Of a stretch of DNA of 48,726 bases, positions 1 to 48,726 are shown one piece after another. The notes under the pieces are model-generated. The model searched no databases. It had not been told where the DNA came from and worked only from the letters and a program-made list of their open reading frames with translations. The position numbers and the translations under genes were made by a program. The stretch's first letter is position 1. The number at the start of each line of letters is the position of its first letter. Location: contig NCEV01000007.1 in assembly GCA_002280875.1 (NCBI GenBank), positions 21,395 to 70,120 on the forward strand. Direction: 5' to 3'. Origin of the DNA: Caulobacter sp. 32-67-35. Lineage in GTDB: Bacteria > Pseudomonadota > Alphaproteobacteria > Caulobacterales > Caulobacteraceae.

Positions 1-325
1 CACCCCTGACAGCCGTCGCTGGTCGCCGGCCGGACGCCCTTCCCGTGCTGTCAGGTGGGAGTGATTATGCGGGCGGTTTCAGCGCCGAGGATTGGCGCGC
101 TCCATTTAGTTTCAAGGCTCTGGTTTTACGGGCCTTTGGGTTTCGAACGCAGATGATCGAGCAGCGCCTATCCCCGTTGTCAGCCCTGGGCGCGCCCTGC
201 CAAGACAGTCTGGCCCCTGCGGCGTTCCATCCCTATCTCCGGCTAGAGCCTCTGCTATGTTGCAGCGTCGAATCTGGATGGTCGATGTCGATCAAGGTTC
301 GACGGGTTTCGGGTCGGAGGTAAGT
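1..325. other. Upstream region of popA, no convincing gene
   Basis: No reading frame here has a credible start, composition or family. The open frame from 45 to 323 looks like a chance GC-rich frame. Visible elements are a 9-bp inverted repeat (5-13 and 47-55), a GANTC site at 270-274 (the target of the CcrM methylase in Caulobacter) and a GGAGG at 316-320 that serves popA. The popA promoter presumably lies here, but I see no clean -35/-10 pair. Confidence 0.5.
5..55. repeat. 9-bp inverted repeat, 33-bp spacer
   Basis: CCTGACAGC at 5-13 and its exact reverse complement at 47-55. The pair could form a weak long-loop hairpin or act as a two-half-site operator. No T-run follows, so it is not a standard terminator. 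A chance occurrence is possible. Confidence 0.35.
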
Positions 326-1651
326 GTGGCGGTAGACGCCCGGATCCTAATCGTGGCGCGCGACGACTTGCGCGCAGGTCCCCTGGCTGAGGGGCTGGAT
401 CGGCTTGGCTGGCGCACGATCACCGCGCGGGGACCCTACGCCGCTCTGGCCGCGCTCGGTGACCTGCCCATTGAAGCCGTGATCGTCGATCTGGCCAGCG
501 CGGGTCCCGACATCCAGTCACTGGCTCGCCGCCTGAAAGCTGCCGTGGCGCCGCGTCGCCTGCCCGTGATCGCTATTGGCGAACTGGACGGCGGACAACA
601 AAGCCAGGCTTTTGACCTGACCCTCTCGCCCCCTCTGCATCCGTCGCAAGCGGCTCTGCGGCTGGAGTCGCTGGTCCGAACGGCCATCGCCGAGGAAGAG
701 TTCGAGCTGCGGCTTGAGACCTTCGGCGAGCGCGGCCGTCGGATGGATCTGCCCGAGCCCCAGCCCTCGCCGTTCCGCATCCTGGCGGTCGGCGAACCGG
801 CGCCGCAGTTCCTGGCCCTGTCCAACGCCCTCAAGCGCAGTGGCGCCGAGGTGGTGGGCGCCTTCACCGCCTACACAGCCTTCGACTACCTGCACGAGCG
901 GGCCTTCGATTCCGTGGTGCTGTGGGCCGGCGACAATCAGCAGGAAGCCCTGTCGATCGCGGCCGGCATGCGCCGCAACACCCGCCTCTTCCACATCCCG
1001 GCCATGCTGTATCTGAAGGCCGAGAGCTATGTGACCATGTCGGAGGCTTTCCATCGGGGCGTTTCCGACGTCGCTTCGCCCGAGACCGCCGAGGTCGAGA
1101 CCGCGCGCCGTGTGATGGAACTGGCCCGCAACTATCGCCGGGGCGAATCCATCCGGGGCGCGTTGGAAAAGGCGCGTAGTTCGGGCCTGATGGACGCCGC
1201 CACGGGTCTCTTCACCCGCGACCTGTTCGCCGCCCATCTGGCGCGTCTGACGGCCGCCGCCCGTGAGCGCTCGCGTCCGCTGTCGATCTGCGTGCTGCGG
1301 GTCGCCGACAAGCCGGAGACCGTCTGGGCCCGTCAGAACGGCTGGCTGGATCGCGCCATTCCCCAGATCGGCTCGATGGTGGGTCGCCTGGTCCGGGTCG
1401 AGGACACCGCCGCGCGCCTGGCGCCAGAGGTCTTCGCCCTGGCCCTGCCCGCCACCAACCAGAACGCCGCCCGCGCCGCCGCCGAGCGCATCGCCGCCGT
1501 CATCGGCTGCACCGCCTTTGACGCCGGCGAGGACCGTGCGCCCTTCGTCTGCGAGTTCGACATCGGTGTCGCCCAGATCGAAGCCGGCGAAGGGGCGGTC
1601 AAGGCCCTCGAACGCGCCGCCGCCCGGGCGCTGCAACGCGAAGCCAGCTGA
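326..1651 (+). CDS. popA: PopA, c-di-GMP effector (REC-REC-degenerate GGDEF)
   Basis: Cyclic-di-GMP-binding adaptor that in Caulobacter localises to the cell pole and helps deliver CtrA to the ClpXP protease at S-phase entry. Two receiver-like domains (about residues 1-120 and 155-275) precede a GGDEF-type domain (about 285-441). The catalytic A-site is degenerate (LAPEVF replaces GGEEF), but the inhibitory I-site RVED is intact five residues upstream. I chose GTG at 326 because GGAGG lies 5 bp ahead. With this start the I-site arginine is residue 357, the number published for C. crescentus PopA. An ATG at 257 in the same frame lacks an SD and adds 23 unrelated residues. Length 441 aa. The next gene follows after 8 bp. 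Confidence 0.9.
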   Translation: MAVDARILIVARDDLRAGPLAEGLDRLGWRTITARGPYAALAALGDLPIEAVIVDLASAGPDIQSLARRLKAAVAPRRLPVIAIGELDGGQQSQAFDLTLSPPLHPSQAALRLESLVRTAIAEEEFELRLETFGERGRRMDLPEPQPSPFRILAVGEPAPQFLALSNALKRSGAEVVGAFTAYTAFDYLHERAFDSVVLWAGDNQQEALSIAAGMRRNTRLFHIPAMLYLKAESYVTMSEAFHRGVSDVASPETAEVETARRVMELARNYRRGESIRGALEKARSSGLMDAATGLFTRDLFAAHLARLTAAARERSRPLSICVLRVADKPETVWARQNGWLDRAIPQIGSMVGRLVRVEDTAARLAPEVFALALPATNQNAARAAAERIAAVIGCTAFDAGEDRAPFVCEFDIGVAQIEAGEGAVKALERAAARALQREAS

Positions 1652-1659
1652 GGCCCCCG

Positions 1660-2298
1660 ATGAGCCAGCCGATGATCGTGGACGTGGTCGCCGACGTTGT
1701 GTGTCCGTGGTGCTATCTGGGCTGGCGACGCGTGAAGGCGGCCGTGGCCCTGCGCCCGGATATCGAGGCCAAGCTGGTCTGGCGGCCCTATCAGCTGGAC
1801 CCGACGATTTCCGAGCAAGGCGTTGATCGCAAAGCCTATATGGCGGCCAAGTTCAAGGACTCGGAACGGCTGCGAGCGGTGCACGACGCTCTGGTCACGG
1901 GCGGCGCCGATGACGGGATCACCTTCAACTTCGACATCATCGAAAAGTCGCCCAACACCAACGCCGCGCACCGACTGATCCGCTGGGCGCTGACCGCCGG
2001 CGTCCAGGACGCCGTGGTTGAGGCGCTGTTCGCGGCCTACTTCACACAAGGTCGCGACATCGGCGATCCCATGGTGCTGGCCGATATCGCCGAGGCGGCG
2101 GGCATGGAGCGCCTGGTCGTGCTGCAACTGCTGTCCGAAGGCGCCGACAAGGAGTCGGTGACCCGCGAGCACTCCATGGCGGTGCAGGGCGGCGTCACCG
2201 GCGTGCCCTATGTGATCTTCGGCGGCAAGGTCGCGGTCGTCGGGGCGGAATCGCCTGAACGGATCGCCGAGGCCATCGATCAGGCTCTGAGCGCCTAG
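1660..2298 (+). CDS. DsbA-family (FrnE-like) thioredoxin-fold oxidoreductase
   Basis: A 212-aa soluble protein of the DsbA/FrnE/2-hydroxychromene-2-carboxylate isomerase-like family. The CPWC redox motif is at residues 15-18, after the first beta strand, followed by the helical insertion (about 60-160). The cis-proline loop GVPYVIF and the C-terminal strand/helix come near residue 185. No signal peptide is visible, so a cytoplasmic thiol-disulfide role is likely; the substrate is unknown. Its GAGG ribosome site overlaps the popA stop codon, so the two are probably cotranscribed. Its TAG stop lies in a CTAG palindrome that is also the stop of the convergent gene. Confidence 0.85.
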   Translation: MSQPMIVDVVADVVCPWCYLGWRRVKAAVALRPDIEAKLVWRPYQLDPTISEQGVDRKAYMAAKFKDSERLRAVHDALVTGGADDGITFNFDIIEKSPNTNAAHRLIRWALTAGVQDAVVEALFAAYFTQGRDIGDPMVLADIAEAAGMERLVVLQLLSEGADKESVTREHSMAVQGGVTGVPYVIFGGKVAVVGAESPERIAEAIDQALSA

Positions 2299-3056
2299 GG
2301 CAGCTTGCCCTCATCGGCCAACATCCTGGCCGCAGCATCGAATCCGGCCCACGCGGCGCCCGCCAGGGCCGCGCCGACGCTGACCCGACGCACGCCGACA
2401 TCCGCCAGCGGCGCGACCGACTGGCCGGGCCAGGCCATCAGGACGTTCACGGGCCTCGGAGCCACCGCCTTGACGATCTCCGCGACGGCGGCGATGTCGA
2501 TCACCCCGGGCGCGTACAGGCAGTCAGCGCCGGCCTCGGCATAGGCGACAAGACGGTCGATGGTCGGCGACAGATCCTTGCGACCGATCAGGAAGCCTTC
2601 CGTTCGCCCGACCAGGATCACGTCCGCGCCGCTGGCGTCGATGGCGGCCCGGGCGGCCTTGATCCGCTCCACCGCGACTGAAGTCTCGTAAAGCTCACGT
2701 CCGACGCGATCCTCGATGGACAGACCCGCGACGCCCGTCTCGACGGCGAGCCGCACACTTTCGGTGACGCCTTCAGCGGTGTCGGCGAAGCCCGCTTCGA
2801 AGTCGGCGTTCACCGGGAGGTCGGTGGCCGCGCAGAGCATGCGCAGGTGGTCCAGCACCTGCTCGCGGGTCAGGCCGCCATCGTCCTGGCCCAGCGCCCA
2901 TGCCGCGCCGGCGCTGGTCGAGGCCAAGGCCTTGAAGCCGAGCTTTTGCAAGCGCTTGGCGCTTCCGGCGTCCCAGGGGTTGGGCAGGGTGAAGCAGCCA
3001 TCGGCATGCAGGTCGCGAAAGGCGGCGCGGCGGGCGGCGAGATCGGTCGACGACAT
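2295..3056 (-). CDS. Isocitrate lyase/PEP mutase family protein
   Basis: A 253-aa TIM-barrel enzyme of the ICL/PEP phosphonomutase superfamily (oxaloacetate decarboxylase/carboxyvinyl-phosphonate phosphorylmutase-like). Recognisable elements are the N-terminal LPNPWDAGSA loop, the metal-binding DFEAGF motif near residue 85, GLSIEDR near 114 and VGRTEGF near 150. It lacks the longer lid of true isocitrate lyase, and the substrate cannot be assigned. ATG at 3056 is preceded by GGAGG at 5 bp. It is convergent with the FrnE-like gene, overlapping it by 4 bp, and lies 60 bp downstream of comEC on the same strand. Confidence 0.85.
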   Translation of the reverse strand: MSSTDLAARRAAFRDLHADGCFTLPNPWDAGSAKRLQKLGFKALASTSAGAAWALGQDDGGLTREQVLDHLRMLCAATDLPVNADFEAGFADTAEGVTESVRLAVETGVAGLSIEDRVGRELYETSVAVERIKAARAAIDASGADVILVGRTEGFLIGRKDLSPTIDRLVAYAEAGADCLYAPGVIDIAAVAEIVKAVAPRPVNVLMAWPGQSVAPLADVGVRRVSVGAALAGAAWAGFDAAARMLADEGKLP

Positions 3057-3116
3057 GGAATCCTCCGAGTTTCGCCAGAGATAGCGGCTGGTCGTGACAG
3101 TAAGTGGCAGCAGCTG

Positions 3117-5186
3117 TCAGCGCGGCGCGGACCATGGCCGTCGTCCGCGCAGTGGCTGAGCCCATACAATCCACCAGGTCTCGTCGCGGCGATAGAGTTC
3201 GGCCGCGCCGCCCCGGGCGAAGTCCTCTCCGGTCAGCACAATGCGATCCGAACAACCGGCGGGCGTGACGCTCGCAAAGCCTCCCCGCAGGACGACGATC
3301 TCGGCGCCTGCGCACAGCTCGCCGAGCGCTGGCTCCGGGAGATCCTTGCGGCTCCACGACAGGGCCATGGCGACCGGCGCTGTAGCTTCCGGCCGACAGG
3401 CATAGCCCGAACAGGCGAAGCCTCGTGTCTCGCCAATCACCAGTCCGCGTCGTCGCGCCCAGAGTTCGGCGCCGAAGCGCCGGTTGTCGGGTCGCAGGAG
3501 AATTGCTTCACCGCCGTGTCGAACAGCGGCCGTCGCGCCGTCAGAGGCGATCCAGACATCCGGCGCCGTCGGCCGAGGCCAGAGGGCGACGGCCATGGCA
3601 AGAGGCGCGCCCAGCCAACGCAGGCGGCCGCTCCAAAGGCACAGCATCATCAGGCCAAGGAAGGCGACCACCAGCGTAAACGGCGGACCGCTGGCGATCA
3701 CGGCCTGTCCGCCAAGCGCTTCGAACTTCCGGGCCACGGAGACCATCGCCTTGACGCCCCATCCGGCGATCCGCAGGAAGGGCTCGCCCCAGCCCACGCT
3801 CTCCAGCGCCGTGCCGATGGCCAGGAAGGGCATGATCACGAAGGATGACAGCGGGGCCACGATCAGATTGGCCGGCAAGCCCCAGATGGCGACGCGGTTG
3901 AAATGCTGCATGGCGAAAGGACCGGTCGCCAGGCCCGCAACGAAGCTTGCGCCGACACTGACGGCAAGCCAGGCGCCGACCGCCTGGATCGCGCGGATCA
4001 GCCAGGGCACCGAGATCTCGCGCATCGGCCTTGGCCAGGCTTCGGCCAGGGCGATCAGGGCTGCGGTGGCCGCGAAGGACATTTGAAATCCCGGCGCGCC
4101 GGCGGCCTCGGGCTGACGCGCCAGGATGATCAACGCGGCCAGGGCCAGGCCGTGCAGTGTCACCGCTTGCCGGTCGAACAAAATGGCCGCGAAGGCCACG
4201 CTGGCGGTGATGGCCGCGCGCTCGGCCGGCGGCGGCGCGCCGGAGATCACCAGATAGATGGCCACCGCGACCAGGCCGGTCACCGCGGCGATCTTCTTGC
4301 CCGGCGCACGCAGGGCCATCCAGGGCCAGGCCGCGATCACAAGACGGGTCACGCCAAAGACGAAGCCGCCCACGATGGCCATGTGCAGGCCCGAGATCGA
4401 CAGGATATGCGCCAGACCCGAGGCGCGCATGGCTTCGGTCTGTTCCGGCGTGATCCAGGCCTCGTGGCCGGTGACCATGGCCGCACCGATACCGCCGCTT
4501 TCCGGGCCCATATGGGCGACGAGCCGCTCGGCCAGACGCCAGCGAAAGGCGTTGACGGCCATCGTGACCCGCAGTCGCCACGGCGGCGGCTCCAGCTCTG
4601 TGAGACTGATGTCGCCCAGCGAAAACCCGACGGCCCCGACCGCGTTGAACCAGGCGTCGCGGGCGAAGTCGTACGAACCTGGCGCGGCCGGCGGCGGCGG
4701 CGGTCCCAGAATCGCCCGAAACCGCACGGCGTCGCCCGGCTCGACCCGATCGATGGCGTCGATGGTCACCCGGACCCGTTTGGGTGTGGCCTCCGGCGCG
4801 AGACCACCGATGGCGACGGGCGCGATGAGCAGTCGAGGTCCGCCCGCGCCCGGACTGACGACATCGACCACGAAGCCCTCCAGGCGGCGCGGCGCGCGTT
4901 CCCCGTCAATGACGGGCGCGGCGACCCGATCGCTGCGGATCTTCGCCGCCAACCCACCGGCCATCATGAAGGCAAGCAGGGCAGCCAGAACGATCAGGAT
5001 TCGCGGTGAAGCGCGCGATAGCCACCACAGGGCCACCCCACTCCCGGCCAGGAGCACCAGGAGCGTCAGCGGGGGCTCGACTGGCGCTTCAAGATAGCCG
5101 GCCGCGCCCAACCCGAACCAGACCGGACTCCACAGGACCCAGCGATCCAGATTGGCGCTCGTCTCATCGCGGATGACGCGGAACAT
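3117..5186 (-). CDS. comEC: ComEC/Rec2-family DNA-uptake channel protein
   Basis: Polytopic inner-membrane protein of the ComEC/Rec2 family, thought to carry transforming DNA across the inner membrane. A DUF4131-like N-terminal part with three or four membrane segments is followed by the Competence domain, marked by GHEAWI and LSISGLHMAI near the middle. Many hydrophobic helices follow to about residue 530. The C-terminal ~150 residues do not contain the HxHxDH metallo-beta-lactamase motif of Gram-positive ComEC. The open frame continues upstream to 5555, but that part overlaps gltX. The first ATG outside gltX is at 5186 (689 aa, weak SD), so the start is tentative. It is divergent from gltX. 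Confidence 0.85.
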   Translation of the reverse strand: MFRVIRDETSANLDRWVLWSPVWFGLGAAGYLEAPVEPPLTLLVLLAGSGVALWWLSRASPRILIVLAALLAFMMAGGLAAKIRSDRVAAPVIDGERAPRRLEGFVVDVVSPGAGGPRLLIAPVAIGGLAPEATPKRVRVTIDAIDRVEPGDAVRFRAILGPPPPPAAPGSYDFARDAWFNAVGAVGFSLGDISLTELEPPPWRLRVTMAVNAFRWRLAERLVAHMGPESGGIGAAMVTGHEAWITPEQTEAMRASGLAHILSISGLHMAIVGGFVFGVTRLVIAAWPWMALRAPGKKIAAVTGLVAVAIYLVISGAPPPAERAAITASVAFAAILFDRQAVTLHGLALAALIILARQPEAAGAPGFQMSFAATAALIALAEAWPRPMREISVPWLIRAIQAVGAWLAVSVGASFVAGLATGPFAMQHFNRVAIWGLPANLIVAPLSSFVIMPFLAIGTALESVGWGEPFLRIAGWGVKAMVSVARKFEALGGQAVIASGPPFTLVVAFLGLMMLCLWSGRLRWLGAPLAMAVALWPRPTAPDVWIASDGATAAVRHGGEAILLRPDNRRFGAELWARRRGLVIGETRGFACSGYACRPEATAPVAMALSWSRKDLPEPALGELCAGAEIVVLRGGFASVTPAGCSDRIVLTGEDFARGGAAELYRRDETWWIVWAQPLRGRRPWSAPR

Positions 5187-5301
5187 CGCCGCCGGGCTAG
5201 GCCACGCGCGAACCGCCGTGCTAAGACGCGCGACCCAAGCCGCGCCTCGGCGCGCGATCCCGGCCGTCTCGGCGGCGTCCTGCCTTTCAGCATTGAGTTC
5301 G
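5187..5301. promoter_or_regulatory. Divergent comEC/gltX intergenic region
   Basis: This 115-bp gap between two divergent starts must contain at least the gltX promoter. No consensus -35/-10 stands out; GCTAAGAC at 5219-5226 weakly resembles the Caulobacter housekeeping -10. No SOS box (GTTC-N7-GTTC) is present. The exact limits depend on the true comEC start. Confidence 0.35.
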
Positions 5302-6723
5302 ATGTCGAACCCCTCCTCCACCGACCGCGCCGTGGTCACCCGCTTCGCCCCCTCGCCCACCGGCTTCCTGCATATCGGCGGCGCGCGCACAGCGCTGTTC
5401 AACTGGTTATATGCACGCCATACGGGTGGAAAGTTTCTTCTTCGCGTCGAAGACACCGATCGTGAGCGCTCGACCGAAGCCGCCGTCGCCGCGATCTTCG
5501 AGGGTCTGGACTGGCTAGGCCTGACCTCGGACGAGGAGCCGGTGTTCCAGCACACCCGCGCGCCGCGTCACGTCGAGGTGGTGGAGCAACTGCTGGAGCG
5601 CGGCCGCGCCTATCGCTGCTGGATGACCGTCGAGGAACTGGAGGTCGCCCGCGAAAAGGCCCGCGCCGAAGGCCACGCCATTCGCTCGCCCTGGCGCGAC
5701 GCCCCGCCGCCAGCTGACCCGTCGGCGCCGCACGTGATCCGCTTCAAGGGCCCGGCCGAGGGCGAGACCCTGGTCGATGACCTGGTCAAGGGTCCCGTGA
5801 CCTTCAAGAACACCGATCTGGACGATCTCGTCCTGCTGCGCGCCGACGGCGCGCCGACCTACAACCTCGCGGTGGTGGTCGATGACCACGACATGGGCGT
5901 CACCCACGTGATCCGGGGCGACGACCACCTCAACAACGCCGCCCGCCAGACCCTGATCTATCAGGCGATGGACTGGGACCTGCCGGCCTTCGCCCACATC
6001 CCGCTGATCCACGGCCCCGACGGCGCCAAGCTGTCCAAGCGCCACGGCGCCCAGGCCGTCGGCGAGTTCGCCGACATGGGCTACATCCCCGAGGGCCTGC
6101 GCAACTATCTGGCGCGCCTGGGCTGGGGCCATGGCGATGACGAGGTCTTCAACGACGATCAGGCCGTCGAATGGTTCGACGTCAAGGACGTGGTCAAGGC
6201 CCCTGCCCGCCTGGACTGGGCCAAGCTCAACCACATCAACAGCCAGCACCTGCGCCTGGCCGACGACGCTCGCCTGGCCGACCTGGTGATGAAGGCTCTG
6301 CTCGCCCAGGGCGCGACTCTGCCAGCCGACGCGGCGGCACGCCTGCTGGCGGTCGTGCCGCAGGTCAAGGAAGGCGCCAAGACCATCCTGGAACTGGCCG
6401 AACATTGCGCGTTCGCGCTGAAAATCCGGCCGTTCGCGCTGGAGGAAAAAACCGCCAAGCAGCTCAATGAGGAGACCGTCGAGCGTCTGCGCCGGCTGCG
6501 TGATCGACTGGCCCAGACCCCCGCCTGGGAGGTCGAAGAGCTGGGAACGCTGTTGAAATCCTTCGCGGAATCCGAGGGCGTCGGCTTTGGCAAGTTCGGC
6601 CCGTCGCTGCGCGGTATCCTGACGGGCGGCGCCCAGGCGCCAGACCTGAACAAGATCATGGCCGCCATCGGTCGCGAGGAGAGCCTCGGCCGGCTTGACG
6701 ACGCGCTAGCTACGCGCGCATGA
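5302..6723 (+). CDS. gltX: Glutamyl-tRNA synthetase
   Basis: Class I aminoacyl-tRNA synthetase charging tRNA-Glu, 473 aa. The HIGH signature appears as LHIGG (residues 23-27) inside the conserved FAPSPTG context. The KMSKS signature appears as KLSKR near residue 243. The C-terminal anticodon-binding helical domain ends at about residue 470. ATG at 5302 was chosen because the family's usual N-terminus starts about ten residues before RFAPSPTG. The in-frame codons back to 5152 overlap comEC and are not conserved-looking. gltA follows 67 bp downstream. Confidence 0.95.
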
Positions 6724-6790
6724 GGCGCCTATAACGCAACCGCGAAATGAAACTTGGACTATACGTTCCATCCATGAAGGGGTCTCCCGC

Positions 6791-8071
6791 ATGACCGATA
6801 AAGCCACACTGACGATCGGCGACAAGAGCTACGATCTGCCGATCCTCAAGGGCAGCACGGGTCCGGACGTCGTCGACGTCCGCAAGTTCTACGGCGACAG
6901 CGACCACTTCACGTTTGATCCGGGCTTCACCTCGACCGCGTCCTGCGAAAGCAAGATCACCTATATCGACGGCGACGCCGGTGTTTTGCTGCACCGCGGC
7001 TATCCGATCGACCAGCTGGCCGAAAAGTCCTCGTTCCTGGAAGTCTGCCATCTGCTGCTGAACGGCGAGCTGCCCACGGCCGATGAATTTGCCAAGTTCG
7101 AGCACAACATCACCTACCACACGATGTTGCACGCCCAGTTCGACACCTTCTTCCAGGGCTTCCGCCGCGACGCCCACCCGATGGCGATCATGACCGGCGC
7201 CGTCGGCGCCCTGTCGGCCTTCTATGCCGACAGCCTGAACGTCGATGATCCCAAGCAACGCGAGATCAGCGCCCATCGCCTGATCGCCAAGATGCCCACG
7301 ATCGCCGCACGCGCCTTCCAGTACAGCGTCGGCCGTCCGTTCGTGACGCCGCGCAACGAGCTGAGCTATTCGGAAAACTTCCTGCGCATGTGCTTCTCGG
7401 TGCCGGCCGAGGACTGGGTTCCCAACCCCGTCCTGACGCGCGCCATGGACCGCATCTTCATCCTGCACGCCGATCACGAGCAGAACGCCTCGACCTCGAC
7501 CGTCCGCCTGGCCGGCTCGTCGGGCGCTCACCCGTTCGCCTGTATCGCCGCCGGCATCGCCTGCCTGTGGGGTCCGTCGCATGGCGGCGCCAACCAGGAA
7601 GCCCTCGAGATGCTCGAGGAAATCGGCACGGTCGAGAACATCCCAGCCTATGTGCAGGGCGTGAAGGACAAGAAGTACAAGCTGATGGGCTTTGGCCACC
7701 GCGTGTACAAGAACTTCGACCCCCGCGCCAAGGTCATGCAGAAGACCTGCTACGAAGTGCTTGAGCAGCTGGGCATCAACGACCCGCTGCTGCAGGTGGC
7801 CATGGAGCTGGAAAAGGTCGCCCTCAGCGATCCTTACTTCATCGACCGCAAGCTCTATCCGAACATCGACTTCTATTCGGGCATCACCCTGCGCGCGATG
7901 GGCTTCCCGACCAACATGTTCACCGTGCTGTTCGCCCTGGCCCGCACCGTTGGCTGGATCAGCCAGTGGAAGGAAATGTTCGAGGATCCCACCCGCAAGA
8001 TCGGCCGCCCGCGCCAGCTTTATACGGGTGCGACGCAACGCGACTACCTGCCGCTCGAAAAGCGCGGCTAA
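6791..8071 (+). CDS. gltA: Citrate synthase
   Basis: Condenses oxaloacetate and acetyl-CoA to citrate, the entry step of the TCA cycle. The 426-aa length matches Gram-negative citrate synthases. The active-site histidine regions are [11 protein letters not shown] and [13 protein letters not shown], and the catalytic aspartate lies in [12 protein letters not shown]. The C-terminal signature around RPRQLYTG is intact. ATG at 6791 has an AAGGGG SD 8 bp upstream. A strong intrinsic terminator starts 22 bp after the stop, so transcription ends here. Confidence 0.97.
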
Positions 8072-8093
8072 AGATCGATCCGAAAGGATCTGG

Positions 8094-8122
8094 AAAAGCC
8101 CCGTCGCAGGACGGGGCTTTTT
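8094..8122. terminator. Bidirectional intrinsic terminator, gltA / FlhB-like gene
   Basis: A perfect GC-rich stem, GCCCCGTC at 8098-8105 with GACGGGGC at 8110-8117 and a 4-nt loop. It is flanked by AAAA on the left and TTTTT on the right, so it reads as a Rho-independent terminator on both strands. It sits between the convergent gltA (stop at 8071) and the FlhB-like gene (stop at 8132). Confidence 0.9.
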
Positions 8123-8131
8123 CTTTGCCGG

Positions 8132-8398
8132 CTACGGCTTGAGCAGAAAACTGAGGATCTCGGCGATCGCGCGATAGAGAGCCTCGGGGATTTCCTCGTC
8201 GATCTCGATGGTCGACAGGGCCTGGGCCAGGGCCGGGTTCTCCTCAATGGGAACGCCGTGTTCGCGCGCCGTCTCGACGATCTTGTCGCCAAGCCAGCCC
8301 TGGCCGGACGCCACGACCTTGGGCGCATCGACGCCTTCGTAGAATAGGGCGACCGCGATCGTGCCGCGGCCCCGCACGCCACCGATCGACCCGGTCAT
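8132..8398 (-). CDS. FlhB C-terminal-domain paralogue (EscU/YscU/FlhB family)
   Basis: An 88-aa protein corresponding only to the cytosolic C-terminal domain of the flagellar export switch FlhB. It keeps the family pattern: AVALFYEGVDAPKVVASGQG, VPIEENPALAQAL and the EIPEALYRAIAEIL end. It lacks the membrane domain and the NPTH autocleavage motif. Its ATG overlaps the TGA of the FliK-like gene (ATGA), so the two are translationally coupled. No other flagellar genes are in the window. A role in substrate switching or regulation of type III export is plausible but inferred from the family only. Confidence 0.85.
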   Translation of the reverse strand: MTGSIGGVRGRGTIAVALFYEGVDAPKVVASGQGWLGDKIVETAREHGVPIEENPALAQALSTIEIDEEIPEALYRAIAEILSFLLKP

Positions 8399-10128
8399 GA
8401 GGCCTGATCCACAAAGTGGCCTGGCTCTGTCGCAGCCACGGTCGGCGAGCCCGCGTGGAACGCGACCTCCGGCGACAGCTCGGCCTCGCGAAGGGCGGCG
8501 CTCAAAGCCGCCTCTCCGGCCTGAAGGCGCGCCATGGCGTCCGGACGCTCGGCCCAGACCCCCACGCGCGTGCAGGCGCCCGTGAGCGCGATCTGCACAT
8601 GAACCGGCCCCAGCGGCTCGACATCCAGCGAGAAGCGGGCGCGCCAGGTTCGCTCGACCTCGCGACCAGGATCCGCCCCCCCGCCGCCGCCATCGCGGCT
8701 GATCTCGAACTGAGCGACAGCGACGCCCTGAGGGGTATGGAACGGCAGGTCGAACACCCAGCGCGAGCCTCGGGTCTCGAGTGTTCGCTCCGCTTCGGCC
8801 CGCGGTTCTGGCAGCGAGGCGATCTGCAGGAGCTCCTGGCGGGCAATGGCGCCGTCGGCGCCCTTCAATAATTGCCGCGCCAGGTCAGCCGGCGTCAGGC
8901 CTTGGGGGAGATCTGATGGGACGGCGGCCTGCGCCGATGTCGGTCCTCCGGCATAGGGCGGCGGCGGCTTGGAAGGCCCACGCGCCGGCGGCAATGGCAG
9001 ACCGGACCGGAGATCGCGAGCGACCTCCTGCCCTTCCTTGTCGGCCAGCGGCAGAGGCTCGATTGCGTCATCCTCGATCATCCCCACCATCAGGAAGGGC
9101 TGAGACGGCAGGGTGGGCGCCGCACGTGGCGCTGCGGCGGGCGCGGGCCTTGCCAAGGCGTCCTGTCCTGGGGGCGGAGGAACCTCAGGACTGTCTGTCA
9201 CCAGGAGCGCCTGCGCCGACGCCGTCGCCGGGGACGCCGATGTCCCCAAGGTCGATGGCTGTACGGGCGCTCCCGGAGCTGGCGCACGGGGGGCGCCAGG
9301 GGGCGCAGGCGGCGCCGGCCCAACATTTGCCCCCATGGCGTCGCGACGCAGAGGATCGGCCGAGCCATCGACCTGATCGGCGGCCGAGTGCGCCAAGCTG
9401 CTTGGGGTATAGGTCACCCGGCTGGGGTCGGGTCTCGACGCCAGGGAGGGCTCAGAGAGCGCGCCCTGCGGTTTCGATTCAACCGCCGGCATCCTGGCCA
9501 GCCATGTGGAAACGACGGCGCGAAAGACCAGGAGCGCGGCCTTCATGTCGCTGGGCGCTGATGGAATGGCCGCCGTGGCGATGGCTCCGCGTTCCGTCGC
9601 CGCGGTGCGCGCCAGATGGGCTTCGAGGAAGACGCCGGAGCCCTGCACAGCCGAGCGCATCGCAGCCGAGGTGACGGGGCGCTGGGTCGGGATGGCGCTT
9701 TCGAGCACGGCCCGCGCAGCCTGACGCACAGGTCCGGGCGTTTCAGGCCTGATGATCGCGGCCTCGATATCGGCCATCGCCGCCGCCAATCCAGACTGAA
9801 CGGGCGCCGCGTGAGCCGCAGCTGATCGCACCGCAGCGGCGAGCCGGTCGCTGATGGGGGCTTCAAGCGGAGCGCGAGCCTGGGCGGCGGCCTTGCTCCC
9901 GCTGAGTGAGGCCGCACTTGCATCGGTGGCGGTCGCGGCGGATCCGCTGACCCCATCGCCAGTGTCGGGATTGAGATGCGCGCCGGTCGCGATCTGGCCA
10001 AGGGTCGATACATTGGCCGCCATGGCGGCTCGCGCCAGCGCCGCGAGAGCCGCCGCAGGCTCGGGGCGACCTGCCGTCGCCGGGACGGGCGTGATGGGCG
10101 TTACCGGACTGGTCGGATCGATCGGCAA
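8395..10128 (-). CDS. FliK-like hook-length-control domain protein
   Basis: A 577-aa protein with a long Ala/Pro-rich, low-complexity N-terminal region (about 1-450). Its C-terminal globular part (about 455-560) resembles the FliK hook-length-control domain: a hydrophobic WVFDLPF strand, an AQFEISRDGG segment, a LGPVHVQIALTG strand and a final helix ending near LREAELSPEV. FliK sets hook length by signalling to FlhB, and the next gene is a FlhB C-terminal paralogue. The frame opens with TTG at 10128, preceded by a GGAGA-like SD 6-8 bp away. The first internal ATG is further in, so the start is uncertain. Confidence 0.7.
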   Translation of the reverse strand: MPIDPTSPVTPITPVPATAGRPEPAAALAALARAAMAANVSTLGQIATGAHLNPDTGDGVSGSAATATDASAASLSGSKAAAQARAPLEAPISDRLAAAVRSAAAHAAPVQSGLAAAMADIEAAIIRPETPGPVRQAARAVLESAIPTQRPVTSAAMRSAVQGSGVFLEAHLARTAATERGAIATAAIPSAPSDMKAALLVFRAVVSTWLARMPAVESKPQGALSEPSLASRPDPSRVTYTPSSLAHSAADQVDGSADPLRRDAMGANVGPAPPAPPGAPRAPAPGAPVQPSTLGTSASPATASAQALLVTDSPEVPPPPGQDALARPAPAAAPRAAPTLPSQPFLMVGMIEDDAIEPLPLADKEGQEVARDLRSGLPLPPARGPSKPPPPYAGGPTSAQAAVPSDLPQGLTPADLARQLLKGADGAIARQELLQIASLPEPRAEAERTLETRGSRWVFDLPFHTPQGVAVAQFEISRDGGGGGADPGREVERTWRARFSLDVEPLGPVHVQIALTGACTRVGVWAERPDAMARLQAGEAALSAALREAELSPEVAFHAGSPTVAATEPGHFVDQAS

Positions 10129-10204
10129 AGCTGGTCTCCAGCCGCGCAGGCCGCGAAGAACAGCCTTACCCTAGTTCGCGTCGATGAAGCGGACCTTAAG
10201 CCCG

Positions 10205-11380
10205 TCAGGCCGGCCGCGCCCGGGCCAGAAAGGCGATCAGGGCGTCGGCGGCGGCTTCCGACGGGTCGGGCATCCCCCGGCCCATCCGGTCAAGTGCGGC
10301 GCTCTGCTCTGCGGCCTGATCCCTGCGAAGGGCTGGATTGTCCAGGCGAACGGCGACAGCCTTGGCCAGCGCTTCGCCCGTCAACGCATCCTGCAGATAC
10401 TCGGGCGCGACGGCCTTCCCGGCCGCGATGTTCAGCAGGGTGACCCAGCGCGGCTTGAACAGCAGCTTCAGGAGGCCGTAGGTAACAGCTCCGGTGCGAT
10501 AGCCTACGACCATCGGGCAGCCGGCAAGGGCGAGCTCGGTCGTCACGGTGCCGCTGCAGGCCAGGGCGACTGTCCCGGCGACCATGGCGTCGTCCTTCAG
10601 CGCCTCGTCCTCGATCACGTGCGCGCGGAACGGCCAGCCCGCGACCTGCGCCTTGACGGACTCGGCGACCGTGGACGCAGCCGGAACGACCACGGCAAGG
10701 TTCGGACGAGCGTCTTTCAGCCTGCGGACGGCGTCCTCGAAGACCGGCATCACGCGCTCGATCTCGGAAGGGCGGCTGCCTGGCAGGACCAGCAGGACTG
10801 GATCGTCGGGCGAAAGGCCGATGGCGGTGCGCAGCCTGGCCGGATCGGCCCTGCTGAAGTCCTTGGCCAGAGCGGAATTGCCGACAAAGACGCTGTCCAG
10901 ACCCGCGCGATCGAAGAACGGCTTGTCCATCGGCTGGATCGAGAGAAGCAGGTCCACGGCTTTCGCCAGTCCCCGCGCGCGACCAGGCCTGTAGGCCCAG
11001 ACCTGCGGCGCGACATACTTCACCAAGGGCAGCGCCGGGTTCTGTCGACGCAGGGCATGGGCGAGCCGGATATTGAATCCCCAGGAATCGATCAGGACGG
11101 CCACGTCGGGCTTTTCCCGGTCCGCCAGGGCCAGGGTGTCCTTCAGGCGCGCCATGGCCCGGGGATAGGCCTTGACGCTCTCCAGGATCCCGATGATCGA
11201 CAACTGGGCGATATCGAAGGGGCTCTGGATCCCCTCGGCCGCCATCTTGGCCCCGCCAACGCCCACGAAGCGCACCGCATGGTCGCCGAGACGGGCCTTC
11301 AGAGCCCTGGCAAGGCCGGCGCCCAGAGCGTCGCCCGAAGCCTCCGCCGCCACCAGCATGACCGTCAGGGGACGGGTCAC
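10205..11380 (-). CDS. lpxB: Lipid-A-disaccharide synthase
   Basis: GT19 glycosyltransferase joining UDP-2,3-diacylglucosamine and lipid X into the lipid A disaccharide at the inner face of the inner membrane. 391 aa. The N-terminal AAEASGDALGA motif, the FVGVGGAKM segment, APQVWAYRPGR and the LPGSRPSEI nucleotide-binding loop are all present. The start is GTG at 11380, overlapping the lpxI stop (GTGA), so translation is coupled. It is the last gene of the lpxD-fabZ-lpxA-lpxI-lpxB series. Confidence 0.96.
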   Translation of the reverse strand: MTRPLTVMLVAAEASGDALGAGLARALKARLGDHAVRFVGVGGAKMAAEGIQSPFDIAQLSIIGILESVKAYPRAMARLKDTLALADREKPDVAVLIDSWGFNIRLAHALRRQNPALPLVKYVAPQVWAYRPGRARGLAKAVDLLLSIQPMDKPFFDRAGLDSVFVGNSALAKDFSRADPARLRTAIGLSPDDPVLLVLPGSRPSEIERVMPVFEDAVRRLKDARPNLAVVVPAASTVAESVKAQVAGWPFRAHVIEDEALKDDAMVAGTVALACSGTVTTELALAGCPMVVGYRTGAVTYGLLKLLFKPRWVTLLNIAAGKAVAPEYLQDALTGEALAKAVAVRLDNPALRRDQAAEQSAALDRMGRGMPDPSEAAADALIAFLARARPA

Positions 11381-12219
11381 GCCGGGCCTCCGGGTTCCAC
11401 CCCCACGATGAACAGTCCCAGATCGTCGGCGCAGGCGATCACGGCCTCGCGGTCCACCACAAGCAGGCGGCCGGCTTCGCCGACTATGCCCGCAAGGCCT
11501 GCCCGCGCCGCGCGCTGCAGGGTGGCGACGCCGATGGTCGGCAGATCGACCCGGGTTTCCTGGATGGGCTTTGGGGCCTTGGCCAGCACGCCGCGTCGCC
11601 CTTCGGCCGAGCCGCGAATGGCCTGGGGCAGGTCCGCGACGCGCCGGAGCATGGCGTCGGTGCCCTCCTGGGCCTCGACGGCCAGCACCAGGCCCTCGCA
11701 GACGACCGCGCCCTGCCCTACATCCAGCTTGCCGATCTCTCGCGCGACCAGAAGCGCCCGGTCGATGTCGGACTGATCCTGCGGTCGGGGCCTATGCGCT
11801 CCGAGCGCGCCAAGCGGCAGGGTCATCTCGCCGACGACCTCGTGCGCGCCCTCGATGGCGAAGCCTTCCTTCTCGAACTCAAGCAGCAGACGCCGCAACA
11901 GGGCGTCATCACCCTGGCGCGCGGCCTTGATCAGGCCGGGGATGACGGCCACGCCGCGCAGGTCGGGCATGATGGCCGCGAAATCGGGGCGCTCGACGGT
12001 GCCAGCGAAGCAGACGACCTCGCAGCCTTCAGCCTTGAGCGCCTTGAACACCTTGCCGAACTCGCCAAGGCCCACTTCAACGCCGCGATAACGGGCCAGC
12101 GCCGGATCGGCGAAGCTGCGCAGCCGCATCACGGCGAAGGGCCGTCCCGCAGCCTCGCAATGGGCCGCCAGTTCGACGGGTAGCGCGCCCCCGCCGGCGA
12201 TCAGACCAAGCTTGCGCAT
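11377..12219 (-). CDS. lpxI: UDP-2,3-diacylglucosamine pyrophosphatase LpxI
   Basis: Hydrolyses UDP-2,3-diacylglucosamine to lipid X and UMP, replacing the unrelated LpxH. 280 aa, of the former DUF1009 family. The N-terminal GLIAGGGALPVELA nucleotide-binding loop is followed by an all-alpha/beta catalytic half containing QETRVDLPTIG, where the family's catalytic aspartate lies. LpxI was first characterised in Caulobacter crescentus, between lpxA and lpxB as here. ATG at 12219 lies 9 bp after the lpxA stop. Confidence 0.95.
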   Translation of the reverse strand: MRKLGLIAGGGALPVELAAHCEAAGRPFAVMRLRSFADPALARYRGVEVGLGEFGKVFKALKAEGCEVVCFAGTVERPDFAAIMPDLRGVAVIPGLIKAARQGDDALLRRLLLEFEKEGFAIEGAHEVVGEMTLPLGALGAHRPRPQDQSDIDRALLVAREIGKLDVGQGAVVCEGLVLAVEAQEGTDAMLRRVADLPQAIRGSAEGRRGVLAKAPKPIQETRVDLPTIGVATLQRAARAGLAGIVGEAGRLLVVDREAVIACADDLGLFIVGVEPGGPA

Positions 12220-12228
12220 CAGAGGAGC

Positions 12229-13023
12229 CTAGACCTCGCGCTCGGGCAGGCAAAGCGGGCGGTTGTTGTCCGACCGGATGAAGTCGACGATCTCCATGAC
12301 CTCGACATTGCCGGCATGAATTTCGGCGACGTCCTCGAGGCGCTCCTGGAAGGTGCCTTCGTCGGCGAACAGCAGGCGGTAGGCGGCGCGCAGGGCGTTG
12401 ATCGCCTCGCGGCTGAAGCCCCGACGCTTGAGACCGACCAGGTTCAGACCCTCGAGGTGGGCGTGGTTGCCCCAGACCGAACCATAGGGGATCACGTCCT
12501 TGGTCACGATCCCGCCGCCGCCCACAAAGGCGTAGCGACCGATACGGCTGAACTGATGGACGGCGCAGAGACCGCCCATGAACACGAAATCGCCCACGGT
12601 CACATGCCCGCCCAGCGTCGCGTTGTTGGCGAAGGTCACGTGATTGCCAACGGTGCAATCATGCGCCACGTGGGCGCCGACCATATAGAGGCTGTCGGAC
12701 CCGACCCGGGTTACGCCGCCGCCGCCAACCGTGCCGGTCTGCATCGTGACATGCTCGCGGATCAGATTGCGTTCGCCGATCTCCAGCCGGGTGTCCTCGC
12801 CCTTGTGGGCCAGGTGCTGTGGCGGAGCGCCCAGCACGGCGAAGGGATAAATGGTGCAGCCCGCGCCGATGGACGTCGCCCCGTCCAGGACCACGTGGGA
12901 GATCAGGCGCACGCCGTCGCCCAGGCGCACCTTGGGGCCGACCGTGCAGAACGGGCCGATTTCGACGTCGGCTCCCAGCTCGGCGCCGGGGGCGATCAGG
13001 GCGGTTGGGTGGATCTGGCTCAT
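12229..13023 (-). CDS. lpxA: UDP-N-acetylglucosamine acyltransferase
   Basis: First enzyme of lipid A synthesis: 3-O-acylation of UDP-GlcNAc from acyl-ACP. 264 aa, with a left-handed beta-helix of hexapeptide repeats over about residues 4-190 and a helical C-terminal bundle. The catalytic histidine is in GAHVAHDC (about residue 122). The ATG at 13023 overlaps the fabZ TGA (ATGA). Confidence 0.97.
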
Positions 13024-13496
13024 TTGGTCGGCGTCTCAACCACCATGGCGGCGAACTCGGCTTCGGCGGCGACCTTGTCGTTGACCCTGGCCACGCCCTT
13101 GAACTTGAAAATGGTCGAGCGCGAGCGGGTCACCTCGACCTCCATACGGATCACGTCGCCGGGGCGCACGGGATTGCGGAAGCGGGCGTTGTCGACCGAC
13201 ATGAAGAAGATGGTCTTGCCCTCGGTGTCGACTTCCAGCGACTTGCTCATCAGGATCGCGCCCGTCTGGGCCATGGCCTCAATGATCAGTACGCCCGGCA
13301 TCACCGGATTGCCCGGGAAGTGACCCTGGAAGAAAGGCTCGTTGATCGTCACGCACTTGATGCCGACGATCGATTTGTGCGGGTGATAATCTTCGGCGCG
13401 ATCCACCAGCAGGAAAGGATAGCGGTGCGGAATCCTGGCCAGGATTTCGGCGATATCGATATCGGTTTGCGCCGGTTCGGCGGCATCTTGGCCCAT
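13020..13496 (-). CDS. fabZ: 3-hydroxyacyl-ACP dehydratase
   Basis: Hot-dog-fold dehydratase of fatty-acid elongation, 158 aa. The catalytic histidine is in [13 protein letters not shown] and the glutamate in IIEAMAQTG. The open frame extends upstream to 13754 inside lpxD, but the conserved N-terminus and an AAGGGG SD about 7 bp upstream support ATG at 13496. This start lies 2 bp beyond the lpxD stop. Its position between lpxD and lpxA reflects the shared 3-hydroxyacyl-ACP pool. Confidence 0.96.
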
Positions 13497-13498
13497 AC

Positions 13499-14518
13499 TT
13501 AGCCCCTTGTTCCCCGGCCGCGCGCCATGCGCGACAGCCATGCGGTCTCCCGGAGCCACCGCTTCAGCGGTCGAGCCGGAAACCCTGTCCATGTTTCGCC
13601 CGCAGGCACGTCCTTGAACACCGAAGCCGATGCCCCGATGCTCGCGCCCGCGCCGATGGTCAAATGATCGGCGACGCCGGCCTTGCCGCCAAACGCCACC
13701 CCGTCGCCGACAACCGTGCTGCCGGACAGCCCTGTATAGGCCGCCAGCACGCAATTGCGACCCAGACGGACGTTGTGCGCGACGTGAACCAGATTGTCGA
13801 TCTTGGTGTTCTCGCCGATCATCGTATCGGCAAAGGCGCCCCGGTCGACGCAGCTGTTGGCGCCGATGGTGACACCGTCCTGGATTACCACCCGGCCCAG
13901 CTGGGGAAGATCCACCACCCCACGCGGCCCGCCGGCCGCGCCAAAGCCCGCCTCGCCGATCACCGCGCCCGCATGGATGCTGACCCGGTCGCCGATGATC
14001 GCAAAGCCGATCACCGCGTTGGCGCCGATCAGGCAGTCACGACCGATGCTGACCCCGGGACCGATCACACAGCCAGGCGACAACCATGTTCCACGCCCGA
14101 TCCTCGCCCCCTGCCCCACGGTGACGCCGGGCGACAGCCTCACGCCGTCCTCCAGGTCGCAATCGGGATGGATTGAAGGCGATAGCGGCTCGTGGCGGCG
14201 CGGCGCATGCAACCGCGTCGCCGCGGCGGCCCAGGCGGCCTGAGGGTGCGCCGTCAGCAGCGCCGCGCAATCGGGTGCGAGCAGCTCACGGTGTTCCGGA
14301 CGAACAAAGCAGGCGCCGGCCCGGGTGTCGCCTGCTGCGTCGCGGCGCTTGGCGTCGGAAAAGAAGGTGACCGCCCGTCCGTCAGCGGCGTCAAGCGGCG
14401 CGACATGGGTGATGGACCGCGACGCCAGGCTGGCGTCCGCAAGCTCTGCTACGCCAAGGCGGGAGAGCTCATCGAGTGAAACCGGACCCATGTCATCGAA
14501 AAATCGTGGGTCCGGCAT
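13499..14518 (-). CDS. lpxD: UDP-3-O-acyl-glucosamine N-acyltransferase
   Basis: Adds the N-linked acyl chain in the third step of lipid A synthesis. 339 aa: an N-terminal uridine-binding domain (about 1-105), a left-handed beta-helix of hexapeptide repeats (about 110-310) and a C-terminal helix. The catalytic histidine region is KIDNLVHVAHNV. ATG at 14518; the TAA stop is at 13499. It follows the Skp/OmpH-like gene by 48 bp. Confidence 0.96.
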   Translation of the reverse strand: MPDPRFFDDMGPVSLDELSRLGVAELADASLASRSITHVAPLDAADGRAVTFFSDAKRRDAAGDTRAGACFVRPEHRELLAPDCAALLTAHPQAAWAAAATRLHAPRRHEPLSPSIHPDCDLEDGVRLSPGVTVGQGARIGRGTWLSPGCVIGPGVSIGRDCLIGANAVIGFAIIGDRVSIHAGAVIGEAGFGAAGGPRGVVDLPQLGRVVIQDGVTIGANSCVDRGAFADTMIGENTKIDNLVHVAHNVRLGRNCVLAAYTGLSGSTVVGDGVAFGGKAGVADHLTIGAGASIGASASVFKDVPAGETWTGFPARPLKRWLRETAWLSRMARGRGTRG

Positions 14519-14566
14519 CTCGTCCTCTCGACGATCAGCCCGAGCGTGAGGTTCGGGCCGACTCGC

Positions 14567-15196
14567 TTACTTCCTGGTCGGCGTCAGAGCTTGAGCGCCG
14601 GCGGTGGGTTGGTCCAGACGTTCGCGATCGAAGGTCAGGGTCTTGATGCGAGCGTCAAGCGCCACGACGACGGCGTCGGTGATATCCATGGCGGGGTTGG
14701 CCAGAAGCACCGACTCGCGGTCCAGCAGAATCCCGCAGGTACGCTGTTGATAGACCTGCTTGATAGCCGGATCGAGCTCTTGATAGACGCGCGACAGGGC
14801 TTTCTGCTCGGTGGCTTCAACTTCCTTCTGACGCAGCTGGCCCTTGCGCTGCCAGGCGTTGGCCTTGACCTGCAGACCAGCGGCCTGCTGCTCAAGCGCG
14901 CCTTGATCCATCGTCGCCTTTTTGGCGTCCAGCGCCTTGGCTTCGTTGTCGAGCGTAGTGCGTTCGCCGGTCAGCTCGGCGTTCACTTGCGCGATGATGG
15001 TCTTCAGGCGGGCGTCGACGGCCTTGCCGACAGCCGACGAGCCGACGGCGCGCTGGCTCGAGAAGATGCAAACGCCAGTGATGGGCGCGCCGTGCGAGAT
15101 CGCCGGGGCGGCCGGAGCCGTCTGGGCGACAGCGCTGGTCGACATGGCAATGGCGACGACGCCGGACGCGGCTGCGAACAGGAACTTGGAAGTCAT
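14567..15196 (-). CDS. OmpH/Skp-family periplasmic chaperone-like protein
   Basis: A 209-aa secreted protein. A Sec signal peptide (about residues 1-25, with cleavage after the Ala of STSAVAQ) precedes a short beta segment. A long charged helical region (about 55-150) resembles the coiled-coil arms of Skp, which protects outer-membrane proteins on their way to BamA. Two cysteines in the mature part (near 43 and 154) are unusual for Skp. ATG at 15196 follows the bamA stop by 2 bp. The family call rests on the architecture and the bamA-lpxD context rather than strong motifs. Confidence 0.85.
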   Translation of the reverse strand: MTSKFLFAAASGVVAIAMSTSAVAQTAPAAPAISHGAPITGVCIFSSQRAVGSSAVGKAVDARLKTIIAQVNAELTGERTTLDNEAKALDAKKATMDQGALEQQAAGLQVKANAWQRKGQLRQKEVEATEQKALSRVYQELDPAIKQVYQQRTCGILLDRESVLLANPAMDITDAVVVALDARIKTLTFDRERLDQPTAGAQALTPTRK

Positions 15197-15198
15197 GA

Positions 15199-17550
15199 TT
15201 ATTGGAACCTTGTGGAGGTGGAGAACCGGAACGTTTCGGTCCGGTCATAGTCTTCCTTGGAAAGGATCTTGCTGAAGTCGAACCGGATCGGACCCATGGG
15301 CGACTTCCAGTCGATGCTGATACCCGCCGACGCCCGGAGACCCAGGTTGTCGCGGATATTGGGATCGAACACGCCGGCCGAGGACTGGCGGTCGACGTCG
15401 TCGAGCAGGCCGGCCGTACCAAAGTCGCTGAACACGGCGGCCTTGATGCCGTACTGCTCGGGTAGCAGCGTCGGAACCGTCAGCTCGAAGGTGCCGATGG
15501 CATAGAGCTTGCCGCCCAGTGAGTTGCTCTGGGTCGATACGTCGCGCGGACCGATACCGGCAGTCTCGAAGCCGCGGAAGTTGGTGCCGCCCTTGTAGAA
15601 GCGATCATTGATACGGACGTTGTCGCCGCCCCAGCCCTCGATATAGCCGGCCGAACCGGTGGCGCTGAAGATGAAGTCCTTGTTGAAGCCCCAGTACCAA
15701 CCCGCGTCGGTCTCGGTCTTCAGGTACTTCACGTCGCCGCCGAAGCCCGCCAGGTCCTGGTTCAGGTCGGCGAACCAGCCGCGAGTGGGCTGGATCGGAT
15801 CGTTGCGCTTGTCGATCCGCAGGCCGTAGCCGACCAGGGACGTCATGTAGGCGCCGCGCTGCAGGCACAGGATCTGGGAAACCGAGCCGCTGTCGCAGAG
15901 ACCGTCCGAGACGCTGACCTCGTCGCGACGCAGCGTGTAGCGCATGCTCATCGAGGCGTTCTGGGTCAGCGGGAAGCCGACCCGGACGTTGCCGCCCACC
16001 GAACGGGTGTCATAGGCGGCATAGTCGCTCAGATCGTAGCGGAACGAATAGACGTCCACGCCGGCCACCAGGTTGCGGTTCAGGAACCGCGGCTCGGTGA
16101 AGGCGAAGTCGATCTGCTGACGCAGCGAGCCGACGGAAATCCGTCCGCGCATGTTCTGACCGCGACCGCGGAAGTTCCGCTCGGTGATGCCCACGTCGAG
16201 CACCAGCTTGTCGACCGAGCTGTAGCCGGCGCTGAACGAGAGTTCGCCCGTGGGCTGCTCCTCGACCTTGACGCGCAGGGCCGTGCGGTCGGGCGCGCTG
16301 CCAGGCACTTCCTCGATCTCGACTTCCTTGAAGAAGCCCAGGCGACGGATGTTGTTCTTCGAGCGGTCAACCAGCACGCGGTTGTAGGCGTCGCCCTCGG
16401 CCACTTCCAGTTCGCGACGCAGCACATAGTCCAGCGTGCGGGTATTGCCGACGATGTCGATGCGATCGACATAGACGCGCGGACCTTCGCGAACCTGGAA
16501 CACCACGTCGACCGTGTTGGTCTCGCGATTGGGCACGTAGCGCGGACGCACGTCCACGAACGCAAAGCCGGCGGCGCCCGCCGCGAAGGTCAGGGCGTCG
16601 GTGGCCTGCTCTATACGCTCGTCTTCATAGAGCTGACCGGTGCGGATCGGCAGAATCTGGGCCAGTAGCGTGCCGTCCAGCTTCTTCAGTTCGGTTTCGA
16701 CAGTCACCTTGCCGAACTTGTACTTGGGGCCCTCGTCCAGGGTGTAGGTAACCGCGAAGCCATTCTTGTCCGGCGCTAGTTCGGCCATGGACGAAACGAC
16801 GCGGAAGTCGAAGAAGCCCCGGTTGCGATAGTGCTTGCGCAGCTGTTCGCGGTCGTACTCGATCCGGTCAGGATCGTAATTGTCGTTGCTGGTCAGGAAC
16901 TTGTACCAGTGCGACTCCTTGGTCACGATCACGTCGCGCAGATCGTTGTCCGAGTACTCGGAATTGCCCAGAAAGTTGATGCCCAGCACGCCGCTCTTGG
17001 GACCTTCGTTGATCTCGAAGACTAGATCGACGCGCTTTTGCGGCAGTTCCACGACCTTTGGCGTCACGGTCGCCGAAATGCGGCCCGAGCGACGATAAAG
17101 CTCGATAATGCGTTGGACGTCGGCCTGAACCTTGGCGCGCGTGAAGATGCCGCGCGGACGGATCTGGACCTCGTCCTTCAGCTTGTCTTCCTTGAGCGAC
17201 GAGTTTCCCTCGAAGACCACCTGATTGATGATCGGGTTCTCGACGACCCTTACGATCAGGTCGCCCGACACCATCTCGATCTTGACGTCTGCGAACAGGT
17301 CCGTGCGCGCCAGGGTCTTGAGCGCCAGGTCGAGGCGCGCGGCGTCAACGGTGTCGCCCGGCTGGATCGGCAGGTAGGACATCACCGTGCCCTGCTCGAT
17401 CCGCTCGTTACCTTGCACGACGATTCGCTGAACGACGCCGGTCTGCGCCGCCTGGGCAAAGGCCGCCGCAGGCGCGACCATCGCGGTCGAACCGAAGAGA
17501 AGCGCCACACCAGTGGCGAACGCGGCGCTATGGGCGCGAATTTTGTTCAT
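15199..17550 (-). CDS. bamA: Outer-membrane protein assembly factor BamA
   Basis: Omp85-family insertase of beta-barrel proteins. 783 aa from ATG at 17550. A signal peptide ends near AAAFAQ, followed by five POTRA repeats (about 35-440) and a C-terminal 16-strand barrel. The Omp85 loop-6 signature is visible as NFRGFETAG. The last residues are STRFQ, so the terminal aromatic is followed by Gln rather than being last. Alternative starts are an ATG at 17562 and a TTG at 17583; ATG 17550 leaves the best signal peptide. It lies between rseP and the Skp-like gene, as in most Proteobacteria. Confidence 0.96.
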   Translation of the reverse strand: MNKIRAHSAAFATGVALLFGSTAMVAPAAAFAQAAQTGVVQRIVVQGNERIEQGTVMSYLPIQPGDTVDAARLDLALKTLARTDLFADVKIEMVSGDLIVRVVENPIINQVVFEGNSSLKEDKLKDEVQIRPRGIFTRAKVQADVQRIIELYRRSGRISATVTPKVVELPQKRVDLVFEINEGPKSGVLGINFLGNSEYSDNDLRDVIVTKESHWYKFLTSNDNYDPDRIEYDREQLRKHYRNRGFFDFRVVSSMAELAPDKNGFAVTYTLDEGPKYKFGKVTVETELKKLDGTLLAQILPIRTGQLYEDERIEQATDALTFAAGAAGFAFVDVRPRYVPNRETNTVDVVFQVREGPRVYVDRIDIVGNTRTLDYVLRRELEVAEGDAYNRVLVDRSKNNIRRLGFFKEVEIEEVPGSAPDRTALRVKVEEQPTGELSFSAGYSSVDKLVLDVGITERNFRGRGQNMRGRISVGSLRQQIDFAFTEPRFLNRNLVAGVDVYSFRYDLSDYAAYDTRSVGGNVRVGFPLTQNASMSMRYTLRRDEVSVSDGLCDSGSVSQILCLQRGAYMTSLVGYGLRIDKRNDPIQPTRGWFADLNQDLAGFGGDVKYLKTETDAGWYWGFNKDFIFSATGSAGYIEGWGGDNVRINDRFYKGGTNFRGFETAGIGPRDVSTQSNSLGGKLYAIGTFELTVPTLLPEQYGIKAAVFSDFGTAGLLDDVDRQSSAGVFDPNIRDNLGLRASAGISIDWKSPMGPIRFDFSKILSKEDYDRTETFRFSTSTRFQ

Positions 17551-17579
17551 GGGACCAATCATGGACGGAAGGCGACCGC

Positions 17580-19064
17580 TCAAGAGAACAGCCCGCCGAA
17601 AAATTTGAATACGCTGAGGCGCTGCAGATCATTCCAGGTGGCGAACAACATGAAACTCAGCAACAGCGCAAGACCAACCCTGTACCCGGCCGCCTGAAGC
17701 CGGGCGCCAAGCGGCCGCCGGGCGATCGCTTCGTAGGCGTAGAACAGCAGGTGTCCGCCATCCAAAACAGGGATCGGCAACAGGTTCATGAAACCGACGC
17801 TGACCGAGAGGATGGCCGAGAGCCAGATCAGCGCGACCGCTGAACCCAGCAGCATCGAGGGAAGGTCCGTGGCGCCCGCCGCGCCTGCCTGAGCCAACTG
17901 ACCGGAGGTCTTGGCGATGCCGATGGGACCGCTGATCTGTTCGGCGGAGACTTCCAGACGAATGACCCGACCCAGATAGTAAACCGTCGTTTCGAGCACT
18001 TCCCAGGTCCGGGCAAAGCCGCCTGCGATGGCCTCAATGGGATTGTAGCGCACGCGCTGAATGTCGCTGGCGGGCAGGCCGCCGGCTACGCCCAGCAGCA
18101 TGCGAGTCTTGGGTTTGCCGTCGGCGTCCGGACGGGTCAGCAGAGTCGGCGTGGCGACGATGTTGATGGTTTCACCGCCCCGATAGACCTCAAAGGCGAT
18201 CGGCTTGCCGCCCCGCTGGGTCACATGACGCGTCAGGTCTTCAAAGCTGCCGATCGCAGCGCCATCGGCGCGCTGGATGACATCCCCACGCTGAAGGCCA
18301 GCCTTTTCGGCGGGCGAGCCCGGCTCGACGCTGGCGATCAGGGGCGGCGCGCCGAAACCCAGAACCCCGGCCTTCTGGCTGCCGCCAAAGCCGTCCGAGA
18401 TCTCCACGAGCGCGGGCGTCGCCACCAGTTCGAGCGACTTGCCGCCGCGCTCGATCTCGAAGCGGATCGGAACATCGCTGCGCAGCAGCGCATAATTGTC
18501 CAGTTCGCCGAAGTTCTTCACCTTGCGGCCATCGGCCGAAATGATCACGTCGCCCTGCCGGAAGCCGGCCGCAGCGGCCGGACTACCCGCGTTTACGCCG
18601 CTGATGACCGGTCGACGCACGGTCTCGCCAAACACGCCCAGCAGAACCGCAAACAGCGTGATCGCCAGGACGAAATTGGCCAAGGGGCCCGCCGCGACGA
18701 TAAAGGCGCGCTGCCAAAGGGGTTTGAAATGCAGGTACCGATTGACCGCTTCGCGACCCTCGCGACGCTCGATCGCGGTGCGCATACTGGCCAGATCTTC
18801 CTTGTCGGGAACGCTGGCCGCGTTCTCATCGCCGGCGAAGCGAACATAGCCGCCCAAGGGTAGCCATCCGATCTGCCACTGCACGCCGGCGCGGTCCCTC
18901 CACGAGACGATGGCCTTGCCAAAACCGATCGAGAATCGCTCGATCTCCACGTTGCAGGCCTTGGCGGCCCAGAAGTGTCCCAGCTCGTGAACTGTCACGA
19001 CCACCAGGATCACGAGGGGGAAGGCGATGATGTAGGCGGCCGCCGATTGCATGAAGCCGAGCAT
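17580..19064 (-). CDS. rseP: Site-2 intramembrane metalloprotease RseP (MmpA)
   Basis: Inner-membrane zinc protease of regulated intramembrane proteolysis. The Caulobacter orthologue MmpA degrades the membrane fragment of the polarity protein PodJ. 494 aa. HELGH in the first membrane segment (about residue 26) supplies zinc ligands, two PDZ domains span about 175-345, and PVLDGGHLL near residue 440 gives the third ligand. C-terminal membrane helices complete the fold. The frame is open to 19142, but that part overlaps dxr; ATG at 19064 has a GAGAAGAGA SD about 8 bp upstream. Confidence 0.95.
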   Translation of the reverse strand: MLGFMQSAAAYIIAFPLVILVVVTVHELGHFWAAKACNVEIERFSIGFGKAIVSWRDRAGVQWQIGWLPLGGYVRFAGDENAASVPDKEDLASMRTAIERREGREAVNRYLHFKPLWQRAFIVAAGPLANFVLAITLFAVLLGVFGETVRRPVISGVNAGSPAAAAGFRQGDVIISADGRKVKNFGELDNYALLRSDVPIRFEIERGGKSLELVATPALVEISDGFGGSQKAGVLGFGAPPLIASVEPGSPAEKAGLQRGDVIQRADGAAIGSFEDLTRHVTQRGGKPIAFEVYRGGETINIVATPTLLTRPDADGKPKTRMLLGVAGGLPASDIQRVRYNPIEAIAGGFARTWEVLETTVYYLGRVIRLEVSAEQISGPIGIAKTSGQLAQAGAAGATDLPSMLLGSAVALIWLSAILSVSVGFMNLLPIPVLDGGHLLFYAYEAIARRPLGARLQAAGYRVGLALLLSFMLFATWNDLQRLSVFKFFGGLFS

Positions 19065-19083
19065 GTCGGATCTCTTCTCGTCT

Positions 19084-20283
19084 TCAGTTGTGGCGATGAA
19101 CTTGGCGTACAACCTCGGCCGCAATGCGGCGGGCGCTTGCATCCGTCGTCATGGCGCTTTCGACCGGATCGGTGTCGGCTTCCATCAAGGCGCCCAGACT
19201 GTTCATGCGTTCAAGGGTCCCCGCCACCGAGGCGGCAATATCGAGAAAGCCGATCTGACGGTCAAGGAACGCCGCCACGGCCACTTCATTGGCGGCGTTC
19301 ATAGCAGCCGGAGCGCCACCGCCTAGCCGCATCGCCTCTCGGGCGATGCCAAGGGACGGAAAACGTTCCAGATCAGGCTCTTCAAAGGTGAGTTGGCCAT
19401 AGGCCGCCAGGTCCAGGCGCGGCGCCGGCCACGGCAGGCGATCTGGCCAGGCGAAGGCGCAGGCGATCGGGCTGCGCATGTCGGGGGGGCCCAACTGAGC
19501 CAGGGTCGAGCCGTCGGCATACTCCACCAGGCTGTGAATCACGGACTGCGGGTGGATCACGGCCTCGATGCGCTCTTCCGGAGTGTCGAACAGATAGGAG
19601 GCCTCGATCATCTCGAGGCCCTTGTTCATCATGGACGCGGAATCGACCGAAATCTTGGCGCCCATCGACCAATTTGGATGAGCAACGGCTTGCTCGGGCG
19701 TGGCCAGCGCCATCTGCTCGCGCGTCCAGGTGCGGAACGGGCCCCCTGACGCCGTCAAGATCAGCCTCGATACACGTTGAAGGCAAGCCGGCTGCAACAC
19801 CTGGAAAATCGCTGAGTGTTCCGAATCGACCGGGATCACCGACCCACCGGCTTCACGTGCGATCCTCAACAGCGCCGGTCCCGCGCAGACCAGGCTTTCC
19901 TTGTTGGCCAGGGCTATGACCGCGCCTGTGCGCGCGGCCGCCAGGGTGGGCGCCAGGCCGGCCGCGCCGACAATGGCCGACATCACCCAATCTGCGCCCA
20001 TCGCCGCAGCCTCGATGACCGCCGAGGTTCCCGCCGCCGCCCGGACCCCGGTGTCCTTCAGACCCGCGCGCAGGGCGTCGAGACAGCGCTCGTCTTCAAT
20101 CACGGCCACGGCCGGGCGCCAGCGACGCGACTGCTCGATCAGGCGCTCGACATTGCGACCAGCGGTCAGCGCCAGAATCTCGACCTCGACACCGGCGGCC
20201 TCGAACAGCCCCAGGGTCGAAACGCCGATTGACCCTGTAGAGCCGAGAACCACGACCTTCCGGATAACCGTCAATGTGCCCAT
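19084..20283 (-). CDS. dxr: 1-deoxy-D-xylulose 5-phosphate reductoisomerase
   Basis: NADPH-dependent second step of the MEP isoprenoid pathway. 399 aa. The NADPH-binding GSTGSIG is near residue 15. Metal and substrate motifs are [17 protein letters not shown] and the [13 protein letters not shown] region. ATG at 20283 overlaps the cdsA stop by 13 bp; a TTG at 20274 is an alternative. With uppS and cdsA it places isoprenoid carrier and phospholipid synthesis in one operon. Confidence 0.96.
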
Positions 20284-21119
20284 CCGTAGAGGTAAATCAG
20301 GCGCACACCGGCGATGACGATCGCCGCGAACATCAGGCCGTCCACACGATCGAGCAGCCCACCATGCCCGGGTATCAGGTCGCCGGAATCTTTCACGCCG
20401 AACCGCCGCTTCAACATCGATTCCCAGAGATCGCCCATCATGGTCGACAGGCCGCCCAGGAAGCCGATCGCAGCGGCTACGGGCCAGGTCAGATTCATGT
20501 CTGGAAGCGCCGGCGCCAGGCCCGACAGCGCATCAATCCCGACAGCGGCGACCGAGGCCGCCACCAGGCCGCCAAAGAAGCCAGACCAGGTCTTGTTGGG
20601 TGAGAACTTGGGCCACAGCTTGGGCCCCTTGAGGATGCTGCCGACCACAAAGGCGAAGATGTCGGCGAACCAGGTGACCGCAAACAGCAGAAGCGTCCAG
20701 CTCAGGCCCGCATCCAGCTCCCTCAGCCACACAAGGGCGATGCAGGCCGGCGCAATATAGATCACGCCATAGGCCGCATCCACTCTGCGCTCGACGGCGC
20801 CGCGGGCGATCAGGGCCGCCAGAAGCGCCCCGGCGGCCAGGAGCGGCCACATCAGGTAATAGTGGCCCTGGAAAGCGGCCACGACGGCCACGAGAGCGGC
20901 GGCGCCAATCGCCAGCGCCACGCCCCTGGGCGCGCGCGGCGCGCTCATCATTCCCCACTCGCGCGCCAGCAAGGCGACACAGACCGCGACAAGCGCGAGG
21001 AACCAGACGCCGCCAAACCAGACTGCGGATACGACTGTGGGTACGAGCACGGCGGCTGAAAGCACCCGTACTCGTAGATTTTTCCAATTGAAGCGCTTAG
21101 CCGGCGACGGCGACGTCAT
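20271..21119 (-). CDS. cdsA: Phosphatidate cytidylyltransferase
   Basis: Integral membrane enzyme making CDP-diacylglycerol from phosphatidate and CTP. It has about eight hydrophobic segments and the CDP-DAG synthase signature near the C-terminus ([18 protein letters not shown], then DRVD). Candidate starts are ATG 21119 (GGAGG 11 bp upstream), ATG 21137 and GTG 21149. All overlap the 3' end of uppS. I chose 21119 (282 aa) on the only visible SD, with modest certainty. Confidence 0.93.
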
Positions 21120-21876
21120 CGGCGGCAATGCCTCCATAGCGTCGGTCACGCCCGCGGTATTCTGCGATGGCCGCCGAGAGCGCTTCGGGTCCGTAGTCAG
21201 GCCAGAGCACGTCCTGGAAGACGAGCTCGGCGTAGGCGCATTCCCACAGCAGGAAATTCGAGATCCGCCGCTCTCCGCTGGTGCGCACGATCAGGTCAGG
21301 CGCCGGTGCGGTGGAGGTGGATAGAAGGCGTTCGAAGGCCGCTTCATCGAGATCGGCCGCCTTGGCCTCGCCGCGCTCAACCGCCTCGGCGAAGGCGCGG
21401 GCGGCGTCGGCAATATCGGCCCGGCCACCATAATTGAAAGCCACCTGGAGCGTAAACTTCGTATTGCCTGCGGTGCGCTGCTCGGCGCGCGCGATGATTT
21501 CCTGGATATCGGGGGCCAGACCCGTCCGCCGGCCGATGATCCGAACCCGGACGCCTTCCCGCGCCAGGCGCTCCAGGTCCGATTCGACATAGGCCTTCAG
21601 CAGACCCATCAACTCGGAAATCTCCTGCGCGGGGCGGCTCCAGTTTTCGGTCGAGAAGCCGAACACGGTGAGTACGCTGACGCCCAGCTCCGGCGCAGCC
21701 TCTACGGTGCGCTTGAGCGCATTGACGCCGGCGCGATGGCCCAGCGCGCGCGGCATGCCGCGCCGCTTAGCCCAGCGACCGTTCCCGTCCATGATGATGG
21801 CCACGTGCAGGGAGCGGTTCGACGCATCGCCCCCAGCGCGCACCGAAACATCCTGCAGGCCGGTCGTCGCCGACAT
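21097..21876 (-). CDS. uppS: Undecaprenyl diphosphate synthase
   Basis: cis-Prenyltransferase making the C55 lipid carrier for peptidoglycan and O-antigen. 259 aa. Visible signatures are MDGNGRWAKRRG (diphosphate-binding aspartate), GHRAG, FSTENW and the C-terminal RTSGERRISNFLLW. ATG at 21876 was chosen over an in-frame TTG at 21885, which sits too close to the AAGG SD. The 3' end overlaps the cdsA start. Confidence 0.96.
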   Translation of the reverse strand: MSATTGLQDVSVRAGGDASNRSLHVAIIMDGNGRWAKRRGMPRALGHRAGVNALKRTVEAAPELGVSVLTVFGFSTENWSRPAQEISELMGLLKAYVESDLERLAREGVRVRIIGRRTGLAPDIQEIIARAEQRTAGNTKFTLQVAFNYGGRADIADAARAFAEAVERGEAKAADLDEAAFERLLSTSTAPAPDLIVRTSGERRISNFLLWECAYAELVFQDVLWPDYGPEALSAAIAEYRGRDRRYGGIAADDVAVAG

Positions 21877-21921
21877 TCGCTTCAAGCCTTCCCTAACCGT
21901 CCCCGTTACTCAGGTCGGCCC

Positions 21922-22488
21922 TTAGACCTGCATGATCTCTTGCTCTTTGATTTTCAAGGCCTCGTCGACCTTCTTGATGGCGTCGTCGGTCATCTTCTGG
22001 ACCTCGGTTTCCATCTTCTTCAGTTCATCCTCGCTGATGACGCTGGCCTTCTCGGCCTTCTTGAGGTCGTCATTGGCGTCACGGCGGATGTTGCGCACGG
22101 CGACCTTCTGGGCCTCGGCGTACTTGCCAGCGATCTTGGAGAGGTCCTTGCGGCGCTCTTCGGTCAGCGGCGGGATCGGGATCCGCAGATTGTTGCCTTC
22201 AACGACCGGATTCAGGCCCAGATCCGAGTTGCGGATCGCCTTCTCCACAGCCGAGACAACGCCCTTGTCCCAGATGTTGACGTTGATCTGGCGCGGTTCC
22301 GGCACGCTGATCGAGGCGACGGTATTGAGCTGCACCATCGAGCCATAGGCATTGACCATGATCTGGTCGAGCAGGCTGGACGACGCGCGACCGGTGCGCA
22401 GACCGGCGAAATCTTCTTTCAGAGCCTGCACGGACTTCTCCATGCGCTCCTTGTAGCGGGACAGAACGGGCTTTTCGGCGGCGGCCAT
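21922..22488 (-). CDS. frr: Ribosome recycling factor
   Basis: Splits post-termination ribosomes together with EF-G. 188 aa, near the family's 185. The recognisable core includes LRTGRAS, the SISVPEPRQINVNIWDK segment and the PPLTEERRKDL motif, with a long charged C-terminal helix. The frame is open upstream into pyrH, but ATG at 22488 with a GAAGAGAG SD fits the family N-terminus. It follows pyrH by 23 bp and precedes uppS by 45 bp. Confidence 0.97.
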   Translation of the reverse strand: MAAAEKPVLSRYKERMEKSVQALKEDFAGLRTGRASSSLLDQIMVNAYGSMVQLNTVASISVPEPRQINVNIWDKGVVSAVEKAIRNSDLGLNPVVEGNNLRIPIPPLTEERRKDLSKIAGKYAEAQKVAVRNIRRDANDDLKKAEKASVISEDELKKMETEVQKMTDDAIKKVDEALKIKEQEIMQV

Positions 22489-22511
22489 GGCTTGGGCTCT
22501 CTTCGCTTGAG

Positions 22512-23258
22512 TTAGGCGGCGGCGTCTTGGGCGACGACGGTAAAGGTGCCCTCGCCACGCAGGACATTCAGCAGATTGCCGCGCCCCTTGATGGAAAAGA
22601 CCACGATCGGAATGTTGCTGTCGCGCATCAGGGCGACGGCGGAGGCGTCCATGACCCTCAGGTCCTTGGCCAGCACGTCCATGTAGGTGAGACGGTCGTA
22701 GCGCTGGGCGTTGGCGTCCTTCTTGGGATCGGCAGTGTAGACGCCGTCGACGCTGGTGCCCTTGAACAGGGCGTCGCATTGCATTTCGGCGGCGCGCAGG
22801 GCGGCGGCGGTGTCGGTGGTGAAGAACGGGTTGCCGGTGCCGGCGGCGAAGATCACCACCCTGCCCTTTTCCAGGTGACGCTGGGCCCGGCGGCGGATGT
22901 AGGGCTCGCAAACCGTCGCCATCGGAATGGCCGATTGCACGCGGGTGGAGACGCCGACGCGCTCAAGCGCGTCCTGCATGGCCAGGGCGTTCATGACCGT
23001 GGCCAGCATGCCCATATAGTCGGCGCTGGAGCGCTCCATGCCCTTGGCGGCGCCGGCCATGCCGCGGAAAATGTTGCCGCCGCCGATCACGATGCAAAGC
23101 TCGACGCCGGACTTGACGATCTGGGCGATGTCCTCGGCCACGGACTGAACGGTGTTGGTGTCGATGCCGTAGGGCGTATCGCCCATCAGCACTTCGCCCG
23201 AAACCTTCAGGAGCACGCGACGGAAAGGCTTCTGCGTGGTGGTGCTGGGTTCGGACAT
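22512..23258 (-). CDS. pyrH: Uridylate (UMP) kinase
   Basis: Hexameric amino-acid-kinase-fold enzyme converting UMP to UDP. 248 aa. Motifs: LLKVSGEVL, the GGGNIFRG phosphate loop, [15 protein letters not shown] and the [13 protein letters not shown] region. ATG at 23258 has an AGGAAGAG SD about 9 bp away; upstream in-frame codons to 23294 lack support. A hairpin in the 209-bp gap separates it from tsf. Confidence 0.97.
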
Positions 23259-23386
23259 GGACCGGGCTCTTCCTGAGTCGTCGGCACGCAACATAGTGCG
23301 CGTTCGTCAAAAGTGGGATCGGTTTTGCGCACGCCGGGCGGTGGTCGGCCAAGGAACGCCGAAATGACCGCAGGCAGGCGCAAGAA

Positions 23387-23417
23387 GGGCGCGGCGCGCG
23401 TCACACGCGCCGCGCCC
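23387..23417 (-). terminator. GC-rich hairpin between tsf and pyrH
   Basis: A perfect 12-bp stem, 23387-23398 with 23406-23417, closed by a 7-nt loop. On the minus strand it is followed only by TTCTTGCG, so it is a weak or partial terminator (attenuator) after tsf rather than a strong one. It may set the ratio of tsf to the downstream pyrH-frr transcripts. Confidence 0.6.
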
Positions 23418-23467
23418 TCAGGGGAGAAAAGCCACGCGCCGCCGAGGCGACCCGCGAGCTCAATATC

Positions 23468-24406
23468 CTAGGCCTGGCCGGCCATGGCGGCGACTTCAGC
23501 GGCGAAATCGCCAACCGGCGCCTTCTCGACGCCTTCGCCCAGCGCCAGGCGCACGAAGCCCTTCACGGTCAGGGTGGAACCCAGTTCCTTGCCAGTGTCG
23601 GCGACCAGCTGCTCGACGGTCTGGTCCGGGTTCATGACAAAGGCCTGCTTCAGCAGCACGACTTCTTCCAGGAACTTGCGGATACGGCCTTCGACCATCT
23701 TCTCGACGACGCCGGCGGGCTTGCCCGATTCCAGCGCCTGCTCGGTGAAGATCGCGCGTTCCTTTTCGATGGCGGCCTGGTCCAGGTCGTCCGGCGAAAG
23801 CGACAGCGGCGACGTCGCAGCGACGTGCATGGCGATCTTGCGGCCCAGTTCAACGATCTTGGCCTGGTCGCCAGCGCCTTCGATGGCCACCAGCACGCCA
23901 ATGCGACCCAGTTCAGGGGCCGTGGCGTTATGGATGTAGGTCGCGATCGCGCCTTCGGCGACGCTGAAGCGCGCCGAGCGACGCAGGACCATGTTCTCGC
24001 CGATGGTCGCGATCAGGTTGGTCAGCACGTCAGAGACGACTTCGCCGTCCGAGGTCTTGCCGGCATTGATGGCGTCGACGCCCTCGTTGTCGAGGCCGAC
24101 GGCGGCGATCTTGCGGACAGCGCTCTGGAACAGGTCGTTGCGACCCAGGAAGTCGGTTTCGGCGTTCACTTCGACAGCGGCGGCGGTCATGCCGGCGCCG
24201 TCGTTGCGAACGGCGACGCCCACGAGGCCTTCAGCGGCGACGCGATCGGCCTTCTTGGCGGCCTTGGACAGGCCCTTGGCGCGCAGCCAGTCGATGGACG
24301 CGTCGATGTCGCCCGCGTTCTCCTGCAGCGCCTTCTTGCAGTCCATCATGCCGACGCCGGACTTTTCGCGCAGTTCTTTAACCAGCGCAGCCGTGATCTC
24401 AGCCAT
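23468..24406 (-). CDS. tsf: Elongation factor Ts
   Basis: GDP/GTP exchange factor for EF-Tu. 312 aa. The N-terminal UBA-like domain ([21 protein letters not shown]) contacts EF-Tu. The ETDF.GRN core motif (usually TDFVARN) is present as ETDFLGRN. The two-subdomain core and C-terminal module follow. ATG at 24406 has a GGAG SD at 7 bp. It lies 94 bp after rpsB, the near-universal pairing. Confidence 0.97.
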
Positions 24407-24432
24407 GGATAATCTCCATATTCAAACGGTTA

Positions 24433-24458
24433 GCGACCGGGCTTGATAGCCCGGTCGC
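24433..24458 (-). terminator. rpsB-tsf intergenic hairpin (attenuator-like)
   Basis: GCGACCGGGC at 24433-24442 pairs perfectly with GCCCGGTCGC at 24449-24458 across a 6-nt loop. On the minus strand the following bases are TAACCGTTTG, with no real U-run, so partial termination or an RNA-processing/stability role is more likely than full termination. A second small hairpin (GTCGCC/GGCGAC around 24477-24491) lies just after the rpsB stop. Confidence 0.55.
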
Positions 24459-24500
24459 ATGTCAGGGTCGCAACAGTCGCCCGAAGGCGACCACTGGAAA

Positions 24501-25385
24501 TCAGCTCGCGGCCGGCTCTTCAGCGACGGCTTCGAGCGCTTCAGCGGTCGCTTCTTGAGCGGCCTCGGGAGCGGCTTCTTGAACGATGGCTTCCGGGGCA
24601 GCGGCTTCAGCAGCCACCGGCTCCGGGGTCAGTTCGCGAGCCAGGGTCGGTTCCATCGGAGCAACCGAAGCGCCCAGATCGACGCCTGACGAGGCCTGGC
24701 CGGCGGCCAGACCATCCAGAACCGCATCCGCGATCAGGTCGCAGTACAGTTGCAGGGCGCGGGCGGCGTCGTCGTTACCCGGGATCGGATAGGTGATGCC
24801 GTCCGGATCGCAGTTGGTGTCCAGGATCGCGATGACCGGGATGTTCAGCTTGCGGGCTTCAAGGATCGCGATCGCTTCCTTGTTGGTGTCGATCACGAAC
24901 ATGATGTCGGGGATGCCGCCCATGTCCTTGATGCCGCCCAGCGACAGTTCCAGCTTGTCGCGTTCGCGGGTCAGCTGCAGCAGTTCCTTCTTGGAACGGC
25001 CCTGGCCTTCGCCGCCCATGATGCCTTCGAGTTCGCGCAGGCGCGCGATCGAGCCCGAGACGGTGCGCCAGTTGGTCAGGGTGCCGCCGAGCCAGCGGTG
25101 ATTGACATAGTACTGGGCGCAACGCTTGGCGGCGGTCGAGACCGGGTCAGACGCCTGACGCTTGGTGCCGACGAACAGCACGCGACCGCCAGCGGCGGCG
25201 ACTTCACGCACCTTCACCAGAGCCTGGTGCAGGAGCGGAATCGACTGCGACAGGTCGATGATGTGGATGTTCGAACGCGAACCAAAGATGTAGCGGTCCA
25301 TCTTCGGGTTCCAGCGGTGCGTCTGGTGGCCGAAGTGGGCGCCAGCTTCCAGGAGCTGACGCATGGAGAATTCGGGAAGCGCCAT
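24501..25385 (-). CDS. rpsB: 30S ribosomal protein S2
   Basis: Small-subunit ribosomal protein S2, 294 aa. The family core (about 1-230) carries [27 protein letters not shown] and WLGGTLTNW. An additional ~60-residue Ala/Glu-rich C-terminal tail of low complexity makes it longer than E. coli S2 (241 aa). ATG at 25385. A ~126-nt structured leader and a promoter lie upstream. It heads the operon running towards tsf, pyrH and frr. Confidence 0.97.
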
Positions 25386-25511
25386 GAGGCCTATAGTCCT
25401 TCTTCCGGTTGAACCTCCGCGGACACCCCCGATCCAGACATCTGGAGCGGGACCGGAACGGCGGCGCCGGGATGTCTCCCCGGGTCACAGCCGAACGTCC
25501 GCGTGTGGAAT
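25386..25511 (-). promoter_or_regulatory. Structured 5' leader of rpsB
   Basis: Between the predicted transcription start and the rpsB ATG are about 126 nt with several complementary pairs. These are GCGGAC (25419-25424) with GTCCGC (25497-25502), CCGGG/CCCGG around 25468-25484, and a CCAGACATCTGG palindrome at 25434-25445. Many bacteria autoregulate rpsB through S2 binding to its leader. That role here is inferred from context; the pairings are seen in the sequence. Confidence 0.45.
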
Positions 25512-25517
25512 GGCGCG

Positions 25518-25546
25518 CAGATAGGCGGGATTGGACCAAAAAGCAA
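25518..25546 (-). promoter_or_regulatory. Candidate rpsB promoter
   Basis: On the minus strand TTGCTT (-35, 25541-25546) is followed after exactly 17 bp by TATCTG (-10, 25518-25523). It lies about 135 bp upstream of the rpsB ATG and in the gap after the GFA-family gene. The match to a housekeeping promoter is reasonable but was judged by eye. Confidence 0.5.
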
Positions 25547-25628
25547 GCCTTGTCGGGTAGTTCTGTCTCTAAAGGGCCGAGGCGTCGAACAGATCGCCGT
25601 CTCGGGCCCGGTCAGGCGGGCAGCCTGT

Positions 25629-25979
25629 CTAGAACGCCTTGCCGTTCACCGGCGTCGGCTCCAGCGCGAAGACGTCGATCTCGTCGAGACAGCGCACATT
25701 GATCGCCGCCATGCGCACGCCGCCCGGGCCCTCACCGCGCGCGAACGGCTCGATCCCGCAGGTCGAACAGAACAGGTGGCTGATCTTGCCGGTATTGAAG
25801 CTATAGGCGGTCAAGGCGTCCTCACCTTGCAACGGGCTGAAATCCGCTTCAGCGGCAAAGGCCAGAACCGAGCCCAGCTTCCCGCAGCGGGAGCAATTAC
25901 AGGTGATCAGGTCTTCAAGCCCAACCTCGGCCTCGAACCGAACCTTGCCACACTGGCAGCCGCCTTGACGCCTCGCCAT
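25629..25979 (-). CDS. GFA/CENP-V family zinc protein
   Basis: A 116-aa protein of the glutathione-dependent formaldehyde-activating (GFA)/CENP-V fold. The zinc-cysteine pattern is complete: GGCQCGKVRFE at the N-terminus, CNCSRCGK at about 27-34 and FCSTCGI at about 70-76. The family name comes from Gfa of Paracoccus, but most members have no proven activity, so the function is unknown. ATG at 25979. It lies 40 bp after dnaE on the same strand and could be its read-through partner. Confidence 0.88.
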   Translation of the reverse strand: MARRQGGCQCGKVRFEAEVGLEDLITCNCSRCGKLGSVLAFAAEADFSPLQGEDALTAYSFNTGKISHLFCSTCGIEPFARGEGPGGVRMAAINVRCLDEIDVFALEPTPVNGKAF

Positions 25980-26019
25980 CCACAGATCTCCTTTCCGTAA
26001 AGGCGCGCCGGAAGGCGCG

Positions 26020-29000
26020 TCAGACGTCTTCCAGAAGCGCCACGCCCGGCGCGGTCTTCAAAGCCCCGCGAAGGGAAGCGTCCAAGGTGTAGCGCCCCGG
26101 CAGCTTCAGCTCGACCTCCCGACCGCCGCCGATCGCGGCGATGAAGCTGATCTCGCCGCCCTTTTGCGAGACTGCGGGTTCCAGACGCTTCCGGAGCGCG
26201 TCAACCTCGGTGGCTGAGGGCGACAGGTGGACGCGCAGACCCGCCACCACGTTCTCGATCGCCTTTTCGATGGGCTCGGCGTCGTCACCAAAGAAGCGAA
26301 CCTCGCCGTCACGGGCCTTAGCGCGCACCTTGATCGCGACCGATTTGCCAGGCTCCAGCACCTCACGGCACTTGCGCAACGCCTCGGGCGGGAACAGCAC
26401 TTCATATTCGCCCGTCGGGTCAGACAGCGAGACGAAGGCGAAGCGTTCGCCGCTTTGCGAAGCGCGTTCCTGACGCCGGCGCACCACGCCGCACATCCGG
26501 AAGGCCTCCATACCGGCCTCGGCCTGGGGGATCACCTCGGTCAGCATGGCGGTGCGCTTGCGGCGCAGCATGCCGACCATGTCTTCAAGCGGGTGGCCGG
26601 TCAGATAGAACCCGACGGCGGCCAGTTCCTCGTCGAGCAGATCGACCTGATTCCAGGGCTCGGTCTTTTTCAGGCGCGGTCGCCCTGCAGCGGGATCCCC
26701 GCCGAACAGGGCGTGCTGCCCGCCCTGGCGATCGGCGGCGATGCTCTGGCTATGGGCGATCAGCACGTCGGACGAGGCCAGGATCTGGGCGCGGTTCTTG
26801 TGGAACGAGTCAAAGGCCCCTGCCCGCGCCAGGTTTTCGATGGCCCGCTTGTTGACCTGCTTGGGATCCACGCGCTCGACGAAGTCGAAGATGTCGCGGA
26901 ACGGTCCGCCCTCTTCGCGCACCGAGACCAGATGCTTCATGGCTTCCAGACCGACATTGCGAACAGCACCGAGCGCATAGAGCACTTCGCCATTCTCGAC
27001 CTCGAAGTCGGCGCCCGAGCGATTGACGTCAGGCGCGCGCACGGTGATGCCGAACCGGCGCGCATCCTGATGGAAGACGGCCAGCTTGTCGGTGTTGGAG
27101 ATATCCAGGCTCATCGACGCGGCCAGGAACTCGACCGGCGTGTTGGCCTTCAACCAGGCGGTTTGATAGGCGATCAGTGCGTAAGCGGCCGCGTGGCTCT
27201 TGTTGAAGCCATAGCCGGCGAACTTAGCCACCAGTTCGAAGATCGAGCCCGACTGCTCCTCAGGGACGTTCTTCTGCCTCGCGCCGTCGACGAAACGGAT
27301 CTTCTGAAGATCCATCTCCTCCTTTTTCTTCTTGCCCATGGCCCGGCGAAGAAGATCGGCTTCACCAAGGCTGTAGCCCGCCAGGATCTGGGCGATCTGC
27401 ATCACCTGTTCCTGATAGACGATGACGCCGTAGGTCTCCTTGAGCACCGCCTCCAGCGAGGGGTGCAAGGTGTCCACGGGTTTGCGGCCGAACTTGCAGT
27501 CGACGAAGGTGTCGATGTTGTCCATCGGGCCTGGCCGATAGAGCGAGATCAGCGCGGTGATTTCCTCGATGGAGCCACAACGCATCTTGCGCAGGGTGTC
27601 GCGCATGCCCTGGCTTTCCAGCTGGAACACGCCGACCGTCTGGCCCGAGGCGAGAAGCTCGTAGGTCTTGGCGTCGTCGAAGGGCAGCTTGCCCAGATCG
27701 ACCTCGGCGCCGCGCTTCTTCAGGTGCTTTACGGCCCGGTCCAGCACCGTCAGGGTCTTCAGGCCCAGGAAGTCGAACTTCACCAGCCCGGCGCTCTCGA
27801 CCCATTTCATGTTGAACTGGGTGGCGGGCAGATCCGAGCGCGGATCCTTGTAAAGCGGGGTCAGCTGGGTAAGCGGCCGGTCGCCGATGACCACGCCGGC
27901 GGCGTGGGTCGAGGCGTTGCGGAACAGGCCTTCCAGCTGCAGGGCTACGTCAAGACAAGCCGAGACGGCGCCGTCTTCCTTCTTGGCCTGTTTGAGCCGC
28001 GGCTCCAGTTCAATGGCCTGGGCCAGGGTCACCGGCGCGGCCGGATTGTTCGGGACCATCTTGCAAAGCCGGTCAACGAGACCCAGCGGCAGCTGCATCA
28101 CCCGTCCGACGTCGCGCAGCACGGCGCGGGCCTGGAGCGAGCCGAAGGTGATGATCTGGGCCACACGGTCGCGGCCATACTTTTCCTGAACGTAGACGAT
28201 GACCTCTTCGCGTCGCTCCTGACAGAAGTCGATATCGAAGTCGGGCATCGAGACCCGCTCGGGATTCAGGAACCGCTCGAACAGCAGGCCAAAGCGCAGG
28301 GGATCAAGATCGGTAATGGTCAGCACCCAGGCGACCAGCGATCCGGCGCCCGAACCCCGGCCAGGACCGACGGGAATGCCGTGCGACTTGGCCCACTTGA
28401 TGAAGTCCGACACGATCAGGAAGTAGCCGGGGAAGCCCATCTTGATGATGATGCCGAGCTCGAAGTCCAGTCGGTCCCAATAGACCTGCTCATCGACAGC
28501 CAGCACGTTGTCGGCGAGCCTGGCCCTGAGGCCTTCTCGCGCCTGATAGGTCAGTTCTTCAGGCTCGCTGCGGCCGGCCCCGGTGGGGAAGCTGGGCAGG
28601 ATGGGGTCGCGCTTCTTGACCAGGAACGCGCAACGACGGGCGATGTCGAGGGTGTTGTCGCAGGCTTCCGGAAGATCCGAGAACAGCTTGCGCATGTCGG
28701 CCGCCGGCTTGAACCAGTGCTCCGGCGTCACACGCCGCCGTTCGTCCTGGCCCACGAAGGCGCCGTCGGAGATGCACAGCAGGGCGTCGTGAGCGTCGTA
28801 GAGTTCGGCCTTGGCGAAATACACATCGTTGGTCGCGACCAGCGGCACATCGTGCTCGTACGCCCAGTTGACCAGACCCGGCTCGGCCGCCGCCTGCTGC
28901 GGCAGGCCATGGCGTTGCAGCTCAACATAGAACCTGTCGCCAAACACGCGGCTCATTTCCGAGAGCGCCTGGATCGCTTCGGCGCTCTTGCCGGCGGCGA

Positions 29001-29451
29001 ACAGGGCGTCCACCGGACCGTCAGTCCCGCCAGACAGCAGGATCAGACCCTCCGCATGCTCGGCCACCCTGGACCAGGGCACGATCGGCTCGGCCAGGTC
29101 GCTGCTCTCAAGATAGGCAATCGACGACAGTTCGGAGAGGTTGAGATAACCCCGCTCGTTCTGGGCCAGCAGCGTGATCGTCGGCGCCCTCGCCCAACGC
29201 TCGGTTGGGCCGGCTCCGATACCGGCAACCGGCAGAGCGCAGCCGATGATGGGCTGGATCCCTGCGTCCTTGGCGTAGGAGGAATATTCAAGCGCGCCAA
29301 ACAGATTGGCGCGGTCCGTAAGACCAGCAGCCGGCATGCCCGCCGCCTCGGCCAGCTTGCCGATGACGTCAGCCTTGATGGCGCCTTCCAGCAGGGAATA
29401 GGCCGAGCGAACCCGAAGGTGGACGAACCCTTGTCCCTCGTCGTTCGACAT
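26020..29451 (-). CDS. dnaE: DNA polymerase III alpha subunit
   Basis: Replicative polymerase catalytic subunit, 1143 aa. An N-terminal PHP domain (about 10-280) is followed by the polymerase core with the catalytic aspartates in [13 protein letters not shown]. Helix-hairpin-helix repeats come before about residue 880. A QHALF beta-clamp-binding motif lies near residue 911, like the internal clamp motif of E. coli DnaE. An OB-fold (VVRRRQERA to YEVLFPPEA) precedes the C-terminal tail. ATG at 29451 has GGAGG 8 bp upstream. It starts 24 bp after sidA and probably shares its SOS-responsive transcript. Confidence 0.97.
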
Positions 29452-29475
29452 AGCCCATGCCTCCAATCAATCGAC

Positions 29476-29565
29476 TCAGGCCACCAACTGAGCGACCGAG
29501 CACATCATCCAGACGAAGCTGGCGACGGACACAAGCGCCAAAGACTCTCGCGCGATACGGATCAC
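29476..29565 (-). CDS. sidA: SidA, SOS-induced cell division inhibitor (29 aa)
   Basis: A 29-codon frame starting with GTG at 29565 and ending with TGA at 29476. GGAGG (29571-29575) lies 5 bp upstream of the start. It encodes a short basic N-terminus (MIRIARES) and one hydrophobic helix rich in Val, Ala, Leu, Phe, Trp and Met. That matches Caulobacter SidA, a 29-residue inner-membrane peptide induced by DNA damage that blocks division through FtsW/FtsN. A perfect GTTC-N7-GTTC SOS box lies 50 bp upstream, and dnaE starts 24 bp downstream. Identification rests on exact length, membrane character, the SOS box and position. Confidence 0.88.
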
Positions 29566-29586
29566 AGGAACCTCCACACATTTCTT

Positions 29587-29613
29587 GTTTTGTTCCATAT
29601 TCCGGTTTTGTTC
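29587..29613. repeat. Two 9-bp direct repeats in the sidA promoter
   Basis: GTTTTGTTC occurs at 29587-29595 and again at 29605-29613, spaced 18 bp start to start and abutting the SOS box. Each repeat carries one LexA half-site (GTTC). They may be degenerate extra operator sites or the remains of a duplication. Confidence 0.5.
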
Positions 29614-29622
29614 TGTTCACAA
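29594..29622 (-). promoter_or_regulatory. sidA-dnaE promoter
   Basis: On the minus strand TTGTGA (-35, 29617-29622) and TATGGA (-10, 29594-29599) are separated by exactly 17 bp. The -35 sits inside the SOS box, so LexA binding would block polymerase. The predicted start is about 20-25 bp before the sidA start codon. Confidence 0.6.
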
Positions 29623-29629
29623 GATGTTC
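29615..29629. promoter_or_regulatory. LexA-binding SOS box
   Basis: GTTC (29615-29618), seven bases, then GTTC (29626-29629): an exact match to the alphaproteobacterial/Caulobacter LexA operator GTTC-N7-GTTC. It overlaps the -35 element of the sidA promoter. It is the only perfect box I noticed in the window. Confidence 0.85.
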
Positions 29630-29720
29630 CGCGACGATTCACCGCATTTTCTTTGGGCGGGTCGCTCGAAAGCGCCCGCCGGGCCTTTGCCCTGAACGCC
29701 GGATCAGGTCAGATCACCTC

Positions 29721-30677
29721 ATGCGCTTGATCATCGATACCGATACCGCCGGGGATGACGTGTTCTCCCTGATGCTCGCCCTCACCCGCCCGGGGGTCAC
29801 TGTCGAGGCGATCACAATCGCCCACGGCAATGTCGGGTTCATCCAGCATGCGGAGAACGCGCTGCTCACGCTGGAGGTCTGCGCCCGTCAGGGCGTACCC
29901 GTCTATATGGGCGCGCAGGCTCCCTTCTCCCGCGCCCCGCTCGATGCAGCCTATGTGTTTGGCGCCGATGGCATGAGCGACATGGGCTATCCCCTCGCCG
30001 CCCAGCGCCCGGCTGACGGTCACGCGGTTGACGAAATCGTTCGCCGGGTGATGGCCGCGCCCGGCGAGATCACCCTCATCGCCCAGGCGCCGCTGACCAA
30101 CATCGCCCTGGCCTATCTGCGTGAACCGCGTATCGCCAGGGCCGTAAAGCATCTGTGGATCATGGGCGGCACGGACAATGGGGTCGGCAATGTGACGCCG
30201 GCGGCCGAGTACAATTTCTATGCCGATCCCGAGGCCGCCAGGATCGTGATCAATGCAGGCTTCAACCTGTCGATCGTCACCTGGACCGAGACGCTTCGAG
30301 ACGGACTGCTGGATATCTCGCAACTGGCCGAGCTGGAGGCCCTGAACACCCCGCGCGCCCGGTTCTTCACCGAGGTCAATAGAGCGTCCCTGGCCTTTGC
30401 CCGGGAGACCGAGGGTCTGAACGGCAGTCTGCATCCGGACGCCCTGACCTGCGCCGTCGCCCTGGACGAAAGTCTGATCCTGGAGGCCGAGCAGGCCGTG
30501 GTCGATGTGGAGACCCTGGGCGAACTGACCCGAGGCTATCTGAGCGTCTCACACGCCATTCTGCCCGATATCGAGATCGCCGATCCCGCGCTCAAGCGCC
30601 GGCCGCCCAACGCCCGGGTGATCAAGAAGATCGATCAGGCCGGCTTCTTCGCCGTTATGCGTCAGGCCTTGCTTTAG
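29721..30677 (+). CDS. Inosine-uridine-preferring nucleoside hydrolase family protein
   Basis: Cleaves the N-glycosidic bond of ribonucleosides in purine/pyrimidine salvage. 318 aa. The N-terminal calcium-binding motif IDTDTAGDD is a variant of the usual DTDPGxDD. AHGNVG near residue 35, the LTNIALA segment and WIMGG near residue 147 are family features, as is the AEYNFYADPEAA motif near 160. The frame is open upstream to 29457, but the family motif starts at residue 4 from ATG 29721. It is convergent with lolD, 15 bp apart. Substrate specificity is not readable. Confidence 0.9.
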   Translation: MRLIIDTDTAGDDVFSLMLALTRPGVTVEAITIAHGNVGFIQHAENALLTLEVCARQGVPVYMGAQAPFSRAPLDAAYVFGADGMSDMGYPLAAQRPADGHAVDEIVRRVMAAPGEITLIAQAPLTNIALAYLREPRIARAVKHLWIMGGTDNGVGNVTPAAEYNFYADPEAARIVINAGFNLSIVTWTETLRDGLLDISQLAELEALNTPRARFFTEVNRASLAFARETEGLNGSLHPDALTCAVALDESLILEAEQAVVDVETLGELTRGYLSVSHAILPDIEIADPALKRRPPNARVIKKIDQAGFFAVMRQALL

Positions 30678-30683
30678 CGCCGG

Positions 30684-30705
30684 GCAGACCTCTTAGAAGG
30701 TCTGC
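30684..30705. terminator. Hairpin between convergent nucleoside hydrolase and lolD
   Basis: GCAGACC (30684-30690) pairs with GGTCTGC (30699-30705) across an 8-nt loop that contains the lolD stop. No T-run follows on either strand, so termination is only suggested by its place between convergent genes. Confidence 0.35.
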
Positions 30706-31379
30706 GGCTCCAGGTGCCCATCCTTCAGGGCGAAGACCCGGTCCATGTAGCGCGCCAGATCCATGTTGTGGGTCGCGATCAGCGCCGCTACCCCTTGGCC
30801 GCGCGCCAGACTGTAGAGCGACTGGAACACCGCCGCCGACGTCGTAGGATCTAGATTGCCGGTGGGCTCATCGGCCAGAAGCAACTGGGGCTTGTTGGCA
30901 AGAGCCCTGGCGATGGCCACCCGCTGTTGTTCGCCGCCGGACATCTGGGCCGGCTGGTGGTTCACGCGAGCGGTGAGGCCAAGCTCGGTCAGCAGTTCAA
31001 GAGCCCGCGCCTCGGCCTCGCTCCGGCTGCGTCCGGCGATCATGCCGGGCATGGCCACGTTCTCCAGCGCGCTGAACTCGGGCAGCAGATGGTGGAACTG
31101 ATAGACGAACCCCACGGTGCCCAGACGGATCCGCGTGCGGACACGCTCCGATAGCTTTGAGCAGTCGCGACCACCCAAGGCCACGAGACCCGCATCGGGG
31201 CGCTCCAACAGGCCGGCCGAGTGCAGCAGGGATGACTTGCCCGACCCCGACGGCCCGATGAGACCGACGACCTCTCCGGGATAGATGTCGATATCGACCC
31301 CTCGCAGCACAGGCAGGTCACCGGCTTCGGTCTTGTACACGCGTTCGACGCCGCGGAGCGACAGGACGGGATCACTCAT
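30693..31379 (-). CDS. lolD: Lipoprotein-releasing ABC transporter ATPase
   Basis: Drives extraction of outer-membrane lipoproteins from the inner membrane. 228 aa. Walker A is GPSGSGKSS near residue 43. The ABC signature is MSGGEQQR and Walker B is [15 protein letters not shown] at 31379 overlaps the 3' end of lolC by 8 bp, so translation is coupled. The MacB/LolD subfamily assignment follows from the adjacent LolC-type permease. Confidence 0.95.
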
Positions 31380-32652
31380 AGCGCAGCGCCTCCACGGGAT
31401 CGATGCGCGAGGCGCGCCAGGCCGGCGGAAGGGTTGCAGCGATACTCATCAGCGCCGAGAGGCCAACTATGCCGCCGACCTCGGCCCAGTCGATCTTCGC
31501 AGGGATGTGCGAGAGCATGTAGACGTCGGCGCTGAACACGGCTGTGCCCGTCACCCACTCGACGAAGTTCTGGATGGGCGTGATGTAGGCGCAGAACACC
31601 ACGCCGAGCAGGAGACCCGCCAGGGTGCCGGCCACGCCGATCGAGGCGCCCGCCATCAGGAAGATGCGCAGGATCGAGCCCTGCCCGGCCCCTATGGTCC
31701 GGAGAATGGCGATGTCCTTGCCCTTGTTCTTAACCAGCATGACCAGACTGGAAATGATGTTCAGGGTGGCGATCGCGACGATGCAGAACAGGATCAGGCG
31801 CATCACCTTGCGCTCGACCTGCAGCGCCGTGAAGTAGCTGTGGTTCTTGTCCATCCAGTCGGCGACCAGCGCGCCCGGGCCGCTGGCAGCCTCGACTGCG
31901 GGTTTCAGCAGCTTGGCGTCGTCAGGGTCTTCGACCTTGATCTCGACATAGTCGACGGCGGTGTCGCGCCCGAAGAACAGCTGCGACTGCGCGAGCGGCA
32001 TATAGACGTACGCCTCGTCAAACTGGCTCATGCCGACACTGAAGACGCCGCCGACGATGTAGTCCTTCTCGCGCGTCGAGGTCCCGAACGCCGTCGCGGG
32101 GCCAGAGGGCGAGATCAGGGTGATGGCGTCGCCCGGCGCGACGCCGAGATTGAGGGCCATGCGGTCGCCGATCAGGACAATGTCGCCGCCGAACTCGCCC
32201 TGGCCGAAGCCAGACATTGAACCCTTCTTGATGTTGTCAGCGATGATCTTCAGCCCGCGCAGATCACCGGGCGTGACGCCGCGAACGATCGCGCCAGTCA
32301 CTTGGCTCGGACCGATGACCATGGCCTGGGCCTCGACCATCGGCACGGCCTGGATCACCCCCGGAACAGCTCGGATGCGGCTGATCACGCCGTCGCGGTC
32401 GGGACCGTTGATCAACGGCGATTGCGCGTAGAGGTGGCCGTTAAAGCCGAGGATTCGCCCGAGCAGCTCGGCCCGGAAGCCGTTCATCACGCTCATGACG
32501 GTGATCAGGGCGAAGACCGCCAGCATCACCGCGCAGAACGAGATCACCGAGATCAGGGCGACGCCGCCATTCTTGCGCTTGGCGAACAGGTACCGCCGCG
32601 CGACGGACCGCTCCCAGCGGCTGAACGGTCCGGCCGCCCTGAGATCGCTCAT
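31372..32652 (-). CDS. lolC: Lipoprotein-releasing ABC transporter permease (LolC/LolE type)
   Basis: Membrane partner of LolD, 426 aa. One N-terminal transmembrane helix (about 25-50) is followed by a large periplasmic domain (about 52-275). Three helices form the C-terminal FtsX-like domain (about 280-415). The N-terminal [19 protein letters not shown] and C-terminal [17 protein letters not shown] are LolC/E hallmarks. Only one permease gene is present, so it may work as a homodimer (LolF-like). ATG overlaps the proS TAA by one base (TAATG). Confidence 0.93.
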
Positions 32653-33980
32653 TAGCCAGCCTTGCTTTGCGTGAGACCCGCCAGCACGGACTCCAGCGAC
32701 GCGGTGGAGCGTTCGCCAGTCGCCCGGTTCTTGATCTCGACCACGCCCTCGGCGATGCCCTTGGGACCGATGATCATCTGCCAGGGCAGACCGATCAGAT
32801 CCATGGTGGCGAACTTGGCGCCGCCGCGGGCGTCGGTGTCGTCGTAAAGTACGGTGCGGCCGGCTGCGGTCAGCGCGGCGTAGGCCGTGTCGCAGGCTGC
32901 ATCGCAGGCCGCATCGCCCTGACGCATGTTGATGATGCCCACGTCAAACGGCGCCACCGACTCCGGCCAGATGATGCCAGAATCGTCGTGGCTGGCCTCA
33001 ATGATCGCCCCCAGCAGGCGCGAGACGCCGACGCCATAGGAGCCCATCTGGACCGGAACATCCTTGCCGTCGGGGCCGGTGACCAGGGCGCGCATCGGCT
33101 CGGAGTACTTCGTGCCGAACGAGAAGATATGGCCAACCTCGATGCCACGCGCCGACAGGCGATCGCTCTCGGGTACCAGAGCGAAGGCGGCTTCGTCGTG
33201 CATTTCCTCGGTCGCGGCGTACAGCGCAGTGCGTTGATCGACCAGCGGCTGGAGATCGCCGTACCAGTCAACGTCCGGACCCGGCGCGCCCATCTCGACC
33301 AGGTCCTTGTGGCAGAACACGGCGCTTTCGCCGGTGTCGGCCAGAACGATGAATTCGTGGCTCAGGTCGCCGCCGATCGGACCGGTGTCGGCGCGCATCG
33401 GCACGGCCTTCAGACCCATGCGCGAGAACAGGTTCAGATAGGCCACAAACATGCGGTTGTAGGACTTGCGCGCGCCCTCGGCGTCGAGGTCGAAGCTGTA
33501 GGCGTCCTTCATCAGGAATTCGCGGCCGCGCATTACGCCGAAGCGCGGGCGGCGCTCGTCCCGGAACTTCCACTGCACATGGTAGAGGTTCTTGGGCAGG
33601 TCCTTGTAGCTCTTGACCGAACCGCGGAAGATCTCGGTGATCATTTCCTCGTTGGTGGGGCCGTACAGCAGCTCGCGCTCGTGACGGTCGGTAATGCGCA
33701 GCATCTCAGGACCGTAAGCGTCGTAGCGGCCCGACTCGCGCCAGAGGTCGGCCAGTTGCAGGGTGGGCATCAGCAGCTCGATGGCGCCGGCCCGGTCCAT
33801 CTCTTCGCGCACGATCTGCTCGATACGGTTCAACACCCGCAAACCCAACGGCAGCCAGGCATAGATACCGGCGGCTTCCTGCCGGATCATGCCGGCGCGT
33901 AGCATCAGTTGGTGCGACACGATCTGGGCGTCGGAGGGCGCTTCTTTCAGCACGGGCAGGAAATAGCGCGACAGGCGCAT
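32652..33980 (-). CDS. proS: Prolyl-tRNA synthetase, short form
   Basis: Class II synthetase for tRNA-Pro. 442 aa. Motif 2 lies in [27 protein letters not shown] and motif 3 in [14 protein letters not shown]. The C-terminal anticodon-binding domain begins near residue 340. The ~180-residue INS editing domain of E. coli ProRS (572 aa) is absent, as is usual for alphaproteobacterial ProS, so Ala-tRNA-Pro editing would depend on a separate deacylase. ATG at 33980; no strong SD. Confidence 0.95.
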
Positions 33981-34081
33981 CAGAAAGACGTCTCCGAGGA
34001 AATGCGAGGGCCTGAGATAGCCCCTTGGGCCTCAGCTTGGCAACGCACACGGCGAAAAGATGACGCAAGAGGCGCTCGGAA

Positions 34082-34113
34082 CGAAAAGAAGGCCGCGCGA
34101 TCCTCGCGCGGCC
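34082..34113 (-). terminator. Intrinsic terminator
   Basis: GGCCGCGCGA (34091-34100) pairs perfectly with TCGCGCGGCC (34104-34113) across a 3-nt loop. On the minus strand TTCTTTTCG follows directly. This is the strongest minus-strand terminator in the window. It ends transcription from the mce/DUF1467 side before proS. Confidence 0.85.
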
Positions 34114-34245
34114 CTGCAAGTTCATCGTCGGGGAAGACGCCACAGAGTGAGACCAGGGATTAGCTGATCTCGTGAAGACACCCTAGGCCCGCGAACATCC
34201 GTTGGGGGCACGCACATGCGGCCTGCGTGACGCTTTAGGGCGTTT

Positions 34246-34303
34246 CGCCCAAGGCTTGAGCGATTGCAGGGAGAAAGATCGCGCGACGCCCAAGGCTTGG
34301 GCG
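34246..34303. repeat. Pair of 17-bp palindromic direct repeats
   Basis: CGCCCAAGGCTTGAGCG at 34246-34262 and CGCCCAAGGCTTGGGCG at 34287-34303 differ at one base and start 41 bp apart. The second is a perfect palindrome around its central base. The spacing is about four helical turns. They could be a two-site operator or stabilising 3' hairpins of the preceding gene. Confidence 0.6.
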
Positions 34304-34306
34304 CCG

Positions 34307-34567
34307 CTAGTAGGTGGCGGGCAAGGTTGGCAACTGGATCAGGTTGAAGCGAATGATCAGCCAAAGCACAGCAAACACCGCAACCGACACCCAGGTGGTG
34401 GTGAGGAACTTGCGCTTCAGATTCGGGTTCACCGGCGCGCCGGGATCCCCGCCGCCTGGCGGCTTGATCCCCATCTCATGATAACTGCGCGATCCCAGCG
34501 GCAGGACGACGAACAGAACCGTCCACCAGATTGTCAGAAAGATCGCGATGCCTGTGATCGGGCCCAT
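34307..34567 (-). CDS. DUF1467-like small membrane protein
   Basis: An 86-aa protein with two predicted transmembrane helices (about 5-24 and 57-76). They are joined by a loop containing PLGSRSYHE and a Gly/Pro stretch. This matches the short DUF1467 family found next to mce and proS in alphaproteobacteria; the function is unknown. Its ATG overlaps the mce stop by one base (TGATG), so translation is coupled. Confidence 0.8.
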   Translation of the reverse strand: MGPITGIAIFLTIWWTVLFVVLPLGSRSYHEMGIKPPGGGDPGAPVNPNLKRKFLTTTWVSVAVFAVLWLIIRFNLIQLPTLPATY

Positions 34568-34989
34568 CAGTGGTGCGCCTCCTTGGGCGTTTCCATGAGC
34601 TCGACCAGAAGGCCGCCCATGTCCTTGGGGTGAACAAAGATGATCAGCGTACCATGCGCCCCGATGCGCGGCTCACCCAGAACGGTGGCGCCCTTGGCGA
34701 CGAGCGCGTCGCGGGCTTCATAGATGTTCTCGACCTCAAAGCAGATGTGATGCTGGCCGCCCTTGGGGTTCTTGGCGAGAAAACCATGGATCGGAGACTT
34801 TTCGCCATAGGGCTCGATCAGCTCGATCTGGCTGTTGGGCAGATTGACGAAACAGACCCAGACGCCCTGCTCAGGCATCGCCCATTTCTCGGTGACCGAG
34901 GTGGCGCCCAGCAGATCGCGATACATCTTCAGCGACTCGTCGATCGACGGCGTTGCGACCCCAACGTGATTGAGCTTGCCGATCATCAT
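34567..34989 (-). CDS. mce: Methylmalonyl-CoA epimerase
   Basis: Interconverts (S)- and (R)-methylmalonyl-CoA in propionyl-CoA catabolism. 140 aa, vicinal-oxygen-chelate fold with two beta-alpha-beta-beta-beta modules. Likely metal ligands are the histidine in KLNHVGVA, the HHICFEV pair near residue 80 and the glutamate in LLVELME. Two adjacent ATGs (34989, 34986) are possible. It lies 107 bp after rnj, behind the rnj terminator, so it probably has its own promoter. Confidence 0.92.
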   Translation of the reverse strand: MMIGKLNHVGVATPSIDESLKMYRDLLGATSVTEKWAMPEQGVWVCFVNLPNSQIELIEPYGEKSPIHGFLAKNPKGGQHHICFEVENIYEARDALVAKGATVLGEPRIGAHGTLIIFVHPKDMGGLLVELMETPKEAHH

Positions 34990-35045
34990 CCTGCTCCCGA
35001 GCGTTTGTTGTTTGCCCGAAGGCCTAACACCTGTGCTGCAGCGCG

Positions 35046-35088
35046 AAAAGAGCCGCCCGTCGTGGCCAATTGACGGCGGACGGCTCTT
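35046..35088 (-). terminator. Terminator after rnj
   Basis: AAGAGCCG (35048-35055) pairs with CGGCTCTT (35081-35088), with further imperfect pairing inside. On the minus strand the stem ends in CTCTTTTCG. It lies 9 bp beyond the rnj stop. Confidence 0.75.
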
Positions 35089-35096
35089 CCGTTGGG

Positions 35097-36776
35097 TCAG
35101 ACGCGGAGGACGGTGGTCTCGACCACCGGCTTGCGTTCCCAGATCCGGAACGCCGCCTTCTTCACCGCGCGCGAGATGGCGTTCTCGATGGCGTCGTCCA
35201 GTTCCTTCTGGTCGCCGCCCAGGCGCTTGAACGCGGTCTCGGCCTCTTCGGCCAGATCGTCCATGGCGTCGCCGAGCGGATAGTCATTGTCTCCGGCCAG
35301 ACCGAGGCCACGCACCTGCGGTCCTGAGACAATGCGGTTCTTGCCGTCCAGAACGACCGACACGGCCAGCATGCCGTTGAACGCCACATGGCGGCGCTCG
35401 CGCAGGGCTTGACCATTCTCCGCCGTGACCACGCCGCCATCGACATAGAGTCGGCCAGCTGGCACCTCGTCGATGATCTCGGCGCGGCCCGGCGCCAGAC
35501 GCACCATGTCGCCGTTGCGCGGGGTCACCTGCTGCGGAACCTGAAGGTCACGCGCGAAGGCGGCGTGCTCGATCAGGTGGCGACGCTCGCCATGGGTCGG
35601 TATGGCGATCTCGGGACGCGCCCACTGGTACATCTGTTTCAGCTCGTCGCGGCACGGGTGGCCACTGACGTGGATGCCGGGCGTGTCGCGTTCGGTGTGC
35701 AGCCGCACGCCACGGTCGGCCAGCTTGTTCTGCAGGTTGCGGATCGGGATCTCGTTGCCCGGAATGACCCGCGAGCTGAAGACCACGTGATCGCCCTGTG
35801 ACAGCTTCACGTGCGGATGGGTGCCCTCGGCGATACGCGACAGGGCCGCCCTCGCCTCGCCCTGGCTGCCGGTGCAGAGGAATAGGACCTCGTTCTCGGG
35901 CAGGTACTTGGCCTGGTCGTCGGTGATGAAGGGCTCGATACCCACCAGCAGGCCGACCGAGCGCGCGGCCGCGCTCATGCGATGCATCGAGCGACCGGCC
36001 AGGCACACCTTCCGACCGGCAGCCTGGGCGGCGCGGATCACGGTGTCCATGCGCGCGACGTTCGAGGCGAAGCAGGCTACGGCGATCTTGCCCGTCAGGC
36101 CCGAGATCAGCTTGTTCATGGCCACCCGGACATCGGCCTCGGAACCGGCCACGCCATCGACAAACACATTGGTGCTGTCGCAGACCATGGCCAGGATGCC
36201 TTCGTCGCCCAACTTGCGGATGGCGTCGATGTCGGTGGCTTCGCCCAACTGGGGCTCCGGATCGATCTTCCAGTCACCGGTGTGCAGGATCGTGCCGAGC
36301 GGGGTCTTGATCGCCAGGCCGTTCGGCTCGGGGATCGAGTGGGTCAACGTGATCATTTCCAGATCGAACGGACCGATCGAGAACTTGCCGCCCAGCGGCA
36401 CCTCGGTGATCGACACCTCGTCCAGCAGCCGCGCGTCGCGCAGCTTCTCGCGCAGCAGGAAGGCCGTGAACGGGGTGGCGTAGACCGGCGCCTTCAGGCG
36501 GGGCCAAAGCCAGTGCACCGCGCCCAGATGGTCTTCGTGGGCATGGGTCAGGACGATGCCGAGAATATCGTCGGCATAGGCCTCGATATATTCGGGGTCG
36601 GGCAGGATGATCTCGACGCCGGGCGTCGTCTGGTCGCCAAAGGTGACGCCCAGATCGACCACGATCCACTTGCGAGCGTGGGCCGGGCCAAAGCCATACA
36701 GATTGAAGTTCATGCCGATCTCGTTCGACCCGCCTAGCGGCAGGAAAACGAGTTCGTCTTGGGAGGATTTTGTCAT
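35097..36776 (-). CDS. rnj: Ribonuclease J
   Basis: Metallo-beta-lactamase/beta-CASP nuclease with 5'-3' exoribonuclease and possible endonuclease activity in mRNA and rRNA processing. 559 aa. The zinc motif THAHEDHLG is near residue 80, followed by LTHSIPEP, a HTGDWKID motif and the beta-CASP SGHPCRDE and PTHGERRH histidines. The C-terminal domain ends at residue 559. ATG at 36776 overlaps the coaX stop by one base (TGATG), so it is translated from the nuo-birA-coaX transcript. Confidence 0.95.
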   Translation of the reverse strand: MTKSSQDELVFLPLGGSNEIGMNFNLYGFGPAHARKWIVVDLGVTFGDQTTPGVEIILPDPEYIEAYADDILGIVLTHAHEDHLGAVHWLWPRLKAPVYATPFTAFLLREKLRDARLLDEVSITEVPLGGKFSIGPFDLEMITLTHSIPEPNGLAIKTPLGTILHTGDWKIDPEPQLGEATDIDAIRKLGDEGILAMVCDSTNVFVDGVAGSEADVRVAMNKLISGLTGKIAVACFASNVARMDTVIRAAQAAGRKVCLAGRSMHRMSAAARSVGLLVGIEPFITDDQAKYLPENEVLFLCTGSQGEARAALSRIAEGTHPHVKLSQGDHVVFSSRVIPGNEIPIRNLQNKLADRGVRLHTERDTPGIHVSGHPCRDELKQMYQWARPEIAIPTHGERRHLIEHAAFARDLQVPQQVTPRNGDMVRLAPGRAEIIDEVPAGRLYVDGGVVTAENGQALRERRHVAFNGMLAVSVVLDGKNRIVSGPQVRGLGLAGDNDYPLGDAMDDLAEEAETAFKRLGGDQKELDDAIENAISRAVKKAAFRIWERKPVVETTVLRV

Positions 36777-37552
36777 CAGGTCTCTAAGATGGTGTTGCGG
36801 CGGTGAATTTCGAGGAGACCACGAATGGTCAGATCGGGATCGAAGTGGTCGATGCTGTCGGTCGCGCCCTCGAACAGGGATGCGACGCCGCCAGTGGCGA
36901 CCACGGTCATGGGTTCGGCGCGTTCGGCCTTGATACGGGTAATCAGGCCCTCGATCAGGGCGATATAGCCCCAGAAGACACCTGACTGCATGGCTCCCAC
37001 CGTATCCTTGCCAACCACACGGGCCGGTCTTTGAATGGCGATACGCGGTAGCTTAGCGGCCGCTTCGTGCAGGGCCTGCATGGAAAGATTGATGCCGGGT
37101 GCGATAATGCCGCCTTCGAAGGCGCCATCGGCGGCCACGATGTCGAAGGTGGTGGCCGTGCCGCTGTCGATCACGATCAGCGGACCCGGATAGACCATGT
37201 TGGCGCCCACAGCGTTGACAAGGCGGTCAGCGCCCGCCTCGGAGGGCTTTTCGATACGAACATCGACGCCCAGTTTGGCGTTCTCGCCGATCACCAGGGG
37301 CTCGACGTTCAGATAGCGGCGCGACAGGTTGCGAAGGTTGAAAATCGACTGCGGCACAACGCTGGAGATGATGCAGGCGTCGATGGCCCGGAAACCCAGC
37401 CCCTGCATCGACAGCAGTTGCGACAGCCACACGACATACTCGTCGGCCGTCCGCGTGCTCTCGGTGGCCGAGCGCCATTGGGCGATCCAGCTCTGGCCAT
37501 CATGGATGGCGAACATGGTGTTGGTATTGCCCTGCTCGATGGCCAGCAGCAT
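36776..37552 (-). CDS. coaX: Type III pantothenate kinase
   Basis: First step of coenzyme A synthesis, ASKHA fold. 258 aa. The phosphate-1 motif reads IEQGNT, with Glu where most family members have Asp; I recall this as normal for Caulobacter-type CoaX. Pantothenate-binding [11 protein letters not shown] near 105 and [11 protein letters not shown] near 125 are intact, as is [11 protein letters not shown] overlaps the birA stop by one base. Confidence 0.94.
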
Positions 37553-38313
37553 CAGGTCGCCTCGCCGAAGAAGACATCGCCGGCCGTGATGCGCCGCAAG
37601 CGGCCGTCAGGCAACCGGAGCCTTAGGGCGCCGTCGCCATCAAGGCCCTCGGCCACGCCCTCGACGGTCTCGGTTCCAAGCCTGGCCACGCACGGTTCGC
37701 CCAGGCCGTGGGCGCGCGCCGTCCAGGCGTCGGCGATTGCGGGAAAGCCCAAGGTCAGCCAGACGCGCGACCAGCGCTCGAACGCGTCAGACAGCACCTC
37801 GATCGCCTCGACCGGCGATGGCGGCGGGGCGGCGCGATGGGTGGTCAGCGCCGTGGTGGGACGCTCGCTGTCGATGGGCTTGCGGGCCAGGTTCACGCCG
37901 ATGCCGACCGCAATCCAGAGCCCGCCGGTCGGGCGAGTTCCAGACTCGACAAGGATGCCGCTGACCTTCAATCCGCCCAGCAAGGGATCATTGGGCCATT
38001 TCAGGCTGATCAGCGACGCCGGCGCATAGACCGCCAGCAGGTCAGCCACGGCCAAAGCCGCCACGAACGACACCTGGGCGGCCTCAGCGGGCGGCTTGTC
38101 GGTGGCAAACAGCAGCGTGGCGGCAAGGTTGCCCGCGCCGGTTTCCCACGCCCGCCCACGTCGCCCCCGTCCGGCGGTCTGGCGCAAGCCTAGCAGCCAG
38201 ACCGGCCCGGCCTCGCCCGCCTCCGCGCGGCGCCGGGCCTCGGCATTGGTGGAGTCGATCTCGTCGAGAACGACGACGGGCGGCCCTTTGGAAAGTGAGG
38301 GAACGCCCGTCAC
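37552..38313 (-). CDS. birA: Biotin-[acetyl-CoA-carboxylase] ligase
   Basis: Attaches biotin to the carboxyl carrier protein. Visible motifs are DSTNAEA, the biotinyl-AMP loop GRGRRGRAW, and LKWPNDPL with the catalytic lysine in [11 protein letters not shown]-terminal SH3-like domain follows. There is no N-terminal helix-turn-helix, so this is a class I ligase without repressor function. The frame opens with TTG at 38328 (14-bp overlap with nuoN) or GTG at 38313, 1 bp after the nuoN stop. I chose GTG; neither has a clear SD. Confidence 0.92.
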
Positions 38314-38314
38314 G

Positions 38315-39754
38315 TCACGCGTGGCCAAAGGCCGCGGCTGCGGCCTTTGCGGCCGGGTCGAGCCAGATCAGCGCGACCAGCACCACCGGGAAGGCGAAAA
38401 GGGCGGCGGCGAAACCGACGGCACGCGCCGCCGGGGCCGGAGCATCGACGGCGCCCTTTGAAGCGTCGAACCAGATGCTCTTGATCAGGCGCAGATAGTA
38501 GAAGGCGCCAACGACGCTGCCGACCAGACCGAGAACGGCGGCCCACTGCATCATCACGTCGCCCGTGCCGAGCGCGGCCTTGAAGACATAGAACTTCGAC
38601 CAGAAGCCCGAGAACGGCGGCAGGCCCAGGGCCGACAGCGAGAACGCGGTCATGGCCAGGGCGATACCCGGCCGTTCCTTGATCAGGCCGGCCATGTCCT
38701 CAATGGTCTCCATCGGCTTGCCATCGCGGCTCAGGGCCTGGAGGCAGGCGAAGAAGCCGGTGACGTCGACCATATAGAGGATCATGAAGACCAGCATGGC
38801 GTGCAGGCCAGCCTCGCCGCCGGTGGCGACACCCAGCAGGGCATAGCCGACATTGGCGATCGAGCTATAGGCCCACAGGCGCTTGAGGTTGGTCTGGGCC
38901 AGGCCCGCGAAGGCGCCGACAAAGACCGAGATCAGGGCGGCGATCACCAGCACCTGGCGCCATTGGGCCACCGAGTCCGGGAAGGCGTCACCCAGCACGC
39001 GGGCGAACATCATCATGGCGGCCAGCTTCGGCGCGGCGGCGAAGAAGCCGACGACCGGGGTTGGCGCGCCTTCATAGACGTCCGGCGTCCACATGTGGAA
39101 CGGCGCGGCCGAGACCTTGAACGCCAGACCGCAGATCAGGAACACCAGGCCAAACAACAGGCCCACGCCGTGCGCGTCATGAGCGGCGGCGGCGATGTCG
39201 GCAAACCGGGTCGAACCGGCGAAACCGTAGATCAGCGACGAGCCATAGAGCAGCAGGCCCGACGACAGGGCGCCCAGCACGAAATACTTTAGGCCCGCTT
39301 CGGAGGCCTTGGCGTCGTCGCGACGGAAGGCCGCCAGGACGTAGAGCGCCAGCGATTGCAGTTCGACGCCGATATAGAGGCTGATCAGGTCGCCAGCCGA
39401 CGCGGTGACGCCCATGCCCAGCGCCGCCAGGATCACCAGAACGGCATACTCGAACTTCTGGTCGTTGCGCTGGGCCAGCCAGCGGTCTCCCAGCACGATG
39501 CCGACCGCGCTGGAGAAGAAGATTGCGACCTTGGCGTAGGTCGCCGCCGCATCGGCCGAATAGACGCCGTTGAAGGCGTGACCGTGTGGGCCCATCACGG
39601 CCGCCACAGCCGCCGCGATCAGGGCCGCGACACTGGCCAGCGTGAAAGCGGCGGTGACACGCCCCTGAAAGGCGCCCCAGACCAGCAGGGCAAGGGCCGA
39701 AACCGCGAGGATGACCTCAGGCAGGATCAGCGAAAGATTGGCTGAAAGCGTCAT
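38315..39754 (-). CDS. nuoN: NADH-quinone oxidoreductase subunit N
   Basis: Antiporter-like, proton-translocating membrane subunit of complex I. 479 aa, about 14 transmembrane helices. Family features include GVELQSLALYVLAAFRR, KYFVLGALSSGLLLYG and the KVSAAPFHMWTPDVYEGAPTP motif with the key lysine. ATG at 39754 has a GAGGGA SD 5 bp away; in-frame codons to 39793 overlap nuoM and are rejected. Confidence 0.96.
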   Translation of the reverse strand: MTLSANLSLILPEVILAVSALALLVWGAFQGRVTAAFTLASVAALIAAAVAAVMGPHGHAFNGVYSADAAATYAKVAIFFSSAVGIVLGDRWLAQRNDQKFEYAVLVILAALGMGVTASAGDLISLYIGVELQSLALYVLAAFRRDDAKASEAGLKYFVLGALSSGLLLYGSSLIYGFAGSTRFADIAAAAHDAHGVGLLFGLVFLICGLAFKVSAAPFHMWTPDVYEGAPTPVVGFFAAAPKLAAMMMFARVLGDAFPDSVAQWRQVLVIAALISVFVGAFAGLAQTNLKRLWAYSSIANVGYALLGVATGGEAGLHAMLVFMILYMVDVTGFFACLQALSRDGKPMETIEDMAGLIKERPGIALAMTAFSLSALGLPPFSGFWSKFYVFKAALGTGDVMMQWAAVLGLVGSVVGAFYYLRLIKSIWFDASKGAVDAPAPAARAVGFAAALFAFPVVLVALIWLDPAAKAAAAAFGHA

Positions 39755-39761
39755 CAGTCCC

Positions 39762-41246
39762 TCACCCGGCCACGGCGGCGCGCCAGGCGCCAACCAGCGC
39801 GTCGACGGACGACGCGGTCAGGTCAAATACGAAATTCGGATAGATGCCGAGCACCAGGGTCGAGATGATCAGCGGGGCGAAGATCAGGATCTCGCGCTTG
39901 TCGAGATCGGTGATCGTCTTGAGCTCGGGATTGACGATCTCGCCGAACATGACCCGGCGATAGAGCGTCAGGGCATACATCGCCGACAGGATCACGCCGC
40001 TGGCCGCGAACAGGGCCGTCCAGGTCGAGACCTGGTAGACGCCGGTCATGGTCAGGATTTCGCCGACGAAGCCCGAGGTGCCCGGCAGGCCGACATTGCC
40101 CATGGTGAACAGCAGGAAGGTCGCCGCGTACCAGGGCATGCGGTTGGTCAGGCCGCCATAGAAGGCAATCTCGCGGGTGTGCATGCGGTCATAGACGACG
40201 CCGACGCAGAGGAAGAGCGCGCCGGAGATCACGCCGTGGCTCAGCATCTGGAAGATGGCGCCCTGCTCGCCGGCCGCATTGCCCGAGAAGATACCCATGG
40301 TCACAAAGCCCATGTGGGCGACCGACGAATAGGCGATCAGCTTCTTGATGTCGGTCTGACGGAAGGCGACCAGCGAGGTGTAGACGATGGCGATGGCCGA
40401 CATCGTGAACACCAGCGGCTGGAACATCTCCGAGGCATTGGGGAACATCGGCAGGCTGAAGCGCATGAAGCCGTAGCCGCCCATCTTCAGCAGGATACCC
40501 GCCAGGATGACCGAACCGGCTGTCGGCGCCTCGACGTGGGCGTCGGGAAGCCAGGTGTGAACCGGCCACATCGGCATCTTGACCGCGAAGCTGGCGAAGA
40601 AGGCCAGCCACAGCCAGGTCTGCAGCCAGGGCGCAAACTTGAAGGCCATCAACTCGGGGATCGAGGAGGTACCGGCGATGGTGATCATCGCCAGGATCGC
40701 CGCCAGCATCAGCACCGAACCAAGCAGCGTGTAGAGGAAGAACTTGTAGGCCGCGTAGACGCGACGCTTGCCGCCCCAGATCCCGATGATCAGGAACATC
40801 GGCACCAGGCCGCCTTCGAAGAACAGGTAGAAGAGGATCAGGTCCAGGGCGCAGAACACGCCGATGACCAGGGTCTCCAGCACCAGGAAGCAGATCATGT
40901 ACTCCACGATCCGCTTGTCGATCGACGTCCAGCTGGCCAGGATACAGATCGGCAGCAGGAACGCCGTCAGCAGGACAAACAGGATCGAGATCCCGTCCAC
41001 GCCCATGCGGTAGTGCAGGCCCGCAAACCAGGCGAAGTCTTCCACGAACTGGAAGCCGGGGTTTGCCGCGTCAAACTGCGCGACCATCACGATCGACAGC
41101 GCGAAGGTCACCAGGGTGGTCGCCAGGGTGATCCACTTGGCCAGATTGTCGGTGGCCGCGTTGTCGCCCCTGATCGCGCGAACCGCCAGAAGGACGGCCA
41201 CGCCAGCGAGCGGGGCGAAGGTGGTGAGGCTGAGAAGGCCGGTCAT
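39762..41246 (-). CDS. nuoM: NADH-quinone oxidoreductase subunit M
   Basis: Antiporter-like membrane subunit of complex I, 494 aa. The conserved glutamate-bearing helix near residue 145, [25 protein letters not shown] (the key Lys helix) and [12 protein letters not shown] are intact. ATG at 41246 has a GAGGA SD 7 bp away. The frame upstream to 41333 overlaps the nuoL 3' end. Complete, in contrast to nuoL next to it. Confidence 0.96.
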
Positions 41247-41256
41247 CGATCCGTCC

Positions 41257-43309
41257 TCAACGGAAGGCGTAAAGAGCGAAGCCAAGCAGGCCGGCGACGC
41301 CGAGCAGCATGACAAACGCATAGTGATAGACATAACCGGTCTGGAGCTTGCCGGTCCGGCGGCCGACCTCGTAGCTCACGGCGCTGACGCCGTCTGGCCC
41401 GAAGCCGTCGATGATCTTCTGGTCCCCGCCCTTCCAGAACAGGTCGCCGAGGAACTTGGCGAACCGCACGAAAGTGGCCTGATACAGCTCGTCGAAGAAC
41501 CACTTGTTATAGAAGAACACGTACAGCGGGCCATTGCGGGCCGCGAGCTTGGCGCCCAGGCCTTCCTTCAGGATGTAGACGTAGAAGGCGCCCAGCAGAC
41601 CCAGCACCGAAGCAACCAGCGGCGCCCATTTCACCCAGGTCGGAACCTCGTGGGCGTCGTGCAGCACATGGTTGGTCGGGGCGTTGTAGATGGCGCCGCG
41701 CCAGAACTCTTCCTGGTGGTGACCCACGAAGTAGTCGACGAAGACGAAACCGGCCAGGACGGCGCCGATCGACAGCACCACCAACGGGAACAGCATGATC
41801 AGCGGGCTCTCATGCGGCTTGTGGTCATGCCCGTGGCCATGATCGTCGTGACCGTGATCATCCGAAGCGTGGGCAGCATGGTCGTCGTGCGCATCGTGGC
41901 CATGATCGTCATGTCCCCAGCGCGCGTGGCCGTTGAAGGTAAAGAAGGCCAGGCGCCAGGAATAGAAGGCGGTCAGGCCGGCCACCAGCAGGCCGATCAC
42001 GAAGGCGAACATGGCGATCGAATTTTCGCCGCCCGCGGCGAAGGCCGCCTCGATGATGGTGTCCTTCGAGTAGAAGCCCGCAAAGCCCAGGTGCAGCGGC
42101 GGGAAGCCGAGGCCCGTGATCGCAATGGTGCCGATGGTCATGGCGATGAAGGTCACCGGCAGCAGCTTGGCCAGGGCGCCGTAGCGACGCATGTCCTGCT
42201 CGTGGTGCATGCCGTGGATCACCGAACCGGCACCCAGGAACAGCAGCGCCTTGAAGAAGGCGTGGGTGAACAGGTGGAACATCGCCGCCTGATAGGCGCC
42301 GATACCCGCCGCGAAGAACATGTAGCCCAGCTGCGAACAGGTCGAATAGGCGATGACCCGCTTGATGTCGTTCTGGGTCAGGCCGACCGTGGCGGCGAAC
42401 AGGGCGGTGACCGCGCCGATCACCGTGACGATGTTCTTGGCGACGGGGGCGTATTCGAACATCGGCGACAGCAGGCACAACATGTAGACGCCAGCAGTGA
42501 CCATGGTCGCCGCGTGGATCAGGGCCGAGACCGGGGTCGGGCCTTCCATGGCGTCCGGCAGCCAGGTGTGCAGGAAGAACTGCGCCGACTTGCCCCGACT
42601 TGCCCATCGCGCCGATGAACAGCAGGAAACAGGCGATATCCATCAGCGGCCAGGTGTGGCCCGCGAATTCCCAGGTGCGGCTGGCGGCGCCGGCAATCTG
42701 CGGGAACAGCTCGGCGAACTGGATCGTGCCGAACGCCCAGTAGGTGGTCATGATGCCCAGGGCGAAACCGAAGTCGCCCACGCGGTTGACCACAAAGGCC
42801 TTGATGGCGGCGGCGCTGGCGGTCGGCTTCTTGAACCAGAAGCCGATCAGCAGATACGAGGCCAGGCCCACCCCTTCCCAGCCGAAGAACAGCTGCATGA
42901 AGTCGGCGGCGGTGACCAGCGACAGCATGGCGAAGGTGAACAGCGACAGATACGCGAAGAAGCGCGGCTTGCTGTCGTCCTCGGCCATGTAGCCCCAGGA
43001 ATAGATGTGCACGAGGGCCGAGACCGTCGTGACCACGATCAGCATCACGGCCGACAGGGCGTCGATGCGGATCGACCAGTTGGAGATGAAATCGCCGATA
43101 TGGATGAACGGCAGCAGGGTGACCGTGAAGGCCTCCATGTGGCCCCAGGTCCACTGGCTGAACACGTACCAGGACAGGCCGCAGGCCAGCACCAAAGCAC
43201 CGGTGGTGATCGCCTGCGAGGCCACATCGCCGATGCGCCGGCCAAACAGGCCCGCGATGATCGCCGCGACCAGCGGGGCGAAGAGAATAAGGGTGACTAT
43301 CGTCTGCAT
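41257..43309 (-). pseudogene. nuoL: nuoL, complex I subunit L, frameshifted by a 10-bp tandem duplication
   Basis: Complex I antiporter-like subunit with the lateral helix. Starting at ATG 43309, about 235 residues read as normal NuoL, ending in FIGAMGKSG. The frame then shifts and runs about 230 unrelated residues to a stop at 41909. The rest of NuoL resumes in another frame from about 42580, including [21 protein letters not shown]. The break coincides with an exact 10-bp tandem repeat at 42585-42604. The span is 2053 bp; deleting one copy gives 2043 bp (680 aa), a normal NuoL. Everything else looks intact, so this is a recent mutation, a slippage variant or a sequence error. Confidence 0.9.
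42585..42604. repeat. 10-bp tandem duplication in nuoL
   Basis: CCGACTTGCC at 42585-42594 is repeated immediately at 42595-42604. One copy must be removed to keep the NuoL frame through the conserved [18 protein letters not shown] stretch. Confidence 0.97.
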
Positions 43310-43317
43310 GACGTCGC

Positions 43318-43623
43318 TTAGCCCTTCATCATGCTGGCGTCGTCAACCGCGATATCGCCGCGGTTTCGGAAGAAGGTGACGAGAATGGCGAGGCCCACGG
43401 CCGCCTCGGCGGCGGCGACGGTCAGCACGAACATCGCGAAGATCTGGCCGACCACGTCGTGCAGATAGACCGAGAACGATACCAGATTGATGTTCACCGC
43501 CAGCAGGATCAACTCGACCGACATCAGGATGACGATGATGTTCTTGCGGTTCACGAAGATGCCGAAGACGCCGATCGTGAACAGGATCGCGGCGACGACG
43601 AGATAGTGCGACAGGCCGATCAT
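43318..43623 (-). CDS. nuoK: NADH-quinone oxidoreductase subunit K
   Basis: Small MrpC-like membrane subunit of complex I. 101 aa with three transmembrane helices. The conserved acidic residue lies in [15 protein letters not shown] and the second in [11 protein letters not shown]. Its ATG overlaps the nuoJ stop (ATGA), and its stop lies 8 bp before the nuoL start. Confidence 0.97.
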
Positions 43624-44231
43624 TCGGAGATCCCCTCACCCGGCTTGATCTGAACCAGTTCCATGCCGGTCTTCGGCGAGCGGGCGACCTGGTCGGCGAT
43701 GTTCTGGCGACGCACGCCCGGCTTGTGGCGCAAGGTCAGCACGATGGCGCCGATCATGGCCACCAGCAGGACCAGGCCTGCCAGCTGGAAGAAGAACGCG
43801 TAGTCGGTGTAGAGCACCCGCCCGATCGCCTCGGTGTTGCTGACGCCTTCGGGCGAGGCCATCGGATTGGCGTTCTGGCCTGCCTTGCCGTTGTTGGCGA
43901 CCGTCGCCGCAACGAAGATCATCTCCAGCGTCAGCACGCCCGCGACCAGACCGCCGATCGGGAGGTACTGGGCAAAGCCCTTGCGAAGCTCCTCGAAGTC
44001 GACGTCGAGCATCATGACGACGAACAGGAACAGCACCGCGACCGCGCCCACATAGACGACGATCAGCAGCATCGCGAGGAACTCCGCGCCCAGCAGCACG
44101 AAGAGGCCGGCGGCCGAGAAGAAGGCGGTGATCAGGAAGAGCACCGAGTGCACGGGATTTCGCGCCGAGACGACGAGGATACCCGCCGCCAGCGTCACAA
44201 AGGCCAGCAAATAGAAAGCGATCGCCTGCAA
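43620..44231 (-). CDS. nuoJ: NADH-quinone oxidoreductase subunit J
   Basis: Membrane subunit of complex I with five transmembrane helices, including the conserved [20 protein letters not shown] pi-bulge helix. The frame is open to a GTG at 44258. However, a TTG at 44231 has a GGGGAG SD 5-6 bp upstream and gives the usual NuoJ N-terminus (QAIAFYLLA). I therefore prefer TTG (203 aa); GTG 44258 would add nine residues without an SD. It is separated from nuoI by about 77 bp. Confidence 0.93.
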
Positions 44232-44308
44232 GGCTGCTCCCCTGAAATCAACATTCACGACGACGGCGCCGACCGGCGCATCGCCCCCTTCGGATTCGCG
44301 TCCCGTCC

Positions 44309-44800
44309 TTAACGGTAAGGCGCGTCCAACTCCAGATTCTTCGCGATCAGACGTTCCCAGCGGTCGCCGTTATCGAGAAGCCGTTCCTTGTCGTAATAGA
44401 GTTCTTCGCGGGTTTCGGTCGCAAACTCGGTGTTCGGCCCTTCCACGATGGCGTCCACCGGGCAGGCCTCCTGGCACAGGCCGCAGTAGATGCACTTGAC
44501 CATGTCGATGTCGTAGCGGGTCGTACGGCGGCTGCCGTCCTCGCGCGGTTCGGCTTCGATGGTGATGGCCTGGGCGGGGCAGATGGCCTCGCACAGCTTG
44601 CACGCGATGCAGCGCTCCTCGCCCGACGGATAGCGACGCAGGGCGTGCTCGCCCCGGAAGCGCGGCGACTGCGGGTTGCGCTCGTTGGGATAGATAACGG
44701 TCTTCTTCGGCGCGATCATGTATTTCATCGCGAGGCCAAAGGCCCCGGCGAAGTCGAGAAGGGCCGCGCCCTTAATCGCCTGGGAAATGCGTTGCATCAT
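44309..44800 (-). CDS. nuoI: NADH-quinone oxidoreductase subunit I
   Basis: Ferredoxin-like complex I subunit carrying clusters N6a and N6b. 163 aa. The two 4Fe-4S motifs, [12 protein letters not shown] and [12 protein letters not shown], are complete. ATG at 44800 lies 5 bp after the stop of the lipoprotein gene. A TTG at 44809 in the same frame is less likely. The length fits the family. Confidence 0.96.
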
Positions 44801-44805
44801 GGCCG

Positions 44806-45045
44806 TCAATCACCCTTCGGAATGACGCAGGTGTAGTTTGAAAGCTGGGCGGGATCTCCCCCGTCCTGCTTGGCTTGCAGAGCTCCGCCCTCGACCTTGC
44901 ACTTGTCGCCGGCCCGGCGGAGTTCGTCATAGTTCACAACGCCACGCCCCAGCGAATAGGACTTATCCGACGCCGTCGTCGCCGAACAGGCGGCGAGCGA
45001 GGCGACGCTCAGGCCCAACAGGGCGAAGGCGGTTTGGCGGTTCAT
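44806..45045 (-). CDS. Small putative lipoprotein inside the nuo operon
   Basis: A 79-aa protein with a type II signal peptide: basic MNRQ, a hydrophobic stretch, then the lipobox SLAAC (Cys near residue 20). The mature part has two more cysteines (CKVEGG and NYTC), which may form a disulfide. Its ATG overlaps the nuoH stop by one base (TGATG) and nuoI follows after 5 bp, so it is part of the operon. I do not recognise the family. The open frame upstream to 45321 is antisense-like overlap with nuoH and is rejected. Confidence 0.8.
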
Positions 45046-46112
45046 CACGCGCCCGGACCAAACACGCGCCAGGCTGCGACCAGAACGACCAGAACCAGCG
45101 ACGTCGGCAGGAACACCTTCCAGCCCAGCCGCATCAGCTGGTCGTAGCGGTAGCGCGGCACGATGGCTTTCGCCATGGCGATCATGAAGAACCAGAAGCA
45201 GATCTTGGCGAAGAACACCAAGGCCAGGAAGAAGTTGCCCCACCAGCCCCAGCTCACCAGGAAATCGGTCGGGAAACCGGGGTTCCAACCGCCGAAGAAC
45301 AGGACGCTGATCATCGCGCACATCAAGACGATGTTGGAATATTCAGCGACCATGAACAGCAGGTACGGGGTCGAGCTGTACTCGACCTGATAGCCGGCCA
45401 CGAGTTCGGATTCGGCTTCGGGAAGGTCGAACGGAGGGCGGTTGGTCTCGGCCAGGGCCGAGATGTAGAACATGCCCATGGCGATCACCATCACGGGCAG
45501 CAGGACCAGGTTCCTGAGGCCGCCGCCAAAGACGTTCCAGTTCCAGAACCAGCCGGACTGGGCTTCCACGATGGTCGTCAGGTTCATCGAACCGGCCAGC
45601 AGGATCACCGTGATGATGATCAGGCCGATCGAGACTTCGTACGAAACCATCTGGGCCGCCGAGCGCAGGGCGCCCAGGAACGGATACTTCGAGTTCGAAG
45701 CCCAGCCGCCCATGATGATGCCATAGACGCCCAGCGAACTCATCGCCAGCAGGTAGAGGATGCCGACGTTCAGGTTGGAGACGACCCAGCCCGGAGCGAA
45801 CGGAATGGCCGCCCAGCCGACAAAGGCCAGAACCAGGCTGAGCAACGGCGCCAGGATGAAGACCACCTTGTCGGCGCCGGCCGGGATGATGATTTCCTTC
45901 AGCACGAACTTGAAGAAGTCGGCGAAGGACTGCAGCAGGCCGAACGGACCCACCACGTTGGGGCCCTTGCGCATCTGCACGCCGGCCCAGATCTTGCGGT
46001 CGGCCAGCAGCAGGAAGGCCAGACTCAGCAGCACCCAGATCACGACCAGCAGGATCCCGCCGGTCGTCAGCAGGGTCCAGGTCACGGCGGGGTTGGAGAA
46101 GAACTCGCTCAT
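45045..46112 (-). CDS. nuoH: NADH-quinone oxidoreductase subunit H
   Basis: Membrane subunit forming much of the quinone-binding chamber of complex I. 355 aa, about eight transmembrane helices. Conserved features are [22 protein letters not shown], the [20 protein letters not shown] loop and [15 protein letters not shown] at 46112 lies 6 bp after the nuoG stop. Confidence 0.97.
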
Positions 46113-46118
46113 GTCGGC

Positions 46119-48179
46119 CTACTCCGCCGCGATCTTGGCTGCGCCCGAGGTCACGGCCGCGCATTCGGCCATGGTCACGCTGGCGCGCGCGATGGGATTG
46201 GTCAGGTGGAAGGCCTTGATGGCGTTCTCGAACGGCGTATCGGCCAGCTCGCCGGCGCCGCCGAGGGCTGCGACGTCAAACGCGGTCGGGATCGTGCCCG
46301 GCGCGAAGTCGATCTGGCCGAAAGTAGGGTGATCGGCGAACAGCCTGGCGCGCAGTTGGTCCAGGCTGTCATAGGGCAGCTTGTGGCCGAGGATTTCCGA
46401 CAGAGCCCGCAGGATCGACCAGTCTTCCTTGGCCTCGCCCTTCGGGAACACCGCCCGTTCGCCCATCTGGACGCGGCCTTCGGTGTTCACATAGAGGCCG
46501 TTCTTCTCGGTATAGGCCGCGCCCGGCAGGATGACGTCGGCCTTGTGCGCGCCGGCGTCGCCGTGGGTGCCCAGATAGATCTTGAAGGCGTCCGAGGCGG
46601 CAGTCTCGCACTCGTCGGCGCCCAGCAGGAACAGCACGTCCAGCGCGCCCGGCTTCAGCATCTGGCCAGCGGTCAGGCCGCCCTCGCCCGGGACGAAGCC
46701 CATGTCGAGACCCGCGACGCGCGAGGCGGCGGTGTGCAGGACGTTCCAGCCGTTCCAGCCGGACTTCACGACGTTGAACGTCTTGGCCACGCCAGCGGCG
46801 GCCTTGAGCACGGCCGCGCTGTCGGCGCGGGTCAGAGCGCCCTGGCCAATGATGATGGCGGGGCGCTCGGCGTTCTTCAGAGCGGTGACGAAGTCGGACT
46901 TGCTCTTGGCCAGACCCGACAGGCTCTTCGTGCCCGCGCCGAGATAGTCGTATTCGTAGGTCAGGTCGCCCTGCTCGCCGATCAGGCCGATGCGGACCTT
47001 GCCAGCCAGCCACTGCTTGCGCAGACGGGTGTTGAGCACCGGCGCTTCGACGCGCGGGTTCGTGCCAACCAGCAGGATGACGTCGGCGTTTTCGATGCCA
47101 GCGATCGTCGAATTGAACAGCCAGCTCTCGCGCGGACCGTCGCCCAGCGCCACGCCGTCCTGGCGGGCGTCGAGGTTCTTCACGCCCAGGGCGGTGAAGA
47201 GGTCCTTGGTGGCCTTCAGGCTTTCGGCGTCCTGCAGGTCGCCGGCGATGACGCCGATGCGCTCTGGCGCGGTCGCCTTGATCTTCTCGGCCACGGCCGC
47301 GAAGGCCTGACCCCAGGTCGCGGGCTGCAGGCGGCCGCCGATGCGGACATAGGGACGGTCCAGACGCTGGCGCTGCAGGCCATCAACGGCGTAGCGCGTC
47401 TTGTCGGAGATCCACTCCTCGTTGACGTCCTCGTTGACGCGCGGCAGCACGCGGAGCACCGCGGCGGCGCGGCTGTCGACGCGGATCGCCGAGCCTAGCG
47501 CGTCCATCACGTCGATGCTCTCGGTCTTCTTCAGCTCCCAGGGCCGCGCCTCGAAGGCGTAGGGCTTGGAGGTCAGGGCGCCGACCGGGCAAAGGTCGAT
47601 CACGTTGGCGCTCAGTTCCGACGTCACCGCCGCGCCGAGATAGGTCATGATTTCCACGTCTTCGCCGCGCGAGATCAGACCGATTTCCGGCGAGCCGGCG
47701 ACTTCAGTGATGAAGCGAACGCAGCGCGTGCACTGGATGCAGCGCGTCATCACGGTCTTGATGAGGGGGCCCATGGCCTTCTCTTCAACCGCGCGCTTGT
47801 TCTCTTCGTAGCGGCTGTCGTCGCGGCCATAGCCCATGGCCTGGTCCTGCAGATCGCACTCGCCGCCTTGGTCGCAGATCGGGCAATCCAGCGGGTGGTT
47901 GATGAGCAGGAACTCCATCACCCCTTCGCGGGCCTTCTTGACCATCGGGGTCTTGGTGAAGATCTCCTGGCCCTCGGCGGCCGGCAGGGCGCACGACGCC
48001 TGCGGCTTCGGTGGACCAGGCTTCACCTCGACCAGGCACATCCGGCAGTTGCCGGCGATGCTGAGACGCTCGTGATAGCAGAAGCGAGGGATCTCTTCCC
48101 CAGCCAGTTCCGCGACCTGCAGAACCGTCATGCCGGGCTCGAACTCGACCTCGACGCCGTTGACCTTGGCAGTAGCCAT
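46119..48179 (-). CDS. nuoG: NADH-quinone oxidoreductase subunit G
   Basis: Iron-sulfur subunit of the peripheral arm, 686 aa. The N-terminal 2Fe-2S domain has the ligands in FCYHERLSIAGNCRMC. The His-ligated cluster motif is HPLDCPICDQGGECDLQ, then CIQCTRC. The C-terminal half is a molybdopterin-oxidoreductase-like domain without obvious metal-cofactor function, as is usual. ATG overlaps the stop of the upstream coiled-coil gene by one base (TAATG). Confidence 0.97.
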   Translation of the reverse strand: MATAKVNGVEVEFEPGMTVLQVAELAGEEIPRFCYHERLSIAGNCRMCLVEVKPGPPKPQASCALPAAEGQEIFTKTPMVKKAREGVMEFLLINHPLDCPICDQGGECDLQDQAMGYGRDDSRYEENKRAVEEKAMGPLIKTVMTRCIQCTRCVRFITEVAGSPEIGLISRGEDVEIMTYLGAAVTSELSANVIDLCPVGALTSKPYAFEARPWELKKTESIDVMDALGSAIRVDSRAAAVLRVLPRVNEDVNEEWISDKTRYAVDGLQRQRLDRPYVRIGGRLQPATWGQAFAAVAEKIKATAPERIGVIAGDLQDAESLKATKDLFTALGVKNLDARQDGVALGDGPRESWLFNSTIAGIENADVILLVGTNPRVEAPVLNTRLRKQWLAGKVRIGLIGEQGDLTYEYDYLGAGTKSLSGLAKSKSDFVTALKNAERPAIIIGQGALTRADSAAVLKAAAGVAKTFNVVKSGWNGWNVLHTAASRVAGLDMGFVPGEGGLTAGQMLKPGALDVLFLLGADECETAASDAFKIYLGTHGDAGAHKADVILPGAAYTEKNGLYVNTEGRVQMGERAVFPKGEAKEDWSILRALSEILGHKLPYDSLDQLRARLFADHPTFGQIDFAPGTIPTAFDVAALGGAGELADTPFENAIKAFHLTNPIARASVTMAECAAVTSGAAKIAAE

Positions 48180-48424
48180 TATTCCCGCACTCCGCCGTAG
48201 GGCGAATCCACAAGTTCCAAACGTTGCTCGATCCGGTCCACCCGAACCTCAAGACGATCCAGTCGCCGGTTCACCCCGGCCAGACCTTCTTCGACATGGG
48301 TCATGCGAACCTTCACGTCCTTCATATCTTCCATCACCCGATCAACATTTTTGTCGATGCGGACCAGGCGATCATCCATCCGGCGGAGCATCGCAAGCAC
48401 GAGGCTGTCGGGTTCTTCCGCCAC
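48179..48424 (-). CDS. Small coiled-coil protein inside the nuo operon
   Basis: An 81-aa, highly charged protein starting with GTG at 48424. From about residue 8 to 70 it shows continuous heptad-like spacing (LVRIDKNVDRVMEDM and LDRLEVRVDRIEQRL), predicting one long parallel coiled coil. No signal peptide or membrane segment. It lies 5 bp after nuoF and overlaps nuoG by one base, so it is co-translated with complex I subunits. It is not a standard Nuo subunit and the family is not recognised. An assembly or regulatory role is only a guess. Confidence 0.75.
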   Translation of the reverse strand: MAEEPDSLVLAMLRRMDDRLVRIDKNVDRVMEDMKDVKVRMTHVEEGLAGVNRRLDRLEVRVDRIEQRLELVDSPYGGVRE

Positions 48425-48429
48425 AAGCC

Positions 48430-48726
48430 CTACTCCGCAGCGATCAGCTTGGCGCCCTGCACGTGCAGGCGACCGCTACGATAGGATGCGATCCGGTCTT
48501 CCACCTCGTGGCGGAAGTGCCGGAACAGGCCCTGGATCGGCCAGGCGGCCGCATCCCCGAGGGCGCAAATGGTGTGGCCCTCGACCTGGGTCGTGACGTC
48601 CAGCAGGGTGTCGATCTCTTTCGGATCGGCCTCGCCGGTGACCATGCGTTCCATGACCCGCCACATCCAGCCGGTGCCTTCGCGGCACGGCGTGCACTGG
48701 CCGCAGCTCTCGTGCTTGTAGAAGTA
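48430..48726 (-). CDS. nuoF: NADH-quinone oxidoreductase subunit F, 3' end only
   Basis: The C-terminal 98 residues of the NADH/FMN-binding subunit; the gene continues beyond the window. The visible part includes the N3 cluster motif [17 protein letters not shown] and the later cysteine in [12 protein letters not shown], both diagnostic of NuoF. Its TAG stop lies 5 bp before the coiled-coil gene. Confidence 0.95.

Follow-up and report, generated by a model that had tools for sequence, protein, structure and literature searches.

The genome of Caulobacter sp. 32-67-35, as deposited, carries the gene for complex I subunit L (nuoL) in two pieces, which raises the question of whether this organism has lost a working complex I or whether the break exists only in its draft assembly. 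The window examined here is the whole stretch of 48,726 nucleotides that holds the gene. A sequence-only reading of it had called nuoL broken and offered three explanations, namely recent inactivation, a reversible slipped-strand switch of respiration, or an assembly or sequencing error. The break is a property of the record and may not exist in the organism itself. Of the three explanations, an assembly error is the best supported, because further conserved genes of the same assembly, its sole carB match among them, are disrupted by private indels that shift the frame. Recent inactivation is possible, and the switch lacks support beyond the repeat itself.

The split nuoL gene and its neighbours

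Two copies of the 10-base unit CCGACTTGCC lie head to tail at positions 42585–42604, and the perfect period-10 run extends to 42605 (21 bases, 2.1 copies). The 20-mer formed by both copies occurs once in the whole assembly. As the earlier reading had recognised, this exact duplication falls inside the GAMGKSAQFF segment of nuoL, which is encoded on the minus strand, and it cuts the gene into two pieces that lie in different frames and are each otherwise undamaged. The N-terminal frame departs from NuoL past the first GKS, and the phase of G+C content by codon position shifts by one across the duplication. One report describes Lys229 of NuoL as strictly conserved (PMC13358369), and we read the GKS lysine of this segment as its equivalent.

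The affected span (41257–43309) measures 2053 bases, and the prediction that deletion of one copy restores a 680-codon NuoL is arithmetically correct. In the record, the reading frames differ on either side of 42585–42605. The N-terminal part (42606–43309, minus strand) is an intact frame of 234 residues that matches positions 2–228 of the NuoL profile TIGR01974 (E = 4.1e-91), as well as Pfam Proton_antipo_N and the start of Proton_antipo_M. This frame then reads an out-of-frame tail (41909–42584, minus strand) up to its stop codon, yielding an ORF of 466 amino acids at 41909–43309. The C-terminal part (41257–42584, minus strand) occupies the shifted frame and matches positions 245–629 of TIGR01974 (E = 9.8e-158); its frame is open from 42642, with an in-frame ATG at 42549 from which 430 residues could be translated. 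In a search of the whole assembly, the pieces cover positions 2–236 and 229–629 of the 630 in the profile with no internal stops, in agreement with the claim that both halves are otherwise sound. With 567.6 bits, the second piece exceeds the cut-off of 407.5 by itself and is thereby recognised as NuoL. An imperfect 24-base tandem repeat is also present in the N-terminal part of the gene (42911–42959), where the frame remains open.

We considered whether a second nuoL gene might render the split copy dispensable. This was rejected, as a TIGR01974 search of the assembly recovers a single nuoL, and its other two matches are the neighbouring nuoN and nuoM genes. The window reaches the end of its contig of 70,120 bases, and the nuo genes covered are nuoG–K, L, M and N. 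All seven neighbours are on the minus strand and are full length as judged by their profiles: nuoN (38315–39793; NF004440, 645.9 bits, cut-off 519), nuoM (39762–41333; NF004499, 868.9 bits, cut-off 585), nuoK (43318–43623; NF004323, 170.9 bits, cut-off 89), nuoJ (43620–44258; NF005164, 287 bits, cut-off 154), nuoI (44309–44809; NF004539, 317.7 bits, cut-off 225), nuoH (45045–46112; NF004745, 532.6 bits, cut-off 450) and nuoG (46119–48179; TIGR01973, 755.7 bits, cut-off 470.05). Within nuoG there is an exact 12-base tandem repeat (47416–47439), whose unit is a multiple of three and leaves the frame unchanged.

The nuoL site in related genomes

For comparison, we retained the best 80 of 583 related stretches, a collection from which very near records may be missing. 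A total of 111 nuoL loci were aligned, of which two are the window's own and 109 come from relatives; these relative loci were drawn from two collections, and some species are possibly counted twice. The first 13 of the 80 stretches (L002–L014), all but one titled Caulobacter, are 83–90% identical to the N-terminal piece. The duplication site is spanned by the alignments of 107 of the 109 relative loci, the exceptions being L031 and L055. Every one of these 107 loci, which come from several genera, exhibits 10 gap columns at the duplication and no insertion. In comparison with these relatives, the second copy is therefore confined to this assembly. GAMGKSAQFF is found exactly in 106 of the 109 relative loci (our search pattern went unmatched in L028, L031 and L050).

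The comparison reveals a single copy throughout the spanning loci and no shared two-copy state. A conserved, programmed feature at this site is rejected on the same grounds. Given its absence from all spanning relatives and the accompanying shift in G+C phase, the duplication is more than a chance feature of the sequence. However, the nearest genome at the nuoL site among 60 relatives searched is 93% identical, and none of the 60 belongs to the same species; the duplication could thus be characteristic of the species as a whole.

Other frame-breaking indels in the assembly

The assembly comprises 4,100,120 bases in 163 contigs, with 96.31% completeness and 1.79% contamination. A search for a 16S gene found none in it, using a method that detected the gene in only nine of 14 control genomes. 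We screened 1,146,173 bases in 79 stretches including the window (about 28% of the assembly); nine of these stretches consist of N throughout, and within other screened contigs there are three short runs of N (37, 15 and 33 bases). Such short runs fit scaffolding, and could represent either masking or scaffold gaps.

Exact tandem pairs of 10-base units are not commoner here than in a relative assembled as one contig, with five in the first 844,310 screened bases versus three in 400,000 bases of the relative, and the repeat count alone is unexceptional. The screen returned 10 exact tandem repeats whose unit is at least 10 bases long and not a multiple of three. For five of them (the nuoL site and those in stretches L116, L129, L164 and L165), codon phase agrees best at a non-zero shift, and only the nuoL site and L165 combine a position inside a gene with the shift expected from the unit. 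The L116 repeat has the expected shift, but relatives are about equal in length there; relatives are likewise about equal in length at the L129 repeat, which lacks the expected shift. Both were judged natural and were rejected as private lesions. The L164 repeat is, on our reading, near the start of a gene.

The repeat in L165 (positions 13072–13111 of that stretch, contig C47) is an exact 20-base tandem duplication that divides a multicopper-oxidase gene between two frames, the first matching Cu-oxidase_3 and the second Cu-oxidase and Cu-oxidase_2 of Pfam. The site is spanned by 17 of 19 relative loci, all without the duplication: 16 lack 20 bases, one of these having a single extra base nearby, and the remaining locus lacks 19.

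Two further genes are too short rather than too long. The sole carB match of the assembly (L130, positions 1909–5168, contig C13) is 94 bases short and changes frame at the deficit, its pieces corresponding to residues 1–391 and 428–1053 of the 1058 in the carbamoyl-phosphate synthase large subunit. There are 94 more bases between the pieces in all 20 measurable relative loci (21 were fetched, and 34 relatives matched). A flagellin gene (L232, positions 11318–12054, contig C50) is 85 bases short in comparison with 13 of 21 relative loci. Of the other eight, five have 94 more bases and the remaining three have 136, 1185 and 1192 more, respectively, the last two probably because neighbouring copies were spanned. 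Flagellin paralogues on contigs C133 and C134 of the same assembly have 85 more bases by their coordinates, and the neighbouring C50 copy has 46 more; the deficit possibly reflects a collapse among flagellin copies. Since flagellin length varies in this manner, we consider this case weaker than that of carB.

The frame survey on which we rely compared the assembly with the ORFs of the one-contig relative (G003), with 800 kb sampled. Among 79 comparable ORFs, it yielded six rows with a split frame, namely nuoL, carB, the L232 flagellin twice, L134 and L174, and the first four of these rows, representing three loci, were confirmed by further relatives. The other two, L134 (4418–5094) and L174 (8916–9684), are additional possible frame breaks with respect to the one-contig relative. 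The reverse survey produced five rows from 81 ORFs. One recovers the carB break in the opposite direction, and the other four, which extend no further than residue 97 of a stop-to-stop frame, are probably upstream sequence. Surveys requiring stricter overlap (40 comparable ORFs with one split row, and 85 with five) both missed the known positive, nuoL. The forward part of another survey (135 ORFs with nine rows; 126 with six in reverse) likewise failed to recover nuoL, and its output includes noisy rows, some of them probably due to antisense frames. Additional candidate rows came from L225 in the 85-ORF survey and from L141, L147 and L228 in the 135-ORF survey. A reverse row of the 85-ORF survey (L147 against L279) may reflect an internal break in the relative.

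An assembly error or a genuine lesion

On the basis of these sequence comparisons, we think it likely that the nuoL duplication is a contig-joining or gap-closing error of the draft and is absent from the DNA of the organism. If the ends of two sequences overlapped by 10 bases and were simply abutted, with the overlap left unmerged, a tandem duplication of exactly the overlap length would result. The 20-base duplication in the multicopper-oxidase gene could have arisen from the same kind of fault, and gaps that were closed too short might explain the loss of 94 bases from carB and of 85 from the flagellin gene. The actual cell would then produce an ordinary, full-length NuoL. An artefact should be private to one assembly, as is the case here for all spanning loci, and should be accompanied by similar faults in unrelated conserved genes, a role for which we infer that the oxidase, carB and flagellin indels qualify. 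Moreover, profile matches reveal no other damage in either nuoL piece or in the seven nuo genes nearby. Cooley and Wright (2024, PMC11017572) report that assembly errors account for many of the pseudogenes that bacterial assemblies appear to contain. A literature search on tandem duplications and frameshifts as assembly errors in genome bins found no paper, and those listed by a related one (10 of 26) concern eukaryote assemblies.

The most serious competitor is a real and recent mutation, wherein replication slippage created the 10-base duplication in the sequenced lineage and thereby inactivated complex I. Short exact tandem duplications are an ordinary type of spontaneous mutation, which counts against an artefact, and pseudogenes do exist in real genomes, just as some bacteria dispense with complex I. 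The change is exact, single and free of other damage, as would be expected were it very recent, and the unremarkable number of exact 10-base tandem pairs in the assembly also agrees with a mutational origin. Despite these points, we judge this explanation to be rather unlikely. The 21-base run implies only one base of flanking homology, and thus slippage would not have been strongly templated. The organism would also have lost its sole carB match. The joint loss of complex I and carB seems implausible for a free-living Caulobacter, a lifestyle that we assume from the genus, and the fresh loss of NuoL, the sole carB and two more genes by clean indels seems less likely than local errors in joining.

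A genuine lesion would also place the burden of NADH oxidation on another enzyme. With E. coli Ndh as the query, no NDH-2 match was found at E <= 1e-10 in the assembly, which is 96% complete, and nqrA was not found by a search that detected it in four of 14 control genomes, one of them above the cut-off. An NDH2_C search likewise gave no match in the assembly, and gave none in its E. coli control. Hence no other NADH:quinone dehydrogenase was evident from the Ndh and nqrA searches at the thresholds used, which may favour the artefact over a real mutation. This argument is tempered by the outcome of the same Ndh search in 22 genomes of the genus, where 16 have strong matches (E below 1e-90), one has a weak match and five, like this assembly, have none at E <= 1e-10; NDH-2-like dehydrogenases are therefore patchy across the genus.

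Evidence that complex I is needed comes from Caulobacter crescentus. The CauloKO paper calls the nuo operon CC_1950–CC_1956 essential, although the reference given for this statement deals with complex I of E. coli. Insertions there are rare rather than absent (one per 1,250 bp, compared with about one per 278 bp overall), and this scarcity speaks against a tolerated lesion. PMC3751524 assigns nuoG to CC_1946 and nuoI to CC_1942. Given that nuoL comes after both in the gene order seen here, it should lie outside CC_1950–CC_1956, and the need for nuoL is extrapolated from complex I as a whole. Our literature search, which did not extend to a 2011 essential-genome paper, turned up no report that identifies nuoL as an essential Caulobacter gene. 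Taking these observations together, we regard it as quite improbable that this is a Caulobacter truly deprived of complex I by a fresh 10-base duplication, with another route for NADH oxidation and possibly a revertible lesion.

The proposal that the repeat serves as a contingency locus, switching respiration on and off by slipped-strand mispairing, fares considerably worse and we consider it very remote. Perfect 10-base tandem pairs are able to contract, which is the one point in its favour. Against this, the second copy is seen in none of the 107 spanning loci from several genera and copy number does not vary among relatives, the tract has 2.1 copies rather than several units, and the site is a nearly constant protein segment. 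Least credible of all is the notion of a functional NuoL assembled from two separately translated parts or produced by +1 ribosomal frameshifting. Each of the two frames is open, and an ATG is available to the second at 42549, but on our reading that start omits part of the conserved-lysine segment at which the break falls, frameshifting would still add three extra residues there, and no spanning relative shows the split.

A real lesion would point to a Caulobacter that manages without complex I and in which we could find no substitute. More likely, it exemplifies the false appearance of core-gene inactivation that a draft assembly can create, a matter of consequence wherever respiration or gene loss is deduced from such records.

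With these considerations in mind, the locus can be compared with three known systems. It resembles the NuoL subunit of complex I (TIGR01974; Pfam Proton_antipo_M) in that its two parts jointly cover nearly the whole profile and lie among nuo neighbours, and it differs by the private 10-base split that is missing from all spanning relatives. Slipped-strand contingency loci similarly place within a coding frame a tandem unit whose length is not divisible by three, whereas the nuoL repeat has 2.1 copies, has no counterpart in the relatives examined and resides where the sequence of a housekeeping gene is constant. There is also a likeness to the spurious pseudogenes of draft assemblies (PMC11017572), where single indels likewise disrupt the frame of conserved genes that are otherwise intact. 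That study works from pseudogene counts, reassembly and simulated reads, and its passages pertinent here make no mention of tandem duplications, as observed in nuoL; in our case we infer the cause from comparison with relatives.
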